NCBI RefSeq assembly: GCF_002252525.1
Contig: NZ_NNRM01000022.1
Location: 62,001-126,000, forward strand
DNA length: 64,000 bases
Direction: 5' to 3'
Source of the DNA: Brucella pseudogrignonensis
GTDB lineage: Bacteria > Pseudomonadota > Alphaproteobacteria > Rhizobiales > Rhizobiaceae
Shown: piece by piece, positions 1-64,000 of the stretch
Numbering within the stretch: position 1 is the stretch's first letter
How the letters are laid out: each line of letters opens with the position of its first letter
Program-made: the position numbers and the translations under genes
Notes under the pieces: model-generated
Databases searched by the model: none
Told to the model about the DNA's origin: nothing
The model's input: the letters and a program-made list of their open reading frames with translations, nothing else

Positions 1-2
1 CG

Positions 3-467
3 CGTAAGTTTGCAGCCGCAATGAAGTACCCGCCGATTGGCGAGCGTTCATGGGGTGTTTTCCGCGCCAATGCTGATTACGGAGCGCCGGGCTCGAACGA
101 TTATCTCGTAACTGCCAATCAGGATACGCTGGCTTTCGCCATGATCGAAACACGCGATGCCTATGATGCGCTGGATGCGATTCTTGACGTGCGCGGTATC
201 GATGGCGTTTTCGTGGGTCCTGCCGACTTCTCGATTGCCTGGAGCAATGGCCGTGAAGCCAATCCGGATTCCGAAGTGATCATCGAGCCAGTGAGCACCA
301 TCGCTCGTAAGGCCGCAGCTGCTGGAAAATTCGCTGGCATTTATTCGCCGTCAGCAGAGTTCGCACGGCGCTACATCCCGCTTGGCTTCCAGTTCCTGAC
401 ACTTGGAAACGATAGCGGCTATCTGCGCCTCGGCGCAAAAACGCTCGTTGACGCTGTCCGGGCTTAA
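3..467 (+). CDS. HpcH/HpaI aldolase family protein (3' part only)
   Basis: The reading frame is open back to the window edge, so this is the C-terminal ~154 residues of a longer gene; the first ATG, at 21, is internal. The segments AMKYPPIGERSWGVFRA, MIETRDAYDALD and GVFVGPADFSIAWS match class II pyruvate aldolases of the HpcH/HpaI family (4-hydroxy-2-oxoheptanedioate or 2-dehydro-3-deoxyglucarate aldolases), which cleave 2-oxo-3-deoxy acids to pyruvate and an aldehyde. The MIETRDA glutamate and the GPADFS loop belong to the metal and substrate site. The substrate cannot be fixed from this fragment. A hairpin terminator follows immediately. Confidence 0.85.
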   Translation, partial: RKFAAAMKYPPIGERSWGVFRANADYGAPGSNDYLVTANQDTLAFAMIETRDAYDALDAILDVRGIDGVFVGPADFSIAWSNGREANPDSEVIIEPVSTIARKAAAAGKFAGIYSPSAEFARRYIPLGFQFLTLGNDSGYLRLGAKTLVDAVRA

Positions 468-473
468 ATAAAT

Positions 474-502
474 AAGCGGCAGATCATTCAATCTGCCGCT
501 TT
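474..502. terminator. Intrinsic terminator, possibly bidirectional
   Basis: An 11-bp stem (AAGCGGCAGAT with ATCTGCCGCTT) lies just after the aldolase stop and before the end of the convergent hydrolase gene. It probably serves both. Confidence 0.7.
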
Positions 503-551
503 CAAAACTGTTCTGAATCTATTTAATCAGAAAATTAGATAACTCTTTGAT

Positions 552-1118
552 TCAATGCATTTTTGGCGGCTGAAGATTGGTCATAAATTCAGCAAAAACC
601 ATAGAGCCTTCCGGCCACGGACCATGTCCGGATTCCGAATTGATATGCCCTGCATCGCCTGCATCGATGAGCAGCGCACCCCAGTCCTTCACGATATCTT
701 CTGCGGCTTCAAAGCTTGAGAAGGGATCATTGCGGCTGACGACGGTAATCGTCGGAAATGGCAGGCGCTCACGCGGATAAGGGCCGAATGTCATCAGGTG
801 CTTTGGCCGGATCTTTTCGTTCGACACATCGGGAGGCGCTACAAAGAAAGCACCGGCTACCTTGTGCTGAATTTGCGGAAGAGCGTGAAGCGCAGTTGCA
901 ACGCCAAGCGAATGAGCAACAAGCACGATCGGCTTCGTCGTCTCATTGGCTGCTTTGACCAGCTGTGCCACCCAATCGTCTTTGACTGGCTTCGACCATT
1001 CGGCCTGTTCGACACGTCGTGCCGTCGAGAGTTTATTCTCCCAGCGCGTCTGCCAATGATCAGGTCCGGAATTGGTGTAGCCGGGGATGATAAGAATATC
1101 TGCGTCTTTGACTTTCAT
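552..1118 (-). CDS. RBBP9/YdeN-type serine hydrolase
   Basis: This is a 188-residue single-domain alpha/beta hydrolase. The N-terminal IPGYTNSGPDHWQTRWE signature is characteristic of the RBBP9/YdeN family (DUF1234-like). The nucleophile is Ser70 in VAHSLG and the likely catalytic His is H158 in GHINSESG, with the acid near the NDPF segment. There is no signal peptide, so it should be cytosolic. The natural substrate of bacterial members is generally unknown; only general esterase/hydrolase chemistry is supported. Confidence 0.88.
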   Translation of the reverse strand: MKVKDADILIIPGYTNSGPDHWQTRWENKLSTARRVEQAEWSKPVKDDWVAQLVKAANETTKPIVLVAHSLGVATALHALPQIQHKVAGAFFVAPPDVSNEKIRPKHLMTFGPYPRERLPFPTITVVSRNDPFSSFEAAEDIVKDWGALLIDAGDAGHINSESGHGPWPEGSMVFAEFMTNLQPPKMH

Positions 1119-1289
1119 GCCCCCTATTTAGAGCCGTTTCAACGCATCTTCAAGCTCAGCTATAGCGCGTCAAAAAGAACTTAGATGTCGCAAATGATGA
1201 ACAGCTTGTTCGCTGATCGCTATCTTGTGAAACACTCGCTAAATTGTGATCTTTAGCGGGAAGATAATTACGGAGAGGATTTGACGGCC

Positions 1290-2264
1290 ATGACGATAAG
1301 CAGAAGAACGATACTTGGTTCTGCAGGTGCTGCCGTCATGAGCAATATTCTTTCCGCGCGCGCAGAAATGCCGCCGAAGGAGAATGAAATGACTGAAACA
1401 CTGAAGATGGCCGCTGCTGATAAGGGTGGTTCGACCGCTGCCACTGTAAAGAGCGCTCCTTTGCCTTTTGCTATGACGACACCGGTACGTGTGGCGCGCA
1501 TTGGCTTAAAGGCGCGCGATGCAGAAACTCTGGCTGAGTATTATCGTGATGTCGTAGGCTTGCGTGAAATGACGCGTCGTGGCGCTTCCATTGTATTGGG
1601 TGCGGGCGACCGTGAACTGATGGAAATCGAGCAGTTTTCGGCTGCTAAGCCTGATGATCCACGCAGCGCTGGTCTCTACCACACGGCTTTCTTGCTGCCG
1701 ACTCGTGGCGATCTCGCCCGCTGGTCGCGCCGCGCCATCGACAAGCAGCTGCCTGTTGCCGGTGCGTCGGATCATAATGTCAGCGAAGCGATCTACCTGA
1801 CAGATCCTGAAGGCAACGGCATTGAGATCTATTCCGACCGTCCACACAATACGTGGCAGTGGAATGGTGATCGCGTGAAGATGGGCACCGAGGCGCTCGA
1901 CGTGAAGAACCTTCTCGACCTTATTGATCGTGAAGGTGGTGAATGGAACGGCGCACCGCAAAACACGGTTGTTGGTCACGTTCACTTGCGCGTTGGCAAC
2001 GCGAAGGATGCTGAATCCTTTTGGCATCAGCAGTTGGGCTTTGACACCGTTCAGACCTATGGCGACAAGGCCGTGTTTCTGTCCACTGGCGGCTATCACC
2101 ACCACATTGGTGCTAATGCCTGGCAGAGTTCAGGTGCCGGCTTGCGCGATAAGGATCGCACAGGTCTTGCATGGGTCGAAATGGAAGATACGCGTGGCGG
2201 TAATAACCACGTCTTTGAAGACCCATGGGGCAATGTGATCAATACGATCAAAAAGAGCGCCTAA
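1290..2264 (+). CDS. VOC (glyoxalase/extradiol dioxygenase-like) protein with Tat-like leader
   Basis: Two vicinal-oxygen-chelate repeats are visible, starting at VARIGLKARDAETLAEYYRD and at VVGHVHLRVGNAKDAESFW. Metal-ligand candidates are the His of YHTAFLL and the Glu of GNGIEIY in repeat 1, and the His of GHVHLRV in repeat 2. The layout resembles CatE-type catechol-2,3-dioxygenase-like proteins. Unusually, an N-terminal ~55-residue extension begins MTISRRTILGSAG and ends in an ARA-type cleavage site, which looks like a twin-arginine signal. I chose ATG 1290 because GGAGAGG at 1272-1278 is well spaced for it and too close to TTG 1281. A cytosolic start at ATG 1473 (MTTPVRVAR) would give the usual family length. 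Confidence 0.82.
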   Translation: MTISRRTILGSAGAAVMSNILSARAEMPPKENEMTETLKMAAADKGGSTAATVKSAPLPFAMTTPVRVARIGLKARDAETLAEYYRDVVGLREMTRRGASIVLGAGDRELMEIEQFSAAKPDDPRSAGLYHTAFLLPTRGDLARWSRRAIDKQLPVAGASDHNVSEAIYLTDPEGNGIEIYSDRPHNTWQWNGDRVKMGTEALDVKNLLDLIDREGGEWNGAPQNTVVGHVHLRVGNAKDAESFWHQQLGFDTVQTYGDKAVFLSTGGYHHHIGANAWQSSGAGLRDKDRTGLAWVEMEDTRGGNNHVFEDPWGNVINTIKKSA

Positions 2265-2275
2265 TCCGAATTAAT

Positions 2276-2311
2276 AAAAAGCCCCATGTTTACAGAAACA
2301 TGGGGCTTTTT
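2276..2311. terminator. Strong intrinsic terminator after the VOC gene
   Basis: An 11-bp GC-rich stem (GCCCCATGTTT with AAACATGGGGC) is flanked by A-tract and T-tract, so it can work on both strands. Confidence 0.9.
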
Positions 2312-2349
2312 GCAGATTCAATTTATCAGCGTTAGTGATTTTGGTTATG

Positions 2350-2470
2350 GCGTCCGAAAATCGTGGCTTTCGAGAACCGGAGCGCAGCGTACTCAAGGTA
2401 CGTGATCACCGGAGGCGCTCCGCATAATCCCGAAAAGTTGCAGACTTTTCGGAGAAAATTATGCGGTTTT
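2350..2470. repeat. Intergenic palindromic repeat, Bru-RS-like
   Basis: About 120 bp of nested palindromes fill the space between the VOC terminator and purB. Visible pairs include CGTAC/GTACG around a TCAAG loop (near 2388-2402), and an outer CGCATAAT/ATTATGCG (2421-2464) enclosing CCGAAAAGT/ACTTTTCGG. The arrangement and wording resemble the short Bru-RS palindromes of Brucella. No coding potential is seen. Confidence 0.6.
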
Positions 2471-2510
2471 AAAAAATTCACGCGATTTGCAGGCCGCCAG
2501 AGCCTAAATC

Positions 2511-3812
2511 TCAGCCGAAAACGCGCTTGAAGATCGTATCAACATGTTTGGTGTGATAGCCAAGATCGAACTTTTCGCGGATTTGTTCTTCGGAAAGTGC
2601 TGCACGCACTTCCGCGTCACCGAGCAGTTCTTCGAGGAAGTCCGCACCCTGTTCCCAGACCTTCATGGCATTGCGCTGCACGAGGCGGTAGGAATCTTCA
2701 CGCGAAACGCCAGCCTGTGTGAGTGCGAGCAGAACGCGCTGCGAATGCACAAGACCACGGAACTTGTTCATGTTTTTCAGCATGTTTTCCGGGTAGATCA
2801 CCAGCTTTTCGACAACGCCAGCCAGACGGTTCAGCGCAAAGTCGAGTGTGATGGTGGTGTCTGGGCCAATTGCGCGTTCAACGCTCGAATGCGAAATATC
2901 GCGTTCATGCCAGAGGGCAACATTTTCCATTGCAGGCACAACCGACATACGTACCAGACGGGCGAGGCCGGTCAGGTTTTCGGTCAGGACAGGGTTGCGC
3001 TTGTGCGGCATCGCCGACGAGCCTTTCTGGCCGGGCGAGAAGAACTCTTCCGCTTCCAGAACTTCCGTACGCTGCATGTGACGGATTTCGATGGCTACGT
3101 TCTCAATCGACGAAGCGATGACGCCGAGCGTTGCAAAGAACATGGCGTGACGGTCGCGCGGAATAACCTGCGTTGAAACTGGCTCTGCTTCGAGACCGAG
3201 CTTTTCGCAGACATATTCTTCAACGCGTGGATCGATATTGGCGAAGGTGCCAACAGCGCCCGATACGGCACCGGTCGCGATTTCTGCGCGTGCTGCAACG
3301 AGACGCGCGCGGTTCCGTTCCATTTCGGCGTAGAAACGTGCGAAAGTCAGACCCATTGTGGTTGGTTCGGCATGAATGCCATGGCTACGGCCGATACGAA
3401 CGGTATCCTTGTGTTCAAATGCGCGCTTCTTAAGCGCTGCAAGCACACGATCCATGTCTGCGAGAAGCAGATCAGCTGCGCGAACGAGCTGCACATTGAG
3501 CGTGGTGTCGAGTACGTCCGACGAGGTCATGCCCTGATGCACGAAGCGGCTGTCTGGGCCGATGAATTCTGCCAGATGCGTGAGGAACGCGATGACGTCA
3601 TGTTTGGTGACGGCTTCGATTTCGTCGATGCGCGCGACGTCGAACTTGGCGGCATCACCCTTTTCCCAGATGGTCTTTGCGGCTTCTTTAGGGATTACGC
3701 CGAGTTCGGCAAGCGCCTCACATGCATAGGCCTCAATTTCGAACCAGATGCGGAATTTGGTTTCGGGAGACCAGATGGCGACCATTTCTGGTCGGGAATA
3801 GCGCGGGATCAT
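2511..3812 (-). CDS. purB: Adenylosuccinate lyase
   Basis: The enzyme performs two beta-eliminations in purine synthesis: SAICAR to AICAR plus fumarate, and adenylosuccinate to AMP. The 433-residue product has the N-terminal MIPRYSRPEM, the TSSDVLDT segment, SHGIHAEP, and the flexible signature loop GSSAMPHKRNP of the fumarase/aspartase superfamily. ATG 3812 is preferred over ATG 3818 because the AGG at 3821-3823 sits 8 bases from the former and 2 from the latter. It lies last in the minus-strand run acpXL to purB. Confidence 0.97.
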   Translation of the reverse strand: MIPRYSRPEMVAIWSPETKFRIWFEIEAYACEALAELGVIPKEAAKTIWEKGDAAKFDVARIDEIEAVTKHDVIAFLTHLAEFIGPDSRFVHQGMTSSDVLDTTLNVQLVRAADLLLADMDRVLAALKKRAFEHKDTVRIGRSHGIHAEPTTMGLTFARFYAEMERNRARLVAARAEIATGAVSGAVGTFANIDPRVEEYVCEKLGLEAEPVSTQVIPRDRHAMFFATLGVIASSIENVAIEIRHMQRTEVLEAEEFFSPGQKGSSAMPHKRNPVLTENLTGLARLVRMSVVPAMENVALWHERDISHSSVERAIGPDTTITLDFALNRLAGVVEKLVIYPENMLKNMNKFRGLVHSQRVLLALTQAGVSREDSYRLVQRNAMKVWEQGADFLEELLGDAEVRAALSEEQIREKFDLGYHTKHVDTIFKRVFG

Positions 3813-3933
3813 GGGCATATCCTGTTTTGGCGGCCCGTCTGCCGGGCTGCAGGTCTTGGGTAAAGGGAATGCGCGGTGTTTAGCAGAGCCTGATGCTCAG
3901 CTCAACGCACTCCCCCGGAAAAGTGGCTTCAGT

Positions 3934-4605
3934 TTATCGTCCAGCTTCTGCTGCTTCGCGAATGGCTTTGATGTTAGCGGCATAACTCTCAACTGAGTTG
4001 CCTTTGTAAACGGCAGAACCCGCAACGAGAATATTTGCACCGGCTGCAACAACCGATCCGGCAGTCTCAGGCGTGATACCGCCATCCACTTCGATATCGA
4101 TCGGGCGGTCGCCAATCATCTCACGCACTTGGCTGATCTTGTCGAGCATCGGCGCAATGAACTTCTGGCCGCCGAAACCCGGATTGACCGTCATGACGAG
4201 AACGAGATCAACGTCATCAATGACGTTGGTCAATGCTTCAACAGGGGTTGCTGGATTGAGCGCCAGACCAGACTTTTTGCCCAAAGCGCGGATGCTCTGG
4301 AGCGAGCGGTGCGTATGTGCGCCAGCTTCTGCGTGGATTGTAATGAGATCGCAGCCCGCATCCGCAAATGGTTCAAGATATGGATCGCAAGGGGCGATCA
4401 TCAGATGCGTGTCGAAGAAAGCCTTGGTGCGTGGACGAATTGCTTTCACCACCTGCGGACCGAACGTGATGTTCGGCACGAAATGACCATCCATGACATC
4501 GATGTGAATCCAGTCGGCACCGGCTTCAAGCACGGCATCAACTTCTTCTCCCAGACGCGCAAAGTCGGCCGAAAGGATGGATGGGGCGATAGCGATAGGA
4601 CGCAT
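3934..4605 (-). CDS. rpe: Ribulose-phosphate 3-epimerase
   Basis: This 223-residue TIM barrel interconverts ribulose 5-phosphate and xylulose 5-phosphate in the pentose phosphate pathway. Diagnostic segments are [25 protein letters not shown] (metal-binding His and catalytic Asp), [17 protein letters not shown] and IEVDGGI (second catalytic Asp and phosphate site). Length is normal. It lies between lpxXL and purB on the same strand, with 83- and 121-bp gaps. Confidence 0.97.
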
Positions 4606-4688
4606 GGTTGTCTCCCTTGCAGGATGTTTTCACATCATAAAATAAAAATGCGTCCGGCCAGTTTTGACCGAACGCAGATATTGAGTCT

Positions 4689-5612
4689 CTAGCCCCAGCG
4701 CTTGTGGAACCACATCCACTGGCCAGGATATTCGCGCACCCATTCCTCAACGGTATCGTTGAGAAGCTGCGCGGTCGCGGCGATATCGATTTCGCCTTTT
4801 TCGTCGCGTGGCAGCTCCATGCGCTCTTTCAGCTCAAGCCGGTATCGACCGCCAGGCAGGCGTATGCAGCGCGCCGGATAGACATCGCAATCATACTGTC
4901 GCGCGAGCTTTGCGAGCAACGGATTGGTTTTTACCGGGCGATCAAAGAAGGTGGAGGGAACGCCACGCTGGAACTTCTGGTCCACCAGCATCCCGACATT
5001 ACCGCCAGCATCCAGAACACGCGCCAGCGACCATGCGGCACCGGCCTTTGATGGCACCAGATGACCCATATTGGTTTTGCGCGCTTTGAGAACGGTCTTC
5101 GCGATATAGGGATTGTTCGGTGGGCGGAAGAGGGCCGTCACATCAAGGCCGAACGTACCGGCACAGATCGGCAGAAGCTCGAAATTGCCGGTATGCGCGG
5201 TGAAGAAAATATGCGGCTTGGTCTCGTTGCGGAGACGTTCGAAAATCGGAATGCCGTCAACTTCGATAAGACCGGGTTCGGTCGCATTGGGATCAAAATC
5301 GAAGATCGCATCAAGGAAGATGTATTCCGCGAAAAGACGCGCCATAGAATCCCACATTTCGACGGCGATCTTTTCAATTTCAGCATCGCTCTTCTCAGGA
5401 TAGGCAAGGCGCAGATTGTTGGTTGCAACCTTGTGCCGTGGCGTCAGCGGTCCCACCTTGCGCGCAAACCATGCGGAAAAGCGGATTGCGCTTTTCGCAG
5501 GCAGGAGACGGAGAAGTGCGAGCGCGATAAACACAGCCTGCGCCCAAAGCCAGTAGTTGAACTGCTTGAGCTTACGCGACCATTTAAAGAGAAGAAGCTT
5601 AATCTTGAACAT
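4689..5612 (-). CDS. lpxXL: Lipid A acyltransferase for the very-long-chain fatty acid
   Basis: A 307-residue member of the LpxL/HtrB lysophospholipid-acyltransferase family. The HX4E catalytic motif is AHTGNFELLP, and FDRPVKTNP and GQWMWFHKRW are family blocks. An N-terminal hydrophobic segment (WAQAVFIALALLRLLPA) would anchor it to the inner membrane. Family membership alone would give LpxL. The assignment to LpxXL, which moves the 27-hydroxyoctacosanoate chain from AcpXL to lipid A in rhizobia, rests on its place at the end of the acpXL cluster, 6 bp after adh2XL. Confidence 0.88.
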   Translation of the reverse strand: MFKIKLLLFKWSRKLKQFNYWLWAQAVFIALALLRLLPAKSAIRFSAWFARKVGPLTPRHKVATNNLRLAYPEKSDAEIEKIAVEMWDSMARLFAEYIFLDAIFDFDPNATEPGLIEVDGIPIFERLRNETKPHIFFTAHTGNFELLPICAGTFGLDVTALFRPPNNPYIAKTVLKARKTNMGHLVPSKAGAAWSLARVLDAGGNVGMLVDQKFQRGVPSTFFDRPVKTNPLLAKLARQYDCDVYPARCIRLPGGRYRLELKERMELPRDEKGEIDIAATAQLLNDTVEEWVREYPGQWMWFHKRWG

Positions 5613-5618
5613 AAAGGC

Positions 5619-6647
5619 TTAGTCGATCTGCAACACGATCTTGCCGAACACGTCGCGGCCTTCCATGCGCTTGAGAGCCGTACCGATGTCGTCAAAGCCG
5701 ACAATGGTGTCGATCACTGGATGAACAACGCCCTGCGCCATTTTCTGCATCGCATCAGCCATGTTTTCCATGCGGCAACCGAACGAGCCGAGGATTTTAA
5801 GCTGCTGCTGGAAGAGCTGCATCAGGTTCATGTTCGTTGAAACACCAGAGGTCGAACCACAGGTGACGAGACGCGCGCCGCGCTTCATGCAGAGCATCGA
5901 GCCTGCCCATGTGTCGGCACCAACGTGTTCGAACACGACATCGACGCCCTTCTTCTTGGTGAGCTTGCGTACAACACCTTCAAAGCGATCGACACGGTAG
6001 TTGATGACGTGATCGGCACCGAGCGCCTTAGCCTTTTCGATCTTATCGTCAGAGCCAACCGTTGTGATGACGGTGCAGCCCATTTTCTTGGCAAGCTGGA
6101 TCGCAGCCGAACCAATGCCGGAACCGCCAGCCTGAACCAGAACGGTTTCGCCCGGCTGGAGTTTCGCATTGTCAAACAGCATATGCTCGACCGTCCCAAA
6201 GGTAACAGGAGCGACCGCAGCACCGATTGCGTCAACGCCGGGAGGTGCTGGAACGAGCAGACGTGCTGGCAGATTAACGGCTTCACAGGCAAAGCCATCG
6301 AGATGGAAGCCATGAACGCCGCCAACGTGTTCACAGAGATTATCGCGACCTTCGCGGCAGGCCTTGCACAGACCACATGTGCGTGCGCCATAGATCGACA
6401 CGAGCTGGCCTGGCAGAACATTTGATACGCCCGGGCCGATTGCATCGACAACGCCGGAAGCTTCCGCACCGATGACCAGTGGCATCTTACGCTTGGCAAA
6501 TGCCATGCCGCGCCAGCCCCATACGTCGATATGGTTGAGTGCTACAGCCTTGATCCGGACTGTCACTTCGCCATTGCCGGGTGCCGGTGGCGGAGCGATA
6601 TCGGTCATTTCGAGACGACGATCGTCGAGAAGCTGCAAGGCGCGCAT
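5619..6647 (-). CDS. adh2XL: Zinc-type alcohol dehydrogenase of the VLCFA cluster
   Basis: A 342-residue medium-chain dehydrogenase/reductase. The GroES-like half carries GAEASGVVDAIGPGV and the structural zinc cluster CGLCKACREGRDNLC (four Cys). The Rossmann half has VLVQAGGSGIGSAAIQLAK for NAD(P). In Rhizobium the equivalent gene, adh2XL, sits between fabF1XL and lpxXL and is thought to help build or modify the 27-hydroxy C28 chain; its exact reaction is unproven. The order here is the same, which is the main support for the symbol. Confidence 0.85.
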   Translation of the reverse strand: MRALQLLDDRRLEMTDIAPPPAPGNGEVTVRIKAVALNHIDVWGWRGMAFAKRKMPLVIGAEASGVVDAIGPGVSNVLPGQLVSIYGARTCGLCKACREGRDNLCEHVGGVHGFHLDGFACEAVNLPARLLVPAPPGVDAIGAAVAPVTFGTVEHMLFDNAKLQPGETVLVQAGGSGIGSAAIQLAKKMGCTVITTVGSDDKIEKAKALGADHVINYRVDRFEGVVRKLTKKKGVDVVFEHVGADTWAGSMLCMKRGARLVTCGSTSGVSTNMNLMQLFQQQLKILGSFGCRMENMADAMQKMAQGVVHPVIDTIVGFDDIGTALKRMEGRDVFGKIVLQID

Positions 6648-6727
6648 GAATTTATCCTTTTCAAGACATAATCCCGGAAAGCATTTTGCTGACCGGGATT
6701 ACCGAGAATATATAACTGCAGATCCGA

Positions 6728-8005
6728 TTAATTCGGATTTGCCGTCAAAACAAGGCTCGTGTTCTGTCCACCAAAGCCAAATGAGTTGGAAAGCACGGCA
6801 GAAACCTGTCCATCACGCTTAACATTTGGCACGACATCCAGCGGAATTGCCGGATCTGGATTGTCGTAATTGATGGTCGGAGGCAATGTGCCGGTTTCAA
6901 TCGTCAGCAGCGAGAATACGGCTTCAATCGCACCAGCGGCGGTCAGTGTGTGACCGATCATCGACTTGTTGGACGAAACAGGAATCGAAGAAAGCCGCTC
7001 ACCAAACACGGTTGAAAGGGCAAGATATTCCATCTTGTCATTTTCAGGTGTCGAAGTGCCGTGAGCATTGACATAGGAAAGCTGATCTTCGGTCAGTCCC
7101 GCATCTGCAAGTGCTGCGCGTACCGTGCCGATTGCAGGTGAGGCATCCGGCTTGGAGCGGGTGCGATGGAAATCATCAGCCTTTTCACCGCAACCAGCGA
7201 GAATGCCGAGCACCTTTGCACCGCGTGCGATGGCGCTTTCAAGCGATTCCATAACCAGAGCGCCGGAGCCTTCAGCCATGGCAAAGCCGTCACGATCCTT
7301 GGAGAATGGCTTGGATGCCTTTTCCGGCTTGTCATTCTGCGTGGACAGCGCCGATAGCAGCGAGAAACGGATCAGAGCTTCAGCCGAGACCGATCCGTCG
7401 GTGCCGATTGAGAGAACACGATCACTTTCGCCGCGACGAATGGCTTCAACGCCAAGCTGAATCGCGGTTGCGCCCGAAGCACATGCGGTCGACAGCGTCA
7501 CCGGCAGGCCGCGTGTTCCAAAAGCCTCAGACAGACGTTCGGCGATGTAGCCAAACTGCGTCGTATTGAAGAGGGCATCCTGACGGGCACGGCGGCAGGC
7601 TTCAAGCAGAAGCTGATAGCTTGCGGGGCCTTCATCCTTGATGCTGGCATCAAGTGCAAAGCGGCTTTTCCAGTCGAGTTCAACCGGAGGAGCTGCGAGG
7701 AAAAGCGGTCCGCCAAAATTGGTCACTGAAAGACCGGACTGGGCGAGGGCTTCTTCACCGGCAAGCCGTGCAAGCGCTTCCGAAAGAGGCGATGCACCAA
7801 CTTCGCTTTCAGGCAGAAAATCAACAGTACCCGCAAAGCGCGTGTTGAGATTATCGGACGGGAAGCGTGTGATTTTATGAATTCCGGAACGCCCACCGGT
7901 CAGTGCAGCCCAGTTGTCTTCCTTGCCCTGTCCAAGGGAGGAAACAACGCCTGCACCGGTAATTGCAACAATGGGACGGCCGAGATGGTCTGTATATTTG
8001 GTCAT
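6728..8005 (-). CDS. fabF1XL: Beta-ketoacyl-ACP synthase (catalytic partner) for VLCFA
   Basis: A 425-residue KAS II-type condensing enzyme with the full catalytic set: Cys175 in STACASG, His315 in NAHGTSTPEND and His352 in KSMIGHT. It would extend acyl-AcpXL toward C28 for lipid A. Only one base separates its start from the stop of fabF2XL, so the two are probably translated together. The partner lacks active-site residues, so this subunit should carry the chemistry. Confidence 0.9.
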   Translation of the reverse strand: MTKYTDHLGRPIVAITGAGVVSSLGQGKEDNWAALTGGRSGIHKITRFPSDNLNTRFAGTVDFLPESEVGASPLSEALARLAGEEALAQSGLSVTNFGGPLFLAAPPVELDWKSRFALDASIKDEGPASYQLLLEACRRARQDALFNTTQFGYIAERLSEAFGTRGLPVTLSTACASGATAIQLGVEAIRRGESDRVLSIGTDGSVSAEALIRFSLLSALSTQNDKPEKASKPFSKDRDGFAMAEGSGALVMESLESAIARGAKVLGILAGCGEKADDFHRTRSKPDASPAIGTVRAALADAGLTEDQLSYVNAHGTSTPENDKMEYLALSTVFGERLSSIPVSSNKSMIGHTLTAAGAIEAVFSLLTIETGTLPPTINYDNPDPAIPLDVVPNVKRDGQVSAVLSNSFGFGGQNTSLVLTANPN

Positions 8006-8006
8006 C

Positions 8007-9188
8007 TTATGCTCTCACCAGCTTTGCAGCACCTTCGGCGCGTGTTGCGCCAATGGTGGTGACGATGGCTTCACTGACGGCTCCGTCTACGGCCTTCTCA
8101 GATGGGCCCGATGGAGCAAAGGCTTCGCCCTTCCAGACCGAAATGGCTGCAAGTGCCAAGGCCAGCGGGAACTGCGCTTCGCGCAGGTGGCCGGTCAGGC
8201 TAGCAACGCCGCGATATGCGGCTGAAACGCCTTCAAGAGCTGCTTTTTCAGCGGCCGTTGCTTCATGTGCGCCGGAAGCGCCGGAGACAACATAGCCAGG
8301 CTCTGCGCCGCCATTGGCTGCGAGCACCAGTTCATGCACGGTTTTGGCAAGATCAGCCGCATCACGGCGGATCTGCGCGCTTTCGATGCTGGCAATCTCT
8401 GCATAGGCGCGTGCGCCGCGTTTTTGCGCATGGTCTGCGCTTTCGAGCACGAGGAAAACACCCCCAGAGCCGGAAATCATGCCGCCACCGGCACTGCCTT
8501 CACGTTCCCAGAGCGATGCCCAGCCGTCGTGCTTGAGCAAGCCGCCAAGCTCGTGACCGAGAATCATGTCGAAATGTTCGGAATTGTAAGAGCCGCCGAC
8601 CAGCGCATGGGTGCTCTGGCCTGAACGAATACGTGCAGCAGCTGTTTCAATCGCCGCGATGCCGGAACCTTCTTCGCCCATGAAGGTACGGGAAGAACCA
8701 GTCACTTTATGGACGATGGAAATGTTGCCTGCCAGCAGATTGGAAAGCTGGGCAAGAAACAGGGTAGGGCGCAGCTCCGTCGACAGCTTTTCATTGAGCA
8801 TCACACCGCGATTGTTGCTGGTGCGACCTTCTTCGAGGATCTGCATATCGACAGTAATGTCGCGCTCGCCGCCACCGGCACCCACGATCATATCCATGCT
8901 TGCGCAAAGCGCTTCGTCGTCCTTGATACCTGCATCGTCAAGCGCCAGGCCTGCCGCATAGGTTCCAAGTCGCTGCCATGTCTCCATCTGGCGCTGGTCG
9001 CCACGCTTGGGGATTTGCAAACCCCAGTCGACTTCGCCAAGGGGATGAACTGTGTAAGGCGCAAAGTTTTCTCTTTCGAGGCGAGGTTCAGTACCTGCCT
9101 TGGAGAAAGCGTTCCAATGCGCATCCAGTCCTTCGCCTAGCGAGGAGATGATGCCAATGCCGGTTATGACGACTTTATTGCTCTGCAT
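8007..9188 (-). CDS. fabF2XL: KAS-like subunit without catalytic Cys (chain-length-factor-like)
   Basis: This 393-residue protein has the thiolase fold of FabF from VVITGIGIISSLGEG to the C-terminus, but its nucleophile region (residues 161-176, VTGSSRTFMGEEG) has no Cys. The only Cys in the protein is Cys95. The usual NAHGTST histidine is also gone (VSGASGAHEA, 301-310), while the last His (H334 in SLTGH) is kept. This pattern is like the KS-beta/chain-length factor of type II polyketide synthases. I infer that it pairs with FabF1XL and sets chain length. Its position matches fabF2XL of Rhizobium. Confidence 0.85.
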   Translation of the reverse strand: MQSNKVVITGIGIISSLGEGLDAHWNAFSKAGTEPRLERENFAPYTVHPLGEVDWGLQIPKRGDQRQMETWQRLGTYAAGLALDDAGIKDDEALCASMDMIVGAGGGERDITVDMQILEEGRTSNNRGVMLNEKLSTELRPTLFLAQLSNLLAGNISIVHKVTGSSRTFMGEEGSGIAAIETAAARIRSGQSTHALVGGSYNSEHFDMILGHELGGLLKHDGWASLWEREGSAGGGMISGSGGVFLVLESADHAQKRGARAYAEIASIESAQIRRDAADLAKTVHELVLAANGGAEPGYVVSGASGAHEATAAEKAALEGVSAAYRGVASLTGHLREAQFPLALALAAISVWKGEAFAPSGPSEKAVDGAVSEAIVTTIGATRAEGAAKLVRA

Positions 9189-9298
9189 GGTTCGGTCTGC
9201 CCGTAAATGCTGTGCTCAAGAATGCTTGCTTGTTCCAGAAACGGAATCAGGGCGAACACGGATGTTCACCCTTCAATACCGTCAGCTTGCGTGGCTGT

Positions 9299-9580
9299 TC
9301 AGCCCTTCTTGGCTGCGACCAGCTCGTCAATCTTGGCGCAGAGGTTCTTCAGAACGAAGTATTCTTCGGTCGGAGCCTTGCCTTCGTTAACTTCCTGCGT
9401 CCACTGTTCCAGCGGAATCTTGATGCCGAAAGCTTTGTCGATAGCGAATACGATGTCGAGGAAGTCGAGGCTGTCAATGCCAAGATCGTCGATGGTATGG
9501 CTATCCGGCGTGATGGTGTCACGGTCGATTTCGCTGGTTTCGGCGATGATGTCGGCGACTTTGTCAAAAGTAGAGGACAA
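9299..9580 (-). CDS. acpXL: Specialised acyl carrier protein for VLCFA of lipid A
   Basis: A 93-residue acidic ACP with the phosphopantetheine site Ser37 in [17 protein letters not shown]. The extended C-terminal half ([13 protein letters not shown] to [12 protein letters not shown]) distinguishes AcpXL from the ordinary 78-residue AcpP. It carries the growing 27-hydroxyoctacosanoyl chain. The start codon is TTG (9578-9580), preceded by AAAGGAA about 9 bases upstream. It is the first gene of the cluster, with ~200 bp upstream for a promoter. Confidence 0.95.
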
Positions 9581-9783
9581 GTTTCGATTCCTTTATTCTT
9601 GGCGATGCCTCAACAGGCATGCGTCTGAGTATCTGCGCGTGTCTAGCGTGTTTCCGGCGATAGGGAAAGTCATATTGCTTTCACAATAGCCAGAGCGTTA
9701 ATTGCGCATATAAGGTGCCTGCTAGGCTAAGCGCAACATAAAGCGAATTACAAATTTTTGAAATATTGTTGGAAAAGAGTTGT

Positions 9784-10542
9784 TCACGGTTCGCTTCTTA
9801 CGCGCTTTATGAAGTACCAAAGCCCGACCGCAGTACAGGCAAGCATCACAATCGCGAGCGCATATTGTACCGGTCCATTGCCGGAAGCGATGGCTGCGAG
9901 ACCTGATGCCGCACTTCCCAGAGTTCCCAGTGCTTCAGGGTGTTTAAGCACAGTCTTAACCGCCGTATCGCATTGCTTTGCTTTGGGTGAAGCATTGGCA
10001 TTCGGTTTGGCAAGTTCTGTCACAGTTGGTTTCGCTGCCAGCATCAATGCGCGTGACCGAACCCGTTCAACCCGGGCCAGCCAGCCTGCGCCAAATGTCG
10101 AAGCTGTGGACAATCCTTTAAGCCAGGCGGCGCGAGCATCGCAAAGCGCATTGATAACCGCCTCGGGAGAGCGGCCGGAAAGGGCGGAAATCGTTTTGAC
10201 GCCGATGACCCCATCCTGGGGCATGTTGAGGGTGGCCTGCAATGTTTTGGCAGCTCTTCCGGGGCCGGAGTTCACAGCAAAGTCGAACACAGCATAATCA
10301 ATACCTGACGGAAGACTGTCACCGTCGATCTTGTTCCAGAATTGCTGTTGGTAGATTTTCGTTGCGGTTGAGCTTGAAAGGCTCTTCACGTCGGCAGCCG
10401 AAACTGTATGGCCTTCCCATGCGGAAAGTGTAGACAGAGTAATTCCCATATTCGTGGCGCCGCCGGGATCGCGAGGATTGTCAACATAGCCACCTTCTTC
10501 ACTAAAAATATAGGGTATAACTTTTTGGAAATTTTCCTTCAT
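9784..10542 (-). CDS. sagA: GH108 muramidase with C-terminal membrane anchor (SagA-like)
   Basis: A 252-residue protein with a glycoside hydrolase 108 domain at residues ~8-95 (catalytic Glu16 in SEEGGYVDNPRDPGG) followed by a peptidoglycan-binding 3 domain (~95-180, DGVIGVKTISAL). A linker and one C-terminal membrane helix (~222-247) end in basic residues. There is no N-terminal signal peptide. Brucella abortus SagA is a lysozyme-like protein of this family implicated in early intracellular replication; TtsA of Salmonella is a distant relative used in toxin export. The symbol rests on family and genus rather than direct comparison. Its upstream region is AT-rich compared with neighbours. Confidence 0.8.
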   Translation of the reverse strand: MKENFQKVIPYIFSEEGGYVDNPRDPGGATNMGITLSTLSAWEGHTVSAADVKSLSSSTATKIYQQQFWNKIDGDSLPSGIDYAVFDFAVNSGPGRAAKTLQATLNMPQDGVIGVKTISALSGRSPEAVINALCDARAAWLKGLSTASTFGAGWLARVERVRSRALMLAAKPTVTELAKPNANASPKAKQCDTAVKTVLKHPEALGTLGSAASGLAAIASGNGPVQYALAIVMLACTAVGLWYFIKRVRSEP

Positions 10543-10919
10543 TGCTAAAATTCCTAATTTATATTATGAAGATAAAGTAAGTATTGTTAATATGGTTAGT
10601 TTAAACTATCATGTGACGGAATAATATTTATTTGTTTCTGTATTACCGAATAAAATTGGATCCTAGTTTGGTTCGAGCTAAGCGGGTATCGATAAGATTA
10701 TTCTTCAAATAGAGATGGTTAAGCCGGAGTGGCGATTGAATTTTTTCAAGGCGTGGATAGCGCCAGCATCTTGAGACGCCCTTGGTATAACGCGCTGATT
10801 TGATGCACTCAGATCAAAATGCATTCCAAGGGGCAGTGTTGCTGCGAATGCCTCTTGCGCAGGTTCAAATGATACGGCTTGATGCGGCTCTCATAAATGC
10901 ATCAAAACGGGCGAACAAA
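10543..10919. other. AT-rich intergenic region with repeat fragments
   Basis: This lies between the divergent muramidase and aldose epimerase genes. The first ~150 bp are clearly AT-rich. A GGGTATCGATAAGATTAT fragment (10684-10701) and a degraded copy of repeat module D (10788-10832) follow. Several in-frame ATG/TTG codons for the epimerase fall inside or just after the repeat, so the true start is unlikely to be here. Confidence 0.55.
10788..10832. repeat. Degraded copy of repeat module D
   Basis: The core CGCTGATTTGATGCACTCAG and the following AGATCAAAATGC match module D at 17002-17044 (GCTGATTTGCTTCATTCAG...), with the closing arm decayed. It overlaps the longest possible 5' end of the epimerase frame. 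Confidence 0.55.
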
Positions 10920-11936
10920 GTGACATCGGAAATTTTCGGATATGCACCGGACGGGCAGGCGGTTCATCGGCTTACGATCGCAAACGGTCCACTTGAAGCA
11001 AAAATCATTACATGGGGCGCATCCATACAGGATCTCCGCATGGAAGGGCATGATGCTCCTTTGGTCATAGGTTATCGTGACTTTGCGGATTACCCGGCGC
11101 ATTCGCCCCATTTAGGCTCGATTGCCGGCCGTTTTTCCAACCGCATCCGCAATGCGCGCTTTGTGCTCGACGGAAAGGTCTATGAGGTAGAGCCGAATTT
11201 TCAGGGAATCCACAATCTGCATGGCGGCAGCAAAGGTCTCGGAAATCGTGTCTGGAAAATCACCGGCTCAGGTGCTGATTTCGTGACACTTGCGACGCTT
11301 GCGGCCGATGGAGAGATGGGTTTTCCGGGTAATCTCAACGTGAGCTGCACTTATATGCTCAACGCAAAAGGCACATTGATTGTGCGTTTGGAAGCAGTGA
11401 CCGATAAGCCAACAGTCTGCAATCTATTGCATCATAGCTATTTCAACCTCGACGACGGCGGCGAAGGCGATATTCTCGATCACCAGCTCAAGATTGAGGC
11501 TGATGCCTATATGCCGGTCGATGAGGCACTGATTCCTGATGGGCGTGTTTTGCCAGTCAAAGGAACGGCTTATGATTTCCGGGATTTCCGCCCTATCCGT
11601 TTCGAAGAGGACGGCAAACAGGTCGAGTATGACAGCAATTTCTGCATGACGGCTGCGCGCGGCCCGTTACGGCCATGCGCTTCCGTTAAAGGAGCTCGCT
11701 CAGGGATTAGGCTTGATATCGAGACGACAGAACCCGGTGTTCAGTTCTACGCGGGCAATACGATGGCGAATGATTGCATTGGCCTGACCGGAAAGCCTTA
11801 CGGCAAACATGCAGGTTTTTGCCTTGAGCCGCAGGTCTGGCCCGGTTCTCTCGAATATCCATACGTGCCGCAGGCAATTCTCCGTCCGGGCGAAGTTTAC
11901 GCCCAGACAAGCCATTTCACTTTTTCGCGGGATTAA
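10920..11936 (+). CDS. Aldose 1-epimerase (galactose mutarotase family)
   Basis: The enzyme interconverts alpha and beta anomers of hexoses. The 338-residue product shows GASIQDLRMEG, the AGRFSNRI substrate segment, LHGGSKGLGNRVW, catalytic-His candidates in LLHHSYFNLDD and the C-terminal GFCLEPQVWP (Glu base). GTG 10920 (MTSEIFGYAPDGQ) gives the usual family length. The frame is open back to TTG 10800, but that stretch lies in a degraded repeat, so an upstream start is less likely. The Shine-Dalgarno at 10920 is weak. It ends 1 bp from the stop of the convergent kinase pseudogene. Confidence 0.85.
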   Translation: MTSEIFGYAPDGQAVHRLTIANGPLEAKIITWGASIQDLRMEGHDAPLVIGYRDFADYPAHSPHLGSIAGRFSNRIRNARFVLDGKVYEVEPNFQGIHNLHGGSKGLGNRVWKITGSGADFVTLATLAADGEMGFPGNLNVSCTYMLNAKGTLIVRLEAVTDKPTVCNLLHHSYFNLDDGGEGDILDHQLKIEADAYMPVDEALIPDGRVLPVKGTAYDFRDFRPIRFEEDGKQVEYDSNFCMTAARGPLRPCASVKGARSGIRLDIETTEPGVQFYAGNTMANDCIGLTGKPYGKHAGFCLEPQVWPGSLEYPYVPQAILRPGEVYAQTSHFTFSRD

Positions 11937-11937
11937 A

Positions 11938-12855
11938 TCACGCTGAATAAGCGGCGCGCGCTGTTTCCATGGGAGCAAGCGCGCCGCGGATTTCAACGAC
12001 CCGAGCCGCAACTGCGTGGGCTTTGTGGGCAGCATCGACAGGTGACAGGCCTTCGAGGCGTGCAGCAAGATAACCGCCGTTAAAGCTGTCGCCAGCGCCT
12101 GTCGTATCAACGGCATTGGCTTTCACCGACGGAACAAGCGTTTGTCTGCCATCGGCAATGATGAGCGCAGGTTCGGTGCCGTCTTTGACCACGATTTCCT
12201 TCACACCCAATCCGATCAACCGATCAGCGCAGGCTTGAGCGGTTTCATCGCCAAATAGTGCCTGTTCGTCGGGGAAGGTCGGCAGGGCAATATCCGCGAT
12301 CTTCATTGCTTCGCTGATGATCTTTTTTGCTTCTTCCCGATCCGGCCAAAGCTGGTGGCGGAAATTGGGATCGAAAGCAATAAGCGCGCCTTCCGCGCGG
12401 CATTCGCGCAGGGTCTCAAAAAGCGTTTCCCGGTGTTCTGCAAACACAATTGCTACCGAAATGCCGGAGAAATAAATCATGTCGCGCCCGGCAAGGCTGG
12501 CCTTCAGCGCCTGACGGTCGCTTGCAAGGCGCTTTGCAGCGGCATCGCTACGCCAATAGGTAAATGAGCGCTCCGCACCATTGAGTGTGATCGCATAAAG
12601 CCCGGGGTGTACGCCCTGAATGACCGGGCTTTGCGCAATGCCAATGCCATTGGAAGCAAGGAATGCCCGTTGCTTCTGCGAGAAATCGTCCTCACCGAAG
12701 GCACTGACTTAGTCCACGGGGTATGATTGCTCGGTCAGAGCGCGCATGTACCAGGCCGTATTCAGCGTGTCGCCGGCATATCCCATGCGCCATTGATCGC
12801 CATCATTGCCTGAAAGCTCGATCATGCACTCACCGATCGACGCAAAACCACCCAT
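11938..12855 (-). pseudogene. kdgK: 2-keto-3-deoxygluconate kinase (PfkB family), interrupted by one stop codon
   Basis: Read from ATG 12855 (preceded by GGAGATGACT), the frame gives a full-length ~305-residue PfkB sugar kinase: MGGFASIGECMIEL and MGYAGDTLNTAWYMRAL at the N-terminus, and the VDTTGAGDSFNGGYLAARL catalytic loop at the C-terminus. A TAA at 12709-12711 (codon 49) sits where SYPVD-x-VSAFGEDD expects a Tyr. There is no frameshift. The family phosphorylates 2-keto-3-deoxygluconate to KDPG. Either the gene has recently died or the stop is a sequence error; restart at an internal ATG (12480) would lose the substrate-binding half. Confidence 0.85.
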
Positions 12856-12985
12856 AGTCATCTCCTCATTTTTAACCGGACGTAGGCCTATACCAATTTG
12901 CCGTGATGTAAAATCCCGATGTCATCTACCCTTTATCGACTTGCCACATTCCGCGTGTAAGCATCGCGCCAAAAGAGGAATCACT

Positions 12986-13717
12986 ATGCGTTACGCGATT
13001 TATTTCACGCCGCCGTCGGGCGATGCGCTTCTTAAAGTGGCTGCAAACTGGCTTGGGCGCAGCGCGTTTAGCGGTGAGGCGGTAAAGGTTCCGGCGATTC
13101 GCACTCTCGCCGCAGAAGATGTCGCAGCATTGACCGAAGAGCCGCGTCGTTATGGTTTTCATGGGACGCTGAAAGCGCCTTTCCGGCTGGATGAGGCATA
13201 TCAGGAGAGCGATCTGCTTTCGGCGCTGATGTATTTTGCGTCATCAAGCGCACCGTTTGTTATCCCGCGTTTGAAACTGCAGGGCATTGGCCCGTTCTTC
13301 GCACTTGTGCCTGAAGAACCGGTTGCAGAGCTCAATCAGCTCGCCAATGACATCGTAGTGTCATTTGATCGTTTTCGTGCGCCTTTGCGTGACGCGGAAA
13401 TCGCCAAGCGCCGTCCAGAGCGTCTCAGCGAAGCGCAGCTGCAGAATCTTGACCGTTGGGGCTACCCTTATGTGTTCGACGAGTTCCGCTTTCATATGAC
13501 GCTCACCGGTCCGGTGGATGAGAAGCAGCGCTCACAGGTGGAGCGCACGCTCGACGATTTTTTTGCACCCGTGCTGGAGGATCAGGTCGAGGTAGCCAAT
13601 GTGGCTTTGTTCGTTGAACCAGAAAAAGGTGCACCGTTTGAGATTCATTCGCTGCATCCGCTGACGGGTGGTAATAAGGTGTCGAAACGGTCTTCACGGG
13701 CCGTGGGGAGGCCTTGA
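12986..13717 (+). CDS. DUF1045 protein, 2H-phosphoesterase-like, phosphonate-linked
   Basis: A 243-residue protein beginning MRYAIYFTPPSGD after a good AGAGGAA. It carries two HxT motifs, HGTLKAP (~residue 53) and HMTLTGP (~170), the hallmark of the 2H phosphoesterase superfamily. DUF1045 genes usually occur in C-P lyase clusters, and here the gene ends 3 bp before phnM. A role on a cyclic or phosphorylated ribose intermediate of phosphonate breakdown is inferred, not shown. Confidence 0.82.
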   Translation: MRYAIYFTPPSGDALLKVAANWLGRSAFSGEAVKVPAIRTLAAEDVAALTEEPRRYGFHGTLKAPFRLDEAYQESDLLSALMYFASSSAPFVIPRLKLQGIGPFFALVPEEPVAELNQLANDIVVSFDRFRAPLRDAEIAKRRPERLSEAQLQNLDRWGYPYVFDEFRFHMTLTGPVDEKQRSQVERTLDDFFAPVLEDQVEVANVALFVEPEKGAPFEIHSLHPLTGGNKVSKRSSRAVGRP

Positions 13718-13720
13718 AGA

Positions 13721-14860
13721 ATGACGACGGAAACAGTTCTTAAAAATGCAAATATCGTGTTGCCTGATGAAGTTATCAGCGGCACCGTTAAAATCGTTGA
13801 TGGCATTATTGTCGACATCACGTCTGGTTCGTCCGTATCTGGCGAAGATATGGAAGGCGATTATCTGACACCCGGTCTGGTGGAATTGCACACCGACCAT
13901 TTGGAAGGCCATTATGCACCGCGCCCGAAGGTGCGTTGGAACCCGATTGCAGCAGTTCAGGCCCACGATGCTCAGATTGCAGCTTCCGGTATTACGACCG
14001 TGTTCGATGCATTACGGATCGGCTTTGATCAGGAAGCGCAGACGGGCATCGATGATATGCGCAAGCTATCTTCGGCAATTGCTGAAGGTCGGGAAGCGGG
14101 GCGCTTGCGTGCGGATCATTTTCTGCATTTGCGCTGCGAGGTTTCAGCGCCTGATTGTTTGAGCGCATTCGAGCGCTTTGGCGTTCACCCGCTGGTAAAG
14201 CTTGTGTCGCTGATGGATCATGCACCCGGACAACGCCAGTTCACGGATATCGAGACCTACAAATCTTACTATATGAGCAAGCTCAAGGTCTCGGAAGAAG
14301 AGTTCATTCGCTATTGCGAAAAGCGCATGGGGCTATCGCAGCAATATTCGGCTTCGACGCGCAAAGCGATTGCCAATGCCTGCACGGAACGTGGCATTGT
14401 CCTTGCCAGCCATGACGATGCAACAGTGGATCATGTTGCAGAAGCAACGGAGCAGGGCATTCGCGTGGCCGAGTTTCCGACCACGCATCTGGCCGCAAAG
14501 GCATCGAAAGAATCCGGGATGTCTGTTCTGATGGGCGCGCCAAACGTGGTGCGTGGCGGCTCGCATTCCGGCAATGTTTCGGCGCGAGAACTGGCCGAAG
14601 CGGGGCATCTCGACATCATTTCTTCGGATTATATCCCGGCAAGCATGATGCAATCGGCGTTTTTCATGGCTGACGTGATGGATGCAATCACGCTCCCACA
14701 AGCAATCAAATTCGTTTCAAGCAACCCTGCGAAGGCTGTTGGTCTTCAGGACCGAGGCGAAATTGCTATTGGTAAGCGTGGCGATCTGGTGCGTGTGCAG
14801 ATTGCCGAACATGTGCCGATCATCCGTACTGTTTGGCGTGAAGGACGGCGCGTGATCTAG
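13721..14860 (+). CDS. phnM: Alpha-D-ribose 1-methylphosphonate 5-triphosphate diphosphatase
   Basis: A 379-residue amidohydrolase-fold enzyme of the C-P lyase pathway that removes pyrophosphate from the ribose-triphosphate phosphonate. Visible blocks are DYLTPGLVELHTDHLEGHY (HxDH-type metal ligands), LRCEVSAPD, SLMDHAPGQRQF, LASHDDATVDHV and APNVVRGGSHSGN. The gene follows the DUF1045 gene directly. No phnG-L genes lie on either side in this window. The stop codon TAG is also the first bases of a repeat copy. Confidence 0.93.
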   Translation: MTTETVLKNANIVLPDEVISGTVKIVDGIIVDITSGSSVSGEDMEGDYLTPGLVELHTDHLEGHYAPRPKVRWNPIAAVQAHDAQIAASGITTVFDALRIGFDQEAQTGIDDMRKLSSAIAEGREAGRLRADHFLHLRCEVSAPDCLSAFERFGVHPLVKLVSLMDHAPGQRQFTDIETYKSYYMSKLKVSEEEFIRYCEKRMGLSQQYSASTRKAIANACTERGIVLASHDDATVDHVAEATEQGIRVAEFPTTHLAAKASKESGMSVLMGAPNVVRGGSHSGNVSARELAEAGHLDIISSDYIPASMMQSAFFMADVMDAITLPQAIKFVSSNPAKAVGLQDRGEIAIGKRGDLVRVQIAEHVPIIRTVWREGRRVI

Positions 14861-14963
14861 AGCGCATCCCGAAACGTGCGAAGCGGTTTTCGGAACAAGA
14901 TGCGCGTAAGAACAAATGGATAGAGCATTTCCAATGGTTCAATCAAAACAGGAAATGCTCTAG
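14858..14963. repeat. Composite intergenic repeat, modules A + B
   Basis: Module A (AGAGCGCATCCCGAAA ... GGTTTTCGG ... GATGCGCGT, 14858-14909) is followed by module B (14921-14963), a palindrome with arms TAGAGCATTTCC/GGAAATGCTCTA. The first base of the copy is the T of the phnM stop codon. Confidence 0.8.
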
Positions 14964-15022
14964 AGAGCCGTGCGCCCTGTTGGGCGCACAAAGGTCGCTC
15001 TTAAAGTGCCGTTCTCATCATA

Positions 15023-15697
15023 TCAAATAGTGGCGTCTGCCAGCGAAAGTATTCCTGTTTCAGCATCTACTGACAGCTTCAACTCTTTATAGCTGTTGAT
15101 GCTCTTATGCGATGTTTCTGGTGAATGCGGATGTGTGGCAGTCACAACAACGACGCGTGCGCCAGCAGTTTCGCCGGCAACAATGCCCGCAGGCGCATCT
15201 TCAAACACAAGACAATTGTGCGGATCGAAGCCAAGCCGCTTTGCGCCCAGCTGGAAGCATTCAGGGCTTGGCTTTCCGCGCTGAACATCTTCAGCGGAGA
15301 CGATTGTTTTTGGCATTGGAAGGCCAGCAGCCTGAAGACGACGGCGAGCCAGCTCGATTGGCGCAGAGGTTACGATTGCCCAGCGGTCTTCGGGTAGCGA
15401 GTTCAGGAAGTCCAGCACGCCTTCAATCGCGACGATACCATCAAGATCTGCCATTTCCGCATCAAGCAGGATTTTAGCTTCCGTATCTGGATCAAGATGT
15501 GGCAAGCCGAGCCGACGGACAGTATCGACCGCACGCACGCCATGAATTGTTGGAACAAATGTTACCGGATCAATGCCATGACGGATGGCCCATTGGCCCC
15601 AGACGCGCTCGGTTGCAGCAATAGAGCTAAGCACAGTGCCGTCCATATCAAACAGAAAGGCGTCGAACGGCTTATCGAAGGGGGACAGATCGGTCAA
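15023..15697 (-). CDS. HAD-family phosphatase (subfamily IA)
   Basis: A 224-residue HAD hydrolase. Motif I is FLFDMDGTV (nucleophile Asp17, Asp19), motif II is the Ser in IVTSAP, motif III is the Lys in RGKPSPECF, and motif IV is LVFEDAPAGI. The helical cap of ~70 residues follows motif I. The sequence is closest in style to sugar-phosphate phosphatases of the YqaB/GPP group. The substrate is not predictable. Confidence 0.88.
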   Translation of the reverse strand: MTDLSPFDKPFDAFLFDMDGTVLSSIAATERVWGQWAIRHGIDPVTFVPTIHGVRAVDTVRRLGLPHLDPDTEAKILLDAEMADLDGIVAIEGVLDFLNSLPEDRWAIVTSAPIELARRRLQAAGLPMPKTIVSAEDVQRGKPSPECFQLGAKRLGFDPHNCLVFEDAPAGIVAGETAGARVVVVTATHPHSPETSHKSINSYKELKLSVDAETGILSLADATI

Positions 15698-15987
15698 AAT
15701 AAGGTCCTCGGAATTTCATGCCAATTGTGGGCCAAGAATCGGGTGGGTTTGTTCGTCAGAGATCATAATGCGGAAATGCGAGCAAAGTCACAGTATTCGA
15801 CGGATGAATCGCGTTTGTCATAGCGTGAGTATGAAAAATCAGATGCGCCACCTATATTGAGAGTGCTGGATCTGGCGACAAAACTTGATCATTTGCCATC
15901 TTTGTGGCTTTTTGCGCCACCTGACACCACCTCTAAAAGACGAGAACGAATAGCGGCGTGAATCGCATTCTCAGGATTGTTGTTTAA

Positions 15988-17001
15988 ATGACTGAAATAA
16001 CAGATAAAAATCGCAATTATCCGGACTATCGGTTTTCGGTCGCGCCCATGCTCGACTGGTCGGACAGGCATTGTCGCTATTTTCATCGCCTGTTTTCCAA
16101 ACATGCGCTGCTTTATACGGAAATGGTTGTGGCTGACGCCGCGATCCACGGCCCGCGCGACCGTCTCATGGGGTTTGACAATACAGAACATCCTATTGCT
16201 TTGCAGCTCGGTGGCTCTGATCCCGTAAAATTGCAGGAAGCGGCACGCATCGGCGAAGGTTTCGGTTACGATGAAATCAATCTGAATGTCGGATGTCCGT
16301 CTGATCGCGTTCAATCGGGAACGTTCGGCGCCTGCCTGATGCAGACACCTGATGTCGTTGCGCGTTGCGTTGCGGCGATGAAAGAGGTTGTTTCTGTGCC
16401 GGTCACAGTGAAATGCCGGATTGGCGTTGATGACCAGGATCCAGAATCTGCACTTGATGCCGTTGCAGATCAGGTGCTTCAAGCGGGCGCAGATGCGCTT
16501 TGGGTTCATGCCCGCAAAGCATGGCTGAAAGGCCTGTCACCGAAAGAAAACCGCGATATTCCGCCACTTGATTATGACCGTGTTTATCGCCTCAAGCAGC
16601 GTCTCAATACGCCGTTTGTGGGCATCAATGGCGGTATAGGCACGCTGGAAGAAGCTGCTTTGCATCTCAACCATGTAGATGGCGTCATGTTGGGGCGTGC
16701 CGCTTATCATAATCCGGCGCTTCTGGCTGACGTTGACCAGCTCATCTATGGTAGCGCCGAAAAGCCGAAAGACATCGCGGAAGTTATTGAAGCCATGTGC
16801 GAATATGTCGACCGGCATATTGCCGATGGAGGCAGGCTTTCACATATAGGTCGCCATATGGTTGGCCTGTTCATGGGGCAACCCGGTGCACGTCGTTGGC
16901 GCCAAATATTATCGACCGATGCGACCAAACCCGGTGCAAACAGCGATGTGTTGCGTCAGGCTTATGCGTCCGTCATCGAAGCGTGCAACGAAGCAGCCTG
17001 A
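15988..17001 (+). CDS. dusA: tRNA-dihydrouridine(20/20a) synthase
   Basis: A 337-residue FMN enzyme reducing U20/U20a in the tRNA D-loop. The barrel shows SVAPMLDWSDRHCR, LYTEMVVADA, ALQLGGSDP, catalytic Cys103 in LNVGCPSDRVQSG, VTVKCRIGVDD, WVHARKAWLKGLSPKENR and GINGGI. HARKAWLKGLSPKENR is characteristic of DusA. The stop is followed one base later by a palindromic repeat that reaches the stop of the convergent protease gene. Confidence 0.96.
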   Translation: MTEITDKNRNYPDYRFSVAPMLDWSDRHCRYFHRLFSKHALLYTEMVVADAAIHGPRDRLMGFDNTEHPIALQLGGSDPVKLQEAARIGEGFGYDEINLNVGCPSDRVQSGTFGACLMQTPDVVARCVAAMKEVVSVPVTVKCRIGVDDQDPESALDAVADQVLQAGADALWVHARKAWLKGLSPKENRDIPPLDYDRVYRLKQRLNTPFVGINGGIGTLEEAALHLNHVDGVMLGRAAYHNPALLADVDQLIYGSAEKPKDIAEVIEAMCEYVDRHIADGGRLSHIGRHMVGLFMGQPGARRWRQILSTDATKPGANSDVLRQAYASVIEACNEAA

Positions 17002-17044
17002 TTAGAGCGCTGATTTGCTTCATTCAGATCGAAACGCGCTCTAA
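17002..17044. repeat. Repeat module D between convergent genes
   Basis: A 43-bp palindrome with arms TTAGAGCGC/GCGCTCTAA and internal CTGATTTG/CAGATCG. It exactly fills the space between dusA and the convergent protease gene, and supplies that gene's stop codon (TAG on the minus strand, 17041-17043). It could act as a shared terminator. Confidence 0.75.
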
Positions 17045-17745
17045 TCCATCATGATCAGCTGGTCGCCGCGAACGCTGAAACCACCAAGGGTCTGAAGGAA
17101 GTTCATGCCGAGCAGGCTGCCGGTCATTAGACCTTCCTGTGTCACCATCGCTCGAATATCGTGCCGCTGAATGTCGCCGATCTGTAGGGTCGCGATTGTG
17201 ATGCTGGCTGCAGTCGCTCTGCCGTTAGCCGTATTGATCGGCACATTATAGGCAAGGGACGATGTGTCGATACCTGCCCGCTCGGCATCTTCCTTGGAAA
17301 GCACCACTGACGATGCGCCCGTATCGACAAGGAAATGCACACGGGCATCGTTGACGCGACCATTGACTTCAAAATGACCGCTAGCCGATTTTGCCAGCGT
17401 GACTGTCAGTGATCCATCAGATGCACGACCAGAAATCGGGCTGCCTGGAATAAGGCCAGCTGTTATGCGACTTCCAACGTCCTGAAGCTCATAGCGATAT
17501 TGATAGGCTGCAACGAGACCGAGAATAATGACAGCCCAAACAGCCATGTTGCGCACGAAGTCGGTAAGTTTGATACCGGAGCCGAGCAGACCAGCTGCAA
17601 GCACAACGCCCCATATGCCCATATAGGCGGCTTGACCGAAGGCGTCATTGGCAATGCCAAGCGTTGTGCCGCTGTCATTATTGGCCATCAGTAGCAAAAT
17701 AACGACTGCAATGGCTGCAATCACAATCCAGAACAAACGCCCCAT
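17041..17745 (-). CDS. Membrane-anchored retropepsin-like aspartic protease (TIGR02281 type)
   Basis: The 234-residue protein has hydrophobic segments at ~4-20, 38-57 and 66-81, then a single clan AA aspartic-protease domain with Asp141 in VHFLVDTGASSVVLS and the later GSLLGMNFLQTLGGF block. Such proteins need to dimerise to form an active site. The start ATG overlaps the stop of the DUF1289 gene (TGATG), implying translational coupling. The substrate is unknown. Confidence 0.85.
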   Translation of the reverse strand: MGRLFWIVIAAIAVVILLLMANNDSGTTLGIANDAFGQAAYMGIWGVVLAAGLLGSGIKLTDFVRNMAVWAVIILGLVAAYQYRYELQDVGSRITAGLIPGSPISGRASDGSLTVTLAKSASGHFEVNGRVNDARVHFLVDTGASSVVLSKEDAERAGIDTSSLAYNVPINTANGRATAASITIATLQIGDIQRHDIRAMVTQEGLMTGSLLGMNFLQTLGGFSVRGDQLIMMD

Positions 17746-17936
17746 CAGCCTTCCTTCTTTTCCAGTCTTTCATGTCGCGTCGGTAAAAGCGCCATGATTG
17801 CTCGCCGTTCGTCTTGGCCCATGGAGGACCAATCGGCAATTTCATCGAGTGTGCGGGCGCAGCCAAGACAGAATCCTGTCCGACTGTCGATTACGCATAC
17901 CAGAATACATGGCGATTCGATTGTTGCCGTGTTCAT
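17745..17936 (-). CDS. DUF1289 small Cys-containing protein
   Basis: A 63-residue protein, starting MNTATIESPC. It has the DUF1289 pattern of paired cysteines, SPCILVCVIDSRTGFCLGCARTLDEIADW, suggesting a small metal or Fe-S binding fold. It sits between cobS (18 bp upstream) and the aspartic protease (1-base overlap), forming a likely three-gene operon. Function is unknown. Confidence 0.88.
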   Translation of the reverse strand: MNTATIESPCILVCVIDSRTGFCLGCARTLDEIADWSSMGQDERRAIMALLPTRHERLEKKEG

Positions 17937-17954
17937 GAAATGAATGTGGTTGCC

Positions 17955-18749
17955 TCAAAGCGCGCTGACAAGGCCAAGCAGCACTGCAGCAACGCCAATC
18001 TGTTGAGCGGCACCCAGTGTATCACCTGTTTGCCCGCCAATTTTCGCAGTGCAGAGCTTTGCAAAGCCGAAGATCAATACAATGCTGAAGAGCAGAGCTT
18101 TGATAAAACCTGCAAGACCGGCGACCGGAATAGTCGTCACAATAAGGATGCCAAGTCCCAGCGAGCAGGCGCAGACGAGGGTTTCCCAGCTTGGTTGCCC
18201 AAGGTTATCGGCGAGTCCACCGGGGCGTGCGGATGGCAGCCCATACCAAAGCGAGAGCATGGCAGCGCGGCTTGCAGCTTCTGCACCGATAAGCGCAAGT
18301 GCTGCATAGCACGGACCTGCGCGATCAATGATAGCGGCCAGCAGTGCCACCTTGAGGCCTGTCCAGATGATGAGTGTCAGTGCTGCAAAGGTCCCAATGC
18401 GTGAGTCCTTCATGATGTCGAGGCGACGTTCTGGGTTGGATGAGCCAAAAAAACCGTCCGCTGTATCACCCAGCCCGTCTTCGTGCAGTGCGCCGGTCAT
18501 GGCGGCCAGTGCGCCAACGGCGATTAGGCCCGAAACAACCGAAGGCAGGCCGAGATGATCTGAAACCAGAAGGGCGATACTTGCCAAAAGGCCAAGAACA
18601 GCGCCAGCCAAAGGAAACGCACGCAAGCTTTTCCGGAGCGAATCGCCCATGCTATCGTCAGTTGTGGTCAGCCAGTTTTGAGGCAATGGCAAACGGCTAA
18701 GAAAGCCCAGAGAACGAAATGTGTCTCTTATAAAGCTATTTCGCTGCAA
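17955..18749 (-). CDS. cobS: Adenosylcobinamide-GDP ribazoletransferase (cobalamin synthase)
   Basis: A 264-residue inner-membrane protein with about seven hydrophobic segments. The sequence FLSRLPLP near the N-terminus and [17 protein letters not shown] (Asp-rich metal site) are diagnostic. It joins adenosylcobinamide-GDP to alpha-ribazole in the last step of cobalamin assembly. It is divergent from cobT across ~155 bp; I see no cobalamin riboswitch there. Confidence 0.96.
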
Positions 18750-18904
18750 CGATTTGCTCCGCTTTAAAACTACAACGTCGACTGGGTCGAATATTTGCGG
18801 CCAATAAGGCTTGGCGCAAAGAGGTGATTTGAAAATTTGATTAAGTGCTTATAGGACGAGCACAACAGTTTTGCATCCTCCATTGATTGATTGGACTAGA
18901 CGAT

Positions 18905-19927
18905 ATGAGCGCCAGTGGCCTTCCTTTTGACGATTTTCGCGAACTCATCCGCAATCTGCCGGGGCCTGATCTTGGTGCCGAAGCAGCTGTACGAGCACGA
19001 GACGCCACTCTGACCAAGCCTGCTGGCTCGCTCGGGCAGCTTGAAGAAATTGTTGCTTGGCTGGCTGCATGGACCGGCAAGTCCATACCGCAGATCAATC
19101 GTCCGCTGGTCGCAGTTTTTGCTGGCAACCACGGCGTAACTGCCAAGAACATCACGCCATTCCCATCAAGCGTTACTGCGCAGATGGTGGAGAATTTTGC
19201 GGCAGGCGGTGCAGCAATCAATCAGATCTGCATTGCACATGATCTTGGCCTAAAGGTTTTCGATCTCGCACTGGAGCATCCGACGGGCGATATCACTGAA
19301 GAAGCTGCAATGGACGAACGCACCTGTGCAGCTACCATGGCATTTGGCATGGAAGGCATCGCGGGCGGTACGGATCTTCTTTGCATCGGTGAAATGGGAA
19401 TCGGCAACACCACGATTGCCGCTGCAATTTCTTTGGCGCTTTTCGGTGGCACTGCTGAGGATTGGGTCGGGCCAGGCACAGGTTCAACCGGTGAGCTTCT
19501 GCAACGCAAGCTTGCTGCTGTTCGTGCTGCGGTCAATCTTCATCAGGATCACCTCAAAGACCCGCTGGAAGTGCTGCGCCGTCTGGGTGGCCGAGAAATC
19601 GCTGCTATGGCAGGCGCAATCCTCGCTGCACGCATGGAAAAAATTCCGGTTATCGTCGATGGTTTTGTCGCAAGTGCCGCAGCAGCAGTACTTTATGCAG
19701 CAAACCCAACGGCTGTCGACCATTGCCTGTTCGGCCATGTATCTGCTGAACCGGGCCACAGGCTGCTTCTGGAGAAGATGGGCAAAAAGCCACTTCTCGA
19801 TCTTGGGATGCGTCTTGGCGAAGGTACGGGTGCTGCTTTGGCTGCAGGGATCGTCAAAGCCGCAGCGCTTTGCCATAGTGGAATGGCAACATTTGAACAA
19901 GCTGGTGTCACAAGTTCCACAAAATGA
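18905..19927 (+). CDS. cobT: Nicotinate-nucleotide--dimethylbenzimidazole phosphoribosyltransferase
   Basis: This makes alpha-ribazole phosphate from DMB and nicotinate mononucleotide, feeding the CobS step encoded next door. The product is 340 residues, with KPAGSLGQLEEI, VFAGNHGV, EMGIGNTT, GGREIAAMAGAI and the catalytic-Glu block LGMRLGEGTGAALA. ATG 18905 gives the family length. The frame can be extended 6 codons to TTG 18887, but there is no reason to do so. Confidence 0.96.
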   Translation: MSASGLPFDDFRELIRNLPGPDLGAEAAVRARDATLTKPAGSLGQLEEIVAWLAAWTGKSIPQINRPLVAVFAGNHGVTAKNITPFPSSVTAQMVENFAAGGAAINQICIAHDLGLKVFDLALEHPTGDITEEAAMDERTCAATMAFGMEGIAGGTDLLCIGEMGIGNTTIAAAISLALFGGTAEDWVGPGTGSTGELLQRKLAAVRAAVNLHQDHLKDPLEVLRRLGGREIAAMAGAILAARMEKIPVIVDGFVASAAAAVLYAANPTAVDHCLFGHVSAEPGHRLLLEKMGKKPLLDLGMRLGEGTGAALAAGIVKAAALCHSGMATFEQAGVTSSTK

Positions 19928-19931
19928 ACAC

Positions 19932-19960
19932 AAAAAAGCCCGGAGTTTTCCGGGCTTTTA
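19932..19960. terminator. Bidirectional intrinsic terminator between cobT and the Lrp gene
   Basis: Stem AAAAGCCCGG/CCGGGCTTTT with A- and T-tracts on either side, serving two convergent genes. Confidence 0.9.
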
Positions 19961-19975
19961 TGTGGCTATAAGCGC

Positions 19976-20455
19976 TTAATTGCTCTCTTTATCGAGCACC
20001 ATGTAGTCGAGCGGAAGCTCGGTCGTGTACTTGATTTGCTCCATCGCGAACGACGAAGAGACGTCACGAATTTCGATCTTACCGATCAGACGCTTGTAGA
20101 ATGCATCATATGCAGCAATGTCCGGTACCGCCACGCGCAGAAGATAATCAACGTCACCGCTCATGCGGTAAAACTCGATAACTTCAGGAAATTCCTGAAC
20201 CACTTCCGAGAAGCGCTTGAGCCATTCATTGCTGTGCGAGCTGGTGCGGACAGAGACGAAGACCGTTACGCGCGTGTTGACACGCACTGGGTCGAGAATG
20301 GCGACACGGCGTTTAATGACGCCGTCTTCCTCAAGTTTCTGGATGCGGCGCCAGCAAGGGGTCGTGGATAGGCCAACCTTTTTGGCGACATCAGCGACCG
20401 CCAAAGTTGCGTCTTCCTGCAGCAAGCGCAGTATTTTTCTATCGAGCCTGTCCAT
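19976..20455 (-). CDS. Lrp/AsnC-family transcriptional regulator (DecR-like)
   Basis: A 159-residue protein with an N-terminal helix-turn-helix (LDRKILRLLQEDATLAVADVAKKVGLSTTPCWRRIQKLEEDGVI) and a C-terminal RAM effector domain (VPDIAAYDAFYKRLIGKIEIRDVSSSFAMEQIKYTTELPL). The TPCWRRIQKLEE recognition helix and SSFAMEQIK resemble E. coli DecR (YbaO), a cysteine-responsive activator. The target is not visible; no divergent partner gene lies upstream. Confidence 0.88.
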   Translation of the reverse strand: MDRLDRKILRLLQEDATLAVADVAKKVGLSTTPCWRRIQKLEEDGVIKRRVAILDPVRVNTRVTVFVSVRTSSHSNEWLKRFSEVVQEFPEVIEFYRMSGDVDYLLRVAVPDIAAYDAFYKRLIGKIEIRDVSSSFAMEQIKYTTELPLDYMVLDKESN

Positions 20456-20583
20456 ACGTTTTTAATCCCGGTATTAGAAATCGTTTCCCGAAGTGTCCGG
20501 ATGAGTGAAACTTCATACCTTATCGTTTGCATTCGCTCGAATTTACAGGAAAAAAATTCCATTGAGAACTGAAGTTCTAAAAA

Positions 20584-21216
20584 TTATTTTCCGGGATTAA
20601 TCAGTTTGCGTATTTTCTGCTGAAGAGCTGGTACGGTTTCCGCATCAAACCACGGATTTCGTTTAAGCCAGCCACTGTTGCGCCACGACGGATGCGGCAG
20701 AGGTAAAACCGTTCGACCATCGGCATTTGGCGATTCCATGAAGCTGCGCCAGTTCTGAACCGTTTGGGTGAGACTGGTTTTGCGCCATTCAGGCAAATGA
20801 TAGGCAAGGGCGTATTGCCCGACGACGAGAATGAACTCCAGTTGCGGCATGGTGGCAAATACGCGGTCATGCCACGTCTGCCGACACTCTCGCCGTGGAG
20901 GAAGATCTCCGCCATGTTTGTCATAGCCTGGAAAGCAAAAGCCCATGGGCACAATTGCAAAACGTGCGGGATCGTAAAACTCTTCTCGCGTGGTACCGAG
21001 CCATTGCCGCAGACGGTCACCTGATGGGTCGTTGAAGGGCAGGGAGCTGTTATGCACGCGAATACCCGGCGCCTGCCCGCAAATGGCGATGCGTGCAGTA
21101 TCCGATATGATGCAGACGGGATTGGGTTCGTGCGGCAAAGGCGGCAGATATTGAGGCGTGTCACGACAAATACGACACGCCTGGATCGAGTGTCTGAGCT
21201 CGTCCAGATTTTTCAT
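20584..21216 (-). CDS. Uracil-DNA glycosylase family protein
   Basis: A ~210-residue protein beginning MKNLDELRHSIQACRICRDT. Its CxxC and the later ARIAICGQAPGIRVHNSSLPFNDPSGDRLRQWL match family 4-like uracil-DNA glycosylases. C-terminal LPHPSWRNSGWLKRNPWF corresponds to the DNA-intercalation motif. Family 4 enzymes use four Cys for an Fe-S cluster; only the first pair is obvious here, so this is probably a cluster-less subfamily. A longer start at 21237 would overlap the nuclease stop (TGATG), so coupling is possible. Confidence 0.82.
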   Translation of the reverse strand: MKNLDELRHSIQACRICRDTPQYLPPLPHEPNPVCIISDTARIAICGQAPGIRVHNSSLPFNDPSGDRLRQWLGTTREEFYDPARFAIVPMGFCFPGYDKHGGDLPPRRECRQTWHDRVFATMPQLEFILVVGQYALAYHLPEWRKTSLTQTVQNWRSFMESPNADGRTVLPLPHPSWRNSGWLKRNPWFDAETVPALQQKIRKLINPGK

Positions 21217-21236
21217 TATCGCAGTGCCGCTCCGCA

Positions 21237-21893
21237 TCAGAGTGAATTAATAAACGAAAATAGCCGATCTTTGATATAGTTGATGGTGCCGCTGATTACA
21301 TCGGTTGATGGTGCCTTATGGCCTGTTTCGGGTTCAGCATTCGGCTTTTGGTGTTCCCTGCGCCATTGAAAGGGCATTTCAAAGCTGCCAGCCCATATAC
21401 CGCGTTTCTCGCGACGGGCGGAAGCTTCTGCGCTGCGATAGTCGCCATAAGATACCGCCCAGCCTTGTTCCACCATCCACTGGTTGAGATCCGTATCGCC
21501 CAGATAGCAACGCCCGAGATCTCGACCATATTTATCAAAGCCTTCTTTTTCACACCGAATCGCGGCTTTGCCGATTCTGATTTTCAGCGCATCGCGGGCA
21601 TCTCGACCGCAGGCATAGTCACTGCCTTCGATCCGACAGGTCTGCTCCATCTCAGGTGCGTCGATACCGAGAAGGCGGATATGTACCTTATTCAGTATGA
21701 CTGTATCGCCATCAATGACATAGACTGATCCTGTCGCAGATTCCCGCGGCTGTCGGTTAACAGGTAGGGAAACAATGACGGCCCCAAGAATTAAAAAGAT
21801 TAGTAAAGTTAAGAGGATGCCGCCAAATCCTCCACCCTTTTTTCGGCTTCTTGTTTGATATGGCCGCTTATAATAGCGCCGCCTTTTGTTCAT
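21237..21893 (-). CDS. Membrane-anchored thermonuclease (SNase-like) protein
   Basis: The chosen start MNKRRRYYKRPY follows GGGGGCATGAAACA; an in-frame ATG 9 codons upstream is weaker. A basic N-terminus precedes one membrane helix (~25-43), then a staphylococcal nuclease domain with VIDGDTVIL, HIRLLGIDAPEM, KIRIG, EGFDKYGRDLGRCYL and a WMVEQGWAVSYGDY block, all normal for the family. The domain should face the periplasm. Confidence 0.87.
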   Translation of the reverse strand: MNKRRRYYKRPYQTRSRKKGGGFGGILLTLLIFLILGAVIVSLPVNRQPRESATGSVYVIDGDTVILNKVHIRLLGIDAPEMEQTCRIEGSDYACGRDARDALKIRIGKAAIRCEKEGFDKYGRDLGRCYLGDTDLNQWMVEQGWAVSYGDYRSAEASARREKRGIWAGSFEMPFQWRREHQKPNAEPETGHKAPSTDVISGTINYIKDRLFSFINSL

Positions 21894-22358
21894 TGTTTCA
21901 TGCCCCCAATCGCGCCCCACACTTAACGCATCTGCAGCTTTTTGCGAAGTTCAGCGTATTTTGGATTGAAGATGCACGGCAACTTATTGGGATCAACTCA
22001 GAGCGGTTTTGTGTTGATTCAGCAACAGTCTTTACCATTGCTTTAGTCTAAAAAGACGGGACGCACATTTTGCCCATTTCCCGCCACAAAGGCACGTCAC
22101 CGGATAGGAAAGGCAAAAGCTATTAAACACTTCTGGGAAACTTTGGTTCCCTCAGGACAGGCGAAAAATGAAGCAAGGCGCATTGTTATATAACGATCCG
22201 TTTTCGAGCAGTGGAAAGACTGCCTCAGCTTCTTTTTCTTATGCGCACAATAGCCGAGCTTTTTTCCGTCAAAATCGGGTCTCAGTGTTGACGAAAAGAC
22301 AATGCATTCTGTCGTTTATGTCATCAACTTCCACCCAATGTGAAAGACCAGCGTTGTG
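21894..22358. other. exoR upstream region, no gene recognised
   Basis: This 465-bp gap lies between the divergent nuclease and exoR. A 63-codon frame (22168-22359) ends on the exoR start, but its product resembles nothing and its codon use is unremarkable. The region presumably holds the promoter(s) for exoR. I see no strong hairpin or sigma-70 consensus pair. Confidence 0.5.
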
Positions 22359-23150
22359 ATGCGTATCCGCAGTTTTTCATATCCCCTTATCGCTGCGGCA
22401 CTTGGCTTGGCCATTGTCTGCAACAGCGCTTCGGCTTTTGATTTAAACGATGACTCGGAAAAATCACGCAGTCCGTTCGAGCTCTTCAAATTCGGTTTCT
22501 CCGCTTACAAAAGCGGCCATAAGGACGAAGCCATCAAAGCTCTTCGTTATGCTGCTGAACGCGGTCATCAGGGCGCTAAGTGGAAACTGGCTCGCATGTA
22601 TGCCGACGGTGACGGTGTTGCCGAGAATGACTACGAAGCTTACCAGATTTTTGAAAAGATCGTCCGTGACGGTGCAGAACCAGGTTCCGAGAACGAGCCC
22701 TATGTTGCTGACGCGCTGGTCGCGCTTGCTGGTTACGTGAAAGTAGGCATCCCGGGTTCCCCGGTGAAGTCCAATCCAAAGTTTGCTCGCGATCTTTATG
22801 TGCAGGCAGCGTCGAATTTTGGCGATTCGGCTGCCCAGTATGAGCTCGGCAAGATGCTCCTGGATGGCGAAGGCGGTGAACGCAACTCTGTTCAGGCTGC
22901 TGGTTGGTTCCAGTTGGCTGCCAAAAAGGGCAATGCCAGTGCCCAGGCAATGCTTGGAAACATGCTCTTTCAGGCTGGCAAGACCGTTCGTGGTCTGGCT
23001 ATGCTGACCGCAGCATTTGAACGCTGCCCCACGGAAGATTGCACATGGATCCGCGATATGCAGGAACAGGCATTCTCAATTGCAGGTGAAGCAGATCGCC
23101 GTAATGCCATTGCTCTCGCAGGCGACTATGCCGTCAAGGGCGACTACTAA
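22359..23150 (+). CDS. exoR: ExoR, periplasmic Sel1-repeat regulator
   Basis: A 263-residue protein with a signal peptide cleaved after ASA (~residue 26). Sel1/TPR-like repeats include AAERGHQGAKWKLARMYADGDGV and AQYELGKMLLDGEGG. The segments FKFGFSAYKSGHKDEA, VALAGYVKVGIPGSPV and ERCPTEDCTWIRDMQEQAF match ExoR of Sinorhizobium and Agrobacterium. ExoR binds and represses the ExoS sensor kinase until acid-triggered proteolysis; the Brucella counterparts of ExoS/ChvI are BvrS/BvrR. ATG 22359 is chosen over the adjacent GTG 22356. Confidence 0.93.
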   Translation: MRIRSFSYPLIAAALGLAIVCNSASAFDLNDDSEKSRSPFELFKFGFSAYKSGHKDEAIKALRYAAERGHQGAKWKLARMYADGDGVAENDYEAYQIFEKIVRDGAEPGSENEPYVADALVALAGYVKVGIPGSPVKSNPKFARDLYVQAASNFGDSAAQYELGKMLLDGEGGERNSVQAAGWFQLAAKKGNASAQAMLGNMLFQAGKTVRGLAMLTAAFERCPTEDCTWIRDMQEQAFSIAGEADRRNAIALAGDYAVKGDY

Positions 23151-23182
23151 TCATGCTTTATTCCTTGAACTGATCCAAGTTT

Positions 23183-23261
23183 AAGGAATTATGCTCTATA
23201 CATTTGTTTTTACGCGCATCTTGTTCCGATAACCGCTTCGCCCTTTTCGGGATTCACTCTA
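23183..23261. repeat. Repeat module A (reverse) with module B remnant
   Basis: ATGCTCTATACATTTGTTTT (end of B plus linker) is followed by module A in reverse orientation (TACGCGCATCTTGTTCCG ... CTTTTCGGGATTCACTCTAG). It lies between exoR and the convergent exonuclease gene. Confidence 0.7.
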
Positions 23262-23270
23262 GCGGTGTGA

Positions 23271-24053
23271 TTACACCGCCAATGTGACTGTGACCGGAAC
23301 ATGGTCGGACGGCTTTTCCCACGCTCTGACGTGCTTCTCTATATCCGCAGCAACAAAATGGTTGGCCGCTTCTGGTGAGAGCATCAGATGGTCGATGCGA
23401 ATGCCATTATTTTTCTGCCAGGCTCCCGCCTGATAATCCCAGAACGTATAGACGCCATCTTCATCAGTTGAAGCGCGCACAGCTTCCGTGAAACCCAGAT
23501 TTTCAAGTCGGCGAAACGCCTGACGTGATTGAGGTTGAAACAGCGCATCGCCCAGCCACTGCTGCGGGTTCTTCGCATCGTTTGGCTCTGGTATGACGTT
23601 ATAGTCACCGGCAAGTACTAGCGGTTCTTCGAGCTCAAGCCTGTCTTTGGCCCATGCTTCAAGGCGCTGCATCCAAGAAAGCTTGTATGGAAATTTTTCT
23701 GTGTCGATCGGATTGCCGTTTGGCAAATAGAGCGAGACCACACGGAGAACGCCCTTATCTGTCGAGAATACCGCCTCGATAAAGCGCGCTTGTTCATCGC
23801 TATCGTCGCCCGGCAAGCCACGATTAACCTCATCAGGCGACTTCTTGGACAGAATCGCAACGCCGTTGAAGCCTTTCTGGCCGTGCGTTTCCACATGATA
23901 GCCGAGCGCTTCAATCTCCAGCCGTGGGAACAGTTCGTCCACCGACTTGATTTCCTGAAGGCAAGCAATGTCAGGCGACGATTCCTTCAGCCAATGCTGG
24001 AGGTTTTCGATACGCGCCTTGACGCCATTAATGTTCCATGTCGCGATTTTCAT
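23271..24053 (-). CDS. xth: Exodeoxyribonuclease III family nuclease
   Basis: A 260-residue Mg-dependent AP endonuclease/3'-5' exonuclease of base-excision repair. It shows MKIATWNINGVKARIENL, CLQEIKSVDELFP (metal Glu), GFNGVAILSK, SLYLPNG, GDYNVIPEPNDAKN, FTFWDYQ-like segment and RIDHLMLSP with the terminal DHVPV histidine. Start 24053 gives the standard N-terminus; the upstream extension to 24110 is low-complexity and atypical. Confidence 0.94.
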   Translation of the reverse strand: MKIATWNINGVKARIENLQHWLKESSPDIACLQEIKSVDELFPRLEIEALGYHVETHGQKGFNGVAILSKKSPDEVNRGLPGDDSDEQARFIEAVFSTDKGVLRVVSLYLPNGNPIDTEKFPYKLSWMQRLEAWAKDRLELEEPLVLAGDYNVIPEPNDAKNPQQWLGDALFQPQSRQAFRRLENLGFTEAVRASTDEDGVYTFWDYQAGAWQKNNGIRIDHLMLSPEAANHFVAADIEKHVRAWEKPSDHVPVTVTLAV

Positions 24054-24207
24054 CTGCAAATGATTAGGCGGAAGACGAGGCGAGGGCAAGCGCCGCTCAC
24101 TCTCCATCACAGAATTTCGCCTCTGTCTGATAATTATTCAAATGCCATTTGTATTGCCGCTTTTGCGTTCCTATCTCCATGAAACCGTAGCCAAACAGGA
24201 GATTTTA

Positions 24208-24915
24208 ATGTTCGACGCCAAAAAGCTTCTCGATCAGTTTCTGGGATCGCAAATACCGGGCATGTCAGGAAGCGTTCGTGACAAGGCAGGGCAGGCCACT
24301 GATCTCGCGAAGAAAAACCCATTGGCTACGGGGGCGATTGCGGCTGCAATCTTGGGCACAAAAACCGGACGTAAGCTTGCAGGTAATGTGGCAACTGCGG
24401 GCGGTATCGCTGCAATCGCGGGCCTTGGTTATCTCGCCTACAAAAATTATAAGTCCGGCCAGTCGCCACAGACCGCTGAACAGCCTGTAGCAAAAGAGCC
24501 AGAGCTGCTGCCGCCACCGCCAGCGGATTCTCCATTTCATCCGCAGTCCCCGACGATGAGCAATAGCTTCGCGCTTACACTCATTCAGGCAATGATTGCC
24601 GCTGCAAAGGCTGATGGCCATATCGATGACGCTGAACGCGCACATATCATGGAGAAGGTGCAGATTTCGGGTCTCGACAATGAGGCTGAAGCCTTCTTCG
24701 AGAAAGAATTGGCTGATCCGATTGATATTGATGCGCTGGTCGCTGCAGCACAGACCGAAGAACAGAAGGTCGAGCTTTATACTGCTTCCCGTCTGACGAT
24801 TGATCCGGACACCCGTGCGGAGCGCGGTTATCTCGATATGCTGGCCGGTCGTCTTGGCCTTCCGGATGCGCTGGTCGATCATATTGATGCGACCGTTTCA
24901 TCGGTAAAAGCCTGA
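24208..24915 (+). CDS. DUF533/TerB-like protein (YebE type)
   Basis: The 235-residue product starts at ATG 24208, eight bases after AGGAG. A glycine/alanine-rich hydrophobic segment (~42-75, ATGAIAAAILGTKTGRKL) is followed by a proline-rich linker. The C-terminal TerB-like helical domain carries MIAAAKADGHIDDAERAHIMEK and LYTASRLTIDPDTRAERGYLDMLAGRLGLP. It is probably an inner-membrane protein. Function is unknown across the family. Confidence 0.85.
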   Translation: MFDAKKLLDQFLGSQIPGMSGSVRDKAGQATDLAKKNPLATGAIAAAILGTKTGRKLAGNVATAGGIAAIAGLGYLAYKNYKSGQSPQTAEQPVAKEPELLPPPPADSPFHPQSPTMSNSFALTLIQAMIAAAKADGHIDDAERAHIMEKVQISGLDNEAEAFFEKELADPIDIDALVAAAQTEEQKVELYTASRLTIDPDTRAERGYLDMLAGRLGLPDALVDHIDATVSSVKA

Positions 24916-24920
24916 TAAAA

Positions 24921-24953
24921 TAAAGCGGCTCCAGTCCAACTGGAGCCGCTTTA
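24921..24953. terminator. Intrinsic terminator after the DUF533 gene
   Basis: Stem AAAGCGGCTCCAGT/ACTGGAGCCGCTTT, 14 bp, flanked by A- and T-rich sequence. Confidence 0.9.
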
Positions 24954-24977
24954 TACAGCTGAATCTTACTTAGGAAT

Positions 24978-25185
24978 TAGAGCGCATCCCGAAAAGTGTG
25001 TAACGGTTTTCGGATAAAGATGCGCGTTACAGCGGTTCCAGTTAAGAAAGAATCGTTGGAACCGCTGTAACTATTTGTTTTTACGCATTATCCGACGCAA
25101 AACCGCTTCGCACTTTTGCTGGAAATGCTATAAAACAAGGATTTAGAGCGACAATCTGATTCAATCAGATCGAAATGCGCTCTAA
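24978..25185. repeat. Composite intergenic repeat, modules A + C + D
   Basis: Three modules in series: A (24978-25028), C (25027-25131, with GCGGTTCCA/TGGAACCGC arms and then TTTTTACGCATTATCCG ... TGCTGGAAATGCT) and D (25143-25185, TTAGAGCG/GCGCTCTAA arms). Together they fill the gap between the DUF533 terminator and the erpA stop. Confidence 0.82.
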
Positions 25186-25192
25186 AGTCTGA

Positions 25193-25519
25193 TCAGATCG
25201 CGAAGCTTGTGCCGCAACCGCACGATGCAGTCGCGTTAGGATTGCGTATCTGGAACGATTGCCCCATCAGATCATCAACGAAGTCGATTTCCGATCCATC
25301 CATGTACGGCACAGAGATTGAATCAATCAGCACCTTGGCGCCGAGCTTTTCAATAACAATGTCATCGTCGGATTGATCGTCTACGAGGTCGTACTTGTAA
25401 GAAAATCCGGAGCAGCCGCCGCCTTCGACCGAAACGCGAAGTGCAGTTTTGCCCGGTTCAGAACCGATAATTTTTGCAATCCGCTTGGCTGCGGATTCGG
25501 AAACGGTAATGTCTGTCAT
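25193..25519 (-). CDS. erpA: A-type iron-sulfur cluster carrier/insertion protein
   Basis: A 108-residue HesB/IscA-family protein delivering Fe-S clusters to apoproteins. The three ligand cysteines are Cys36 (GGGCSGF) and Cys100/Cys102 (SCGCGTSF). VDDLMGQSFQIRNPNA is typical of ErpA/SufA. Sequence alone does not separate ErpA from SufA well; absence of suf neighbours favours ErpA. It is divergent from dgt. Confidence 0.88.
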   Translation of the reverse strand: MTDITVSESAAKRIAKIIGSEPGKTALRVSVEGGGCSGFSYKYDLVDDQSDDDIVIEKLGAKVLIDSISVPYMDGSEIDFVDDLMGQSFQIRNPNATASCGCGTSFAI

Positions 25520-25684
25520 CTGCCTTGTTCCGCTTGCAATTGCGAGTGCCGAATTGGAATTGTCTGGATTTACGACAAACGCATACTTGCCTTCATGTTT
25601 AGCTGATAGCTATGAACGCAACGTGTGGAAGTCAATGTCCGCACGATATTTGCGTAATCATATTACAGTGAGGAATGCATCGCA

Positions 25685-26911
25685 ATGTCCGCTGAAGAAA
25701 TAGGGCAACTGGAAGGAATTGGCTTCGGCTATCGCGAAAGAGCGCCCTATGCCAGTAATCCTGCGCTGAGCCGAGGTCGGCTGGTGCCGGAGCCTGAAAG
25801 CGCTACACGAACGCCTTTCCAGCGGGATCGCGATAGAATCATCCATTCCACCGCTTTTCGCCGTCTCAAGCATAAGACACAGGTGTTCATCGCCCATGAG
25901 GGGGATCATTATCGAACCCGCCTGACCCACACGATTGAAGTGGCGCAGATTGCCCGTGCTTTGGCGCGCGCTCTGAGGCTTGATGAAGATCTCGCTGAAG
26001 CCGTAGCACTCGTGCATGACTTTGGTCACACGCCTTTTGGGCATACCGGCGAAGATGCGCTGAATGAGCGGATGAAAGCCTATTGCGGCTTCGATCATAA
26101 TGCGCAGTCTTTGCGTATCGTGACCAAGCTTGAACATCGCTATGCAGATTTTGACGGATTAAACCTTTCTTGGGAAACGCTTGAGGGACTGGTCAAACAT
26201 AACGGCCCCCTTGTTGGTCCATTCGCCACGCATTCAGATGAGCTGGTCCCGCAACCGATCCTTGATTTCAACGAACGTTATGATCTCGAATTATCGCGAT
26301 TTGCGAGCCTTGAAGCGCAATGTGCCGCGATTGCCGACGATATTGCCTATAACGCCCATGACATTGACGATGGTCTTCGGTCGGGTCTGCTTAAGCTGGA
26401 GGGGCTTGATGAGGTGCCGCTCACAAAACGCCTTCTGGATATCGTGAGGACGCGCTATCCGGCGCTTGATGCGGTGCGCACCGGTCACGAACTGGTCCGC
26501 CGCCAGATTACCATCATGGTCGAGGATGTGATCGCTGAATCGCAGCGCCGTATTGCGGCAGCCAATCCGCAGAGCGTTGAGGATGTACAGGCACAACCGC
26601 GTGCGCTTGTTGGCTTTTCAGATCAGATGCGGGATGAAGAAAAAGTCCTGAAACGCTTTTTGTTCAAGAACCTGTATTTTCATGACAGCGTCGTTGTTCG
26701 CAGGCACGCTGCAGACAAGATCGTTCAGGACCTGTTCGATATCTGCTTCAGTGATCCATCAATCATGCCGTCAGAATGGCAATCAGGCTGCGAAACGCTT
26801 GATGATGCGGGGCGCGCGCGCCGCGTCGCCGACTATCTTGCGGGGATGACTGACAATTATGCAGTGCGAGAACACCGACGATTGTTTGACCATACACCCG
26901 ATTTAGCTTAA
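25685..26911 (+). CDS. dgt: Deoxyguanosinetriphosphate triphosphohydrolase-like protein
   Basis: A 408-residue HD-domain enzyme that releases triphosphate from dNTPs. It shows [20 protein letters not shown], the HD ligands in [21 protein letters not shown] and [19 protein letters not shown], and [18 protein letters not shown]. It starts the conserved alphaproteobacterial series dgt-argS-SPOR protein-nagZ-scpAB. Confidence 0.93.
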
Positions 26912-27029
26912 TCGGGGCGGGACGAAGCGGGTCTCGAAGCGCAAATGCCTCCGGGATCGCCGCTATTTTTATGACGAACAGAAGCCGGACAGCAGAAATT
27001 AACCGGACGGAAGCCTCACAGGACGAACC

Positions 27030-28787
27030 ATGAATATCTTTGCAGATTTCGACGCGCGTATCAAAAAAACGTTGCAAGATATTGATCTTAAAGCAAAGGA
27101 CGGTGGCGATCTCGATTTATCTCGTATCACCGTTGAGCCTCCGCGCGATGCAACGCATGGTGACATCGCCACCAATGCCGCGATGGTGCTTTCCAAGGCT
27201 GTCGGTCAGAACCCGCGTGAGCTTGCGACAATTATTGCTGATGCGCTGAAGGCTGATGCCGATGTTGCAACGGTCGATGTGGCTGGCCCTGGCTTCATTA
27301 ATCTCCGTCTGAAAGATGCTTATTGGCAGCGCGAACTGTTTGCGATGCTCAATGAAGCAACCGACTTCGGCCGCTCCAAGCTTGGTGCTGGTACGAAGGT
27401 CAATGTCGAGTATGTTTCCGCCAACCCGACAGGACCGATGCATGTTGGTCATTGCCGCGGTGCAGTGGTTGGTGACGTGCTGGCAAATCTGCTGAAATTC
27501 GCAGGCTTCGACGTTACTAAAGAATATTACATCAATGATGCTGGTGCGCAGATTGATGTTCTTGCCCGTTCGGCGATCCTTCGCTACCGCGAAGCGCTTG
27601 GGGAGAACATTGGCGAGATCCCAGCGGGTCTTTATCCGGGCGATTATCTGGTGCCGGTTGGTGAGGCGCTTGCCAAAGAGTTTGGCAACAAGCTTCTTGA
27701 AATGCCGGAAGATGAAGTGCTCGTTATCGTTAAAGATCGCACGATTGATGCCATGATGGGCATGATCCGTGCCGATCTGGAAGCGCTGAACGTTCATCAT
27801 GACGTTTTCTACTCCGAGCGCACGCTCCATGTTGATCATGCACGCGTCATTCGCGCCGCAATCAACGATCTGACGCTCAAGGGCCATGTTTACAAGGGCA
27901 AGCTGCCGCCGCCAAAGGGGCAACTGCCTGAAGAATGGGAAGACCGCGAGCAGACCTTGTTCCGTTCGACAGAAGTCGGTGACGATATTGATCGCCCGCT
28001 GATGAAGTCTGATGGCACTTTCACTTATTTTGCGGCTGACGTTGCTTATTTCAAAGACAAGTATGACCGCGGCTTCAACGAGATGATCTATGTGCTGGGC
28101 GCCGACCACGGTGGCTATGTCAAGCGTCTGGAAGCTGTCGCTCGAGCCGTTTCCGACGGTAAGGCCAAGCTGACAGTTCTGCTGTGCCAGCTCGTCAAGC
28201 TGTTCCGTGACGGCGAACCAGTTCGTATGTCCAAGCGCTCTGGCGAATTCATCACTCTGCGTGATGTGGTCGATGAGGTTGGTCGTGATCCGGTCCGCTT
28301 CATGATGCTTTACCGGAAGAACGATGCGCCGCTCGACTTCGATTTTGCGAAAGTGACTGAGCAGTCGAAAGACAATCCGGTGTTCTACGTGCAGTATGCG
28401 TCCGCGCGTTGCCACTCGGTTTTCCGTCAGGCAGTCGACCAGCTTGGTCTGTCGGGTCTTGATCGCGTTTCTATGGCTGAACATTTCGGCAAACTGACCG
28501 ACGAAAGCGAAATCGCACTCGTGCGTAAGCTTGCAGAATATCCGCGTCTGATCGAATCTGCAGCCACGCATCAGGAGCCACATCGCCTGGCTTTTTACCT
28601 CTATGACCTAGCCAGCGCGTTCCATTCGCAATGGAATAAGGGCACTGAGAACCCAGACTTACGTTTTATTAAGGTTAACGATCCAGAATTGTCTCTAGCA
28701 AGGCTAGGGCTAGTACAGGTCGTTTCCGATGTGCTGACTTCCGGTTTGACTATAATCGGTGCGGATGCTCCAACGGAAATGCGCTAG
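27030..28787 (+). CDS. argS: Arginyl-tRNA synthetase
   Basis: A 585-residue class I synthetase. It has the N-terminal Arg-tRNA additional domain, the HIGH-type motif in [20 protein letters not shown], the KMSKS-like [13 protein letters not shown], and a C-terminal DALR anticodon-binding domain ([10 protein letters not shown] to the end). Size and motifs are complete. Confidence 0.97.
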
Positions 28788-28989
28788 GACGGTTTCTATA
28801 CGCGCAAGTTCAACCAGAGTGTTGAGCGGGTATAGATAAGTCAAAATGATGGAAGATCAGCGAGTATCCAAGTCGTCGATCTTCCTTCAGGCGCAGGAAA
28901 CTTCCGTCAACTTTTGCCCACATTGCCTCGCTACAACGTAATGTATCGAGACGTCTTGCGGCGTCCAGGGTTTGAGTTAGGAACACACC

Positions 28990-31935
28990 ATGACGGACAG
29001 CAGTGCTAATCCCCGTAGTTACGGCGAGCGTCCGCTGCACGAAGACGATCCGCTGATGGAACTTTCACGGATCATGGATTTCGGCGCGTCTGCAGATAAT
29101 AACGTTGCTCGAAGCGAATATAGACCCGAACCAAATTTTGATTCTGGCGACAATGACCTTTCGTTCGATCTCGAGCGAGAGTTGCTTGGTGATTTCGGTA
29201 ATTCAATCGAACCGGAACAGCATTCGGCTCCATATGTGACGCCAGCTTACGAGCCGCATTCCTATCAAGACGCAGAACCTGCGATGCAGGAAGACGCGCT
29301 GGTGTCTGCACTTGAAGAAGAGTTCGATCTTCATCTCGATGCAAACGAGCCGCTTGCTCCTGCTGAATCTTTTGAATTTGTTGAAGCTGATCGTTCCGAG
29401 CCTGTGCCTCAGTTCGATTACAACGACTATTCAGAAGCCCGCACGGCTTATGAAGAAACTCATCCGGATGCCTATGCTGCACAAGCGCCTGTAGAGCCGC
29501 TGGAACAGAACTATTCGAACTATAATCCGTCTGCCTATCAGCCGTCGGAAGATCCTTACGACAATACCTATGCGACGGAACCTGCACCGCTGCCGTCCGA
29601 TGGCAATGATTGGGAATTCCAATCCGCCAAGCCATTCGAGGCCAGCTACGCCGCAGAGCCATCGCATCAGCCGCTTTCGTTAGAAGACGAGCTGGAAAAC
29701 CTGCTGTTCAGCGACGAGCCTCAGTCTGCTCCAGTAGCCGAGACGGCTTACGATGAACAACCTGAGCCGTTTTCGGCGTATACGCCACGTTATGCTGAAC
29801 CTGCAGCAGAAGCCCCAACTTCGGCTTATGCAGAGCCTGCTTATCGCGAAGAATCTGACCCTGTGTTTGATGACTTCCAGCTGGATGAGCCAGAGGCTTA
29901 TGAACCAGTCGAAGCCGCTGCAAACTATGCGCCGGAATCAGTAGAAGAGCCACAGGCTGCTTCACAATCTGCACAGACACCGATCTATCCGCATTACGCA
30001 CTCAGCAACTTCGCGGCGGGTGCCGCAACGGCTGGCGTCTTGTCGCCAGAACCTACGCAGGCTGCTGCAGAATACGAATCAGAACAAGTCGAACTCGACG
30101 ATGATTTCTCTTTCGACGACTTCACGCTTGAGACCGAACAGTCATTTGCTCCTGTCGCGGTTGAAGCAACCGGCGATGAACTTTCCGGCCTTGATGAAAT
30201 CTCGTTCAATGAAGACGATTTCGGTTTCGAAGCCTCGGGCGATGCATCTTCGCCAGTTGCGACTGACGATGCGAACCTCTTCACTGAAGAAGACTTCTTC
30301 ACAGCCGATGATCTTGATCTGAGCGTGGAAGCCGAGAGTGAACAGGTGGAAACACCTTACGCTCACGCTACCTATTCCGAGGAAGAGCAGCATCCTGCCG
30401 CTCCGTCCTTCACGAACTACGCCGACCCGCGTTCTTCGTTTGCAGCACCAGCACCCGAAATCGAAACGCTGAGTGTTGCTGACAGCAAGGTGGAGCAGAC
30501 CCATTCGCTCGATTTGCCGGAAGTCAGCTATGGCGAAGAAGAAAATAATGCAGGTCTGACTGATCTTGAGACTGAGTTTGCAGAAGTTTTCAACACGATT
30601 GGAGTTGATGAGACCGCTGCAAAAACAGATGCTCAGAGCGAAGCTGACAAGGCGTTTGAAGATATTTTCCGCGAAAGCGCTTCGTCCTACATGCCAAACG
30701 CAGGTGTTGCAGCTGGTACCGCGCTAGGAGTTGGAGCGGCTGCAGCTGCTGCAACAATGGCTTATGGACGAGCCAATCCTACGGCACAACCAGCATCACC
30801 GCAGAACCCAAGCGGTAGCAGCGATGATTTCTATAATCACTGGGCCGCGCAGGGTGCGCAGACTATGGAAAGTGGCGAGTTCGGCACTCGTGCTGCAATG
30901 CAGCCCGAAGATGATCTCGGTAGCGCTGCGGAAGCCTATCGCAATCGTCCGGTGCGCGGCCGCCGTGGTCTTATCCTCGCAAGTGTTGCTGGTATCGCTG
31001 TCCTTATCGGCGGTATTGGCTACCATTTCCTCGGCGGTAGCGGATCCGGTGAGCCGGTTGTGATTCGCGCTGATAATCAGCCAATCAAGGTTCAGCCGGA
31101 AAATCCGGGTGGCGCTACGGTTCCTAATCAGGACAAGGCTGTCTATGACCGTGTCGCTGGTACATTGCCAAACAATCCTGAGCAGAAGTCATTGATTTCT
31201 GCCGGCGAAGAGCCTGTTGATCTTGGTGCAACACAGGACAATGAAGTCGGCACGGATGATGCACCTGAGCCTAATCAGGCTGCCGGAAACTCCGCTGAAT
31301 CCGGTCAGGAATCACCGTTGATCCAGCCTCGTGAAGTTGAAACGATGATCGTTCGTCCTGATGGCACCATTGTTCAGGCCCAGCAGCCTGCGCAGACACC
31401 TCCACAGGCCGCTCCAGTCAATACTGCAAACAATTCAGCACCAATCGCGCCTCCAGCGGAAACTGATGAGATTGCAGCTCTTGCTGCAGGTAATGCGCCT
31501 CAGGAACCAGTTGCAAACACGCCTGTAACGCAGCCGACACCTGCAACTCAGGCTCCAGCGCCTCAGGTGCGGGCACCTGTCGTGCCTTCACGCCCGGCTG
31601 AACAGCCAACCACTATCGTGGGTAATGTTCCGCAGCGTACTCAGGCACAGGCTCCTGCTGCAGCACCTCAGGTTGCTTCTGCAGCCGGTGCAGGCGGTTA
31701 CTTCATTCAGATCGCTTCGCAGCCGTCTGCTGAACTGGCACAGAAGTCTTACGCCAACATGGCGCAGCGTTATGGCAGCGTGATTGGTGGCCGTGCAGTC
31801 GATATCAAGCGCGCTGACATTCCGAACAAGGGCACTTATTACCGTGTTCGAGTTCAGGCTGGTTCGAAGGATGATGCATCCGCACTATGTGGTCGTCTCA
31901 AGACTGCTGGCGGTAGCTGCTTCGTGACGCAGTAA
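28990..31935 (+). CDS. Large SPOR-domain envelope protein
   Basis: A 981-residue protein. Residues 1-~560 are a very acidic, Pro/Glu/Tyr/Ala-rich and probably disordered cytoplasmic region with irregular repeats. An Ala/Gly-rich segment at ~570-595 precedes one membrane helix at ~656-678 (GLILASVAGIAVLIGGIGYHFL). A Pro/Gln-rich periplasmic linker leads to a SPOR domain (~903-981, GGYFIQIASQPSAELAQKSYANM), which binds denuded septal glycan. It lies between argS and nagZ as in other Rhizobiales, suggesting a cell-division or wall role. Confidence 0.88.
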   Translation: MTDSSANPRSYGERPLHEDDPLMELSRIMDFGASADNNVARSEYRPEPNFDSGDNDLSFDLERELLGDFGNSIEPEQHSAPYVTPAYEPHSYQDAEPAMQEDALVSALEEEFDLHLDANEPLAPAESFEFVEADRSEPVPQFDYNDYSEARTAYEETHPDAYAAQAPVEPLEQNYSNYNPSAYQPSEDPYDNTYATEPAPLPSDGNDWEFQSAKPFEASYAAEPSHQPLSLEDELENLLFSDEPQSAPVAETAYDEQPEPFSAYTPRYAEPAAEAPTSAYAEPAYREESDPVFDDFQLDEPEAYEPVEAAANYAPESVEEPQAASQSAQTPIYPHYALSNFAAGAATAGVLSPEPTQAAAEYESEQVELDDDFSFDDFTLETEQSFAPVAVEATGDELSGLDEISFNEDDFGFEASGDASSPVATDDANLFTEEDFFTADDLDLSVEAESEQVETPYAHATYSEEEQHPAAPSFTNYADPRSSFAAPAPEIETLSVADSKVEQTHSLDLPEVSYGEEENNAGLTDLETEFAEVFNTIGVDETAAKTDAQSEADKAFEDIFRESASSYMPNAGVAAGTALGVGAAAAAATMAYGRANPTAQPASPQNPSGSSDDFYNHWAAQGAQTMESGEFGTRAAMQPEDDLGSAAEAYRNRPVRGRRGLILASVAGIAVLIGGIGYHFLGGSGSGEPVVIRADNQPIKVQPENPGGATVPNQDKAVYDRVAGTLPNNPEQKSLISAGEEPVDLGATQDNEVGTDDAPEPNQAAGNSAESGQESPLIQPREVETMIVRPDGTIVQAQQPAQTPPQAAPVNTANNSAPIAPPAETDEIAALAAGNAPQEPVANTPVTQPTPATQAPAPQVRAPVVPSRPAEQPTTIVGNVPQRTQAQAPAAAPQVASAAGAGGYFIQIASQPSAELAQKSYANMAQRYGSVIGGRAVDIKRADIPNKGTYYRVRVQAGSKDDASALCGRLKTAGGSCFVTQ

Positions 31936-31961
31936 ACGCTTCAAGATTGTGAATTGAGAGA

Positions 31962-31985
31962 AGGGCGACACCAGTCGCCCTTTTT
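31962..31985 (+). terminator. Intrinsic terminator after the SPOR gene
   Basis: Stem AGGGCGAC/GTCGCCCT followed by TTTTTC, 25 bp past the stop. Confidence 0.85.
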
Positions 31986-32067
31986 CGTGTGACTACCATG
32001 CTCACTGTTTTTGGGTTAAACCGTTACCGCTGATTTGAAGGCGACGAACAGATCGAAGGAATGCTGC

Positions 32068-33087
32068 ATGAAAGAGTGCAAGGCGTGGATTGCTGGTGTA
32101 GCCGGAACGAAGTTGACGCCGGACGAGGTGGCCTTTTTCCGGGATGAAAAGCCTTGGGGTTTTATTCTCTTTGCGCGCAATGTTGAAAGCCTTGAACAGG
32201 TTGCCGAGCTCACTGCGCAGTTGCGCGAAGTGACAGACAGGCCTCAGACGCCTGTTTTCATTGATCAGGAAGGTGGTCGTGTTCAGCGTCTTCGTCCGCC
32301 ACTGGTTCCTAACTATCCAGCCGCAGCTCAAATTGGTGCGATCTATGATCGTGATCCCGAAGCAGGGCTTCGTGCTGCTTGGCTTCATGCACGCCTTCAT
32401 GCTTTCGATCTTTTGAAGGTCGGCGTGAATGCCGATTGCCTGCCGGTTCTCGATGTTCCAATCGAGGGCGCTCATGACGTGATCGGCGCGCGCGCTTATT
32501 CCAAGAATCCGCACAATGTTGCGGCCATGGGAAGGGCTGCCGCAGAAGGTCTTCTCGCTGGTGGCGTGTTGCCTGTGGTGAAACATATGCCGGGGCATGG
32601 CCGCGCATTCAGCGATACGCACAAGGAGCTGGCGCGCGTTAGTGTGCCGTTGAGCGAGCTGGTAGCCCACGACTTTGTGCCGTTTAAGGCATTGAATGAC
32701 TTGCCAATGGCAATGACGGCGCATGTGATCTTTGACAGTCTCGATCCAGAACGCCCTTCGACTATGTCGCCTACGGTCATTAACACGGTTATCCGTGACG
32801 TTATCCAGTTCGATGGTCTGGTGATTAGCGACGACATTTCGATGAAGGCGCTTTCAGGTGATCTGGGCGATATCGCTGAAGGCATCACAAATGCCGGTTG
32901 CGACATCGTTCTTTATTGCGCGGGCGTTATGGAAGAGCTGGTGAAAGTTGCTGCTCGCGTTCCCGTCCTTGACGGAAAGTCGCGCAAACGTGCCGATCTT
33001 GCAGAAGTTTATGCAGGCGACCCTGATCTTTCCGATGAAGCGGAATTGCGCGAAGAGTTTGGACAAATGTTCGAACTGATGGCGTAA
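32068..33087 (+). CDS. nagZ: Beta-N-acetylhexosaminidase (peptidoglycan recycling)
   Basis: A 339-residue GH3 enzyme removing GlcNAc from anhydromuropeptides in the cytosol. It shows FILFARNVES, FIDQEGGRVQRLRPP, NADCLPVLDVP, GARAYSKNP, the catalytic loop KHMPGHGRAFSDTHKELARV and the nucleophile segment LVISDDISMKAL. ATG 32068 follows GAAGGAATG and gives the standard N-terminus; the open frame upstream to 32035 is not needed. Confidence 0.95.
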   Translation: MKECKAWIAGVAGTKLTPDEVAFFRDEKPWGFILFARNVESLEQVAELTAQLREVTDRPQTPVFIDQEGGRVQRLRPPLVPNYPAAAQIGAIYDRDPEAGLRAAWLHARLHAFDLLKVGVNADCLPVLDVPIEGAHDVIGARAYSKNPHNVAAMGRAAAEGLLAGGVLPVVKHMPGHGRAFSDTHKELARVSVPLSELVAHDFVPFKALNDLPMAMTAHVIFDSLDPERPSTMSPTVINTVIRDVIQFDGLVISDDISMKALSGDLGDIAEGITNAGCDIVLYCAGVMEELVKVAARVPVLDGKSRKRADLAEVYAGDPDLSDEAELREEFGQMFELMA

Positions 33088-33161
33088 CCGCCAAAACTTG
33101 GTAGACTATAAACGCCGGCGCTGTTCACGCGCCGGACAGAATCTACAAACAGGACGAGCGG

Positions 33162-34013
33162 GTGGCTGAATCTGAAGCGAACACAGGCGGAAAAGACGGT
33201 GCTAACGTGCCGATGGATGCTTTGTGGCAAGGTGAAGCCGAGCGTGCAGAGAGCGAACCATCGCTGCTGATCGACGTGCAGGGGTTTGAAGGCCCGCTTG
33301 ATCTTCTGCTGCATCTGGCCCGCAATCAGCGTGTCGATCTTTCACGTATTTCTGTTCTCGCACTTGCCGAGCAGTATCTCGGTTTTGTGGAACAGGCACA
33401 GGCGCTTCGGCTCGAGCTGGCAGCAGACTATCTGGTTATGGCCGCATGGCTGGCTTACCTTAAATCCAGATTGCTTATTCCCAAGCAACAGGATGATGAT
33501 GGTGCCACAGGCGAAGAACTGGTTGCTTCGCTGCAATTTCGTCTCAAGCGCCTCGAAGCGATGCGGGATGCTTCCGCAAAGCTTGTAAATCGCAACCGCT
33601 TGGGCAGTGACGTTTTCGCCCGCGGTATGCCTGAACTGGTCGTCGTCGATCGATCAAGCCAGTTTGCTGCTTCACTTTATGATCTGTTGACGGCTTATAC
33701 ATCGCAACGCCAGCGACAAGCCGTATCTCATGTGCAGATTGAAAAGCGCGCGGTATGGTCGTTGAGAGAGGCGCGTGTTGCTCTTGTAAGATTGATGGGA
33801 GTGAGCGGGGACTGGGTTTCCCTCGATCGCTTTCTTATTGATTATACGTTGTCTCCACAGGAGAGAGCGTCAGCCTTGGCAAGCTCATTTGCCGCAAGTC
33901 TGGAGCTTGTTCGTGAGGGTAAGCTGGAGGTGCGACAGAACGCGCCTTTCGCGCCAATCTATATGCGGGCGTCGGGCGAACTGAATGAACTGGATGAGGG
34001 CGACAATGTCTGA
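33162..34013 (+). CDS. scpA: Segregation and condensation protein A
   Basis: The kleisin subunit that bridges SMC heads with ScpB. The 283-residue product has FEGPLDLLLHLARNQRVDLSRISV, LAADYLVMAAWLAYLKSRLLIP and a C-terminal winged-helix region. GTG 33162 follows AGGACGAGCG. The stop lies inside the first codons of scpB (8-bp overlap). Confidence 0.94.
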   Translation: MAESEANTGGKDGANVPMDALWQGEAERAESEPSLLIDVQGFEGPLDLLLHLARNQRVDLSRISVLALAEQYLGFVEQAQALRLELAADYLVMAAWLAYLKSRLLIPKQQDDDGATGEELVASLQFRLKRLEAMRDASAKLVNRNRLGSDVFARGMPELVVVDRSSQFAASLYDLLTAYTSQRQRQAVSHVQIEKRAVWSLREARVALVRLMGVSGDWVSLDRFLIDYTLSPQERASALASSFAASLELVREGKLEVRQNAPFAPIYMRASGELNELDEGDNV

Positions 34014-34716
34014 AGCGGAAGCGGCAATGGATGAATATGAAGACGATGCTCAGCATCCGGCTTCGTCGCTAACTTTGGCCGAGCTGGCTCGCATGGTTGA
34101 AGCAATAATCTTTGCATCATCCGAGCCCGTATCCGAGCGTGCTTTAGCCGAGAGACTGCCGAATGCGACTGATCTTTCTGCAGCACTTACTCATCTGCAG
34201 AAGGTGTATGAGGGACGTGGTGTGCATCTCGTTCAGGTTGGCACGGCATGGGCTTTTCGCACCGCTCCTGATCTCGGCTTTCTTATGAGCCGCGAGAGGG
34301 TGCAGCAGCGCAAACTTTCGCGCGCTGCCATGGAAGTGCTTGCAATCATTGCATATCATCAGCCGGTGACGCGCGCGGAACTTGAAGATATTCGCGGTGT
34401 GGAAACCTCCAAAGGGACGCTTGATGTGCTGATGGAGACGGGCTGGATCAAATTGCGCGGACGTCGGCGCACGCCTGGCCGCCCTGTGACTTACGGCACG
34501 ACGGACACGTTTCTGGATCATTTCGGTCTGCCGGAAATCCGTGATCTGCCTGGATTGGAAGAACTGCGTGGGGCAGGGCTGTTGTCTGCCCGCATCCCAT
34601 CCAGTTTCTCGGTTCCGGTTCCAAATGTTGATCCGGATGAATTGACGGATGAGGAAGAGCCACTCGAAGATATCGATCTTGAAGGGCTCGGACTGTTAGC
34701 ACCACGCGGAGATTGA
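34006..34716 (+). CDS. scpB: Segregation and condensation protein B
   Basis: A 236-residue tandem winged-helix protein that dimerises and binds ScpA. It shows LARMVEAIIFASSEPVSERAL, RKLSRAAMEVLAIIAYHQPVTRAELEDIRGV and WIKLRGRRRTPGRPVTYGTT. ATG 34006 (MSEAEAAMDEYED) overlaps the scpA end by 8 bases. Confidence 0.94.
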   Translation: MSEAEAAMDEYEDDAQHPASSLTLAELARMVEAIIFASSEPVSERALAERLPNATDLSAALTHLQKVYEGRGVHLVQVGTAWAFRTAPDLGFLMSRERVQQRKLSRAAMEVLAIIAYHQPVTRAELEDIRGVETSKGTLDVLMETGWIKLRGRRRTPGRPVTYGTTDTFLDHFGLPEIRDLPGLEELRGAGLLSARIPSSFSVPVPNVDPDELTDEEEPLEDIDLEGLGLLAPRGD

Positions 34717-34859
34717 TAAGAAAATTGAGCTACAACAAATAAATTCGTTGTATCTTGGTTCACAGTCATACTTCTGTTTGAAAGATTTGTTGAAAGCGCT
34801 TAAATCGTAATCAGCAATACAGGAATAGGCCGTGCTCTAACGGCGATGAGAGGAATGAA

Positions 34860-35093
34860 ATGGGTAGCTTTTCTATTTGGCACTGGCTGATCGTTCTCGC
34901 GGTTGTGCTGCTTCTTTTTGGCCGTGGCAAAATTCCAGAACTGATGGGCGACGTCGCCAAGGGCATCAAGAACTTCAAGCAGGGCATGTCTGAAGAAGAC
35001 GCTGCTAAGGAAGACGCCAAGGCAGATGCACGTACAATTGATGCGCGGGCGGATGAAACCGTCAACGATGTCAAGAAGACGACAAAGTCCTGA
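34860..35093 (+). CDS. tatA: Sec-independent protein translocase TatA
   Basis: A 77-residue protein with one N-terminal helix ([16 protein letters not shown]) followed by the [21 protein letters not shown] amphipathic helix and an acidic tail. It forms the pore of the twin-arginine pathway. tatB and tatC follow on the same strand. Confidence 0.95.
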
Positions 35094-35308
35094 TGTGATC
35101 TAGATGCTGCTGCGTGCAATATGGTGCGCAGCATGTTTTGTCATGACAGCATGATCCCGTGAGTTGAACGCCGGTTTTCGGGACCCATCATGCGCAATAA
35201 TAACAGGTTGATTGCAGGGCTTTCTCACCAGAGATGCATTTGTAATCTGGATTGCGGTTTTCCGCCGAAAGACGGGACGCGCGCGTCAGAAGCGCGGAGT
35301 ATCAAATT

Positions 35309-35974
35309 ATGTTCGATATCGGTTGGTCTGAACTGCTGATAATCGCAATCGTGATGATTGTGGTCGTTGGTCCCAAGGATTTGCCGAAGATGCTCAGAGC
35401 TTTCGGTAAGGCGACAGCGCGTATGCGCAGCACCGCCAACGAGTTCCGGCATCAGTTCAACGAAGCTTTGAAGGAAGCTGAACTTGAAGATGTGAAAAAC
35501 ATCGTTGATGAAGCTCGCAAGCTTGATCCGCGTTCGAAGCTTACTCAGGTTTTTGATCCGATTCGCAGCGCCGGTGAAGATATTCGTTCCGGTCTCCAGT
35601 CTACGACATCAATGTCTCCTGCTGAGCCTGCAAAGGTTGCCGAGGTGACGACACCTGTCGAAGCGAATGGTACGACGGTCCCTGTCGAAGCTCCTGCAGA
35701 AAAGCCTGCGCCAAAAGCACAGGCAGCCAAGCCTAAAGCCCCGCGCAAGAAGGCTGCTCCAGCTGTTGAAGTAGAGGTTCCGGCTGCATCCAAGCCTGTC
35801 AAAGCTAAGGCAGTGGCTGCAAAACCTAGAGCTGCCGCCAAGGTTGAGCCTGTTGCAAAGGCAGTGGCTCCGAAGAAAACTGCTTCGGCAAAGCCCGCAA
35901 CGCCAAAAGCAGCAGTGCCTGCTGCTAAAAAGACCACCAAAAAGACGACTGAAAAGACAGGAACCAAAGCGTGA
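35309..35974 (+). CDS. tatB: Sec-independent protein translocase TatB
   Basis: A 221-residue protein beginning MFDIGWSELLIIAIVMIVVVGPKDLPKMLRAFGK, as TatB does. The first ~70 residues are the conserved membrane and amphipathic helices. The C-terminal ~130 residues are a Lys/Ala/Pro-rich low-complexity tail with a histone-like look. The last four bases overlap the tatC start (GTGA). Confidence 0.94.
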   Translation: MFDIGWSELLIIAIVMIVVVGPKDLPKMLRAFGKATARMRSTANEFRHQFNEALKEAELEDVKNIVDEARKLDPRSKLTQVFDPIRSAGEDIRSGLQSTTSMSPAEPAKVAEVTTPVEANGTTVPVEAPAEKPAPKAQAAKPKAPRKKAAPAVEVEVPAASKPVKAKAVAAKPRAAAKVEPVAKAVAPKKTASAKPATPKAAVPAAKKTTKKTTEKTGTKA

Positions 35975-36807
35975 AACGGGACGAGGACGAAATTGAACAG
36001 AGCGCCGCTCCTCTGCTCGAACACCTGATCGAACTGCGCCGCCGCCTGATTTGGGCGATTCTGGCGTTTTTTGTCGCTTTTGTTATCTGCTTCGCCTTTG
36101 CAAAGCATCTCTTCAATATGCTCGTGGTGCCTTACCAGTGGGCTATCGACTGGGCTGGTATGGATCGCTCGAAGGCTGAGCTGATTTATACCGCGCCGCA
36201 GGAATTCTTCTTCACGCAGGTCAAGGTCGCGATGTTTGGCGGTCTTGTGCTGGCTTTCCCGATCATCGCCGCACAGATCTACAAGTTTGTGGCGCCGGGC
36301 CTGTATAAGCACGAGCGTATGGCATTTTTGCCGTTCCTTATTGCTTCGCCGATCCTGTTTCTGATTGGTGGCGCGCTCGTCTATTTCTTCTTCACGCCGA
36401 TGGTGATGTGGTTCTTCCTGGCCATGCAGCAAAGTGGCGGCAATGGTGAAGTGCAGATTTCGCTGCTGCCGAAGGTTTCCGAATATCTGAGCCTCATCAT
36501 GACGCTCATTTTCGCTTTCGGTCTCGTTTTCCAGCTTCCGGTCGTTACAAGCCTTATGGCACGCGTTGGCTTGATTACGTCAGCGGGCCTGAAAGACAAA
36601 CGCAAGTATGCAATCGTCATTGCCTTTGTGGTGGCAGCGGTTCTGACACCGCCGGATCCGGCAAGCCAGATCGGTCTTGCCATACCGACGATCCTTCTCT
36701 ACGAGATTTCCATCATATTGGCTCGAATGATTGAGAAGCAGCGCGAAGAAGCTAAGGATGAAGCCGAAGGCGATCCTGATGCTGAAGATAGCGCTCCGAC
36801 TTCCTGA
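35971..36807 (+). CDS. tatC: Sec-independent protein translocase TatC
   Basis: A 278-residue polytopic receptor for Tat signal peptides, with six membrane segments. APLLEHLIELRRRLIWAILAF, YTAPQEFFFTQVKVAMFGG and the final VLTPPDPASQIGLAIPTILLYE are signature regions. It starts at GTG 35971, overlapping the tatB stop, which indicates coupling. Confidence 0.96.
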   Translation: MKRDEDEIEQSAAPLLEHLIELRRRLIWAILAFFVAFVICFAFAKHLFNMLVVPYQWAIDWAGMDRSKAELIYTAPQEFFFTQVKVAMFGGLVLAFPIIAAQIYKFVAPGLYKHERMAFLPFLIASPILFLIGGALVYFFFTPMVMWFFLAMQQSGGNGEVQISLLPKVSEYLSLIMTLIFAFGLVFQLPVVTSLMARVGLITSAGLKDKRKYAIVIAFVVAAVLTPPDPASQIGLAIPTILLYEISIILARMIEKQREEAKDEAEGDPDAEDSAPTS

Positions 36808-36820
36808 TCCGGACATATGT

Positions 36821-36856
36821 TAAACAGAGGCTGCGGGATCGCAGCCTCTCTTCTTG
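36821..36856 (+). terminator. Hairpin between tatC and serS
   Basis: Stem AGAGGCTGC/GCAGCCTCT (36826-36849) with a 6-base loop, followed by a T-rich TCTTCTTGTT. It lies 27 bp before the serS start, so it may be the tat terminator or an attenuator for serS. Confidence 0.65.
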
Positions 36857-36882
36857 TTAAATTTCATGAAACGGCTTTTCCC

Positions 36883-38166
36883 ATGCTCGATATCAAATGG
36901 ATTCGCGAAAACCCTGAAGCTCTCGACAAGGCGCTTGCAAAGCGCGGAGCAGGGGCACTCTCGTCCGAACTGATCGCGCTGGACGAGAAGCGTCGTGAGC
37001 ACGTCGGTAAGGTTCAGGCCGCGCAGGAACGCCGCAACGCGGCTTCCAAGGAAATTGGCAAAGCCATGGCCGAGAAGGACGCGGCAACTGCTGAAAAGCT
37101 CAAGGCTGAAGTTGGTGAGCTGAAGACCTTTCTGGCCGAAGCTGAGGAAGCAGAACGCCGTCTGGTCAAGGAACTGAACGACGCGCTTTCGAGCCTGCCA
37201 AATGTGCCAGCAGATGATGTGCCGCTTGGTAAGGACGAGGCAGATAATGTCGAAGTCCGCCGCATTGGCAATCAGCGTAATTTCTCGTTCCAACCAAAAG
37301 AACATTATGAGCTGGGCGAAGCACTTGGCTACATGGATTTCGAGCGCGCGGCAAAGATCGCCGGTGCGCGGTTTACGATTCTCAAAGGCCCGCTCGCCCG
37401 TCTTGAACGTGCGCTTGGCCAGTTCATGCTTGATCTGCACACCACCGAAAACGGCTATACTGAAACCATGCCGCCACTGATGGTGCGCGACGAAGCCGTT
37501 TATGGCACAGGCCAGCTGCCGAAATTTTCGGAAGACCTGTTCCGCACCACGGATGGTCGTTGGTTGATTCCAACGGCGGAAGTACCGTTGACCAATCTGG
37601 TTGCGGACGAGATTGTCGATCTCAAGTCGCTGCCTCAGCGTTATACCGCGCTGACACCTTGCTTCCGTTCGGAAGCGGGTTCTGCAGGCCGAGACACCCG
37701 CGGAATGCTGCGCCAGCATCAATTCATGAAGGTCGAGATGGTTTCTGTCACTGACGCAGACAGCTCGGCTGCTGAACATGAACGCATGACAGCCTGTGCG
37801 GAAGAAGTTCTCAAGCGCCTTGGTCTTCCGTTCCGTACTGTTGTTTTGTGTACGGGTGATATGGGCTTTGGCGCGCAGAAGACTTACGACATCGAAGTAT
37901 GGATGCCTGGACAGAACGCTTATCGCGAAATTTCCAGCTGCTCGGTCTGCGGCGACTTCCAGGGCCGCCGTATGAACGCGCGCTATCGCCCGGAAGGTGA
38001 GAAAGCCACGCGTTTTGTTCATACCCTCAACGGTTCGGGTGTTGCTGTTGGTCGCGCTCTGATTGCTGTGATGGAAAATTATCAGCAGGAAGACGGCAGC
38101 ATTCATATTCCTGAAGTATTGCAGCCATACATGGGCGGCCTCACGCGCATTGAGAAAGCCGCGTGA
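36883..38166 (+). CDS. serS: Seryl-tRNA synthetase
   Basis: A 427-residue class II synthetase. The N-terminal coiled-coil arm ([29 protein letters not shown]) binds the long variable arm of tRNA-Ser. Motif 2 is [24 protein letters not shown] and motif 3 is [19 protein letters not shown], with [10 protein letters not shown] as the TXE loop. ATG 36883 gives the usual [14 protein letters not shown]. Confidence 0.97.
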
Positions 38167-38203
38167 ACTAAAACATTAATGATGTGAATGAAGGAGAGAC
38201 GAC

Positions 38204-38971
38204 GTGCGAATTCTGCTGACGAACGATGATGGTATCCACGCTGAAGGCCTCGCAGTTCTGGAGCGTATCGCACGCCAGCTCTCCGATGATGTCTGGGTCG
38301 TCGCTCCTGAAACTGACCAGAGCGGTCTTGCACACTCGTTGACGCTGTCAGAGCCTCTGCGCCTGCGCAAGATTGACGATCGTCATTTTGCACTGCGCGG
38401 CACGCCGACTGATTGCGTTATCATGGGCGTTCGCCATGTTCTGCCAGAAGCGCCGGACCTCATCCTGTCGGGTGTAAATTCGGGTGCCAATATGGCTGAT
38501 GACGTAACCTATTCAGGCACGGTCGCCGGTGCGATGGAAGGCACGCTTCTCGGTGTAAAGGCAATCGCGCTGTCGCAGGAATACGACTACGAAGATGGTC
38601 GCCGTATTCTGCCATGGGAAACAGCGGAGGCTCACGCACCTGGGCTTATCAAGAAGCTGGTTGAAGCTGGTTGGCCAGAAGGCGTCCTGCTCAATCTGAA
38701 TTTCCCGAATTGCGCACCGGATAAAGTCAAAGGCACACGCGTCACTGCACAGGGCAAGCTGAGCCACGATGCACGGCTCGATGAGCGTCGCGACGGTCGT
38801 GGTTTCCCATATTTCTGGCTGCAGTTCGGTCGCACCAAGGCAGAAGTCGCCAGCGATAGCGACATTGCCGCAATCCGCGCTGATTACATCTCGGTGACGC
38901 CGCTGCATCTCGACCTGACAGCTCAGAAGGTTCGCGCTGAATTGAGCAAGACTCTTGGGGTTGAAGCATGA
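38204..38971 (+). CDS. surE: 5'/3'-nucleotidase SurE
   Basis: A 255-residue metal-dependent nucleoside monophosphatase. It begins [15 protein letters not shown] (GTG start after GGAGAGACGAC) with the DD metal site, then [26 protein letters not shown] and [26 protein letters not shown]. It overlaps pcm by four bases (ATGA). Confidence 0.97.
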
Positions 38972-39636
38972 ATCAGGCTGTGTCTGAACGCCCGCAGCTT
39001 TCGGACAGGGAAGGATTTGCATCCTTCGTAATGCGTATGAGAGCGCGTGGCATCAATGATGCCCGCCTCTTTGCGGCAATTGAAGCGACCCCGCGACAGA
39101 GCTTCATGGGCTCTTCATGGGCCCATCTTGCTTTCAGCCAGCGCACCGCACCGCTTGATTGCGGTGAGTATATTGAAGGTATCGACGATCAGGCGCGGGT
39201 TATCTCTGCGCTCAATCTGGAAGCGGGACACCGTGTTCTGGAAATCGGTACAGGTTCGGGCTTTACAGCCGCCGTTATGTCTATGCTTTCTGGCCGCGTG
39301 ACGACGGTTGAACGTTATCGTAAGCTCTGCGACCGAGCCTTGCAGCAATTCGTGACGCTCAAGCGCGAAAATATCATGGTGAAGCACGCGGATGGTCGCC
39401 ACGGAATGCCGGGTGGACCATTTGATCGTATCGTGATCTGGCTGGCCTGTGAGGATATACCGCGCCATTTTGTGGAGCTTCTGGCAACGCATGGTGTTCT
39501 CGTTGCGCCAGTGGGGCCGGGCGATGGTATGCAGATAGTAACGCGCATCGCAAAAGTGGGTAGCCGTTTCGAGCAGGAAAACATTATGCCTGTTCGTTAT
39601 CAGCCGTTTATCGAGGGCATTTCCTCCGTTTTGTGA
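38968..39636 (+). CDS. pcm: Protein-L-isoaspartate O-methyltransferase
   Basis: A 222-residue SAM enzyme that repairs isoaspartyl damage. It shows the [18 protein letters not shown] region, the SAM loop [18 protein letters not shown], and [17 protein letters not shown]. The surE-pcm-nlpD order is the same as in E. coli. Confidence 0.93.
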
Positions 39637-39830
39637 GGAAGTGGCCCGCGTATTTATCCTTTATAAGCTCAGGGTTTGTGGAGCATTGCGGGCAATGCCG
39701 TGGCACTTTTGTGTGCTTATGGTGTTTAATTGGTGAATATTTTTTCGAAGAAATCTCGATTCTTAACCAGCGAGTAACATTAACGCGTTTTAATGAGTCC
39801 AAGTGAGTTTTAGAGTTGGGCGAGTTGAAC

Positions 39831-41069
39831 ATGCGTTTTCCAATATTGCAGCATACGTCCGAACGTCTTCTGCGGAATGCAGCGATCGTTCTCATTGCCG
39901 GTTTTGGTGCAGGGTGTAGCGCCGATACAATGCGCTTCACGGATGGTCTTTACACAGGCTCCACGTCTAATCAGCGTGTTGTGCAACAACAGCCTGCTGG
40001 CGATGTTTACGCATCTGCGCCAGTGGCGGCGGCTCAGCCGGTTTCGAGTGGGTCCGTACAGCGTAACAGCCTGCCTCCTGTGTCGTCTGCACCGGTCGCG
40101 GCTGCTGCAACGCAGGCACAGAATCAGGTTTATCAGGCACAAAATAATGCCGCCAATCACGTGAATGGCGCCGTTAACAATGCCGGAACTCAGGTCGCCA
40201 GTGCTGCCGGTGCTGCAAATAATGCAGCTGCCAATGCGAAGTCGCAGGTTCTGGGTCAGCTGCCAGCCACCGCAAATGGCGTCCCTCTGCCTGCCGCAAA
40301 TCATACTGTTTCTCCTGCTCCAGTCGCGAACGCTGCTCCACAGCCAGCTGCAGCTGGTGGTGGTTACACGGTTAAGTCAGGTGATTCGCTCTTCTCGATT
40401 GCACAGAAGCACAACGTACCGGTTGAACAGTTGAAGCAGGCAAATGGCCTGACAAACGGAGCAATCCGTGTCGGTCAGAATCTGGCTATCCCATCGGCAG
40501 CAGGCGCGGCAACGCAGGTTGCAGCCGCTGCACCTCAGCCAGTGAAACCTGCAGCTCCTGCACCTGTGCAGACCGCTTCGGTTGCACCTGACGCAGCATC
40601 GAACGTCAAGCCTTACACGCCGCCTCAGGCGAGCAACAAGGTCATTGAAGATGCAGAAAAGGATCAGTCCGCTGCACCATCTTCAACCGGTATCTCGCAG
40701 ATGCGGTGGCCAGTTCGCGGTCGCGTTCTCGCAAGCTTCGGTCAGCGTGACGGCACTTCCGTGAATGATGGCATCGACATTATGGTGCCGGAAGGTACCG
40801 CTGTTAAGGCTGCTGAAAACGGCGTCGTTATTTATGCAGGTGACGGTCTGAAAGAATTCGGCCAGACAGTTCTTATCCGCCACGACAATGGTCTGGTTAC
40901 GGTTTACGGCCACAACAGCCAGATTCTCGTGCAGCGCGGTCAGAAGGTTCGTCGCGGTGAAGATATCGCCAAGTCTGGCATGAGCGGCAACGCAAAGTCG
41001 CCAAAGCTGCACTTTGAAGTGCGCAAGAACTCTTCGCCGGTCAACCCGTCCAAGTATCTGGAATCCTGA
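39831..41069 (+). CDS. nlpD: NlpD-like LysM/LytM lipoprotein
   Basis: A 412-residue protein with a lipobox (GFGAGC, Cys ~29), a long Ala/Gln/Asn-rich linker, a LysM domain (~180-225, YTVKSGDSLFSIAQKHNV) and a C-terminal LytM/M23 domain (~300-410). The zinc site is degraded: the first His is Asn (VNDGIDI) and the final HxH is KLH (SPKLHFEVR), as in E. coli NlpD. It probably activates a cell-wall amidase rather than cutting itself. Position after surE-pcm supports the name. Confidence 0.87.
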   Translation: MRFPILQHTSERLLRNAAIVLIAGFGAGCSADTMRFTDGLYTGSTSNQRVVQQQPAGDVYASAPVAAAQPVSSGSVQRNSLPPVSSAPVAAAATQAQNQVYQAQNNAANHVNGAVNNAGTQVASAAGAANNAAANAKSQVLGQLPATANGVPLPAANHTVSPAPVANAAPQPAAAGGGYTVKSGDSLFSIAQKHNVPVEQLKQANGLTNGAIRVGQNLAIPSAAGAATQVAAAAPQPVKPAAPAPVQTASVAPDAASNVKPYTPPQASNKVIEDAEKDQSAAPSSTGISQMRWPVRGRVLASFGQRDGTSVNDGIDIMVPEGTAVKAAENGVVIYAGDGLKEFGQTVLIRHDNGLVTVYGHNSQILVQRGQKVRRGEDIAKSGMSGNAKSPKLHFEVRKNSSPVNPSKYLES

Positions 41070-41090
41070 TCGGAATTGCATCGCGTAAAT

Positions 41091-41120
41091 AAAAAAGGCG
41101 GGTCTCGGACCCGCCTTTTC
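41091..41120. terminator. Intrinsic terminator after nlpD
   Basis: Stem AAGGCGGGTC/GACCCGCCTT within A- and T-rich flanks. Confidence 0.9.
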
Positions 41121-41130
41121 TTTATGCTTC

Positions 41131-41240
41131 CAGTTACAGTGGTTCCAGTTAAGAATGAATCGTTGGACCGGCTATAACTGCCTGTTTTTACGCATCATCC
41201 GACACACAGCCGCTTCGCAATTTTGCTGGAAATGCTTTAA
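41131..41240. repeat. Repeat module C
   Basis: Arms AGTGGTTCCAGTTA and TTGGACCGGCTATAACT, then the TTTTTACGCATCATCCG ... TTTTGCTGGAAATGCTTTA tail, match copies at 25027-25131 and 63126-63230. The end of the tail overlaps the stop codon of the DUF815 ATPase gene. Confidence 0.75.
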
Positions 41241-42100
41241 ATCGCTTTGCCGATCCGACCAGCGAGATCCTGAATATACTGCCAGGCAACACGGCCTGAG
41301 CGATTGCCACGCGTGGTTGACCAGGTCAGCGCCTCTGCGTGCATCGCCTGCGGATCGTAATCCAGCTTGTAATGCGCGGCATAGCCGTCAACCATCGCCA
41401 GATAGTCATCCTGACTGCATTTATGGAAACCAAGCCACAGACCAAAACGGTCAGACAGCGAAACCTTTTCTTCAATCGCTTCCGATGGATTAACGGCAGT
41501 CGAGCGCTCGTTATCGATCATATCGCGCGGCATTAGATGACGACGATTGGACGTCGCATAGAAAATTACGTTGTCTGGACGGCCTTCAACGCCACCTTCA
41601 AGTGCAGCTTTCAGCGACTTATAGGACGTATCATCGTGATCGAACGAAAGATCATCGCAGAACAGAATGAAGCGATAGTCCGTTTCCTTGATGATATTCA
41701 TCAGGGCAGGCAGGCTGTCGATATCTTCGCGGTGGATTTCAACGAGCTTGAGCGGCAGTTTGTCGGCCTGTTCGGCGTTGACGCTGGCTTGAGCAGCCTT
41801 GACGAGCGATGATTTGCCCATGCCGCGCGCGCCCCAGAGCAGGACATTGTTTGCCGGATAACCTTTGGCAAAACGGCGGGTATTGTCGACAAGCTGGTCA
41901 CGCACCAAATCAACGCCACGAATGAGCGCTATATCGACGCGATTAACACGTTTGACCGGATCAAGTGTCAGTCGCTCCGGTGTCCAGACGAAGCAGTCAG
42001 CGGCTTCAAGATCAGGTATGCCTGGTTGTGGTGGTGCGATGCGCTCCAAAGCAGCAATCAGGCGGTCTAGTTTCTGGCTGAGTATATTTTCGGTGGTCAT
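41237..42100 (-). CDS. DUF815 AAA-type ATPase
   Basis: A 287-residue P-loop ATPase. The Walker A is LLWGARGMGKSSLVKA (~88-103) and the Walker B-like segment is RFILFCDDLSFDHDD. VIFYATSNRRHLMPRDM and LSDRFGLWLGFHKCSQDDYLAMV are the DUF815 signature. No function is established for the family. It is divergent from yajC. Confidence 0.9.
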   Translation of the reverse strand: MTTENILSQKLDRLIAALERIAPPQPGIPDLEAADCFVWTPERLTLDPVKRVNRVDIALIRGVDLVRDQLVDNTRRFAKGYPANNVLLWGARGMGKSSLVKAAQASVNAEQADKLPLKLVEIHREDIDSLPALMNIIKETDYRFILFCDDLSFDHDDTSYKSLKAALEGGVEGRPDNVIFYATSNRRHLMPRDMIDNERSTAVNPSEAIEEKVSLSDRFGLWLGFHKCSQDDYLAMVDGYAAHYKLDYDPQAMHAEALTWSTTRGNRSGRVAWQYIQDLAGRIGKAI

Positions 42101-42259
42101 TCCAAGCCCTCAAATAGTGAGGATCAGGGCTTAACATGCCACAGCAGGCGGGAAAAGTGTGTGACCTTGGCGCAGTAGGGCCTTCGCCGGTTGCAATTGT
42201 CGCGCTAACCATTGTAATGCCGTAAAGAATTTGTCTTCGAGACTTCAGAGGAGTTCCTA

Positions 42260-42601
42260 ATGTTCGTAACACCGGCTTTTGCACAAGCCTCCGGCGGCGC
42301 CGCTGGACCAGACATGCTCATGAGCATCCTGCCTTTCGTCCTGATTTTCGTAATCATGTATTTCCTCATCATCCGCCCTCAGCGTACCCAGATGAAGAAG
42401 CGTCAGGAAATGCTGGCAGCAGTTCGTCGCGGCGACACGGTTGTGACCGGTGGCGGCATCGTCGGTAAGGTCCAGAAGGTCCATGACGACGGCGAACTCG
42501 ATGTGGAAATCGCTGAAGGCGTTAAGATCCGCGTTCTGCGCAGCGCTCTTTCTGAAGTGCGCGTTAAGGGCGAACCAGTCGCCGACAACAAGAACAAGTA
42601 A
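42260..42601 (+). CDS. yajC: Preprotein translocase subunit YajC
   Basis: A 113-residue inner-membrane protein with one helix (LMSILPFVLIFVIMYFLII) followed by RPQRTQMKKRQEMLAAVRRGDTVVTGGGIVGKV, the YajC core. It joins the SecDF complex encoded downstream. Confidence 0.96.
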   Translation: MFVTPAFAQASGGAAGPDMLMSILPFVLIFVIMYFLIIRPQRTQMKKRQEMLAAVRRGDTVVTGGGIVGKVQKVHDDGELDVEIAEGVKIRVLRSALSEVRVKGEPVADNKNK

Positions 42602-42617
42602 TTTTTACCAGACTAAT

Positions 42618-42652
42618 CGAGCCCCGGTAAGGTTTCCATAACCGGGGCTCGA
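42618..42652 (+). terminator. Hairpin between yajC and secDF
   Basis: An 11-12-bp stem CGAGCCCCGGT/ACCGGGGCTCG without a strong T-tract. It may reduce read-through into secDF or stabilise the yajC 3' end. Confidence 0.6.
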
Positions 42653-42768
42653 TCATTATCGTGCATGTGCCTTGTCTTTGGATATGGCGCGTTCACAAAG
42701 CCGGAGGGCAGTTCGCGAATGCACTCCTCCAGCACGATCTACCCAAGCCGAAACGGATTTGCTGCTCG

Positions 42769-45045
42769 ATGCTTTATTTTTCACGTTGGAAATCGGCTCT
42801 GATCTGGTTGGCAATCATTGCCAGCTTCATCATTGCGTCGCCCAATTTTTTCTCGCGTGAAACACTGGCAAATCTGCCCGGATTTTTGCCCACAAAGCAG
42901 GTCGCACTCGGCCTTGATCTTTCGGGTGGTTCTCGACTCGTCCTTCAGGTGCAGAATGCTGCCAGTGGCGATCTTGATCGCACTAAAGACATTATGCGGC
43001 AGCGTCTGGAAGAACTTGGCTACGGCAGCCCTATCGTCGAGGAAGAGGGCCGTAATCGGATTCGCGTTGAAGTCCCGGGCCTTTATGACGCCCAGCTTCT
43101 GAAAGATATTCTCAGTATTCGTGGCAATCTCTCGTTCCGTTCGGTTGATGACAGCATGTCTCCCGACGATGCGATCCGCGGAGAACCACCAGCTGACAGC
43201 GCGGTGGTCTATTCCTATGACGATCCACCAGTCGGCTATCTCGTCAAGAACGAGCCAATTTTTACCGGTGAAGATGTCACCGATGCAAAAGCAACCCTTG
43301 CCGAAGACGATAATGAACCAGTCATTACGCTGACGCTGGACGAGAAGGGGCGCAGCAGTCTCGCTGCTGCGACCGCTCAGGCCGCTGGCAAGAGCTTCGC
43401 AATTGTCATCGATAATCAGGTTGTTTCAGCGCCTGTCGTAGACGGACAGCTAGACACGAATGAGCTTGAAATTTCTGGCGGCTTTGATCTGCAGGCAGCC
43501 AATAACATGGCCGTCGTTCTGCGTTCGGGCGCATTGCCAAAGGCTGTTTCGGTTCTTGAAGAACGTACCATCGCTTCGGCTCTGGGTGACGATTATGCAA
43601 GTGCAGCGGTATCCGCAGCACTTCTGGCGGCGCTGCTAGTCGGCCTCTTCATGATCCTGTCCTATGGCATCCTCGGCGTGATCGCCATGGTGGCGCTTGT
43701 CGTCAACATGATCATTCTGATAGCGATCATATCACTGATTGGAGCATCGATAACGCTTGCCAGCGTTGCGGGTCTGGTGCTGATCATCGGTATGGCCGTT
43801 GATGCCAATATTCTGATTTACGAACGTGTGCGAGAAGATCGCCGCAAAGGCTATTCCGTTGTTCAGGCAATGGAATCTGGCTTCTATCGCGCGCTTTCGA
43901 CCATCGTTGACGCCAACCTCACTACGATGATTGCAGCTCTCGTTCTGTTCCTGCTTGGCTCAGGTCCGGTACATGGCTTTGCGCTCACCGTGACAATCGG
44001 TATCCTTACAACACTATTCACGACGCTGACCTTCACGCGTTTGCTGATCGCCCAGTGGGTGCGCACGGCAAAGCCAAAAGAAATCCCGAAGCGTCGACTG
44101 AAGCTCGTTCCGACCGTTACGCATATTCCGTTCATGCGTCTTCAGTTCGTGACCCTCGGCATTTCCGTTCTGGCTTCAGCAATCGTTGTCGCTCTCTTCG
44201 TCAATATCGGCATCAATTACGGCATCGATTTCCGTGGTGGTTCGATGGTCGAATTGCAGGCGCGCAGCGGTGACGCCAATCTGGCTGACATTGAAGAACG
44301 CATGAGCGAACTCAATATTGAGAGCGCGCGCGTGCTGCCTGTCAAATCCCCACGTTCTGCGCTTGTCCTTATTGGTAGCCAGGAAGTGGGCGACGATGCG
44401 GAACAGACCGTTGCGGTGAAGCTGCGCGGTGAATTCGAGCAGGACTACTCGTTCCAGCGTGTCGAGGTTGTCGGGCCAACCGTTTCGGAGCAGCTGTCAC
44501 AGGCAGGTCTTCTTGCGCTGTTCCTGTCGCTTGCCGGTATCTTCGTCTATGTCTGGATCAGGTTCCGTTGGCAGCTGGCGCTTGGCGCTGTTCTTTCGAC
44601 GCTGCACGACGTCATCATTCTGGCGGGTGTCTTCATTGTCTTCCGTATGGAATTCAATCTTTGGAGTGTTGCGGCGGTTCTGACAATCATCGGTTACTCG
44701 CTGAATGATACCATCGTGATTTATGACCGCGTGCGTGAAAACTTGAAGCGCTATAACAGTGCGCCGCTGCCCGCAATTATTGATGCCTCCATCAATCAGA
44801 CCTTGTCGCGTACATTGCCGACAGCCTTTGTGACTTTCATTGCGCATATTCCGCTCTATATGTTTGGTGGAGCAGATATCCGCATGTTTGCACTGGCATT
44901 GAGCGTGGGCATCATCGTGGCAACCTATTCTTCGATCTTTATCGCAGCACCTTTGCTGGTACAGTTCGGCCTCAAGCCGCGCGCTGCTGATGGTGACGAT
45001 GCAATGGGCGATGATCTTGCACAGTCGCTCAATCTGGATAATTAG
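42769..45045 (+). CDS. secDF: Fused protein translocase SecDF
   Basis: A 758-residue fusion of SecD and SecF, twelve membrane segments in all. The SecD half has [16 protein letters not shown], the P1 domain and [22 protein letters not shown]. The SecF half has [15 protein letters not shown] and [17 protein letters not shown]. The complex uses the proton gradient to complete export. ATG 42769 ([14 protein letters not shown]) places the first helix at the N-terminus; the frame is open to 42661 but the added residues look non-natural. Confidence 0.95.
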
Positions 45046-45047
45046 AC

Positions 45048-45437
45048 ATGGCTAAGGGTATAGAAATTCGTGAGGCCCACTTTCCGGGCCGCGCACCAAT
45101 TGATGCATATGGCAATGGCGGTTTCCGCTTCGCCGATATGTCGCATATTGGCTCTATTCTGTGCCTGCCATCCGGCATTCATGGCTGGGAACCGCAGACG
45201 CCGCCAATCCTGTCACGCCGTGATCTGGGCGCCATTCTTGAACAGGCGAGTGACATTGAAATCCTGTTGGTGGGAACGGGAATGGATCTTCGCCGCATTC
45301 CGGAAGATGTGCGCGCTATGCTGCGTGAGCATCGTATTTCCTCTGATCCAATGAGTACGGGCGCTGCGGTGCGCACATATAATGTGCTGCTCGCCGAAGA
45401 TCGTGCAGTAGCAGCGGCGCTGATTGCGGTAGACTGA
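45048..45437 (+). CDS. Mth938-like (DUF498) protein, NDUFAF3 homologue
   Basis: A 129-residue single-domain protein: EIREAHFPGRAPIDAYGNGGFRF, LPSGIHGW, EILLVGTGMDLRRIPEDVRAML and MSTGAAVRTYNVLLAEDRAVAAALI. This is the fold of human NDUFAF3, a complex I assembly factor whose bacterial relatives are known to lie next to secDF. It starts 2 bp after secDF and ends 5 bp before the NDUFAF6-like gene. A role in complex I assembly is inferred. Confidence 0.87.
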   Translation: MAKGIEIREAHFPGRAPIDAYGNGGFRFADMSHIGSILCLPSGIHGWEPQTPPILSRRDLGAILEQASDIEILLVGTGMDLRRIPEDVRAMLREHRISSDPMSTGAAVRTYNVLLAEDRAVAAALIAVD

Positions 45438-45442
45438 TTTCC

Positions 45443-46276
45443 ATGAACCAGAATGAGGCACATTGCCTGGCGCTTCTGCGCGAAGCTGACCGGGATCGTT
45501 ATCTTTCGGTGCTCTATGCGCCGGAAGAAAAACGCGGCGCGCTTGCGGCGCTTTATGCGTTTAATGCAGAAATTGCTCGGATTCGCGATCTGGTACACGA
45601 GCCACTACCCGGTGAAGTCCGTCTTCAATGGTGGCGCGATCTCATCAATGGTGAGGAACGGGGCAGTGCAGATGCCCACCCTGTTGCTGCAGCGCTGATC
45701 GATACGATTACCAAATATGATCTGCCGCGCGTGGCTTTCGACAATTATTGCGATGCCCGCATTTTCGATCTCTATGACGACCCAATGCCAAGCCGGAACG
45801 ATCTGGAAGGCTATTGCGGCGAAACCGCGTCGGCACTTATCCAGCTAGCCGGTTTCATTCTTGATCGTGATGCGGCGCAGGCCCATACCGAGACAGTCGG
45901 CCATGCCGGAGTTGCACAGGCCGTGACTGGCCTCTTGCGCCTTATGCCGATTCATCGTCGTCGCGGGCAGCTTTATGTGCCTGCCGATATGCTGCAGGCG
46001 GTTGGCGTGACGCGCGAAGCCTTCCTCGGCAACGACGACAAATCCGCTCATGAGCGCGTCATCACTGTGATGATGGCTCTCGCGCGTGAACATCTGGCAA
46101 TCTTTGATAAGGCCAAGAAAGATCTGCCCAAAAGCCTCAGCCCTGCATTTCTGCCGCTGGCGCTTGTTCCGGCCTATCTCAGCTCTGTTGAACGGCTTGG
46201 TAGTAAAGCTGCTGATCAGGTGGCTGACCTGTCAGCCATACGCAAACAATGGCTGATGTTTCGCTCTAATTTTTAA
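45443..46276 (+). CDS. Squalene/phytoene synthase-fold protein, NDUFAF6-like
   Basis: A 277-residue protein of the all-alpha isoprenoid synthase fold. The first Asp-rich motif reads AFNAEIARIRDLV, where active synthases have a DxxxD. The second reads LLRLMPIHRRRGQLYVPADML, where they have ILRDVxEDxxRGRVYLP. Both motifs are therefore degraded, and the pattern matches human NDUFAF6, the catalytically silent complex I assembly factor, rather than a carotenoid or hopanoid enzyme. Neighbouring NDUFAF3-like gene supports this. Confidence 0.85.
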   Translation: MNQNEAHCLALLREADRDRYLSVLYAPEEKRGALAALYAFNAEIARIRDLVHEPLPGEVRLQWWRDLINGEERGSADAHPVAAALIDTITKYDLPRVAFDNYCDARIFDLYDDPMPSRNDLEGYCGETASALIQLAGFILDRDAAQAHTETVGHAGVAQAVTGLLRLMPIHRRRGQLYVPADMLQAVGVTREAFLGNDDKSAHERVITVMMALAREHLAIFDKAKKDLPKSLSPAFLPLALVPAYLSSVERLGSKAADQVADLSAIRKQWLMFRSNF

Positions 46277-46280
46277 AACA

Positions 46281-46323
46281 GATAAGGCGGTTTTCCTGAA
46301 TAAGAAAACCGCCTTATCTTTTT
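46281..46323. terminator. Bidirectional terminator between the NDUFAF6-like gene and trmFO
   Basis: Stem GATAAGGCGGTTTTC/GAAAACCGCCTTATC, 15 bp, followed by TTTTT and preceded by A-rich sequence. Confidence 0.92.
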
Positions 46324-46352
46324 GAATTAAAACTGTAAATTTCTTTCGAAAC

Positions 46353-47759
46353 TTACGCGTTGTTGCCGAGCCATTCCTGGAAATCGGCGAGTGCGCGTGC
46401 AGATAGCGCACGCTTTTTTGCAAGCGTCTTTTCCTTGCCGCGCAGCCGCTTGCCTTCTGGTTTAGGCACGTCGATTGGTGGGAACAGACCAAAATTCACG
46501 TTCATTGGCTGGAATGAGCGTTTACCCGGTTCATCGTCGTCAGCAACAATGTGGCCGCCAGTGATATGGCCGAGCAGCGCACCAAAAGCTGTGGTCTGCG
46601 GCGGTGCCACCGGTGTCTTGCCAAGCTTTTCAGCAGCGGTGAAACGTCCGGCCAGCAGTCCGATTGCCGATGATTCGACGTAACCTTCACAGCCGGTAAT
46701 CTGGCCAGCGAAGCGCAGGTTTTCGCGAGACTTCAACCGCAGCACATTATCGAGCAGCACTGGCGAATTGAGATAGGTGTTGCGGTGCAGGCCGCCAAGA
46801 CGCGCAAATTCTGCATTCTCAAGGCCGGGGATCATTTTGAAGATGCCGGTCTGCGAGCCGTATTTCAATTTCGTCTGGAAACCGACCATATTGTAGAGTG
46901 TGCCAAGCGCATTATCCTGACGCAACTGCACGACCGCATAGGCCTTGACCGTCGGATTGTGCTCATTGGTGAGGCCCATTGGCTTCATCGGGCCATGGCG
47001 CAAGGTTTCCGGGCCGCGTTCGGCCATCACTTCGATAGGCAGACAGCCATCGAAATAGGGCGTGCCTTCCCATTCCTTGAAATCGGTCGTGTCGCCTTCG
47101 ATGAGGGCAGCAACGAAAGCCTCATACTGCTCCTTGTCCATAGGGCAGTTGATGTAGTCCTTACCGGTGCCGCCCGGCCCAACCTTGTCATAGCGCGACT
47201 GGAACCAGCACACATCCATATTGATCGAATCAAAATGAATGATCGGCGCGATGGCATCAAAGAAAGCGAGCGCATCAGCACCTGTTTGTGCTTGAATCGC
47301 TTCTGCAAGAGTCGGCGCAGTCAGTGGGCCGGTCGCAACAATCGTCGTGCCCCAGTCTTCGGGCGGTAGGCCGGTGACTTCTTCGCGCTCGATTGTAATC
47401 AGCGGGTGCGCTTCTAGTTTTGCAGTCACTGCCTGCGAAAAGCCTTCGCGATCGACCGCGAGTGCGCCACCAGCTGGGACCTGATGTGCGTCGGCACAAG
47501 CCATAATCAGCGAGCCTGCAAGGCGCATTTCGGCATGAAGTACGCCGACGGCATTGGTCTCAGCGTCGTCCGAGCGGAAAGAATTCGAGCAGACCAGCTC
47601 TGCAAGCTGCTCCGTCTTATGCGCGTCTGTGCCGCGAACGGGGCGCATTTCATGCAAAACCACAGGAACGCCAGCCTGCGCAATTTGCCACGCGGCTTCG
47701 GAGCCTGCGAGGCCGCCGCCGACGACATGTACGGGGGAGAGATTGGTATCTTTTGACAT
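46353..47759 (-). CDS. trmFO: Methylenetetrahydrofolate--tRNA-(uracil-5-)-methyltransferase
   Basis: A 468-residue FAD enzyme forming T54 in tRNA from methylene-THF. It shows [75 protein letters not shown] and [14 protein letters not shown] 47759 is preceded by a near-perfect AGGAGGT (47774-47780). Upstream is a hairpin array with loops complementary to that Shine-Dalgarno. Confidence 0.95.
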
Positions 47760-47839
47760 GGCAAATCCCTTACCTCCTTTGAATGTCGCCTTCAATGGGA
47801 GAAGCGCATCAGAGCAGGGAACCTATACCACAAAAACAA

Positions 47840-47877
47840 ATGGCATCCGGCGCGGGAGGAGGTGCGACGGATGCCAT
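47840..47877 (-). ncRNA. CcsR/cuckoo-like hairpin 4 (last in array)
   Basis: On the minus strand, a 10-bp stem ATGGCATCCG/CGGATGCCAT, extended by CGC/GCG, presents CCTCCTCCC (47854-47862) in the loop. It is followed by TTGTTTTTGTGG on the minus strand, so it could also be the terminator of the array. Confidence 0.75.
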
Positions 47878-47884
47878 TATTGTC

Positions 47885-47916
47885 AGACCGGAATTGGGAG
47901 GAGGAGAGACCGGTCT
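47885..47916 (-). ncRNA. CcsR/cuckoo-like hairpin 3
   Basis: Stem AGACCGG/CCGGTCT with loop containing CCTCCTCCC (47896-47904) on the minus strand. The stem sequence is unrelated to the other three, while the loop motif is identical. Confidence 0.75.
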
Positions 47917-47921
47917 AGGTA

Positions 47922-47953
47922 TCGCAAAGCATGGGAGGAGGAGTGCTTTGCGA
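47922..47953 (-). ncRNA. CcsR/cuckoo-like hairpin 2
   Basis: Stem TCGCAAAGCA/TGCTTTGCGA (10 bp) with loop CCTCCTCCC (47933-47941) on the minus strand. Confidence 0.78.
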
Positions 47954-47959
47954 CGAACC

Positions 47960-47987
47960 GGGCCTGATGGGAGGAGGATTCAGGCCC
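47960..47987 (-). ncRNA. CcsR/cuckoo-like hairpin 1 (first after DUF1127)
   Basis: Stem GGGCCTGA/TCAGGCCC with loop CCTCCTCCC (47969-47977) on the minus strand, 17 bases past the DUF1127 stop codon. Confidence 0.78.
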
Positions 47988-48004
47988 AGCAAAGTCAAAT
48001 CTGA

Positions 48005-48151
48005 TTAGCGTCCCTTGGACTGACGTGCGACAAACGGAATGTCTGCGCGGGAAATGCCAAGATCGTTAAGTTCGCGAGTCGAAAGCTGGTTAAGCTCGTT
48101 GACAGTATCGCGGTAACGGCGCCAGTTGTTGTATGAGCGAAGCAGGTTCAT
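48005..48151 (-). CDS. DUF1127 small arginine-rich protein
   Basis: A 48-residue protein, MNLLRSYNNWRRYRDTVNEL at the N-terminus and ELNDLGISRADIPFVARQ in the middle, matching the DUF1127 (YjiS-like) domain. It is preceded by AAGGAA at 48158-48163. In Rhodobacter sphaeroides a DUF1127 gene (CcaF1) precedes and is co-transcribed with the CcsR1-4 small RNAs, and its product affects RNA maturation. The same order is found here, which suggests an analogous stress-linked transcript. Confidence 0.9.
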   Translation of the reverse strand: MNLLRSYNNWRRYRDTVNELNQLSTRELNDLGISRADIPFVARQSKGR

Positions 48152-48208
48152 CGTTTTATTCCTTCATCTTTGAGGAACTGTGGTTCAATTCATCTCGTTG
48201 TGTTGCCC

Positions 48209-48237
48209 ATTATATAACTCATTGTTTTCGCTACTTG
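48209..48237 (-). promoter_or_regulatory. Putative promoter of the DUF1127/hairpin transcript
   Basis: A perfect TATAAT (48214-48209, minus strand) lies ~58 bp before the DUF1127 start. The hexamer 17 bases further upstream is CAAGTA (48237-48232), a poor sigma-70 -35, so an alternative sigma factor or an activator may be needed. Confidence 0.45.
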
Positions 48238-48370
48238 CAGACCCGAGTTTGCATAGCTGCTCTGCGGGTTCTGCACGACGGACTAAATCGATTAGACTGT
48301 TCAGGCACAAAATTGCCGTAAAGGACCTCGACCTAACTATTTGCCGGCTGGCGAGTTTCTTATATGTTTC

Positions 48371-48448
48371 CTAGTGGATTGAATTTGACGTTTGGACACG
48401 GACCGACATACATGCTGCTCCAAACGTCAAATTCGAAAAATCCACTAG
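48371..48448. repeat. Long inverted repeat 1 (26-bp stem)
   Basis: Outer arm CTAGTGGATT (48371-48380) pairs with 48439-48448; inner 16-bp arm GAATTTGACGTTTGGA (48381-48396) pairs with 48419-48434. A 4-base bulge (48435-48438) separates the two stems on one side. The loop is 22 bases. Confidence 0.9.
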
Positions 48449-48460
48449 ATTCATAATATT

Positions 48461-48537
48461 GCTGGTGGTTTTTAGGTTCCGATATTTGTTCAACGCGAGT
48501 CTCATCCGGTTGCAAATATCGGAATCTAACCACCAGC
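48461..48537. repeat. Long inverted repeat 2 (26-bp stem)
   Basis: Outer arm GCTGGTGGTT (48461-48470) pairs with 48528-48537; inner 16-base arm TAGGTTCCGATATTTG (48473-48488) pairs with 48513-48528, with one G-T pair. A 2-base bulge separates the stems. The loop is 24 bases. Same design as repeat 1, twelve bases away, but no sequence in common. Confidence 0.9.
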
Positions 48538-48585
48538 CACTTGGATTAAACTTCGTATCAACGGATAGATTGTTCGGGAGTTGTT

Positions 48586-49710
48586 TTGTCGTTTTCAGTT
48601 TCAGTAGAGCGCCTGATCGAGCGATGGCAGCATGATGGCCTTATCGATGCCGACACGGCTTCGCGGCTGAATGCCGATCTTGAAAAACGTGGCCCCCGGT
48701 TCAGTCTCGGCTCGGTTCTCGCAACACTTGGCGGGCTGTTGCTTGGCGCTGCGGTCATCATGCTGGTTGCAGCCAACTGGCAGGATATGCCGCGCATCAT
48801 GCGTATCGGTCTTATCTTCGCATTGATCTGGGTGTGCTATATTGGCGGCGCATGGCGTGAGCTGCGCGGCGACAAGCTGTTACCGCAGGTGCTCTATATA
48901 ATAGCTGCAGCATCATTCGGCGCAGGCATCGCACTTGTTGGTCAGATGTATCACCTGTCAGGCGATGTTCATTCGGCGGCTGTGGTCTGGGCGGGCGGTG
49001 TTCTTGTAGCAGCGTTTCTGCTGCGCTCTCCGGTTCTGACTGTGTTTGGTGCAGCCGTCGCCTGCTTTTATTTGGGGACCTATGCGTTCAGCAACGAATA
49101 TGGCGACCTGAATTACCGATGGGTAGGCCCGTTGCTGGTTCTGGTTGGAGCAGTTGCTGCGCGTTTCACGCAATCCCGCCACGCAGCCCATTTATGGTGC
49201 CTGTTCGTTCTCGGCTGGGCGGTGCTTCTTTATTCTGAAAACGAAAGCCGGGCGATTCTCGGCATGATGCTGGTTATCGGTATTGCTTTCATGCTCGCCG
49301 ACGCCTTTGCCCATGATGCGCTTCAGAAGCTCACACGCTTTGCGCATCCGCTGGCATCTTATGGCCTGCTGCTTGCGCTGTTGGCGCTTGGCATTCTGCA
49401 AGTCGACAAGATGCTTTCCATCATCTTTGATAAGAACATCACGCAGGATGTCGTCTATGGCATTCTCATTCTGGCGCTATCGATCGGTTCGTTAGCTGTA
49501 TGCGGGCGAGACAATGGCAGCTTGCGTTCCATTGCCTATGCAGCTTTCTCGTTTGAAGTGCTTTATCTGGCCTTCTCGACGGTGGGTTCGATGATCGGTA
49601 CATCAGGTTTCTTCCTCACGGCAGGTGTGCTGGTGCTGCTCCTTGCAGCCTTCGTGCGACGTATGGAGAGCCGGTTCGGGCGAAAGCGCCAAGTGGAGGC
49701 AAAACCATGA
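48586..49710 (+). CDS. DUF2157 membrane protein
   Basis: A 374-residue protein. Residues 1-~45 form a soluble domain (SVERLIERWQHDGLIDADTASRL), followed by RFSLGSVLATLGGLLLGAAVIMLVAANW and about ten further hydrophobic segments. The start is TTG 48586 behind CGGGAG. It overlaps the next gene by four bases (ATGA), so the pair is co-translated. Function unknown. Confidence 0.88.
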   Translation: MSFSVSVERLIERWQHDGLIDADTASRLNADLEKRGPRFSLGSVLATLGGLLLGAAVIMLVAANWQDMPRIMRIGLIFALIWVCYIGGAWRELRGDKLLPQVLYIIAAASFGAGIALVGQMYHLSGDVHSAAVVWAGGVLVAAFLLRSPVLTVFGAAVACFYLGTYAFSNEYGDLNYRWVGPLLVLVGAVAARFTQSRHAAHLWCLFVLGWAVLLYSENESRAILGMMLVIGIAFMLADAFAHDALQKLTRFAHPLASYGLLLALLALGILQVDKMLSIIFDKNITQDVVYGILILALSIGSLAVCGRDNGSLRSIAYAAFSFEVLYLAFSTVGSMIGTSGFFLTAGVLVLLLAAFVRRMESRFGRKRQVEAKP

Positions 49711-50279
49711 GCTTATTCAAGAGTAAGTGGCTTTATGCCGGTGCCGTTGTCGCTGCAGTGCTCCAGACAGGCATTCTTTATGCAAGTATTGAGAAACGCG
49801 CCTCAGTGCTTCGGGCTGGCAATGAGATCGTGCTGCAGACACGACCGATTGATCCGCGTGATCTGATGCGTGGTGATTACGTTATCCTCGGCTATGACAT
49901 CACATCGATCAACCGCAACATCATTCAGGGCAAGCCTGAGGACGGTGCCCGCACAGTCTATGTAGCGCTGAAGCCCGACGCTCAGGGCTTGTGGCATCTT
50001 TCGCGTGCGTCCTTTGAATCGTTTACTGATCTCGCTTTTGACGAGAAGCAGATTCGCGGCCATTCGGTCTATGCTATTTCTGATTATCCTGATGCGACAA
50101 TCAGTATGCGTTACGGCATAGAACGCTATTACGTGCCGGAGGGTGAGGGGCGTGCAATTGAGGATAGCCAGCGTGATTTACAGATCACTGCCGTGGTTGC
50201 CGTTGACGATACAGGCACGGCTGTCATGAAAGGTTTACGTGATAATGGCGAGCAACTTTATCAGGAGCCGCTCTATTAA
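49707..50279 (+). CDS. GDYXXLXY-domain protein
   Basis: A 190-residue protein with one N-terminal membrane anchor (LYAGAVVAAVLQTGILYASI) and a periplasmic domain with the naming motif DLMRGDYVILGYDI. Such genes regularly follow DUF2157 genes. Function unknown; it is likely to form a complex with its partner. Confidence 0.88.
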   Translation: MSLFKSKWLYAGAVVAAVLQTGILYASIEKRASVLRAGNEIVLQTRPIDPRDLMRGDYVILGYDITSINRNIIQGKPEDGARTVYVALKPDAQGLWHLSRASFESFTDLAFDEKQIRGHSVYAISDYPDATISMRYGIERYYVPEGEGRAIEDSQRDLQITAVVAVDDTGTAVMKGLRDNGEQLYQEPLY

Positions 50280-50301
50280 TCAGCTTCTGAACGAAAAGGG
50301 C

Positions 50302-50329
50302 TTGGCTAAGGCGACAAGATCGCTATATA
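50302..50329 (+). promoter_or_regulatory. Putative sigma-70 promoter
   Basis: TTGGCT-16 bp-TATATA, 25 bp after the GDYXXLXY stop. A small hairpin-T6 at 50379-50399 would end a transcript of about 65 bases. Confidence 0.4.
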
Positions 50330-50378
50330 GGGGCGGAAAGCACGAAAGCGCTTCGGCTTGAAAGAGCTGGCAAATCTA

Positions 50379-50399
50379 TGCCGGTAAAACGGCTTTTTT
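50379..50399 (+). terminator. Short hairpin with T-tract
   Basis: GCCG-loop-CGGC followed by TTTTTT; a short stem but a good T-tract. Confidence 0.5.
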
Positions 50400-50402
50400 C
50401 CT

Positions 50403-50430
50403 TTGAACCGGGAAAATTGAATGATATAGA
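50403..50430 (+). promoter_or_regulatory. Putative promoter of tRNA-Leu
   Basis: TTGAAC-16 bp-TATAGA, about 75 bp before the tRNA 5' end; the best consensus pair in this gap. Confidence 0.55.
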
Positions 50431-50506
50431 GACGCGCGCTTTCGAGAGGCGGTTCAATATCTGAGGCGAATTTAGTGCGTTCGGTGGAATGCACTTCGGT
50501 TCAGAG

Positions 50507-50589
50507 GCGGATATGGCGAAATTGGTAGACGCACCAGATTTAGGTTCTGGCGGGAGACCGTGGGGGTTCGAGTCCCTCTATCCGCACCA
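50507..50589 (+). tRNA. tRNA-Leu(UAG)
   Basis: An acceptor stem GCGGATA/TATCCGC with encoded CCA, D-loop TGGCGAAATTGGTAGACGCA, anticodon stem CCAGA/TCTGG with loop TTTAGGT (anticodon TAG), a class II variable arm and T-loop GGTTCGAGTCC. The anticodon and long variable arm fix it as Leu. It lies ahead of tig and may share its transcript. Confidence 0.97.
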
Positions 50590-50677
50590 ACTGCCTTAAG
50601 GCAAAAGAATTTCTCTCCCGCGACGAGGCACAAACGCCGGAAACGGCGGGACAATGACAAGAAGTGAAGGTTTGAAC

Positions 50678-52108
50678 ATGCAGGTTACCGAAACGCTCAA
50701 TGAAGGGCTGAAGCGCGAGATTAAAGTCGTGGTTCCGGCCGGAGATCTCGAAGCCAAGCTCTCTGAGCGGCTCGAAACTGCCCGTGGTCGCGCCAAGATC
50801 AATGGCTTCCGTCCAGGCAAGGTGCCAACGGCACACCTGCGCAAGACCTACGGCAAGTCCTTCATGGCTGAGATCGTGAACGAAATCCTCAATGATTCGT
50901 CGCGTTCGATTCTTGCTGACCGCAATGAAAAGTCGGCAACACAGCCTGTCGTTTCGATGTCGGAAGACGAAAAAGAAGCTGAACAGGTTCTGGACGGCAA
51001 GGCCGATTTCGTTTTCTCGCTGACTTACGAAGTTCTGCCAGCGATTGAAGTCAAGGACTTCTCGAAGATTGCAGTGACCCGTGAAGTCGTAGACATCTCG
51101 GACGAAGAAGTTGACGAACAGGTTAAGCGCGTTGCTGCTTCGACCCGCACTTTTGAAGCCAAGAAGGGCAAGGCAGAAAATGAAGATCGTGTAACGATCG
51201 ACTATCTCGGCAAACTCGACGGCGAGCCATTTGAAGGCGGCGCAGACACCGATGCGCAGCTCGTTCTCGGTTCGGGTCAGTTCATTCCAGGCTTTGAAGA
51301 ACAGCTCATTGGCCTCAAGGCTGGCGACGAAAAGGTTATCAACGTAACTTTCCCTGCTGAATACGGTGCCGCGCACCTCGCAGGTAAGGAAGCAACCTTC
51401 GACATCACCGTTAAGGGCGTTGAAAAGGCTGGCGAACTCGTTCTCGACGACGAAACCGCTAAGAAGCTCGGCATCGAGTCGCTTGAGCGTCTGCGTCAGG
51501 TTGTTCGTGAACAGATCGAAAGCCAGTACGGCCAGATCACCCGTCAGAAGGTAAAGCGTCAGATTCTCGACGCACTCGATGGCGATTACCAGTTCGAAAC
51601 GCCAGAAAAGCTCGTTGAAGCAGAATTCAACAACATCTGGCAGCAGATCAACTTCGATCTGCAGCAGGCTGGCCGCACATTTGAAGACGAAGAAACCACT
51701 GAAGAAGCTGCTCGCGAAGAATACCGCAAGCTTGCTGAGCGCCGCGTTCGCCTCGGTCTGGTTCTCTCCGAAATCGGTGAAAAGGCAGGCGTAGAAGTTT
51801 CTGAAGAAGAACTGCAGCGCGCTGTTTACGACCAGGTACGTCGCTACCCAGGTCAGGAAAAGGAAATCTACGAATTCCTGCGCAAGACGCCGGATGCAGT
51901 TGCTAACCTTCGCGCACCTATCTTCGAAGAAAAGGTCGTTGACCATCTGCTCGCAAACATCAACGTGACCGACAAGAAGGTCTCGAAGGAAGAGCTGACT
52001 GCAGAAGACGAAGATGCAGCTTCGGAAGCAAAGCCAGCCAAGAAGGCTGCTGCGAAGAAGAAGGCCGCTCCTAAGAAGAAGGCAGAAGAAAAGTCCGACG
52101 AGGCTTAA
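50678..52108 (+). CDS. tig: Trigger factor
   Basis: A 476-residue ribosome-bound chaperone. N-terminal ribosome-binding domain with [21 protein letters not shown] and [19 protein letters not shown]; an FKBP-type PPIase domain (~160-245, [14 protein letters not shown] and [22 protein letters not shown]); then the helical substrate domain. The tail is a Lys/Ala/Glu-rich low-complexity stretch. Start is ATG 50678. Confidence 0.97.
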
Positions 52109-52132
52109 TTCTTCCAAGTCTGAACTATTCGA

Positions 52133-52159
52133 GAAGGCCGCGCACTGCGCGGCCTTTTC
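52133..52159 (+). terminator. Intrinsic terminator after tig
   Basis: Stem AAGGCCGCGC/GCGCGGCCTT followed by TTC. Confidence 0.85.
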
Positions 52160-52229
52160 ATTTGAAGCTTAGTTCGTCCGTTAAAGGTGTGACATGAATG
52201 GATTGCCATATCTCCATTTGGAGCTGACG

Positions 52230-52688
52230 ATGCAGGAAGAGCCACGCCAACCCGCATGGCCAGCCGATGTCAGTGTAGTTACCTTCTCTGATGAATATGC
52301 ACGAGCTGCCCATGATTTGCTGCTTCGGGGCTATGCCAGCGGCGGCGGTTCGGTCACTGATTTCGACAACTGGTACAATGGTTTGATAGCCGATAGCGAA
52401 TATGATCCGGAACTGGCCGTTCTGGTTCTCGATCAGGTCCGTCGCCCTGTAGCATTTGTGCAGTGTTGGAATAGTGCTTTCATAAAGGATTTGGTTGTCG
52501 ATCAAAGCAGGCGGCGGGAAGGGGTCGGCGAAGCGCTTTTGCTTTGTGTGCTTCGGCTTTTCTTTCAACGTAATCAGACAACGATTAGTTTGAAAGTGGA
52601 GCAGAATAACCCCTCTGGAGCTGAAAAGCTTTACAGGCGTATCGGCTTTAGCGAAGTTTCAGTGACGAAACTGCCTATGAAACCTTGA
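52230..52688 (+). CDS. GNAT-family N-acetyltransferase
   Basis: About 152 residues from ATG 52230 (MQEEPRQPAW), chosen for the TTGGAG 8 bases upstream; ATG 52194 would add 12 residues. Core GNAT pattern: FIKDLVVDQSRRREGVGEALLLCVL (acetyl-CoA loop R-R-E-G-V-G) and LKVEQNNPSGAEKLYRRIGF. Substrate unknown. Confidence 0.83.
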   Translation: MQEEPRQPAWPADVSVVTFSDEYARAAHDLLLRGYASGGGSVTDFDNWYNGLIADSEYDPELAVLVLDQVRRPVAFVQCWNSAFIKDLVVDQSRRREGVGEALLLCVLRLFFQRNQTTISLKVEQNNPSGAEKLYRRIGFSEVSVTKLPMKP

Positions 52689-52804
52689 GCAAATTACACT
52701 GAAGGGCAGAGAAGGCTTGCCAGTCCTCGCCGTTTGTTTTAGCCAAAGTCAGATAGAATTTTTGCTGCGCATTGCGTCGCACAGGAAGAGATAGACGAGT
52801 TACT

Positions 52805-54307
52805 ATGACCCTTATTGATACGCGTACGCCTGAACCAAAACGTTTCATCTCTGGCGCCACCGGCGACTGGGAAATCGTCATTGGCATGGAAGTCCACGCT
52901 CAGGTCACGTCCGAGTCCAAGCTATTTTCCGGCGCTTCCACATCCTTCGGTGCAGATCCGAATGCGAATGTGTCTCTGGTGGATGCCGCGATGCCGGGCA
53001 TGTTGCCTGTCATTAATATTGAATGCGTCAAACAGGCTGTGCGTACCGGCATTGGCCTGAATGCTCAGATCAATCTGAAGTCGGTTTTCGATCGCAAGAA
53101 CTATTTCTACCCCGATTTGCCGCAGGGCTATCAGATTTCGCAGTTCAAGCAGCCAATCGTCGGCGAAGGCAAGATCATGATCTCCGTTGGTCCTGACAAT
53201 AAGGGCCAGTTCGAAGACGTAGAGATCGGTATTGAGCGTTTGCATCTGGAGCAGGATGCGGGCAAGTCGCTGCACGACCAGCATCCAACGATGTCCTATG
53301 TCGATCTCAATCGTTCCGGTGTGGCGCTTATGGAAATCGTTTCCAAGCCAGACCTGCGTTCGTCGGATGAGGCCCGCGCTTATCTGACCAAGCTGCGCAC
53401 GATTGTCCGTTATCTCGGCACTTGTGATGGCAATATGGACGAAGGTTCGATGCGCGCAGACGTGAACGTTTCCGTTCGTCGTCCGGGCGGCGAATTCGGC
53501 ACCCGTTGCGAAATCAAGAACGTCAACTCGATCCGCTTCGTTGGTCAGGCGATTGAATATGAAGCGCGCCGTCAGATCGCTATTCTGGAAGACGGTGGCT
53601 CTATTGATCAGGAAACGCGCCTGTTTGATCCTGTGAAGGGCGAAACCCGTTCGATGCGCTCCAAGGAAGAAGCGCATGACTATCGCTATTTCCCTGATCC
53701 AGATCTTCTGCCACTCGAATTCGATCAGGCCTTCGTTGATGCGCTTGCCGCAGATCTTCCTGAGCTACCGGATGTCAAGAAAGACCGTCTGGTCGAAAAA
53801 CTCGGTATCTCGGTTTATGACGCGTCGATTCTGGTCTCGGAAAAGGCCATTGCGGACTATTACGAAGCAGTATCCGATGGTCGTGATGGCAAGCTGGCTG
53901 CAAACTGGGTCATCAACGATCTACTTGGTGCGCTGAACAAGACGGGCAAGGACATTGAAACATCGCCTGTTTCACCGGTTCAGCTCGGCGCGATCATCGA
54001 TCTGATCAAAGATGGTACGATTTCCGGCAAGATCGCTAAGGAACTGTTTGAAATCGTCTGGAATGAAGGTGGCGACCCGAAAAGCCTCGTTGAAGAACGC
54101 GGCATGAAGCAGGTTACGGATACCGGTGCGATTGAAAAGGCCGTTGACGATATTATCGCAGCCAACCCGGATAAGGTCGAACAGGCCAAAGCCAAGCCAA
54201 GCATGGCTGGCTGGTTTGTCGGTCAGGTGATGAAGGCAACGGGTGGCAAGGCCAACCCGCAGGCCGTTAATGATCTGGTCAAGTCCAAGCTCGGGATTGA
54301 AGAATAA
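52805..54307 (+). CDS. gatB: Aspartyl/glutamyl-tRNA amidotransferase subunit B
   Basis: A 500-residue subunit of GatCAB, which amidates misacylated Glu-tRNA(Gln) and Asp-tRNA(Asn). It shows [52 protein letters not shown] and a C-terminal YqeY-like domain. Its presence implies indirect Gln-tRNA synthesis, as usual in Rhizobiales. gatA and gatC are not nearby. The stop overlaps the next start (TAATG). Confidence 0.97.
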
Positions 54308-54810
54308 TGTGGGTTCGCAGCGCCAGTGAGGCAGATCTTAAGGCCGTGCACGAATTGCTGGTCTCGACCTGGCACGCGACTTTCGACGATATTCTTGGCC
54401 GGGAAACGGTGAATGCCGTCACCGGCAAATGGCACTCGGTTGCGGCGCTGAAAGCCAATCTCAAGAAGCCGTATTCTGAATTCATCGTTGCAGATAACGG
54501 CGAGGGCGGTATCGACGGCATGGCTTTTGCGAGCCAGACCGGAGAGGGCAAGGCCTCGCTCCATCAGCTCTATGTGCGTCCTGAATCGCAGGTGCAGGGC
54601 ATCGGCACAATGCTTCTGGCGGAAGTCGAAATGGCTTTTCCGGGCGTAAACACGATGCGGCTTGAAGTGATCGAACGCAATGAGAAGTCGGTGCGCTTTT
54701 ACGAGCGCAAAGGCTATGCCCGCGCGGGCCGCAGTGAAGATTGGGGCGATCCCAATTGCAAGGAGCCCGTGCTGATTATGGAAAAGTCTCTCGAAGGCTG
54801 GAGTATGTAG
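54307..54810 (+). CDS. GNAT-family N-acetyltransferase
   Basis: A 167-residue acetyltransferase. It shows WVRSASEADLKAVHELLVSTW, ASLHQLYVRPESQVQGIGTMLLAEVE (acetyl-CoA loop QVQGIG) and LEVIERNEKSVRFYERKGYARAG. One-base overlap with gatB indicates coupling. Substrate unknown. Confidence 0.88.
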   Translation: MWVRSASEADLKAVHELLVSTWHATFDDILGRETVNAVTGKWHSVAALKANLKKPYSEFIVADNGEGGIDGMAFASQTGEGKASLHQLYVRPESQVQGIGTMLLAEVEMAFPGVNTMRLEVIERNEKSVRFYERKGYARAGRSEDWGDPNCKEPVLIMEKSLEGWSM

Positions 54811-54820
54811 TCTTTTGCTT

Positions 54821-54870
54821 TAACGCGCATCATATCCGAAAACCACTTCACACTTTTCGGGATGCGCTTC
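54821..54870. repeat. Repeat module A (reverse)
   Basis: TAACGCGCATCATATCCGAA ... CACTTTTCGGGATGCGCTT matches module A in reverse orientation. Confidence 0.7.
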
Positions 54871-54982
54871 ATACTCTTGTGACAGCGGCAACTTGCCCCT
54901 TGCCTTGGGCCTTTGATAGGGCCATAAGCGTTGAAAACCCGGCAGTTAATCTGCCTGTGGCAATAACGGATCTGGATAGGTC

Positions 54983-55393
54983 ATGAAGAAATTTCTTACG
55001 CAAGTCTTCACCTGGTGGAATGGCCAAACGCTTGGCACCCGCCTTCACACCTGGCGCAAAGGCGAACGGGTCGGCGAAGATGAGTTCGGCAATGTCTACT
55101 ATCAGGGTGGCAAGGACTCTGAAGGTCGCACCCGCCGCTGGGTCATTTTCAATGGCTATACGGAAGCAAGTGCTATTCCTCCGGGCTGGCATGGCTGGAT
55201 GCATCACCGCGTTGATACGCCGCCAAGCAAGGAAGACTACAAGCCGCGTGACTGGCAGAAGCCACACCTGCAGAACCTGACTGGTTCGTCGCTGGCTTAT
55301 CGTCCGAAGGGATCGATCGCGATTCCGGGAACCACTCCTGCCGAGCGCCCACGCGTAACCGGCGAATACGATGCCTGGACACCGGGCAGCTGA
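54983..55393 (+). CDS. NDUFA12-family complex I subunit
   Basis: A 136-residue protein: WWNGQTLGTRLHTWRKGERVGEDEFGNVYYQ, RRWVIFNGYTEASAIPPGWHGWMHH and KPHLQNLTGSSLAYRP match NDUFA12 (B17.2), one of the few supernumerary complex I subunits present in alphaproteobacteria. It sits against the matrix/cytoplasmic arm. The nuo operon is elsewhere. Confidence 0.93.
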   Translation: MKKFLTQVFTWWNGQTLGTRLHTWRKGERVGEDEFGNVYYQGGKDSEGRTRRWVIFNGYTEASAIPPGWHGWMHHRVDTPPSKEDYKPRDWQKPHLQNLTGSSLAYRPKGSIAIPGTTPAERPRVTGEYDAWTPGS

Positions 55394-55404
55394 TTTGAGG
55401 CTTT

Positions 55405-55440
55405 AAACCGGCATGGATTTCATGCCGGTTTTTCTCTTTT
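55405..55440 (+). terminator. Intrinsic terminator after the NDUFA12 homologue
   Basis: Stem AAACCGGCATG/CATGCCGGTTT followed by TTCTCTTTT. Confidence 0.9.
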
Positions 55441-55454
55441 GCGGTATGAGAGCA

Positions 55455-55551
55455 CAATTCGACCGGAGTGAAACGAGGGTCGATAAGATTATGCTCAACA
55501 TCAAAAATTTTAGAGCGCCGATTTGATTCATTCAGATCGAAACGGCGTTTA
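55455..55551. repeat. Intergenic repeat, GATAAGATTAT element + module D
   Basis: A segment with GGGTCGATAAGATTATGCTC (55478-55497) leads into module D (55509-55551). The same leader motif occurs near 10684 ahead of a degraded D copy, so the two belong together as a longer unit. Confidence 0.65.
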
Positions 55552-55691
55552 GCGCAAAAGGTTTGAGGATAGTTGGATCGCACATACGGTAGCAAAGCAT
55601 TGCTGCTTGCAGCTGGGCCACGAATCGTCACAATTGACGATTAGGAGTTGTTCCGGCTCATTATTTAACCAGATTAATACGGATATCCGTT

Positions 55692-56147
55692 TTGACGAAG
55701 CATTCCACCGGCACGGCTATTAACGGAAAGAACTGGTTCAAGCAGGCAGCAAAGGTGGCTTTGCTTACTCTGCTCGCCGGCACTTCAAGCTTTAATGCAG
55801 CTTATGCTGAACGTATTTCCAATCCTGTTGCAGAATTTTCGGGTCTCGACAAGATCACCGGCCGCATCACCAGTTTCGATGTTTACATCAATGAAACTGT
55901 GCAGTTCGGTGCGCTTCAGGTAACGCCGAAGGTTTGCTATTCGCGTACCGAAAACGAAGCGCCGCGCACAGACGGTTTTGTCGAAGTTGATGAAATCACC
56001 CTCGACCGCAAAATTCGCCGTATCTTTACCGGATGGATGTTTGCCGATAGTCCGGGTCTCAACGCTGTTGAACATCCGATTTATGACGTGTGGCTTAAAG
56101 ACTGCAAGCAGAAGTCCGACGTTCCGCCGCCAGATCAGCGCAAATAA
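55692..56147 (+). CDS. DUF2155 exported protein
   Basis: A 151-residue protein with a signal peptide (VALLTLLAGTSSFNAAYA) and a DUF2155 domain: GLDKITGRITSFDVYINETVQFGALQVTPKVCYSR and WMFADSPGLNAVEHPIYDVWLKDC. Two conserved Cys may form a disulfide. The start is TTG 55692 with a weak Shine-Dalgarno. It commonly lies near NDUFA12 and aat in this order. Function unknown. Confidence 0.85.
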   Translation: MTKHSTGTAINGKNWFKQAAKVALLTLLAGTSSFNAAYAERISNPVAEFSGLDKITGRITSFDVYINETVQFGALQVTPKVCYSRTENEAPRTDGFVEVDEITLDRKIRRIFTGWMFADSPGLNAVEHPIYDVWLKDCKQKSDVPPPDQRK

Positions 56148-56156
56148 TCTTTCATT

Positions 56157-56771
56157 TCAGAAAATGGCGACGCCCTGGAGTGCTTCATCGAGAAGCCCTT
56201 CATATTTTTTGCGCCTCACTTCGATTGCACCGAAGCGCTCCAGATGGGCTGTCGTGAACTGCGTATCAAGCAGTACAAATCCCTGTCGTTTCAGATGCTC
56301 GACCAGATAGGTGAGGCAGACTTTTGAAGCGTCGCGCTTACGTGTAAACATGCTCTCGCCAAAGAAGGCGCGTCCGAGCGTGACGCCATAAAGCCCACCC
56401 ACGAGTTGGCCGTCATGCCATGCTTCGACTGTGTGGCAATGACCAGCGTCAAAGAGTTTCCGATAGGCTTCGCGGATCGGCGCGTTGATCCATGTCCGCG
56501 CACGTTCGCCGGTACCGCTTGCGCAGCCGTCGATAACGCCCTCAAAGTCATTATCGAGCCGGATTTCAAAAACTGCTTGTCTGATGGTTTTCTGCAGGCT
56601 TTTCGGAATGTGAAAGCCATCGAGCGGGATGATACCGCGCTTTTCAGGACGAACCCAGAAAATCTCAGGATCGTCTGCTTCTTCGGCCATCGGGAAAACC
56701 CCGGTGGCATAGGCCCGCAGGAGCAGCTCCGGTTCGATTGTATAGTCGTCCGGTGAGGCTCCTGCGGTCAC
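56157..56771 (-). CDS. aat: Leucyl/phenylalanyl-tRNA--protein transferase
   Basis: A 204-residue N-degron enzyme that adds Leu/Phe to basic N-termini. It shows [66 protein letters not shown] and [16 protein letters not shown]. It follows accC by 21 bp on the same strand. Confidence 0.95.
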
Positions 56772-56792
56772 TTTATCTATGCACCCATGTTC

Positions 56793-58151
56793 TTATGTAT
56801 TTGGAGTTTCTGACTGCTTGGCCAGATACTTTTCCAGCCAATGGATGTCGTAATCACCATTGGCAATGTCCTGATTGGAAATCAGGTCCTGGAACAGGGG
56901 CAGGGTCGTCTTGACGCCATCGACCACGAACTCATCAAGCGCACGACGCAGACGCATCATGCATTCAACGCGGTTGCGGCCATGTACGATCAGCTTGCCG
57001 ATGAGGCTGTCATAATATGGCGGGATGCGGTAGCCGGAATAAACACCTGAATCCACGCGAATACCAAGGCCACCTGGCGTATGGTAATGGGTGATCAGGC
57101 CCGGTGAAGGCGTGAAGTTACGCGGGTCTTCCGCATTGATGCGGCATTCAATGGCATGGCCATGGAAGCGTACATCTTCCTGCTTGACGGAAAGGCCCAA
57201 GCCTGCTGCAACACGGATCTGCTCGTGAACGAGGTCGATGCCGGTGATTGCTTCGGTAACTGGGTGCTCCACCTGAAGACGGGTGTTCATTTCGATGAAA
57301 TAGAACTCGCCGTTTTCATAAAGGAACTCGATCGTGCCTGCACCGCGATAGCCCATATCAGCAACAGCATTGGCACAGATCATGCCGATCTTGTCGCGTG
57401 CTTCGGCATTCAATGCTGGAGAGTTGGCTTCTTCCCAGACCTTCTGGTGACGACGCTGCAACGAACAATCGCGCTCACCCAGATGGATTGCATTGCCTGC
57501 ACCATCGCCCATGACCTGCACTTCGATGTGGCGCGGCTTTTCGAGATATTTCTCGATGTAAACGGCATCATCACCAAATGCTGCACCAGCCTCGGTACGC
57601 GCGGTAGCAAGCGCTACGGCCAGATCTTCTTCGGTCTTCGCAACCTTCATGCCGCGACCACCACCACCGGCGGATGCCTTGATGATGACCGGATAGCCGA
57701 TTTCTTTTGCGATACGCTTGGCTTCGTTTTCATCGGTTACGCCACCGTCCGAACCCGGAACGACTGGAATGCCAAGGCGCTTTGCAGTGCGCTTGGCTTC
57801 AATCTTGTCGCCCATGGTGCGGATATGCGAAGAGGTCGGTCCGATGAAAGTAATGCCGTGTGCTTCAAGAATTTCAGCAAACTTGGCATTTTCCGAAAGG
57901 AAGCCGTAGCCCGGATGGATTGCATCCGCGCCGGTGATTTCGCAAGCAGCAACGATTTGATGAATATTCAGATAGCTGTCGCGTGATGGAGGCGGTCCAA
58001 TGCAAACGCTTTCGTCCGCAAGGCGAACATGCATCGCATCGGCGTCGGCTGTGGAATGAACTGCGACCGTCTTGATGCCCAGTTCTTTACAAGCCCTGAG
58101 CACACGAAGAGCGATTTCGCCACGATTGGCTATGAGTATCTTTTGAAACAT
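56793..58151 (-). CDS. accC: Acetyl-CoA carboxylase biotin carboxylase subunit
   Basis: A 452-residue ATP-grasp enzyme that carboxylates biotin on AccB. It shows [55 protein letters not shown] (ATP loop), [13 protein letters not shown] and [16 protein letters not shown]. Start 58151 gives the standard N-terminus. It lies downstream of accB. Confidence 0.97.
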
Positions 58152-58208
58152 TGCGCTTTGCTGCCCGTTCATTGAATAAGCCTGAATTCTACTGACCAAT
58201 GGGTCGTC

Positions 58209-58673
58209 TTATTCAATGACGACAAGCGGTTCGCCGAATTCAACAGGCGCTGCATCTTCAACCAGAATAGCCTTGACCGTACCGGCGCGAGGCGCGGAAA
58301 TCTGGTTCATAGTCTTCATGGCTTCGATGATGAGAAGGGTCTGGCCTTCCTTGACCTGTGTGCCAACTTCGATGAAGTTGCGTGCGCCAGGAGCAGGGGC
58401 GAGATAGGCGGTACCGACCATTGGCGAAGGAACAGCATTTTTGCTGAGTTCTGCCTTTGTTGGTTCTGCTGCAACAGCAGCAGCCACCGGCGCTGCAACT
58501 GCGGCTGGTGCAGCCTGCATCACAGTAGCCGCAGCCTGAACCGTTACATTGCGCGAAACGCGGATACGCAATTCACCATGTTCGACTTCGATGTCGGTCA
58601 GGTCGGTTTCATTGAGAATGTTCGCGAGATCGCGAATGGTTTCTTTGTCGATGACGGAATTTTTGCTGGACAT
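58209..58673 (-). CDS. accB: Biotin carboxyl carrier protein of acetyl-CoA carboxylase
   Basis: A 154-residue protein: an N-terminal helix region, an Ala/Pro-rich linker, and a biotinyl domain with Lys120 in [11 protein letters not shown]. It shuttles carboxyl groups between AccC and AccAD. Confidence 0.96.
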
Positions 58674-58685
58674 ATAAAGGCCCCT

Positions 58686-59147
58686 TTACGCTTGCCCGTT
58701 GTTTTCTTCTTCTTTGGCAATTGCCGCGAGTGCGCGCAGGCCGAGCAGGTATCCTTCCGCGCCAAAGCCGCAGATGACGCCTTTGGCGACTGCGGAGACA
58801 TAGGAGTGATGCCGGAAAGCTTCACGCGCATGAATGTTCGACAGATGCACTTCCACGACCGTAACTTTGGCCGAACGGATGGCATCGTGAATAGCAACCG
58901 AAGTGTGGCTGTAAGCTGCGGGATTGATCAGGACATAAGCGTTCTTATCGCCCGCTTCCTGAATCCAGCTAACCAGATCACCTTCGTAATTAGTCTGGCG
59001 AAAATCGACAGCAAGGCCCAATTGTTCAGCCTCGCGCTTGCAGCCCGCTTCGATATCTTCGAGCGTTGCCACACCGTAGATGCCCGGCTCGCGCTTCCCA
59101 AGAAGATTGAGATTGGGGCCGTTCAGAACAAAAACCGTTTTCACCAT
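58686..59147 (-). CDS. aroQ: 3-dehydroquinate dehydratase, type II
   Basis: A 153-residue dodecameric shikimate-pathway enzyme. It shows [20 protein letters not shown] (catalytic Arg/Tyr), [31 protein letters not shown] and [17 protein letters not shown] (catalytic His). The aroQ-accB-accC-aat order is common in alphaproteobacteria; gaps of 12 and 57 bp suggest one operon. Confidence 0.97.
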
Positions 59148-59382
59148 ATTCGTCCGTGATCGATAACGGGCCTATTACGAAAATTCAATTACACTTCGCA
59201 TTTCATATAGAGGGCTTGGACGCAAGTCGAAACCCTCTAATTTAATGCTAATGTTTCACCACAGCGTTTTTCCCGCTATTCTTTGTGGAATGAACGCTAT
59301 TTGTGGCAAAAATAGTCATTTATCACTTCTGATTTATTGAATGTACCTTGCCAATAATCAACAAGACGCGATCTCAATCAGA

Positions 59383-60195
59383 TCAGCTTTTTTTGGCTGA
59401 GCGCGCTGCAGCGATTCTTTCAATCAGGCCTTCTGCGCCGATTGCACCGGGAACGAGGTCGTTTCCGATGATGTAGGACGGCGTGCCGGTGATGTTGAGC
59501 TTCTGGGCGAGCTGATAGGTTTCCTGAAAGGCATTGGTGATTGCCGGGTCTTTCATCTTCTCGCGAAGTTGTGCTTCATCTGCGCCGAGCTTGACCGCAT
59601 CAGCAATCGCCGAAGCTTCTGTTGCGCGTTCCTGCGCACCGAGAAGAACTTCGTGATACTCGGCATATTTCTCCGGCATAAGGGCTTTAAACGCCTGCGC
59701 TACAATGTGGGCGCGCATGGAGTCCGGTCCGAGGATCGGGAATTCCTTCATAACGAAGCGGACGTTTGGATCGTTCTTCAGGATTGCTTCCATGTCTGGA
59801 AGCGCGCGCTTGCAGTAGCCGCAATTGTAATCGAAGAACTCGTAAACGGTGACATCGCCGTTTGGATTGCCGAAGACAGCATCGTGTGACGGATTGAAAA
59901 GCTGATCCTGACTTGATGCCAGAACCTGCTTGACCTGCTCCTGAGCAGCTTCCGCCTGCTTGGTTTCAAGTGCGGTCTGCACCTCAACCATGATCTCTGG
60001 GTTCTTCAGCAGATAATTGCGAACGATTGTCTCTACCGCCTGCTGGTCCAATTGCGGCGCAGCAGCCATTTCCACAGGTGCAACTGTAGGGGCTACGGGC
60101 GCTGGCTGATGTGCGGTGCCGGCATAATAGCCGAGTGCAAGTGCAGCTGCACCGACGACGGCACCACCGATTGAACCAAGAATGACGTTCTTCAT
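59383..60195 (-). CDS. DsbA-family periplasmic thiol-disulfide protein
   Basis: About 270 residues with an N-terminal membrane anchor or signal (MKNVILGSIGGAVVGAAALALGYYAG) and a DSBA-type thioredoxin domain with the CGYC active site in FFDYNCGYCKRALPD, plus NITGTPSYIIGND (cis-Pro). Members of this BdbD/Com1-like group oxidise or isomerise exported proteins. An alternative start lies 5 codons upstream at 60210. Confidence 0.9.
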   Translation of the reverse strand: MKNVILGSIGGAVVGAAALALGYYAGTAHQPAPVAPTVAPVEMAAAPQLDQQAVETIVRNYLLKNPEIMVEVQTALETKQAEAAQEQVKQVLASSQDQLFNPSHDAVFGNPNGDVTVYEFFDYNCGYCKRALPDMEAILKNDPNVRFVMKEFPILGPDSMRAHIVAQAFKALMPEKYAEYHEVLLGAQERATEASAIADAVKLGADEAQLREKMKDPAITNAFQETYQLAQKLNITGTPSYIIGNDLVPGAIGAEGLIERIAAARSAKKS

Positions 60196-60260
60196 ACCGA
60201 TCACTTTCATACGTTCTGAAATCTCACTTAAAGTGCGGCTTGGGTAGCCTCTTAAGTGGC

Positions 60261-61670
60261 TTACTTTTTAGCTTTGGCGTTGATGATGTCCTGCGCACGC
60301 AGCCAGTCGGGAGTTCCTGACTTCATTTGCTTTTGCGCGCGAATGGCAAATATCTGGGCCTGCTGCAGCTTCCCGGAATAGTAGTTCATGTCGGCTGTGG
60401 CAAGGTCAGCGCGGGCCATATCGCCAGACTGGCCATAGGCTTGCGCTAGATATCCATATCCGCCGGGAAACTCTGGGTCGGCCGCAATACCTGCTTTCAG
60501 CTCCTTGATAGCATTGGGCATATTGGCCTTGGTGCCAGTAAGCATCAAGGCGCGGCCGTAGCTCATGCGCAGCAGTGGAGACTTGCGCGTATCAAGAGAA
60601 ACTGCACGTTGGAAAGCTTTTGCAGCACCTTGTGGGTTGTTAGCCTTAATCAGCACTTCGCCCATCATTTCCTGGAAATATGGATTCTTTGGCTGTTCTT
60701 TGATGAGTGCCTCAAACTTCGGGAGTGCGGCACGGGCCGAGCCATTCAGATAAGTGGTGATTGCGCTGCCATAACGGGCCGGTAGGCCACCGGGATTACC
60801 GCGGAACATGCGCTGCAAAGCGCCCATATTGTTGGAGTAGGCTGCGATCTTGGCGCGTGCCATATCATGTCGGAGTTGCAGCGCTGCGGAATCCGTCTTG
60901 TTATAGTTCGGGCTTTTTTTGGCCAGTTCTTCAAGGTTGGAAATTCGCTCGCGGGGCAACGGATGGCTGATACGATACTGATCGATCTGGGTGCCGGACA
61001 GTGAAAGTGCCGACGCGAAGCGCTGGAACGTATCAAGCATTCCTTTTGTCGACTGGCCAGTGGCATTGAGATAATTAACAGCCAGACGGTCGGCGGTCAT
61101 TTCTTCGGTACGCTGATAGCTGAGCAGGCTGCGCATTGCCATTTCCGTACTGCCCATTGCAATGCCGCCACCTGCACCCGCAGCAGCACCGCTGCCTGAA
61201 GCTGCACCGGCAACGCCTGCGCCGACGCCCAGAAGCATACCAATAACTGCCATGGTGCGTGCGCGGCTCAACTGTTCACGCAAGCGATCCTGATGCCCGC
61301 CAGCGATATGACCGGCTTCATGCGCAATGACGCCGATGATTTCGTTCGGTGTTTCTGCCTGCATGATGGCGCCTGTATTAATGAAAATACGACGGCCATC
61401 GACAAAGGCGTTGAAGCTCTGGGAATTGACGAGAATAACGCGGACACCACGTCCGCCTAATCCGGCGACTTTGAGGATCGGAGCTGCATAATCGGCGACA
61501 AGCGCTTCGATTTCAGCATCGCGTACGATTGGAACGCCGCCACCGCCACGCGATTGCGCCTGTGCAGGCAGGACGCCTGTAACGGCAACAGCTAGGGCTG
61601 CAAAGGCAGCAACTGAACGGCGCATCACATTCTGAAAAGAAAACGCTTTGGTCGTGAAAGTTGCAGTCAT
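60261..61670 (-). CDS. M48-family metalloprotease with TPR region (BepA-like)
   Basis: About 469 residues: a signal peptide ending GVLPAQAQ, the M48 zinc site IGVIAHEAGHIAGGHQDRLR, a Gly/Ala-rich hydrophobic segment, and C-terminal TPR-like repeats (AFQRAVSLDTRKSPLLRMSYGRALMLTG). This layout matches E. coli BepA, an outer-membrane quality-control protease. ATG 61670 is favoured by GGGGAG nearby; ATG 61625 is also possible. Confidence 0.88.
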   Translation of the reverse strand: MTATFTTKAFSFQNVMRRSVAAFAALAVAVTGVLPAQAQSRGGGGVPIVRDAEIEALVADYAAPILKVAGLGGRGVRVILVNSQSFNAFVDGRRIFINTGAIMQAETPNEIIGVIAHEAGHIAGGHQDRLREQLSRARTMAVIGMLLGVGAGVAGAASGSGAAAGAGGGIAMGSTEMAMRSLLSYQRTEEMTADRLAVNYLNATGQSTKGMLDTFQRFASALSLSGTQIDQYRISHPLPRERISNLEELAKKSPNYNKTDSAALQLRHDMARAKIAAYSNNMGALQRMFRGNPGGLPARYGSAITTYLNGSARAALPKFEALIKEQPKNPYFQEMMGEVLIKANNPQGAAKAFQRAVSLDTRKSPLLRMSYGRALMLTGTKANMPNAIKELKAGIAADPEFPGGYGYLAQAYGQSGDMARADLATADMNYYSGKLQQAQIFAIRAQKQMKSGTPDWLRAQDIINAKAKK

Positions 61671-61853
61671 GCTCCCCATAGTGCTCCTCATCCTGCTCAA
61701 ACGAAACAAAAGCGAATCTTACAAATCCGGCCTAGTTTAAGGGCTTTATATCAATCTTCATCGCTGTTTTTACTACAGCGCTGTTGCTTTACCAATCCGG
61801 CGATTATAGGGCGGGTGAGTTGCATTGCATTACCCGCTTTTCTGGAGGCTAAG

Positions 61854-63017
61854 TTGAATACTCTTTCCAACCGTAGCGCAGTCGAACCGTTTCACGCCAT
61901 GGATGTTCTGGCAGAGGCCAATCGTCGTCGCGCTGCGGGCCATCCAATCATTTCGATGGCAGTCGGGCAACCGGCAGACCCCGCACCGCAAATCGTGCGG
62001 CTGGCTGCAGAACGCGCCCTGAAAGATGGCCGTATCGGTTATACCGATGCTCTAGGGCTGATAGAGCTGCGTGAAGCAATTGCCGCGCATTATGCTGACA
62101 ACTATGGCGTAACCGTCTCGCCGGAACGCATTGCGATTACGACAGGGTCATCGGCCGCGTTCAATCTGGCGTTTCTTGTCTATTTCGATCCAGGCGATCG
62201 CGTTGCAATCACGCGCCCGGGCTATCCAGCCTATCGCAATATTCTGACAGCGCTTGGCCTCGAAGTGGTTGAAATCGCCAATGAAGGCGGCGCATCAGGT
62301 GCACTGACCGCTCAGGCATTGGCTGCCGCTCATGCCGAGAAACCGTTGAAGGGCGTACTTTTTGCAAGTCCCGCCAATCCAACCGGCGCTGTGATTGACA
62401 AGCCGGAACTCAAGGCCATCATTGAAACTGCGCGCGATCTTGGTATCCGCGTAATTTCTGACGAAATCTATCACCGTCTTTCATATGAGAGCGAAGATGT
62501 GACGGCACTGCAGATCTCGGACGATGTCACCATCATCAATTCATTCTCAAAATACTACTGCATGACCGGCTGGCGTATTGGCTGGATGGTTCTGCCAAGT
62601 GCTGATGTGCGTGCCATCGAACGCCTCGGCCAGAGCCTTTATATTTCCGCGCCTGAACTTTCGCAGCGCGCGGCAATTGAAGCGTTTCACGCCACCGCAG
62701 AGCTGGAACGCGTGAAAGACCGCTATCGGCAGAACCGACAAATCCTGCTCGAACACCTGCCGCGCATGGGGCTAAGCCTCGCCGCGCCCATGGACGGCGC
62801 GTTCTATGCCTATTGCGATGTTTCGCGCTTTACCAATGACAGCATGGAATTTGCGCGACGCATGATTGCCGAAACCAACATTGCGGCTACTCCGGGACAG
62901 GATTTTGATCCGATCGACGGGCACCGCACCATGCGCTTTTCTTATGCAGGCAGCATAGAAGAAATTGAGGAAGTGGTTCGCCGTCTTGAAGAGTGGCTTC
63001 CACAACAGCGCGCCTGA
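61854..63017 (+). CDS. PLP-dependent aminotransferase, class I/II
   Basis: A 387-residue fold-type I aminotransferase. It shows ISMAVGQPADPAPQIV, TTGSSAAFNLAFLVYFDPGD, FASPANPTGAVIDK, ISDEIYHRLSYE and the Schiff-base Lys in NSFSKYYCMTGWRIGWM. The start is TTG 61854, five bases after GGAGG, better than ATG/GTG codons further up. Substrate is unspecified (aspartate or aromatic type). Confidence 0.9.
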   Translation: MNTLSNRSAVEPFHAMDVLAEANRRRAAGHPIISMAVGQPADPAPQIVRLAAERALKDGRIGYTDALGLIELREAIAAHYADNYGVTVSPERIAITTGSSAAFNLAFLVYFDPGDRVAITRPGYPAYRNILTALGLEVVEIANEGGASGALTAQALAAAHAEKPLKGVLFASPANPTGAVIDKPELKAIIETARDLGIRVISDEIYHRLSYESEDVTALQISDDVTIINSFSKYYCMTGWRIGWMVLPSADVRAIERLGQSLYISAPELSQRAAIEAFHATAELERVKDRYRQNRQILLEHLPRMGLSLAAPMDGAFYAYCDVSRFTNDSMEFARRMIAETNIAATPGQDFDPIDGHRTMRFSYAGSIEEIEEVVRRLEEWLPQQRA

Positions 63018-63020
63018 TAG

Positions 63021-63230
63021 CTAGAGCATTTCCTGTTTTAATTGAGTCATTGGAAATGCTCTATCTATTTGTTTTTGCGCGCATCTTGTTCCGAAAACCG
63101 CTTCGCACTTTTCGGGATGCGGTCTAGAGCGGTTCCAGTTAATATTGAATCGTGGAACCGCTCTATCTTTCTGTTTTATGCATTATCCTTGCGCAGAACC
63201 GCTTCGCACTCTTGCGGGAATGCTTTAATT
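63021..63230. repeat. Composite intergenic repeat, modules B + A + C
   Basis: B (63021-63064, TAGAGCATTTCC/GGAAATGCTCTA arms), A reversed (63072-63126) and C (63126-63230) in series. This is the second three-module composite in the window, with a different order from 24978-25185. Confidence 0.82.
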
Positions 63231-63240
63231 GCTAAAACAA

Positions 63241-63273
63241 AAAGAAAACCGGCGTTTCCGCCGGTTTTCTTAT
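63241..63273. terminator. Bidirectional terminator before rne 3' end
   Basis: Stem AAGAAAACCGGCG/CGCCGGTTTTCTT, 13 bp, between the convergent aminotransferase and rne. Confidence 0.9.
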
Positions 63274-63298
63274 ATTCTACATCAGAAGTGAGCAGGGC

Positions 63299-64000
63299 TT
63301 AGAAAAAGCCCTTCTTCTGCCACCAGCCGCCGCGCTTCGGCTTCTGCTCTTCCGTATCGCTGGAGGTGACGACAGGCTCGGTAACCTTCTGCGCTTCTGC
63401 AACAGGCGCTGCCTCTGGTTCCACCGCAACTTCCTCAACTTCCGGCTTTACAGCAGCCTTGCGTGTACGACGCTTAGGCTTTGCGGTTTCTGCATCTTCA
63501 GCTGGAGCTGCGACTTCTTCCTCAACAGCCTTCTTGCGCGAACGTGTTTTGCGAGCAGGCTTTGCAGGTTCTTCTGCTGGCTCTGCAACGACGACATCGT
63601 CATTCGCCGCTTCTTCGCTCTTTGCAGTCTTACGACCGCGTGGCTTGCGCGCTGGCTTCGCAGGCTTTTCGTCTGCAACTGTTTCAGCAGCCGGAGCAGC
63701 TTCAGTCGCTTCAACAGTGACGGTTTCAACCGCAACGGCCTCAGCAACAACCACATCAACAGGCTGTTTTTCTACCTTCGCAGGAATGACAGGCGTGTAA
63801 CCGACGAATTCAGGATCAGGTATTTTGTTGAACTGAATATCGTCTTCACGACGGTTCTTGCGACCGCCACGACGACCACGACGACGCTTCTTGCGACGAT
63901 CTTCATCGCTCTGCGAGGCATTGCTCGAAGATGCGTTGTCTTCTTCATCGTCTTCGTCTGAATCGTCAGAGCCTGCTTCAACCTGCTCAGTCTGTTCGCG
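63299..64000 (-). CDS. rne: Ribonuclease E, C-terminal part
   Basis: The frame is open from the window edge and contains the last 233 residues. They comprise an acidic stretch, a Lys/Arg-rich block (RRKKRRRGRRGGRKNRRE), FNKIPDPEFVGYTPVIP, a long Ala/Glu/Lys-rich region with PARKPRGRK- and PKRRTRK-type boxes, and the terminal PKRGGWWQKKGFF. This is the degradosome-scaffold tail typical of rhizobial RNase E; the catalytic domain lies outside the window. Confidence 0.85.
   Translation of the reverse strand, partial: REQTEQVEAGSDDSDEDDEEDNASSSNASQSDEDRRKKRRRGRRGGRKNRREDDIQFNKIPDPEFVGYTPVIPAKVEKQPVDVVVAEAVAVETVTVEATEAAPAAETVADEKPAKPARKPRGRKTAKSEEAANDDVVVAEPAEEPAKPARKTRSRKKAVEEEVAAPAEDAETAKPKRRTRKAAVKPEVEEVAVEPEAAPVAEAQKVTEPVVTSSDTEEQKPKRGGWWQKKGFF

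What the first reader, a model, noticed from the sequence alone, without database searches (positions are those of the whole stretch)
47840..48151. DUF1127 gene followed by four tandem hairpins with identical anti-Shine-Dalgarno loops
Four consecutive hairpins on the minus strand have unrelated stem sequences but the same loop, CCTCCTCCC, at regular ~36-42 bp intervals, starting 17 bases past a 48-codon DUF1127 gene. Stems that vary while the loop is fixed point to selection on RNA. In Rhodobacter sphaeroides the DUF1127 gene CcaF1 and CcsR1-4 (CCUCCUCCC motif, also called cuckoo RNAs) have exactly this order and are stress-induced. The last hairpin is followed by a U-rich tract, suggesting the end of the transcript. 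No such array would be found by gene callers, and the DUF1127 gene is short enough to be missed.
Basis: partly seen in the sequence, partly recalled or inferred. Interest (0 to 1): 0.85.

Follow-up and report, generated by a model that had tools for sequence, protein, structure and literature searches.

The report
Small-protein gene with cuckoo-RNA hairpin array
This stretch holds a small-protein gene (DUF1127) followed by four RNA hairpins that all display the same loop able to pair with ribosome-binding sites, a known type of regulatory RNA locus in alphaproteobacteria, here with an upstream DNA site that suggests which regulator switches it on.

Summary
CCTCCTCCC occurs four times in the 64 kb window, all on the minus strand (47854-47977), each in the loop of a stable hairpin, starting 14 bases past the stop of a 48-aa DUF1127 gene. 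Stems covary in an alignment of 25 loci. It is a new member of a known kind. The host is a Brucella of the former Ochrobactrum group. ar14 matches occur in 35 of 35 genus genomes and 116 of 121 family genomes searched.

What I add: a box resembling the published VtlR/LsrB operator starts 113 bases before the DUF1127 start codon, above a TATAT element. On the same strand, 79 of 81 related loci have a box of at least 11/15, against 41 of 961 control pieces. The likely model is a VtlR/LsrB-activated transcript of about 375 nt giving a protein and anti-Shine-Dalgarno sRNAs. Ten plasmid DUF1127 loci lack this box, though six keep arrays. Expression, processing and targets are untested; one predicted target failed a conservation check.

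The parts
48005..48151 (-). DUF1127 small-protein gene, 48 aa (stop codon 48005-48007)
   Evidence: ORF; PF06568 63.2 bits; 266 related stretches in genome contigs, best 80 kept
47957..47990 (-). hairpin 1, 11-bp stem, aSD loop CCTCCTCCC at 47969-47977
   Evidence: 7 of 11 pairs with changes on both sides; outside the Rfam ar14 hit
47921..47954 (-). hairpin 2, 11-bp stem, aSD loop at 47933-47941
   Evidence: 5 of 11 pairs with changes on both sides; within the RF02344 hit
47884..47917 (-). hairpin 3, 8-bp stem, 18-nt loop with aSD at 47896-47904
   Evidence: 2 of 8 pairs with changes on both sides; weakest of the four folds (z -2.93)
47839..47878 (-). hairpin 4, 14 pairs in the single-sequence fold, aSD loop at 47854-47862; probable intrinsic-terminator stem
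   Evidence: of the 13 pairs counted, all cells paired, 1 pair with changes on both sides
47830..47838 (-). U-rich tail after hairpin 4 (probable transcript end)
   Evidence: sequence; not listed by the consensus scan, whose loop limit is 8
48250..48264 (-). VtlR/LsrB-like box CAGAGCAGCTATGCA (12 of 15 to the published CAATGCAGCCATGCA)
   Evidence: motif text from PMC12595884
48209..48216 (-). TATAT(AAT), probable -10 element; start of transcription inferred near 48202
   Evidence: TATAT follows the box within 60 nt in 51 of 51 loci with the core box CAGC[TC]ATGC; no sigma-70 match in the consensus scan; start point is inference
47838..47958 (-). Rfam ar14 (RF02344) match covering hairpins 2-4
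   Evidence: 84.7 bits, E 7.7e-14
46353..47759 (-). trmFO, downstream neighbour (context, not part of the element)
   Evidence: PF01134; NF003739 and TIGR00137

Best explanation
The locus is a cuckoo-RNA (ar14/CIN1-type) operon. One minus-strand transcript of about 375 nt would start near 48202, encode a 48-aa DUF1127 protein, and end at hairpin 4. Its 3' part carries four hairpins that present an anti-Shine-Dalgarno 9-mer. By analogy with ccaF1-CcsR1-4, RNase E cuts the transcript into a small mRNA and several sRNAs (inferred). By analogy with NfeR1, the redundant CCUCCUCCC loops pair with Shine-Dalgarno regions of selected mRNAs and block translation (inferred). The promoter carries a VtlR/LsrB-like box, so the LysR regulator VtlR/LsrB probably activates it (inferred from sequence conservation). 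Shown here: gene, array, covarying stems, conserved box and TATAT, presence of a LysR gene behind trxB. Not shown: transcription, processing, regulator binding, targets.
For: Four exact motifs, 0 of 100 shuffles. Fold z -9.48. Rfam ar14 above cutoff. Alignment A2 of the window plus L008-L031 (25 rows, 24 distinct): 95.6% of cells paired, 15 of 43 pairs with changes on both sides, 0 of 500 shuffles reach any of the five measures, and slid controls fall to 28-39% paired. Of 80 related DUF1127 loci, 73 have at least one exact 9-mer within 320 nt of the stop and 78 have at least two aSD hairpins; of 2206 control pieces 2 have a 9-mer, 35 have one hairpin and 0 have two. Box of at least 11/15 on the same strand within 200 nt upstream in 79 of 81 loci against 41 of 961 control pieces; at least 12/15 in 56 of 81 against 12 of 961 (with both strands counted, 81 of 81 against 72 of 961). 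Seven exact CANNGCAGCYATGCA in the 5.5 Mb genome, 3 of them just upstream of DUF1127 genes. LysR-type gene directly after trxB, the position described for vtlR (PMC7486931). LsrB activates the ar14 member NfeR1, whose aSD motifs silence ntrB (PMC10746234). VtlR activates three DUF1127 genes in Brucella (PMC12595884).
Against: No expression data. In this genome one DUF1127 gene (L091) has the best box (14/15) but no array, so box and array are separable. Four of the 7 exact box matches are not next to any of the 7 DUF1127 matches, and the one-mismatch search gives 29 matches against 14 for the reversed control. Only 51 of 81 loci have the core CAGC[TC]ATGC; L048 and L070 have no same-strand box of 11/15. 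Ten plasmid DUF1127 loci score at most 10/15, although 6 of 10 have arrays. In B. melitensis a fourth DUF1127 gene lacks the VtlR motif and rises in the vtlR mutant (PMC12595884). The loci are related, so these counts are not independent events. The predicted target mce keeps the full complementary 9-mer in only 6 of 28 genus genomes in which its start could be read, this genome included.
Confidence: 0.72

Rival explanations
1. Same operon, but the hairpins act mainly in cis: they stabilise or terminate the DUF1127 mRNA or are bound by the DUF1127 protein, with no trans-acting sRNA role.
For: Hairpin 4 looks like a terminator. DUF1127 proteins can act without any RNA role (PhoR contact; PMC12501420, passages). 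My one conservation test of a trans target was negative.
Against: A cis role does not explain why the 9-mer is held while stems drift: of 260 hairpins detected below the 80 related DUF1127 genes, 199 have the full 9-mer and 248 TCCTCCC at the loop. The hairpins were found by a TCCTCC-like seed, which favours such loops. Four ar14 loci of the same genome have no DUF1127 gene next to them.
Confidence: 0.15
2. Classic Rhodobacter arrangement: RpoHI/RpoHII-driven heat and oxidative stress operon, with the VtlR-like box incidental.
For: ccaF1-CcsR1-4 has an RpoHI/RpoHII promoter (PMC10253847, passages).
Against: A rough RpoH-like pattern (recalled, not from a call) is found in 2 of 81 loci against 34 of 961 control pieces. 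The same-strand box sits 96-131 nt before the ATG in the 79 loci that have it.
Confidence: 0.15
3. The array is read from the plus strand and its GGGAGGAGG loops soak up CsrA (RsmZ-like sponge).
For: The plus-strand loops would contain GGA, the core CsrA site (recalled).
Against: No CsrA (PF02599) match in the genome, while the control rings in 3 of 14 named genomes. Box, TATAT, gene order and U-rich tail all point to the minus strand.
Confidence: 0.01
4. Low-complexity or mobile-repeat artefact without function.
For: A dispersed palindromic repeat does lie nearby (48385-48545; 7 further places in the genome).
Against: That repeat is outside the array. The array stems covary and ar14 is found in 35 of 35 genus genomes.
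Confidence: 0.01

Closest known systems
Cuckoo RNA family / CIN1 locus; Rfam RF02344 ar14; S. meliloti SmelA075 (3 hairpins) and SmelA099 (4 hairpins)
   Same: Several hairpins with CCUCCUCCC loops and variable stems, several copies per genome (PMC3927594 section 2.7), often with a short DUF1127 gene (PMC10253847 passages).
   Different: Nothing essential. Four hairpins here, of which Rfam covers three; the site before trmFO is shared by 52 of 83 loci tested.
ccaF1-CcsR1-4 of Rhodobacter sphaeroides
   Same: DUF1127 gene followed by four CcsR RNAs and a terminator (PMC10253847).
   Different: CcaF1 has 71 aa, here 48. The Rhodobacter operon has an RpoHI/RpoHII promoter; here a VtlR/LsrB-like box. 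RNA binding is shown for CcaF1, not for this protein.
NfeR1 (Smr14C2) of S. meliloti
   Same: ar14 RNA with redundant aSD loops and an LsrB-bound promoter (PMC10746234).
   Different: Three-hairpin 123-nt RNA with its own promoter. The window array lies behind a protein gene and has four hairpins.
VtlR-activated DUF1127 genes of Brucella (bab1_0914, bab2_0512, bab2_0574) and atu1667
   Same: Short DUF1127-type genes under VtlR (PMC12595884, PMC7486931; passages).
   Different: Described as small-protein genes; no array is mentioned in the passages I read. Orthology to the window gene was not tested.

Membership tests
Cuckoo RNA / ar14 | Tandem hairpins with CCUCCUCCC loops and non-conserved stem sequence | tested here: met
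Cuckoo RNA / ar14 | Rfam RF02344 score above gathering | tested here: met
   84.7 against 58.8 bits, hairpins 2-4 only
Cuckoo RNA / ar14 | Stem pairing kept by compensatory change | tested here: met
   15 of 43 pairs, 0 of 500 shuffles
Cuckoo RNA / ar14 | Several copies per genome | tested here: met
   7 in this genome
Cuckoo RNA / ar14 | Transcribed and processed to sRNAs | not testable with these tools
   no RNA data
Cuckoo RNA / ar14 | aSD loops silence mRNAs in trans | tested here: inconclusive
   9 full-complement sites before ATG in the genome, 2 of them antisense to arrays; mce site kept in 6 of 28 genomes
CIN1 locus / ccaF1-CcsR | Short DUF1127 gene directly upstream, same strand | tested here: met
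   78 of 80 related loci have at least two aSD hairpins
ccaF1-CcsR | RpoHI/RpoHII promoter | tested here: inconclusive
   rough recalled pattern absent at the window; 2 of 81 loci against 34 of 961 controls
ccaF1-CcsR | DUF1127 protein binds RNA and aids RNase E maturation | not testable with these tools
   literature conflict: CcaF1 binds RNA, no evidence for YjiS (PMC12501420)
VtlR/LsrB regulon | Operator-like 15-mer upstream at promoter distance | tested here: met
   12 of 15, 113 nt before ATG; 79 of 81 loci at 11/15 or better on the same strand
VtlR/LsrB regulon | Regulator gene present | tested here: met
   LysR-type gene directly after trxB (PF00126 and PF03466); identity as VtlR rests on position
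VtlR/LsrB regulon | Binding and activation | not testable with these tools
   no binding or expression data
NfeR1-type stand-alone ar14 | Own promoter, no protein gene directly upstream | tested here: not met
   array starts 14 nt after the DUF1127 stop

The most novel reading that the evidence does not exclude
In Brucellaceae and Phyllobacteriaceae, DUF1127 genes under a VtlR/LsrB operator are often dual operons that also make cuckoo anti-Shine-Dalgarno RNAs. VtlR/LsrB would then control DUF1127-linked and, through NfeR1-like loci, stand-alone members of one aSD-RNA class. Effects so far credited to DUF1127 small proteins in this regulon could belong partly to the RNAs.
Probability: 0.45. Interest if true: 0.6.

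Novelty: new member of a known kind. Interest (0 to 1): 0.4.

Why it matters
The locus itself belongs to a described family, so its discovery value is modest. Its use is that it ties three literatures together: cuckoo RNAs with DUF1127 (Rhodobacter), LsrB-activated NfeR1 (Sinorhizobium) and VtlR-activated DUF1127 genes (Brucella, Agrobacterium). If the box is functional, deletion studies of VtlR-regulated DUF1127 genes need re-reading, because such a transcript may also carry regulatory RNA that a deletion did or did not remove. In the listings of my seven paper searches and the passages I read, I saw no statement of this link. Many subscription papers are not held, among them the cuckoo RNA paper and the B. 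abortus small-protein paper.

Tried and rejected
CsrA sponge on the plus strand: set aside, no CsrA match in the genome.

Target prediction by full complement GGGAGGAGG N3-12 ATG: 9 sites in the genome against 1 for the reversed control; 2 of the 9 are antisense to the arrays. The other seven start a methylmalonyl-CoA epimerase, a FadB/FadJ-like frame (best hits below their curated cutoffs, only the first 500 aa given), a GntR-like frame (by eye), a 115-aa frame with no NCBIfam hit, and three short or doubtful frames of 55, 5 and 20 aa. The epimerase site is not conserved: 6 of 28 readable of 30 genomes, this genome included. I claim no target. The other candidates were not followed.

AbcR loci as a route to vtlR: no LysR-like frame seen among the longest frames of the fetched flanks; found through trxB instead.

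Class-wide exact triple-motif search: only the window's own genome of 289. The sample was spread over the class, with only 3 other genomes of the same order, so it says little about the family, where 116 of 121 have an ar14 match at E 0.001 and 108 of 121 pass the cutoff.

RpoH pattern: recalled and loose; no signal.

Consensus scan of 47700-48600: no sigma-70 match and no terminator at hairpin 4.

First alignment A1 had the window end misplaced by five bases; replaced by A2. A2 used 24 of the 80 genome-contig loci (L008-L031) plus the window; the other 56 were left out as not clearly the same array.

Papers not held: PMC4615179, PMC6112010, PMC8034643; statements about them rest on how other papers cite them.

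Full report
Observation. The motif CCTCCTCCC occurs four times in the window, all on the minus strand, at 47854, 47896, 47933 and 47969 (0 of 100 shuffles reach four, the largest reaches two). Each copy is in the loop of a hairpin (hairpin 3 is the weakest, z -2.93, 3 of 200 shuffles as good). The 163-nt array folds at -69.1 kcal/mol, z -9.48, 0 of 200 shuffles as good. The DUF1127 gene at 48005-48151 is supported by Pfam (E 1.9e-17). The array begins 14 bases after its stop. The 9-mer is identical in all four; loop lengths are 12, 12, 18 and 10 nt.

Known family. Rfam's ar14 model (RF02344) matches 47838-47958 on the minus strand at 84.7 bits, cutoff 58.8, covering hairpins 2 to 4. The described cuckoo family has three- and four-hairpin members with the same loop and variable stems (PMC3927594, section 2.7 read). 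[quoted passage not shown] The locus therefore belongs to a known kind.

Host and spread. The closest DUF1127 relatives with a plausible label are in Brucella species of the former Ochrobactrum group, for example 98% to B. gallinifaecis; a 100% match is in a record labelled Xylophilus, probably mislabelled. ar14 matches occur in 35 of 35 genomes searched in the genus. In the family it is 116 of 121 at E 0.001 and 108 of 121 over the cutoff. This genome has seven ar14 loci. Three follow DUF1127 genes: the window, and L006 and L007, whose loops are partly shortened. Four stand without an adjacent DUF1127 gene (L001, L002, L004, L005). The genome has seven DUF1127 matches in all.

Selection on RNA. 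I aligned the window with L008-L031, 25 rows and 24 distinct. For the window's 43-pair structure, 95.6% of cells pair, 15 pairs have changes on both sides, and none of 500 shuffles reaches any of the five measures; sliding partners by one to three columns drops pairing to 28-39%. Hairpins 1 and 2 carry most of this (7 of 11 and 5 of 11 pairs). Hairpin 4 hardly varies, so it says little. Relatedness of the rows inflates such counts, and the structure came from one of the rows.

Array and gene travel together. Of the 80 loci kept from 266, 73 have at least one exact 9-mer within 320 nt of the DUF1127 stop, and 78 have two or more aSD hairpins. Of 2206 control pieces from the same loci, 2 have a 9-mer, 35 have one hairpin and 0 have two. 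Of 260 hairpins, 199 keep the full 9-mer at the loop and 248 keep TCCTCCC; the hairpin finder starts from a similar seed. These loci were chosen by protein similarity to the window gene, so the figure is for this subfamily; in this genome 3 of 7 DUF1127 matches have arrays. trmFO lies in the locus in 52 of 83 loci tested, the window included.

Promoter. The published VtlR motif CAATGCAGCCATGCA (PMC12595884, passages) matches 12 of 15 bases at 48250-48264, starting 113 nt before the start codon. On the same strand, the best match in the 200 nt upstream is at least 11/15 in 79 of 81 loci against 41 of 961 control pieces, and at least 12/15 in 56 of 81 against 12 of 961. The two misses are L048 (10/15) and L070 (9/15). 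With both strands counted the figures are 81 of 81 against 72 of 961, and 16 of 405 shuffles. In the 79 loci the box starts 96 to 131 nt before the ATG. Fifty-one of 81 have the core CAGC[TC]ATGC, and TATAT follows within 60 nt in all 51. In the whole genome the form CANNGCAGCYATGCA occurs exactly 7 times, 3 of them upstream of DUF1127 genes. The genome has a LysR-type gene directly after trxB, the place described for vtlR (PMC7486931, passages). LsrB, the same regulator in Sinorhizobium, binds and activates the ar14 RNA NfeR1 (PMC10746234, passages).

Against this. One DUF1127 gene of the genome has a 14/15 box and no array (L091). With one mismatch the box gives 29 matches against 14 for the reversed control, so weak matches alone mean little. 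In B. melitensis a fourth DUF1127 gene lacks the motif and rises in the vtlR mutant (PMC12595884). Ten plasmid DUF1127 loci from rhizobia and relatives, chosen from 60 listed of 303 records, reach at most 10/15. Six of the ten have arrays: four exact motifs in L183, L184, L185, L188 and L189, and three shortened loops in L182. Four have none. Seven of the ten share another upstream word, GCATGGGTG, followed by TATAT in 6 of those 7. The module may therefore have different switches in different lineages.

Mechanism. I think it most likely that VtlR/LsrB activates one transcript that gives the DUF1127 protein and, after processing, aSD sRNAs that compete for Shine-Dalgarno sequences. The sRNA action is inferred from NfeR1, where three redundant aSD motifs silence ntrB. 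The processing is inferred from CcaF1-CcsR. My own target test was negative for mce: 6 of 28 genomes keep the 9-mer. What DUF1127 does is disputed: RNA binding for CcaF1, PhoR contact for Agrobacterium proteins, no evidence of RNA binding for YjiS (PMC12501420, passages).

Novelty. A new member of a known kind. The added idea is that VtlR-regulated DUF1127 genes can be dual protein-sRNA operons. I saw no such statement in the listings or in the passages I read; key papers were not held.

Noticed in passing
window 48385-48545: Two long imperfect palindromes (fold z -5.78) that belong to a dispersed repeat: 9 matches in this genome, namely itself, its own inverted half and 7 other places at 74-97% identity. 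Looks like a short palindromic mobile repeat; lies upstream of the box and is not part of the array.
   Followed up: partly
L089/L006 and L092/L007: Two further DUF1127 genes of the same genome have three-hairpin arrays whose loops are mostly shortened to TCCTCCC, suggesting diverged aSD variants.
   Followed up: partly
L091: A short DUF1127 gene with the best VtlR-like box among the seven DUF1127 matches (14/15, 118 nt before ATG) but no aSD array; a stand-alone ar14 lies about 2.6 kb downstream.
   Followed up: partly
L038 downstream of the DUF1127 gene; G425:C1:3182853-3183288: Array growth: six exact 9-mers after one DUF1127 gene in Phyllobacterium phragmitis, and three ar14 matches in a row about 157 bp apart in an unnamed family genome.
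   Followed up: no
L008, L056, L073: Records labelled Xylophilus (a MAG) and Bacillus subtilis hold DNA that looks like Brucellaceae; probably mislabelled or contaminated assemblies.
   Followed up: no
L008 about 3291-3299: The fourth hairpin of this near-identical locus has a changed loop (CCTCCTTCC), so single aSD loops can drift.
   Followed up: no
L180-L189: Plasmid DUF1127 loci share another upstream word, GCATGGGTG (7 of 10), with TATAT after it in 6 of those 7; possibly a different operator.
   Followed up: partly
L182: In the Aureimonas plasmid copy an annotated LysR-family regulator lies directly upstream of the DUF1127 gene and its three-hairpin array.
   Followed up: no
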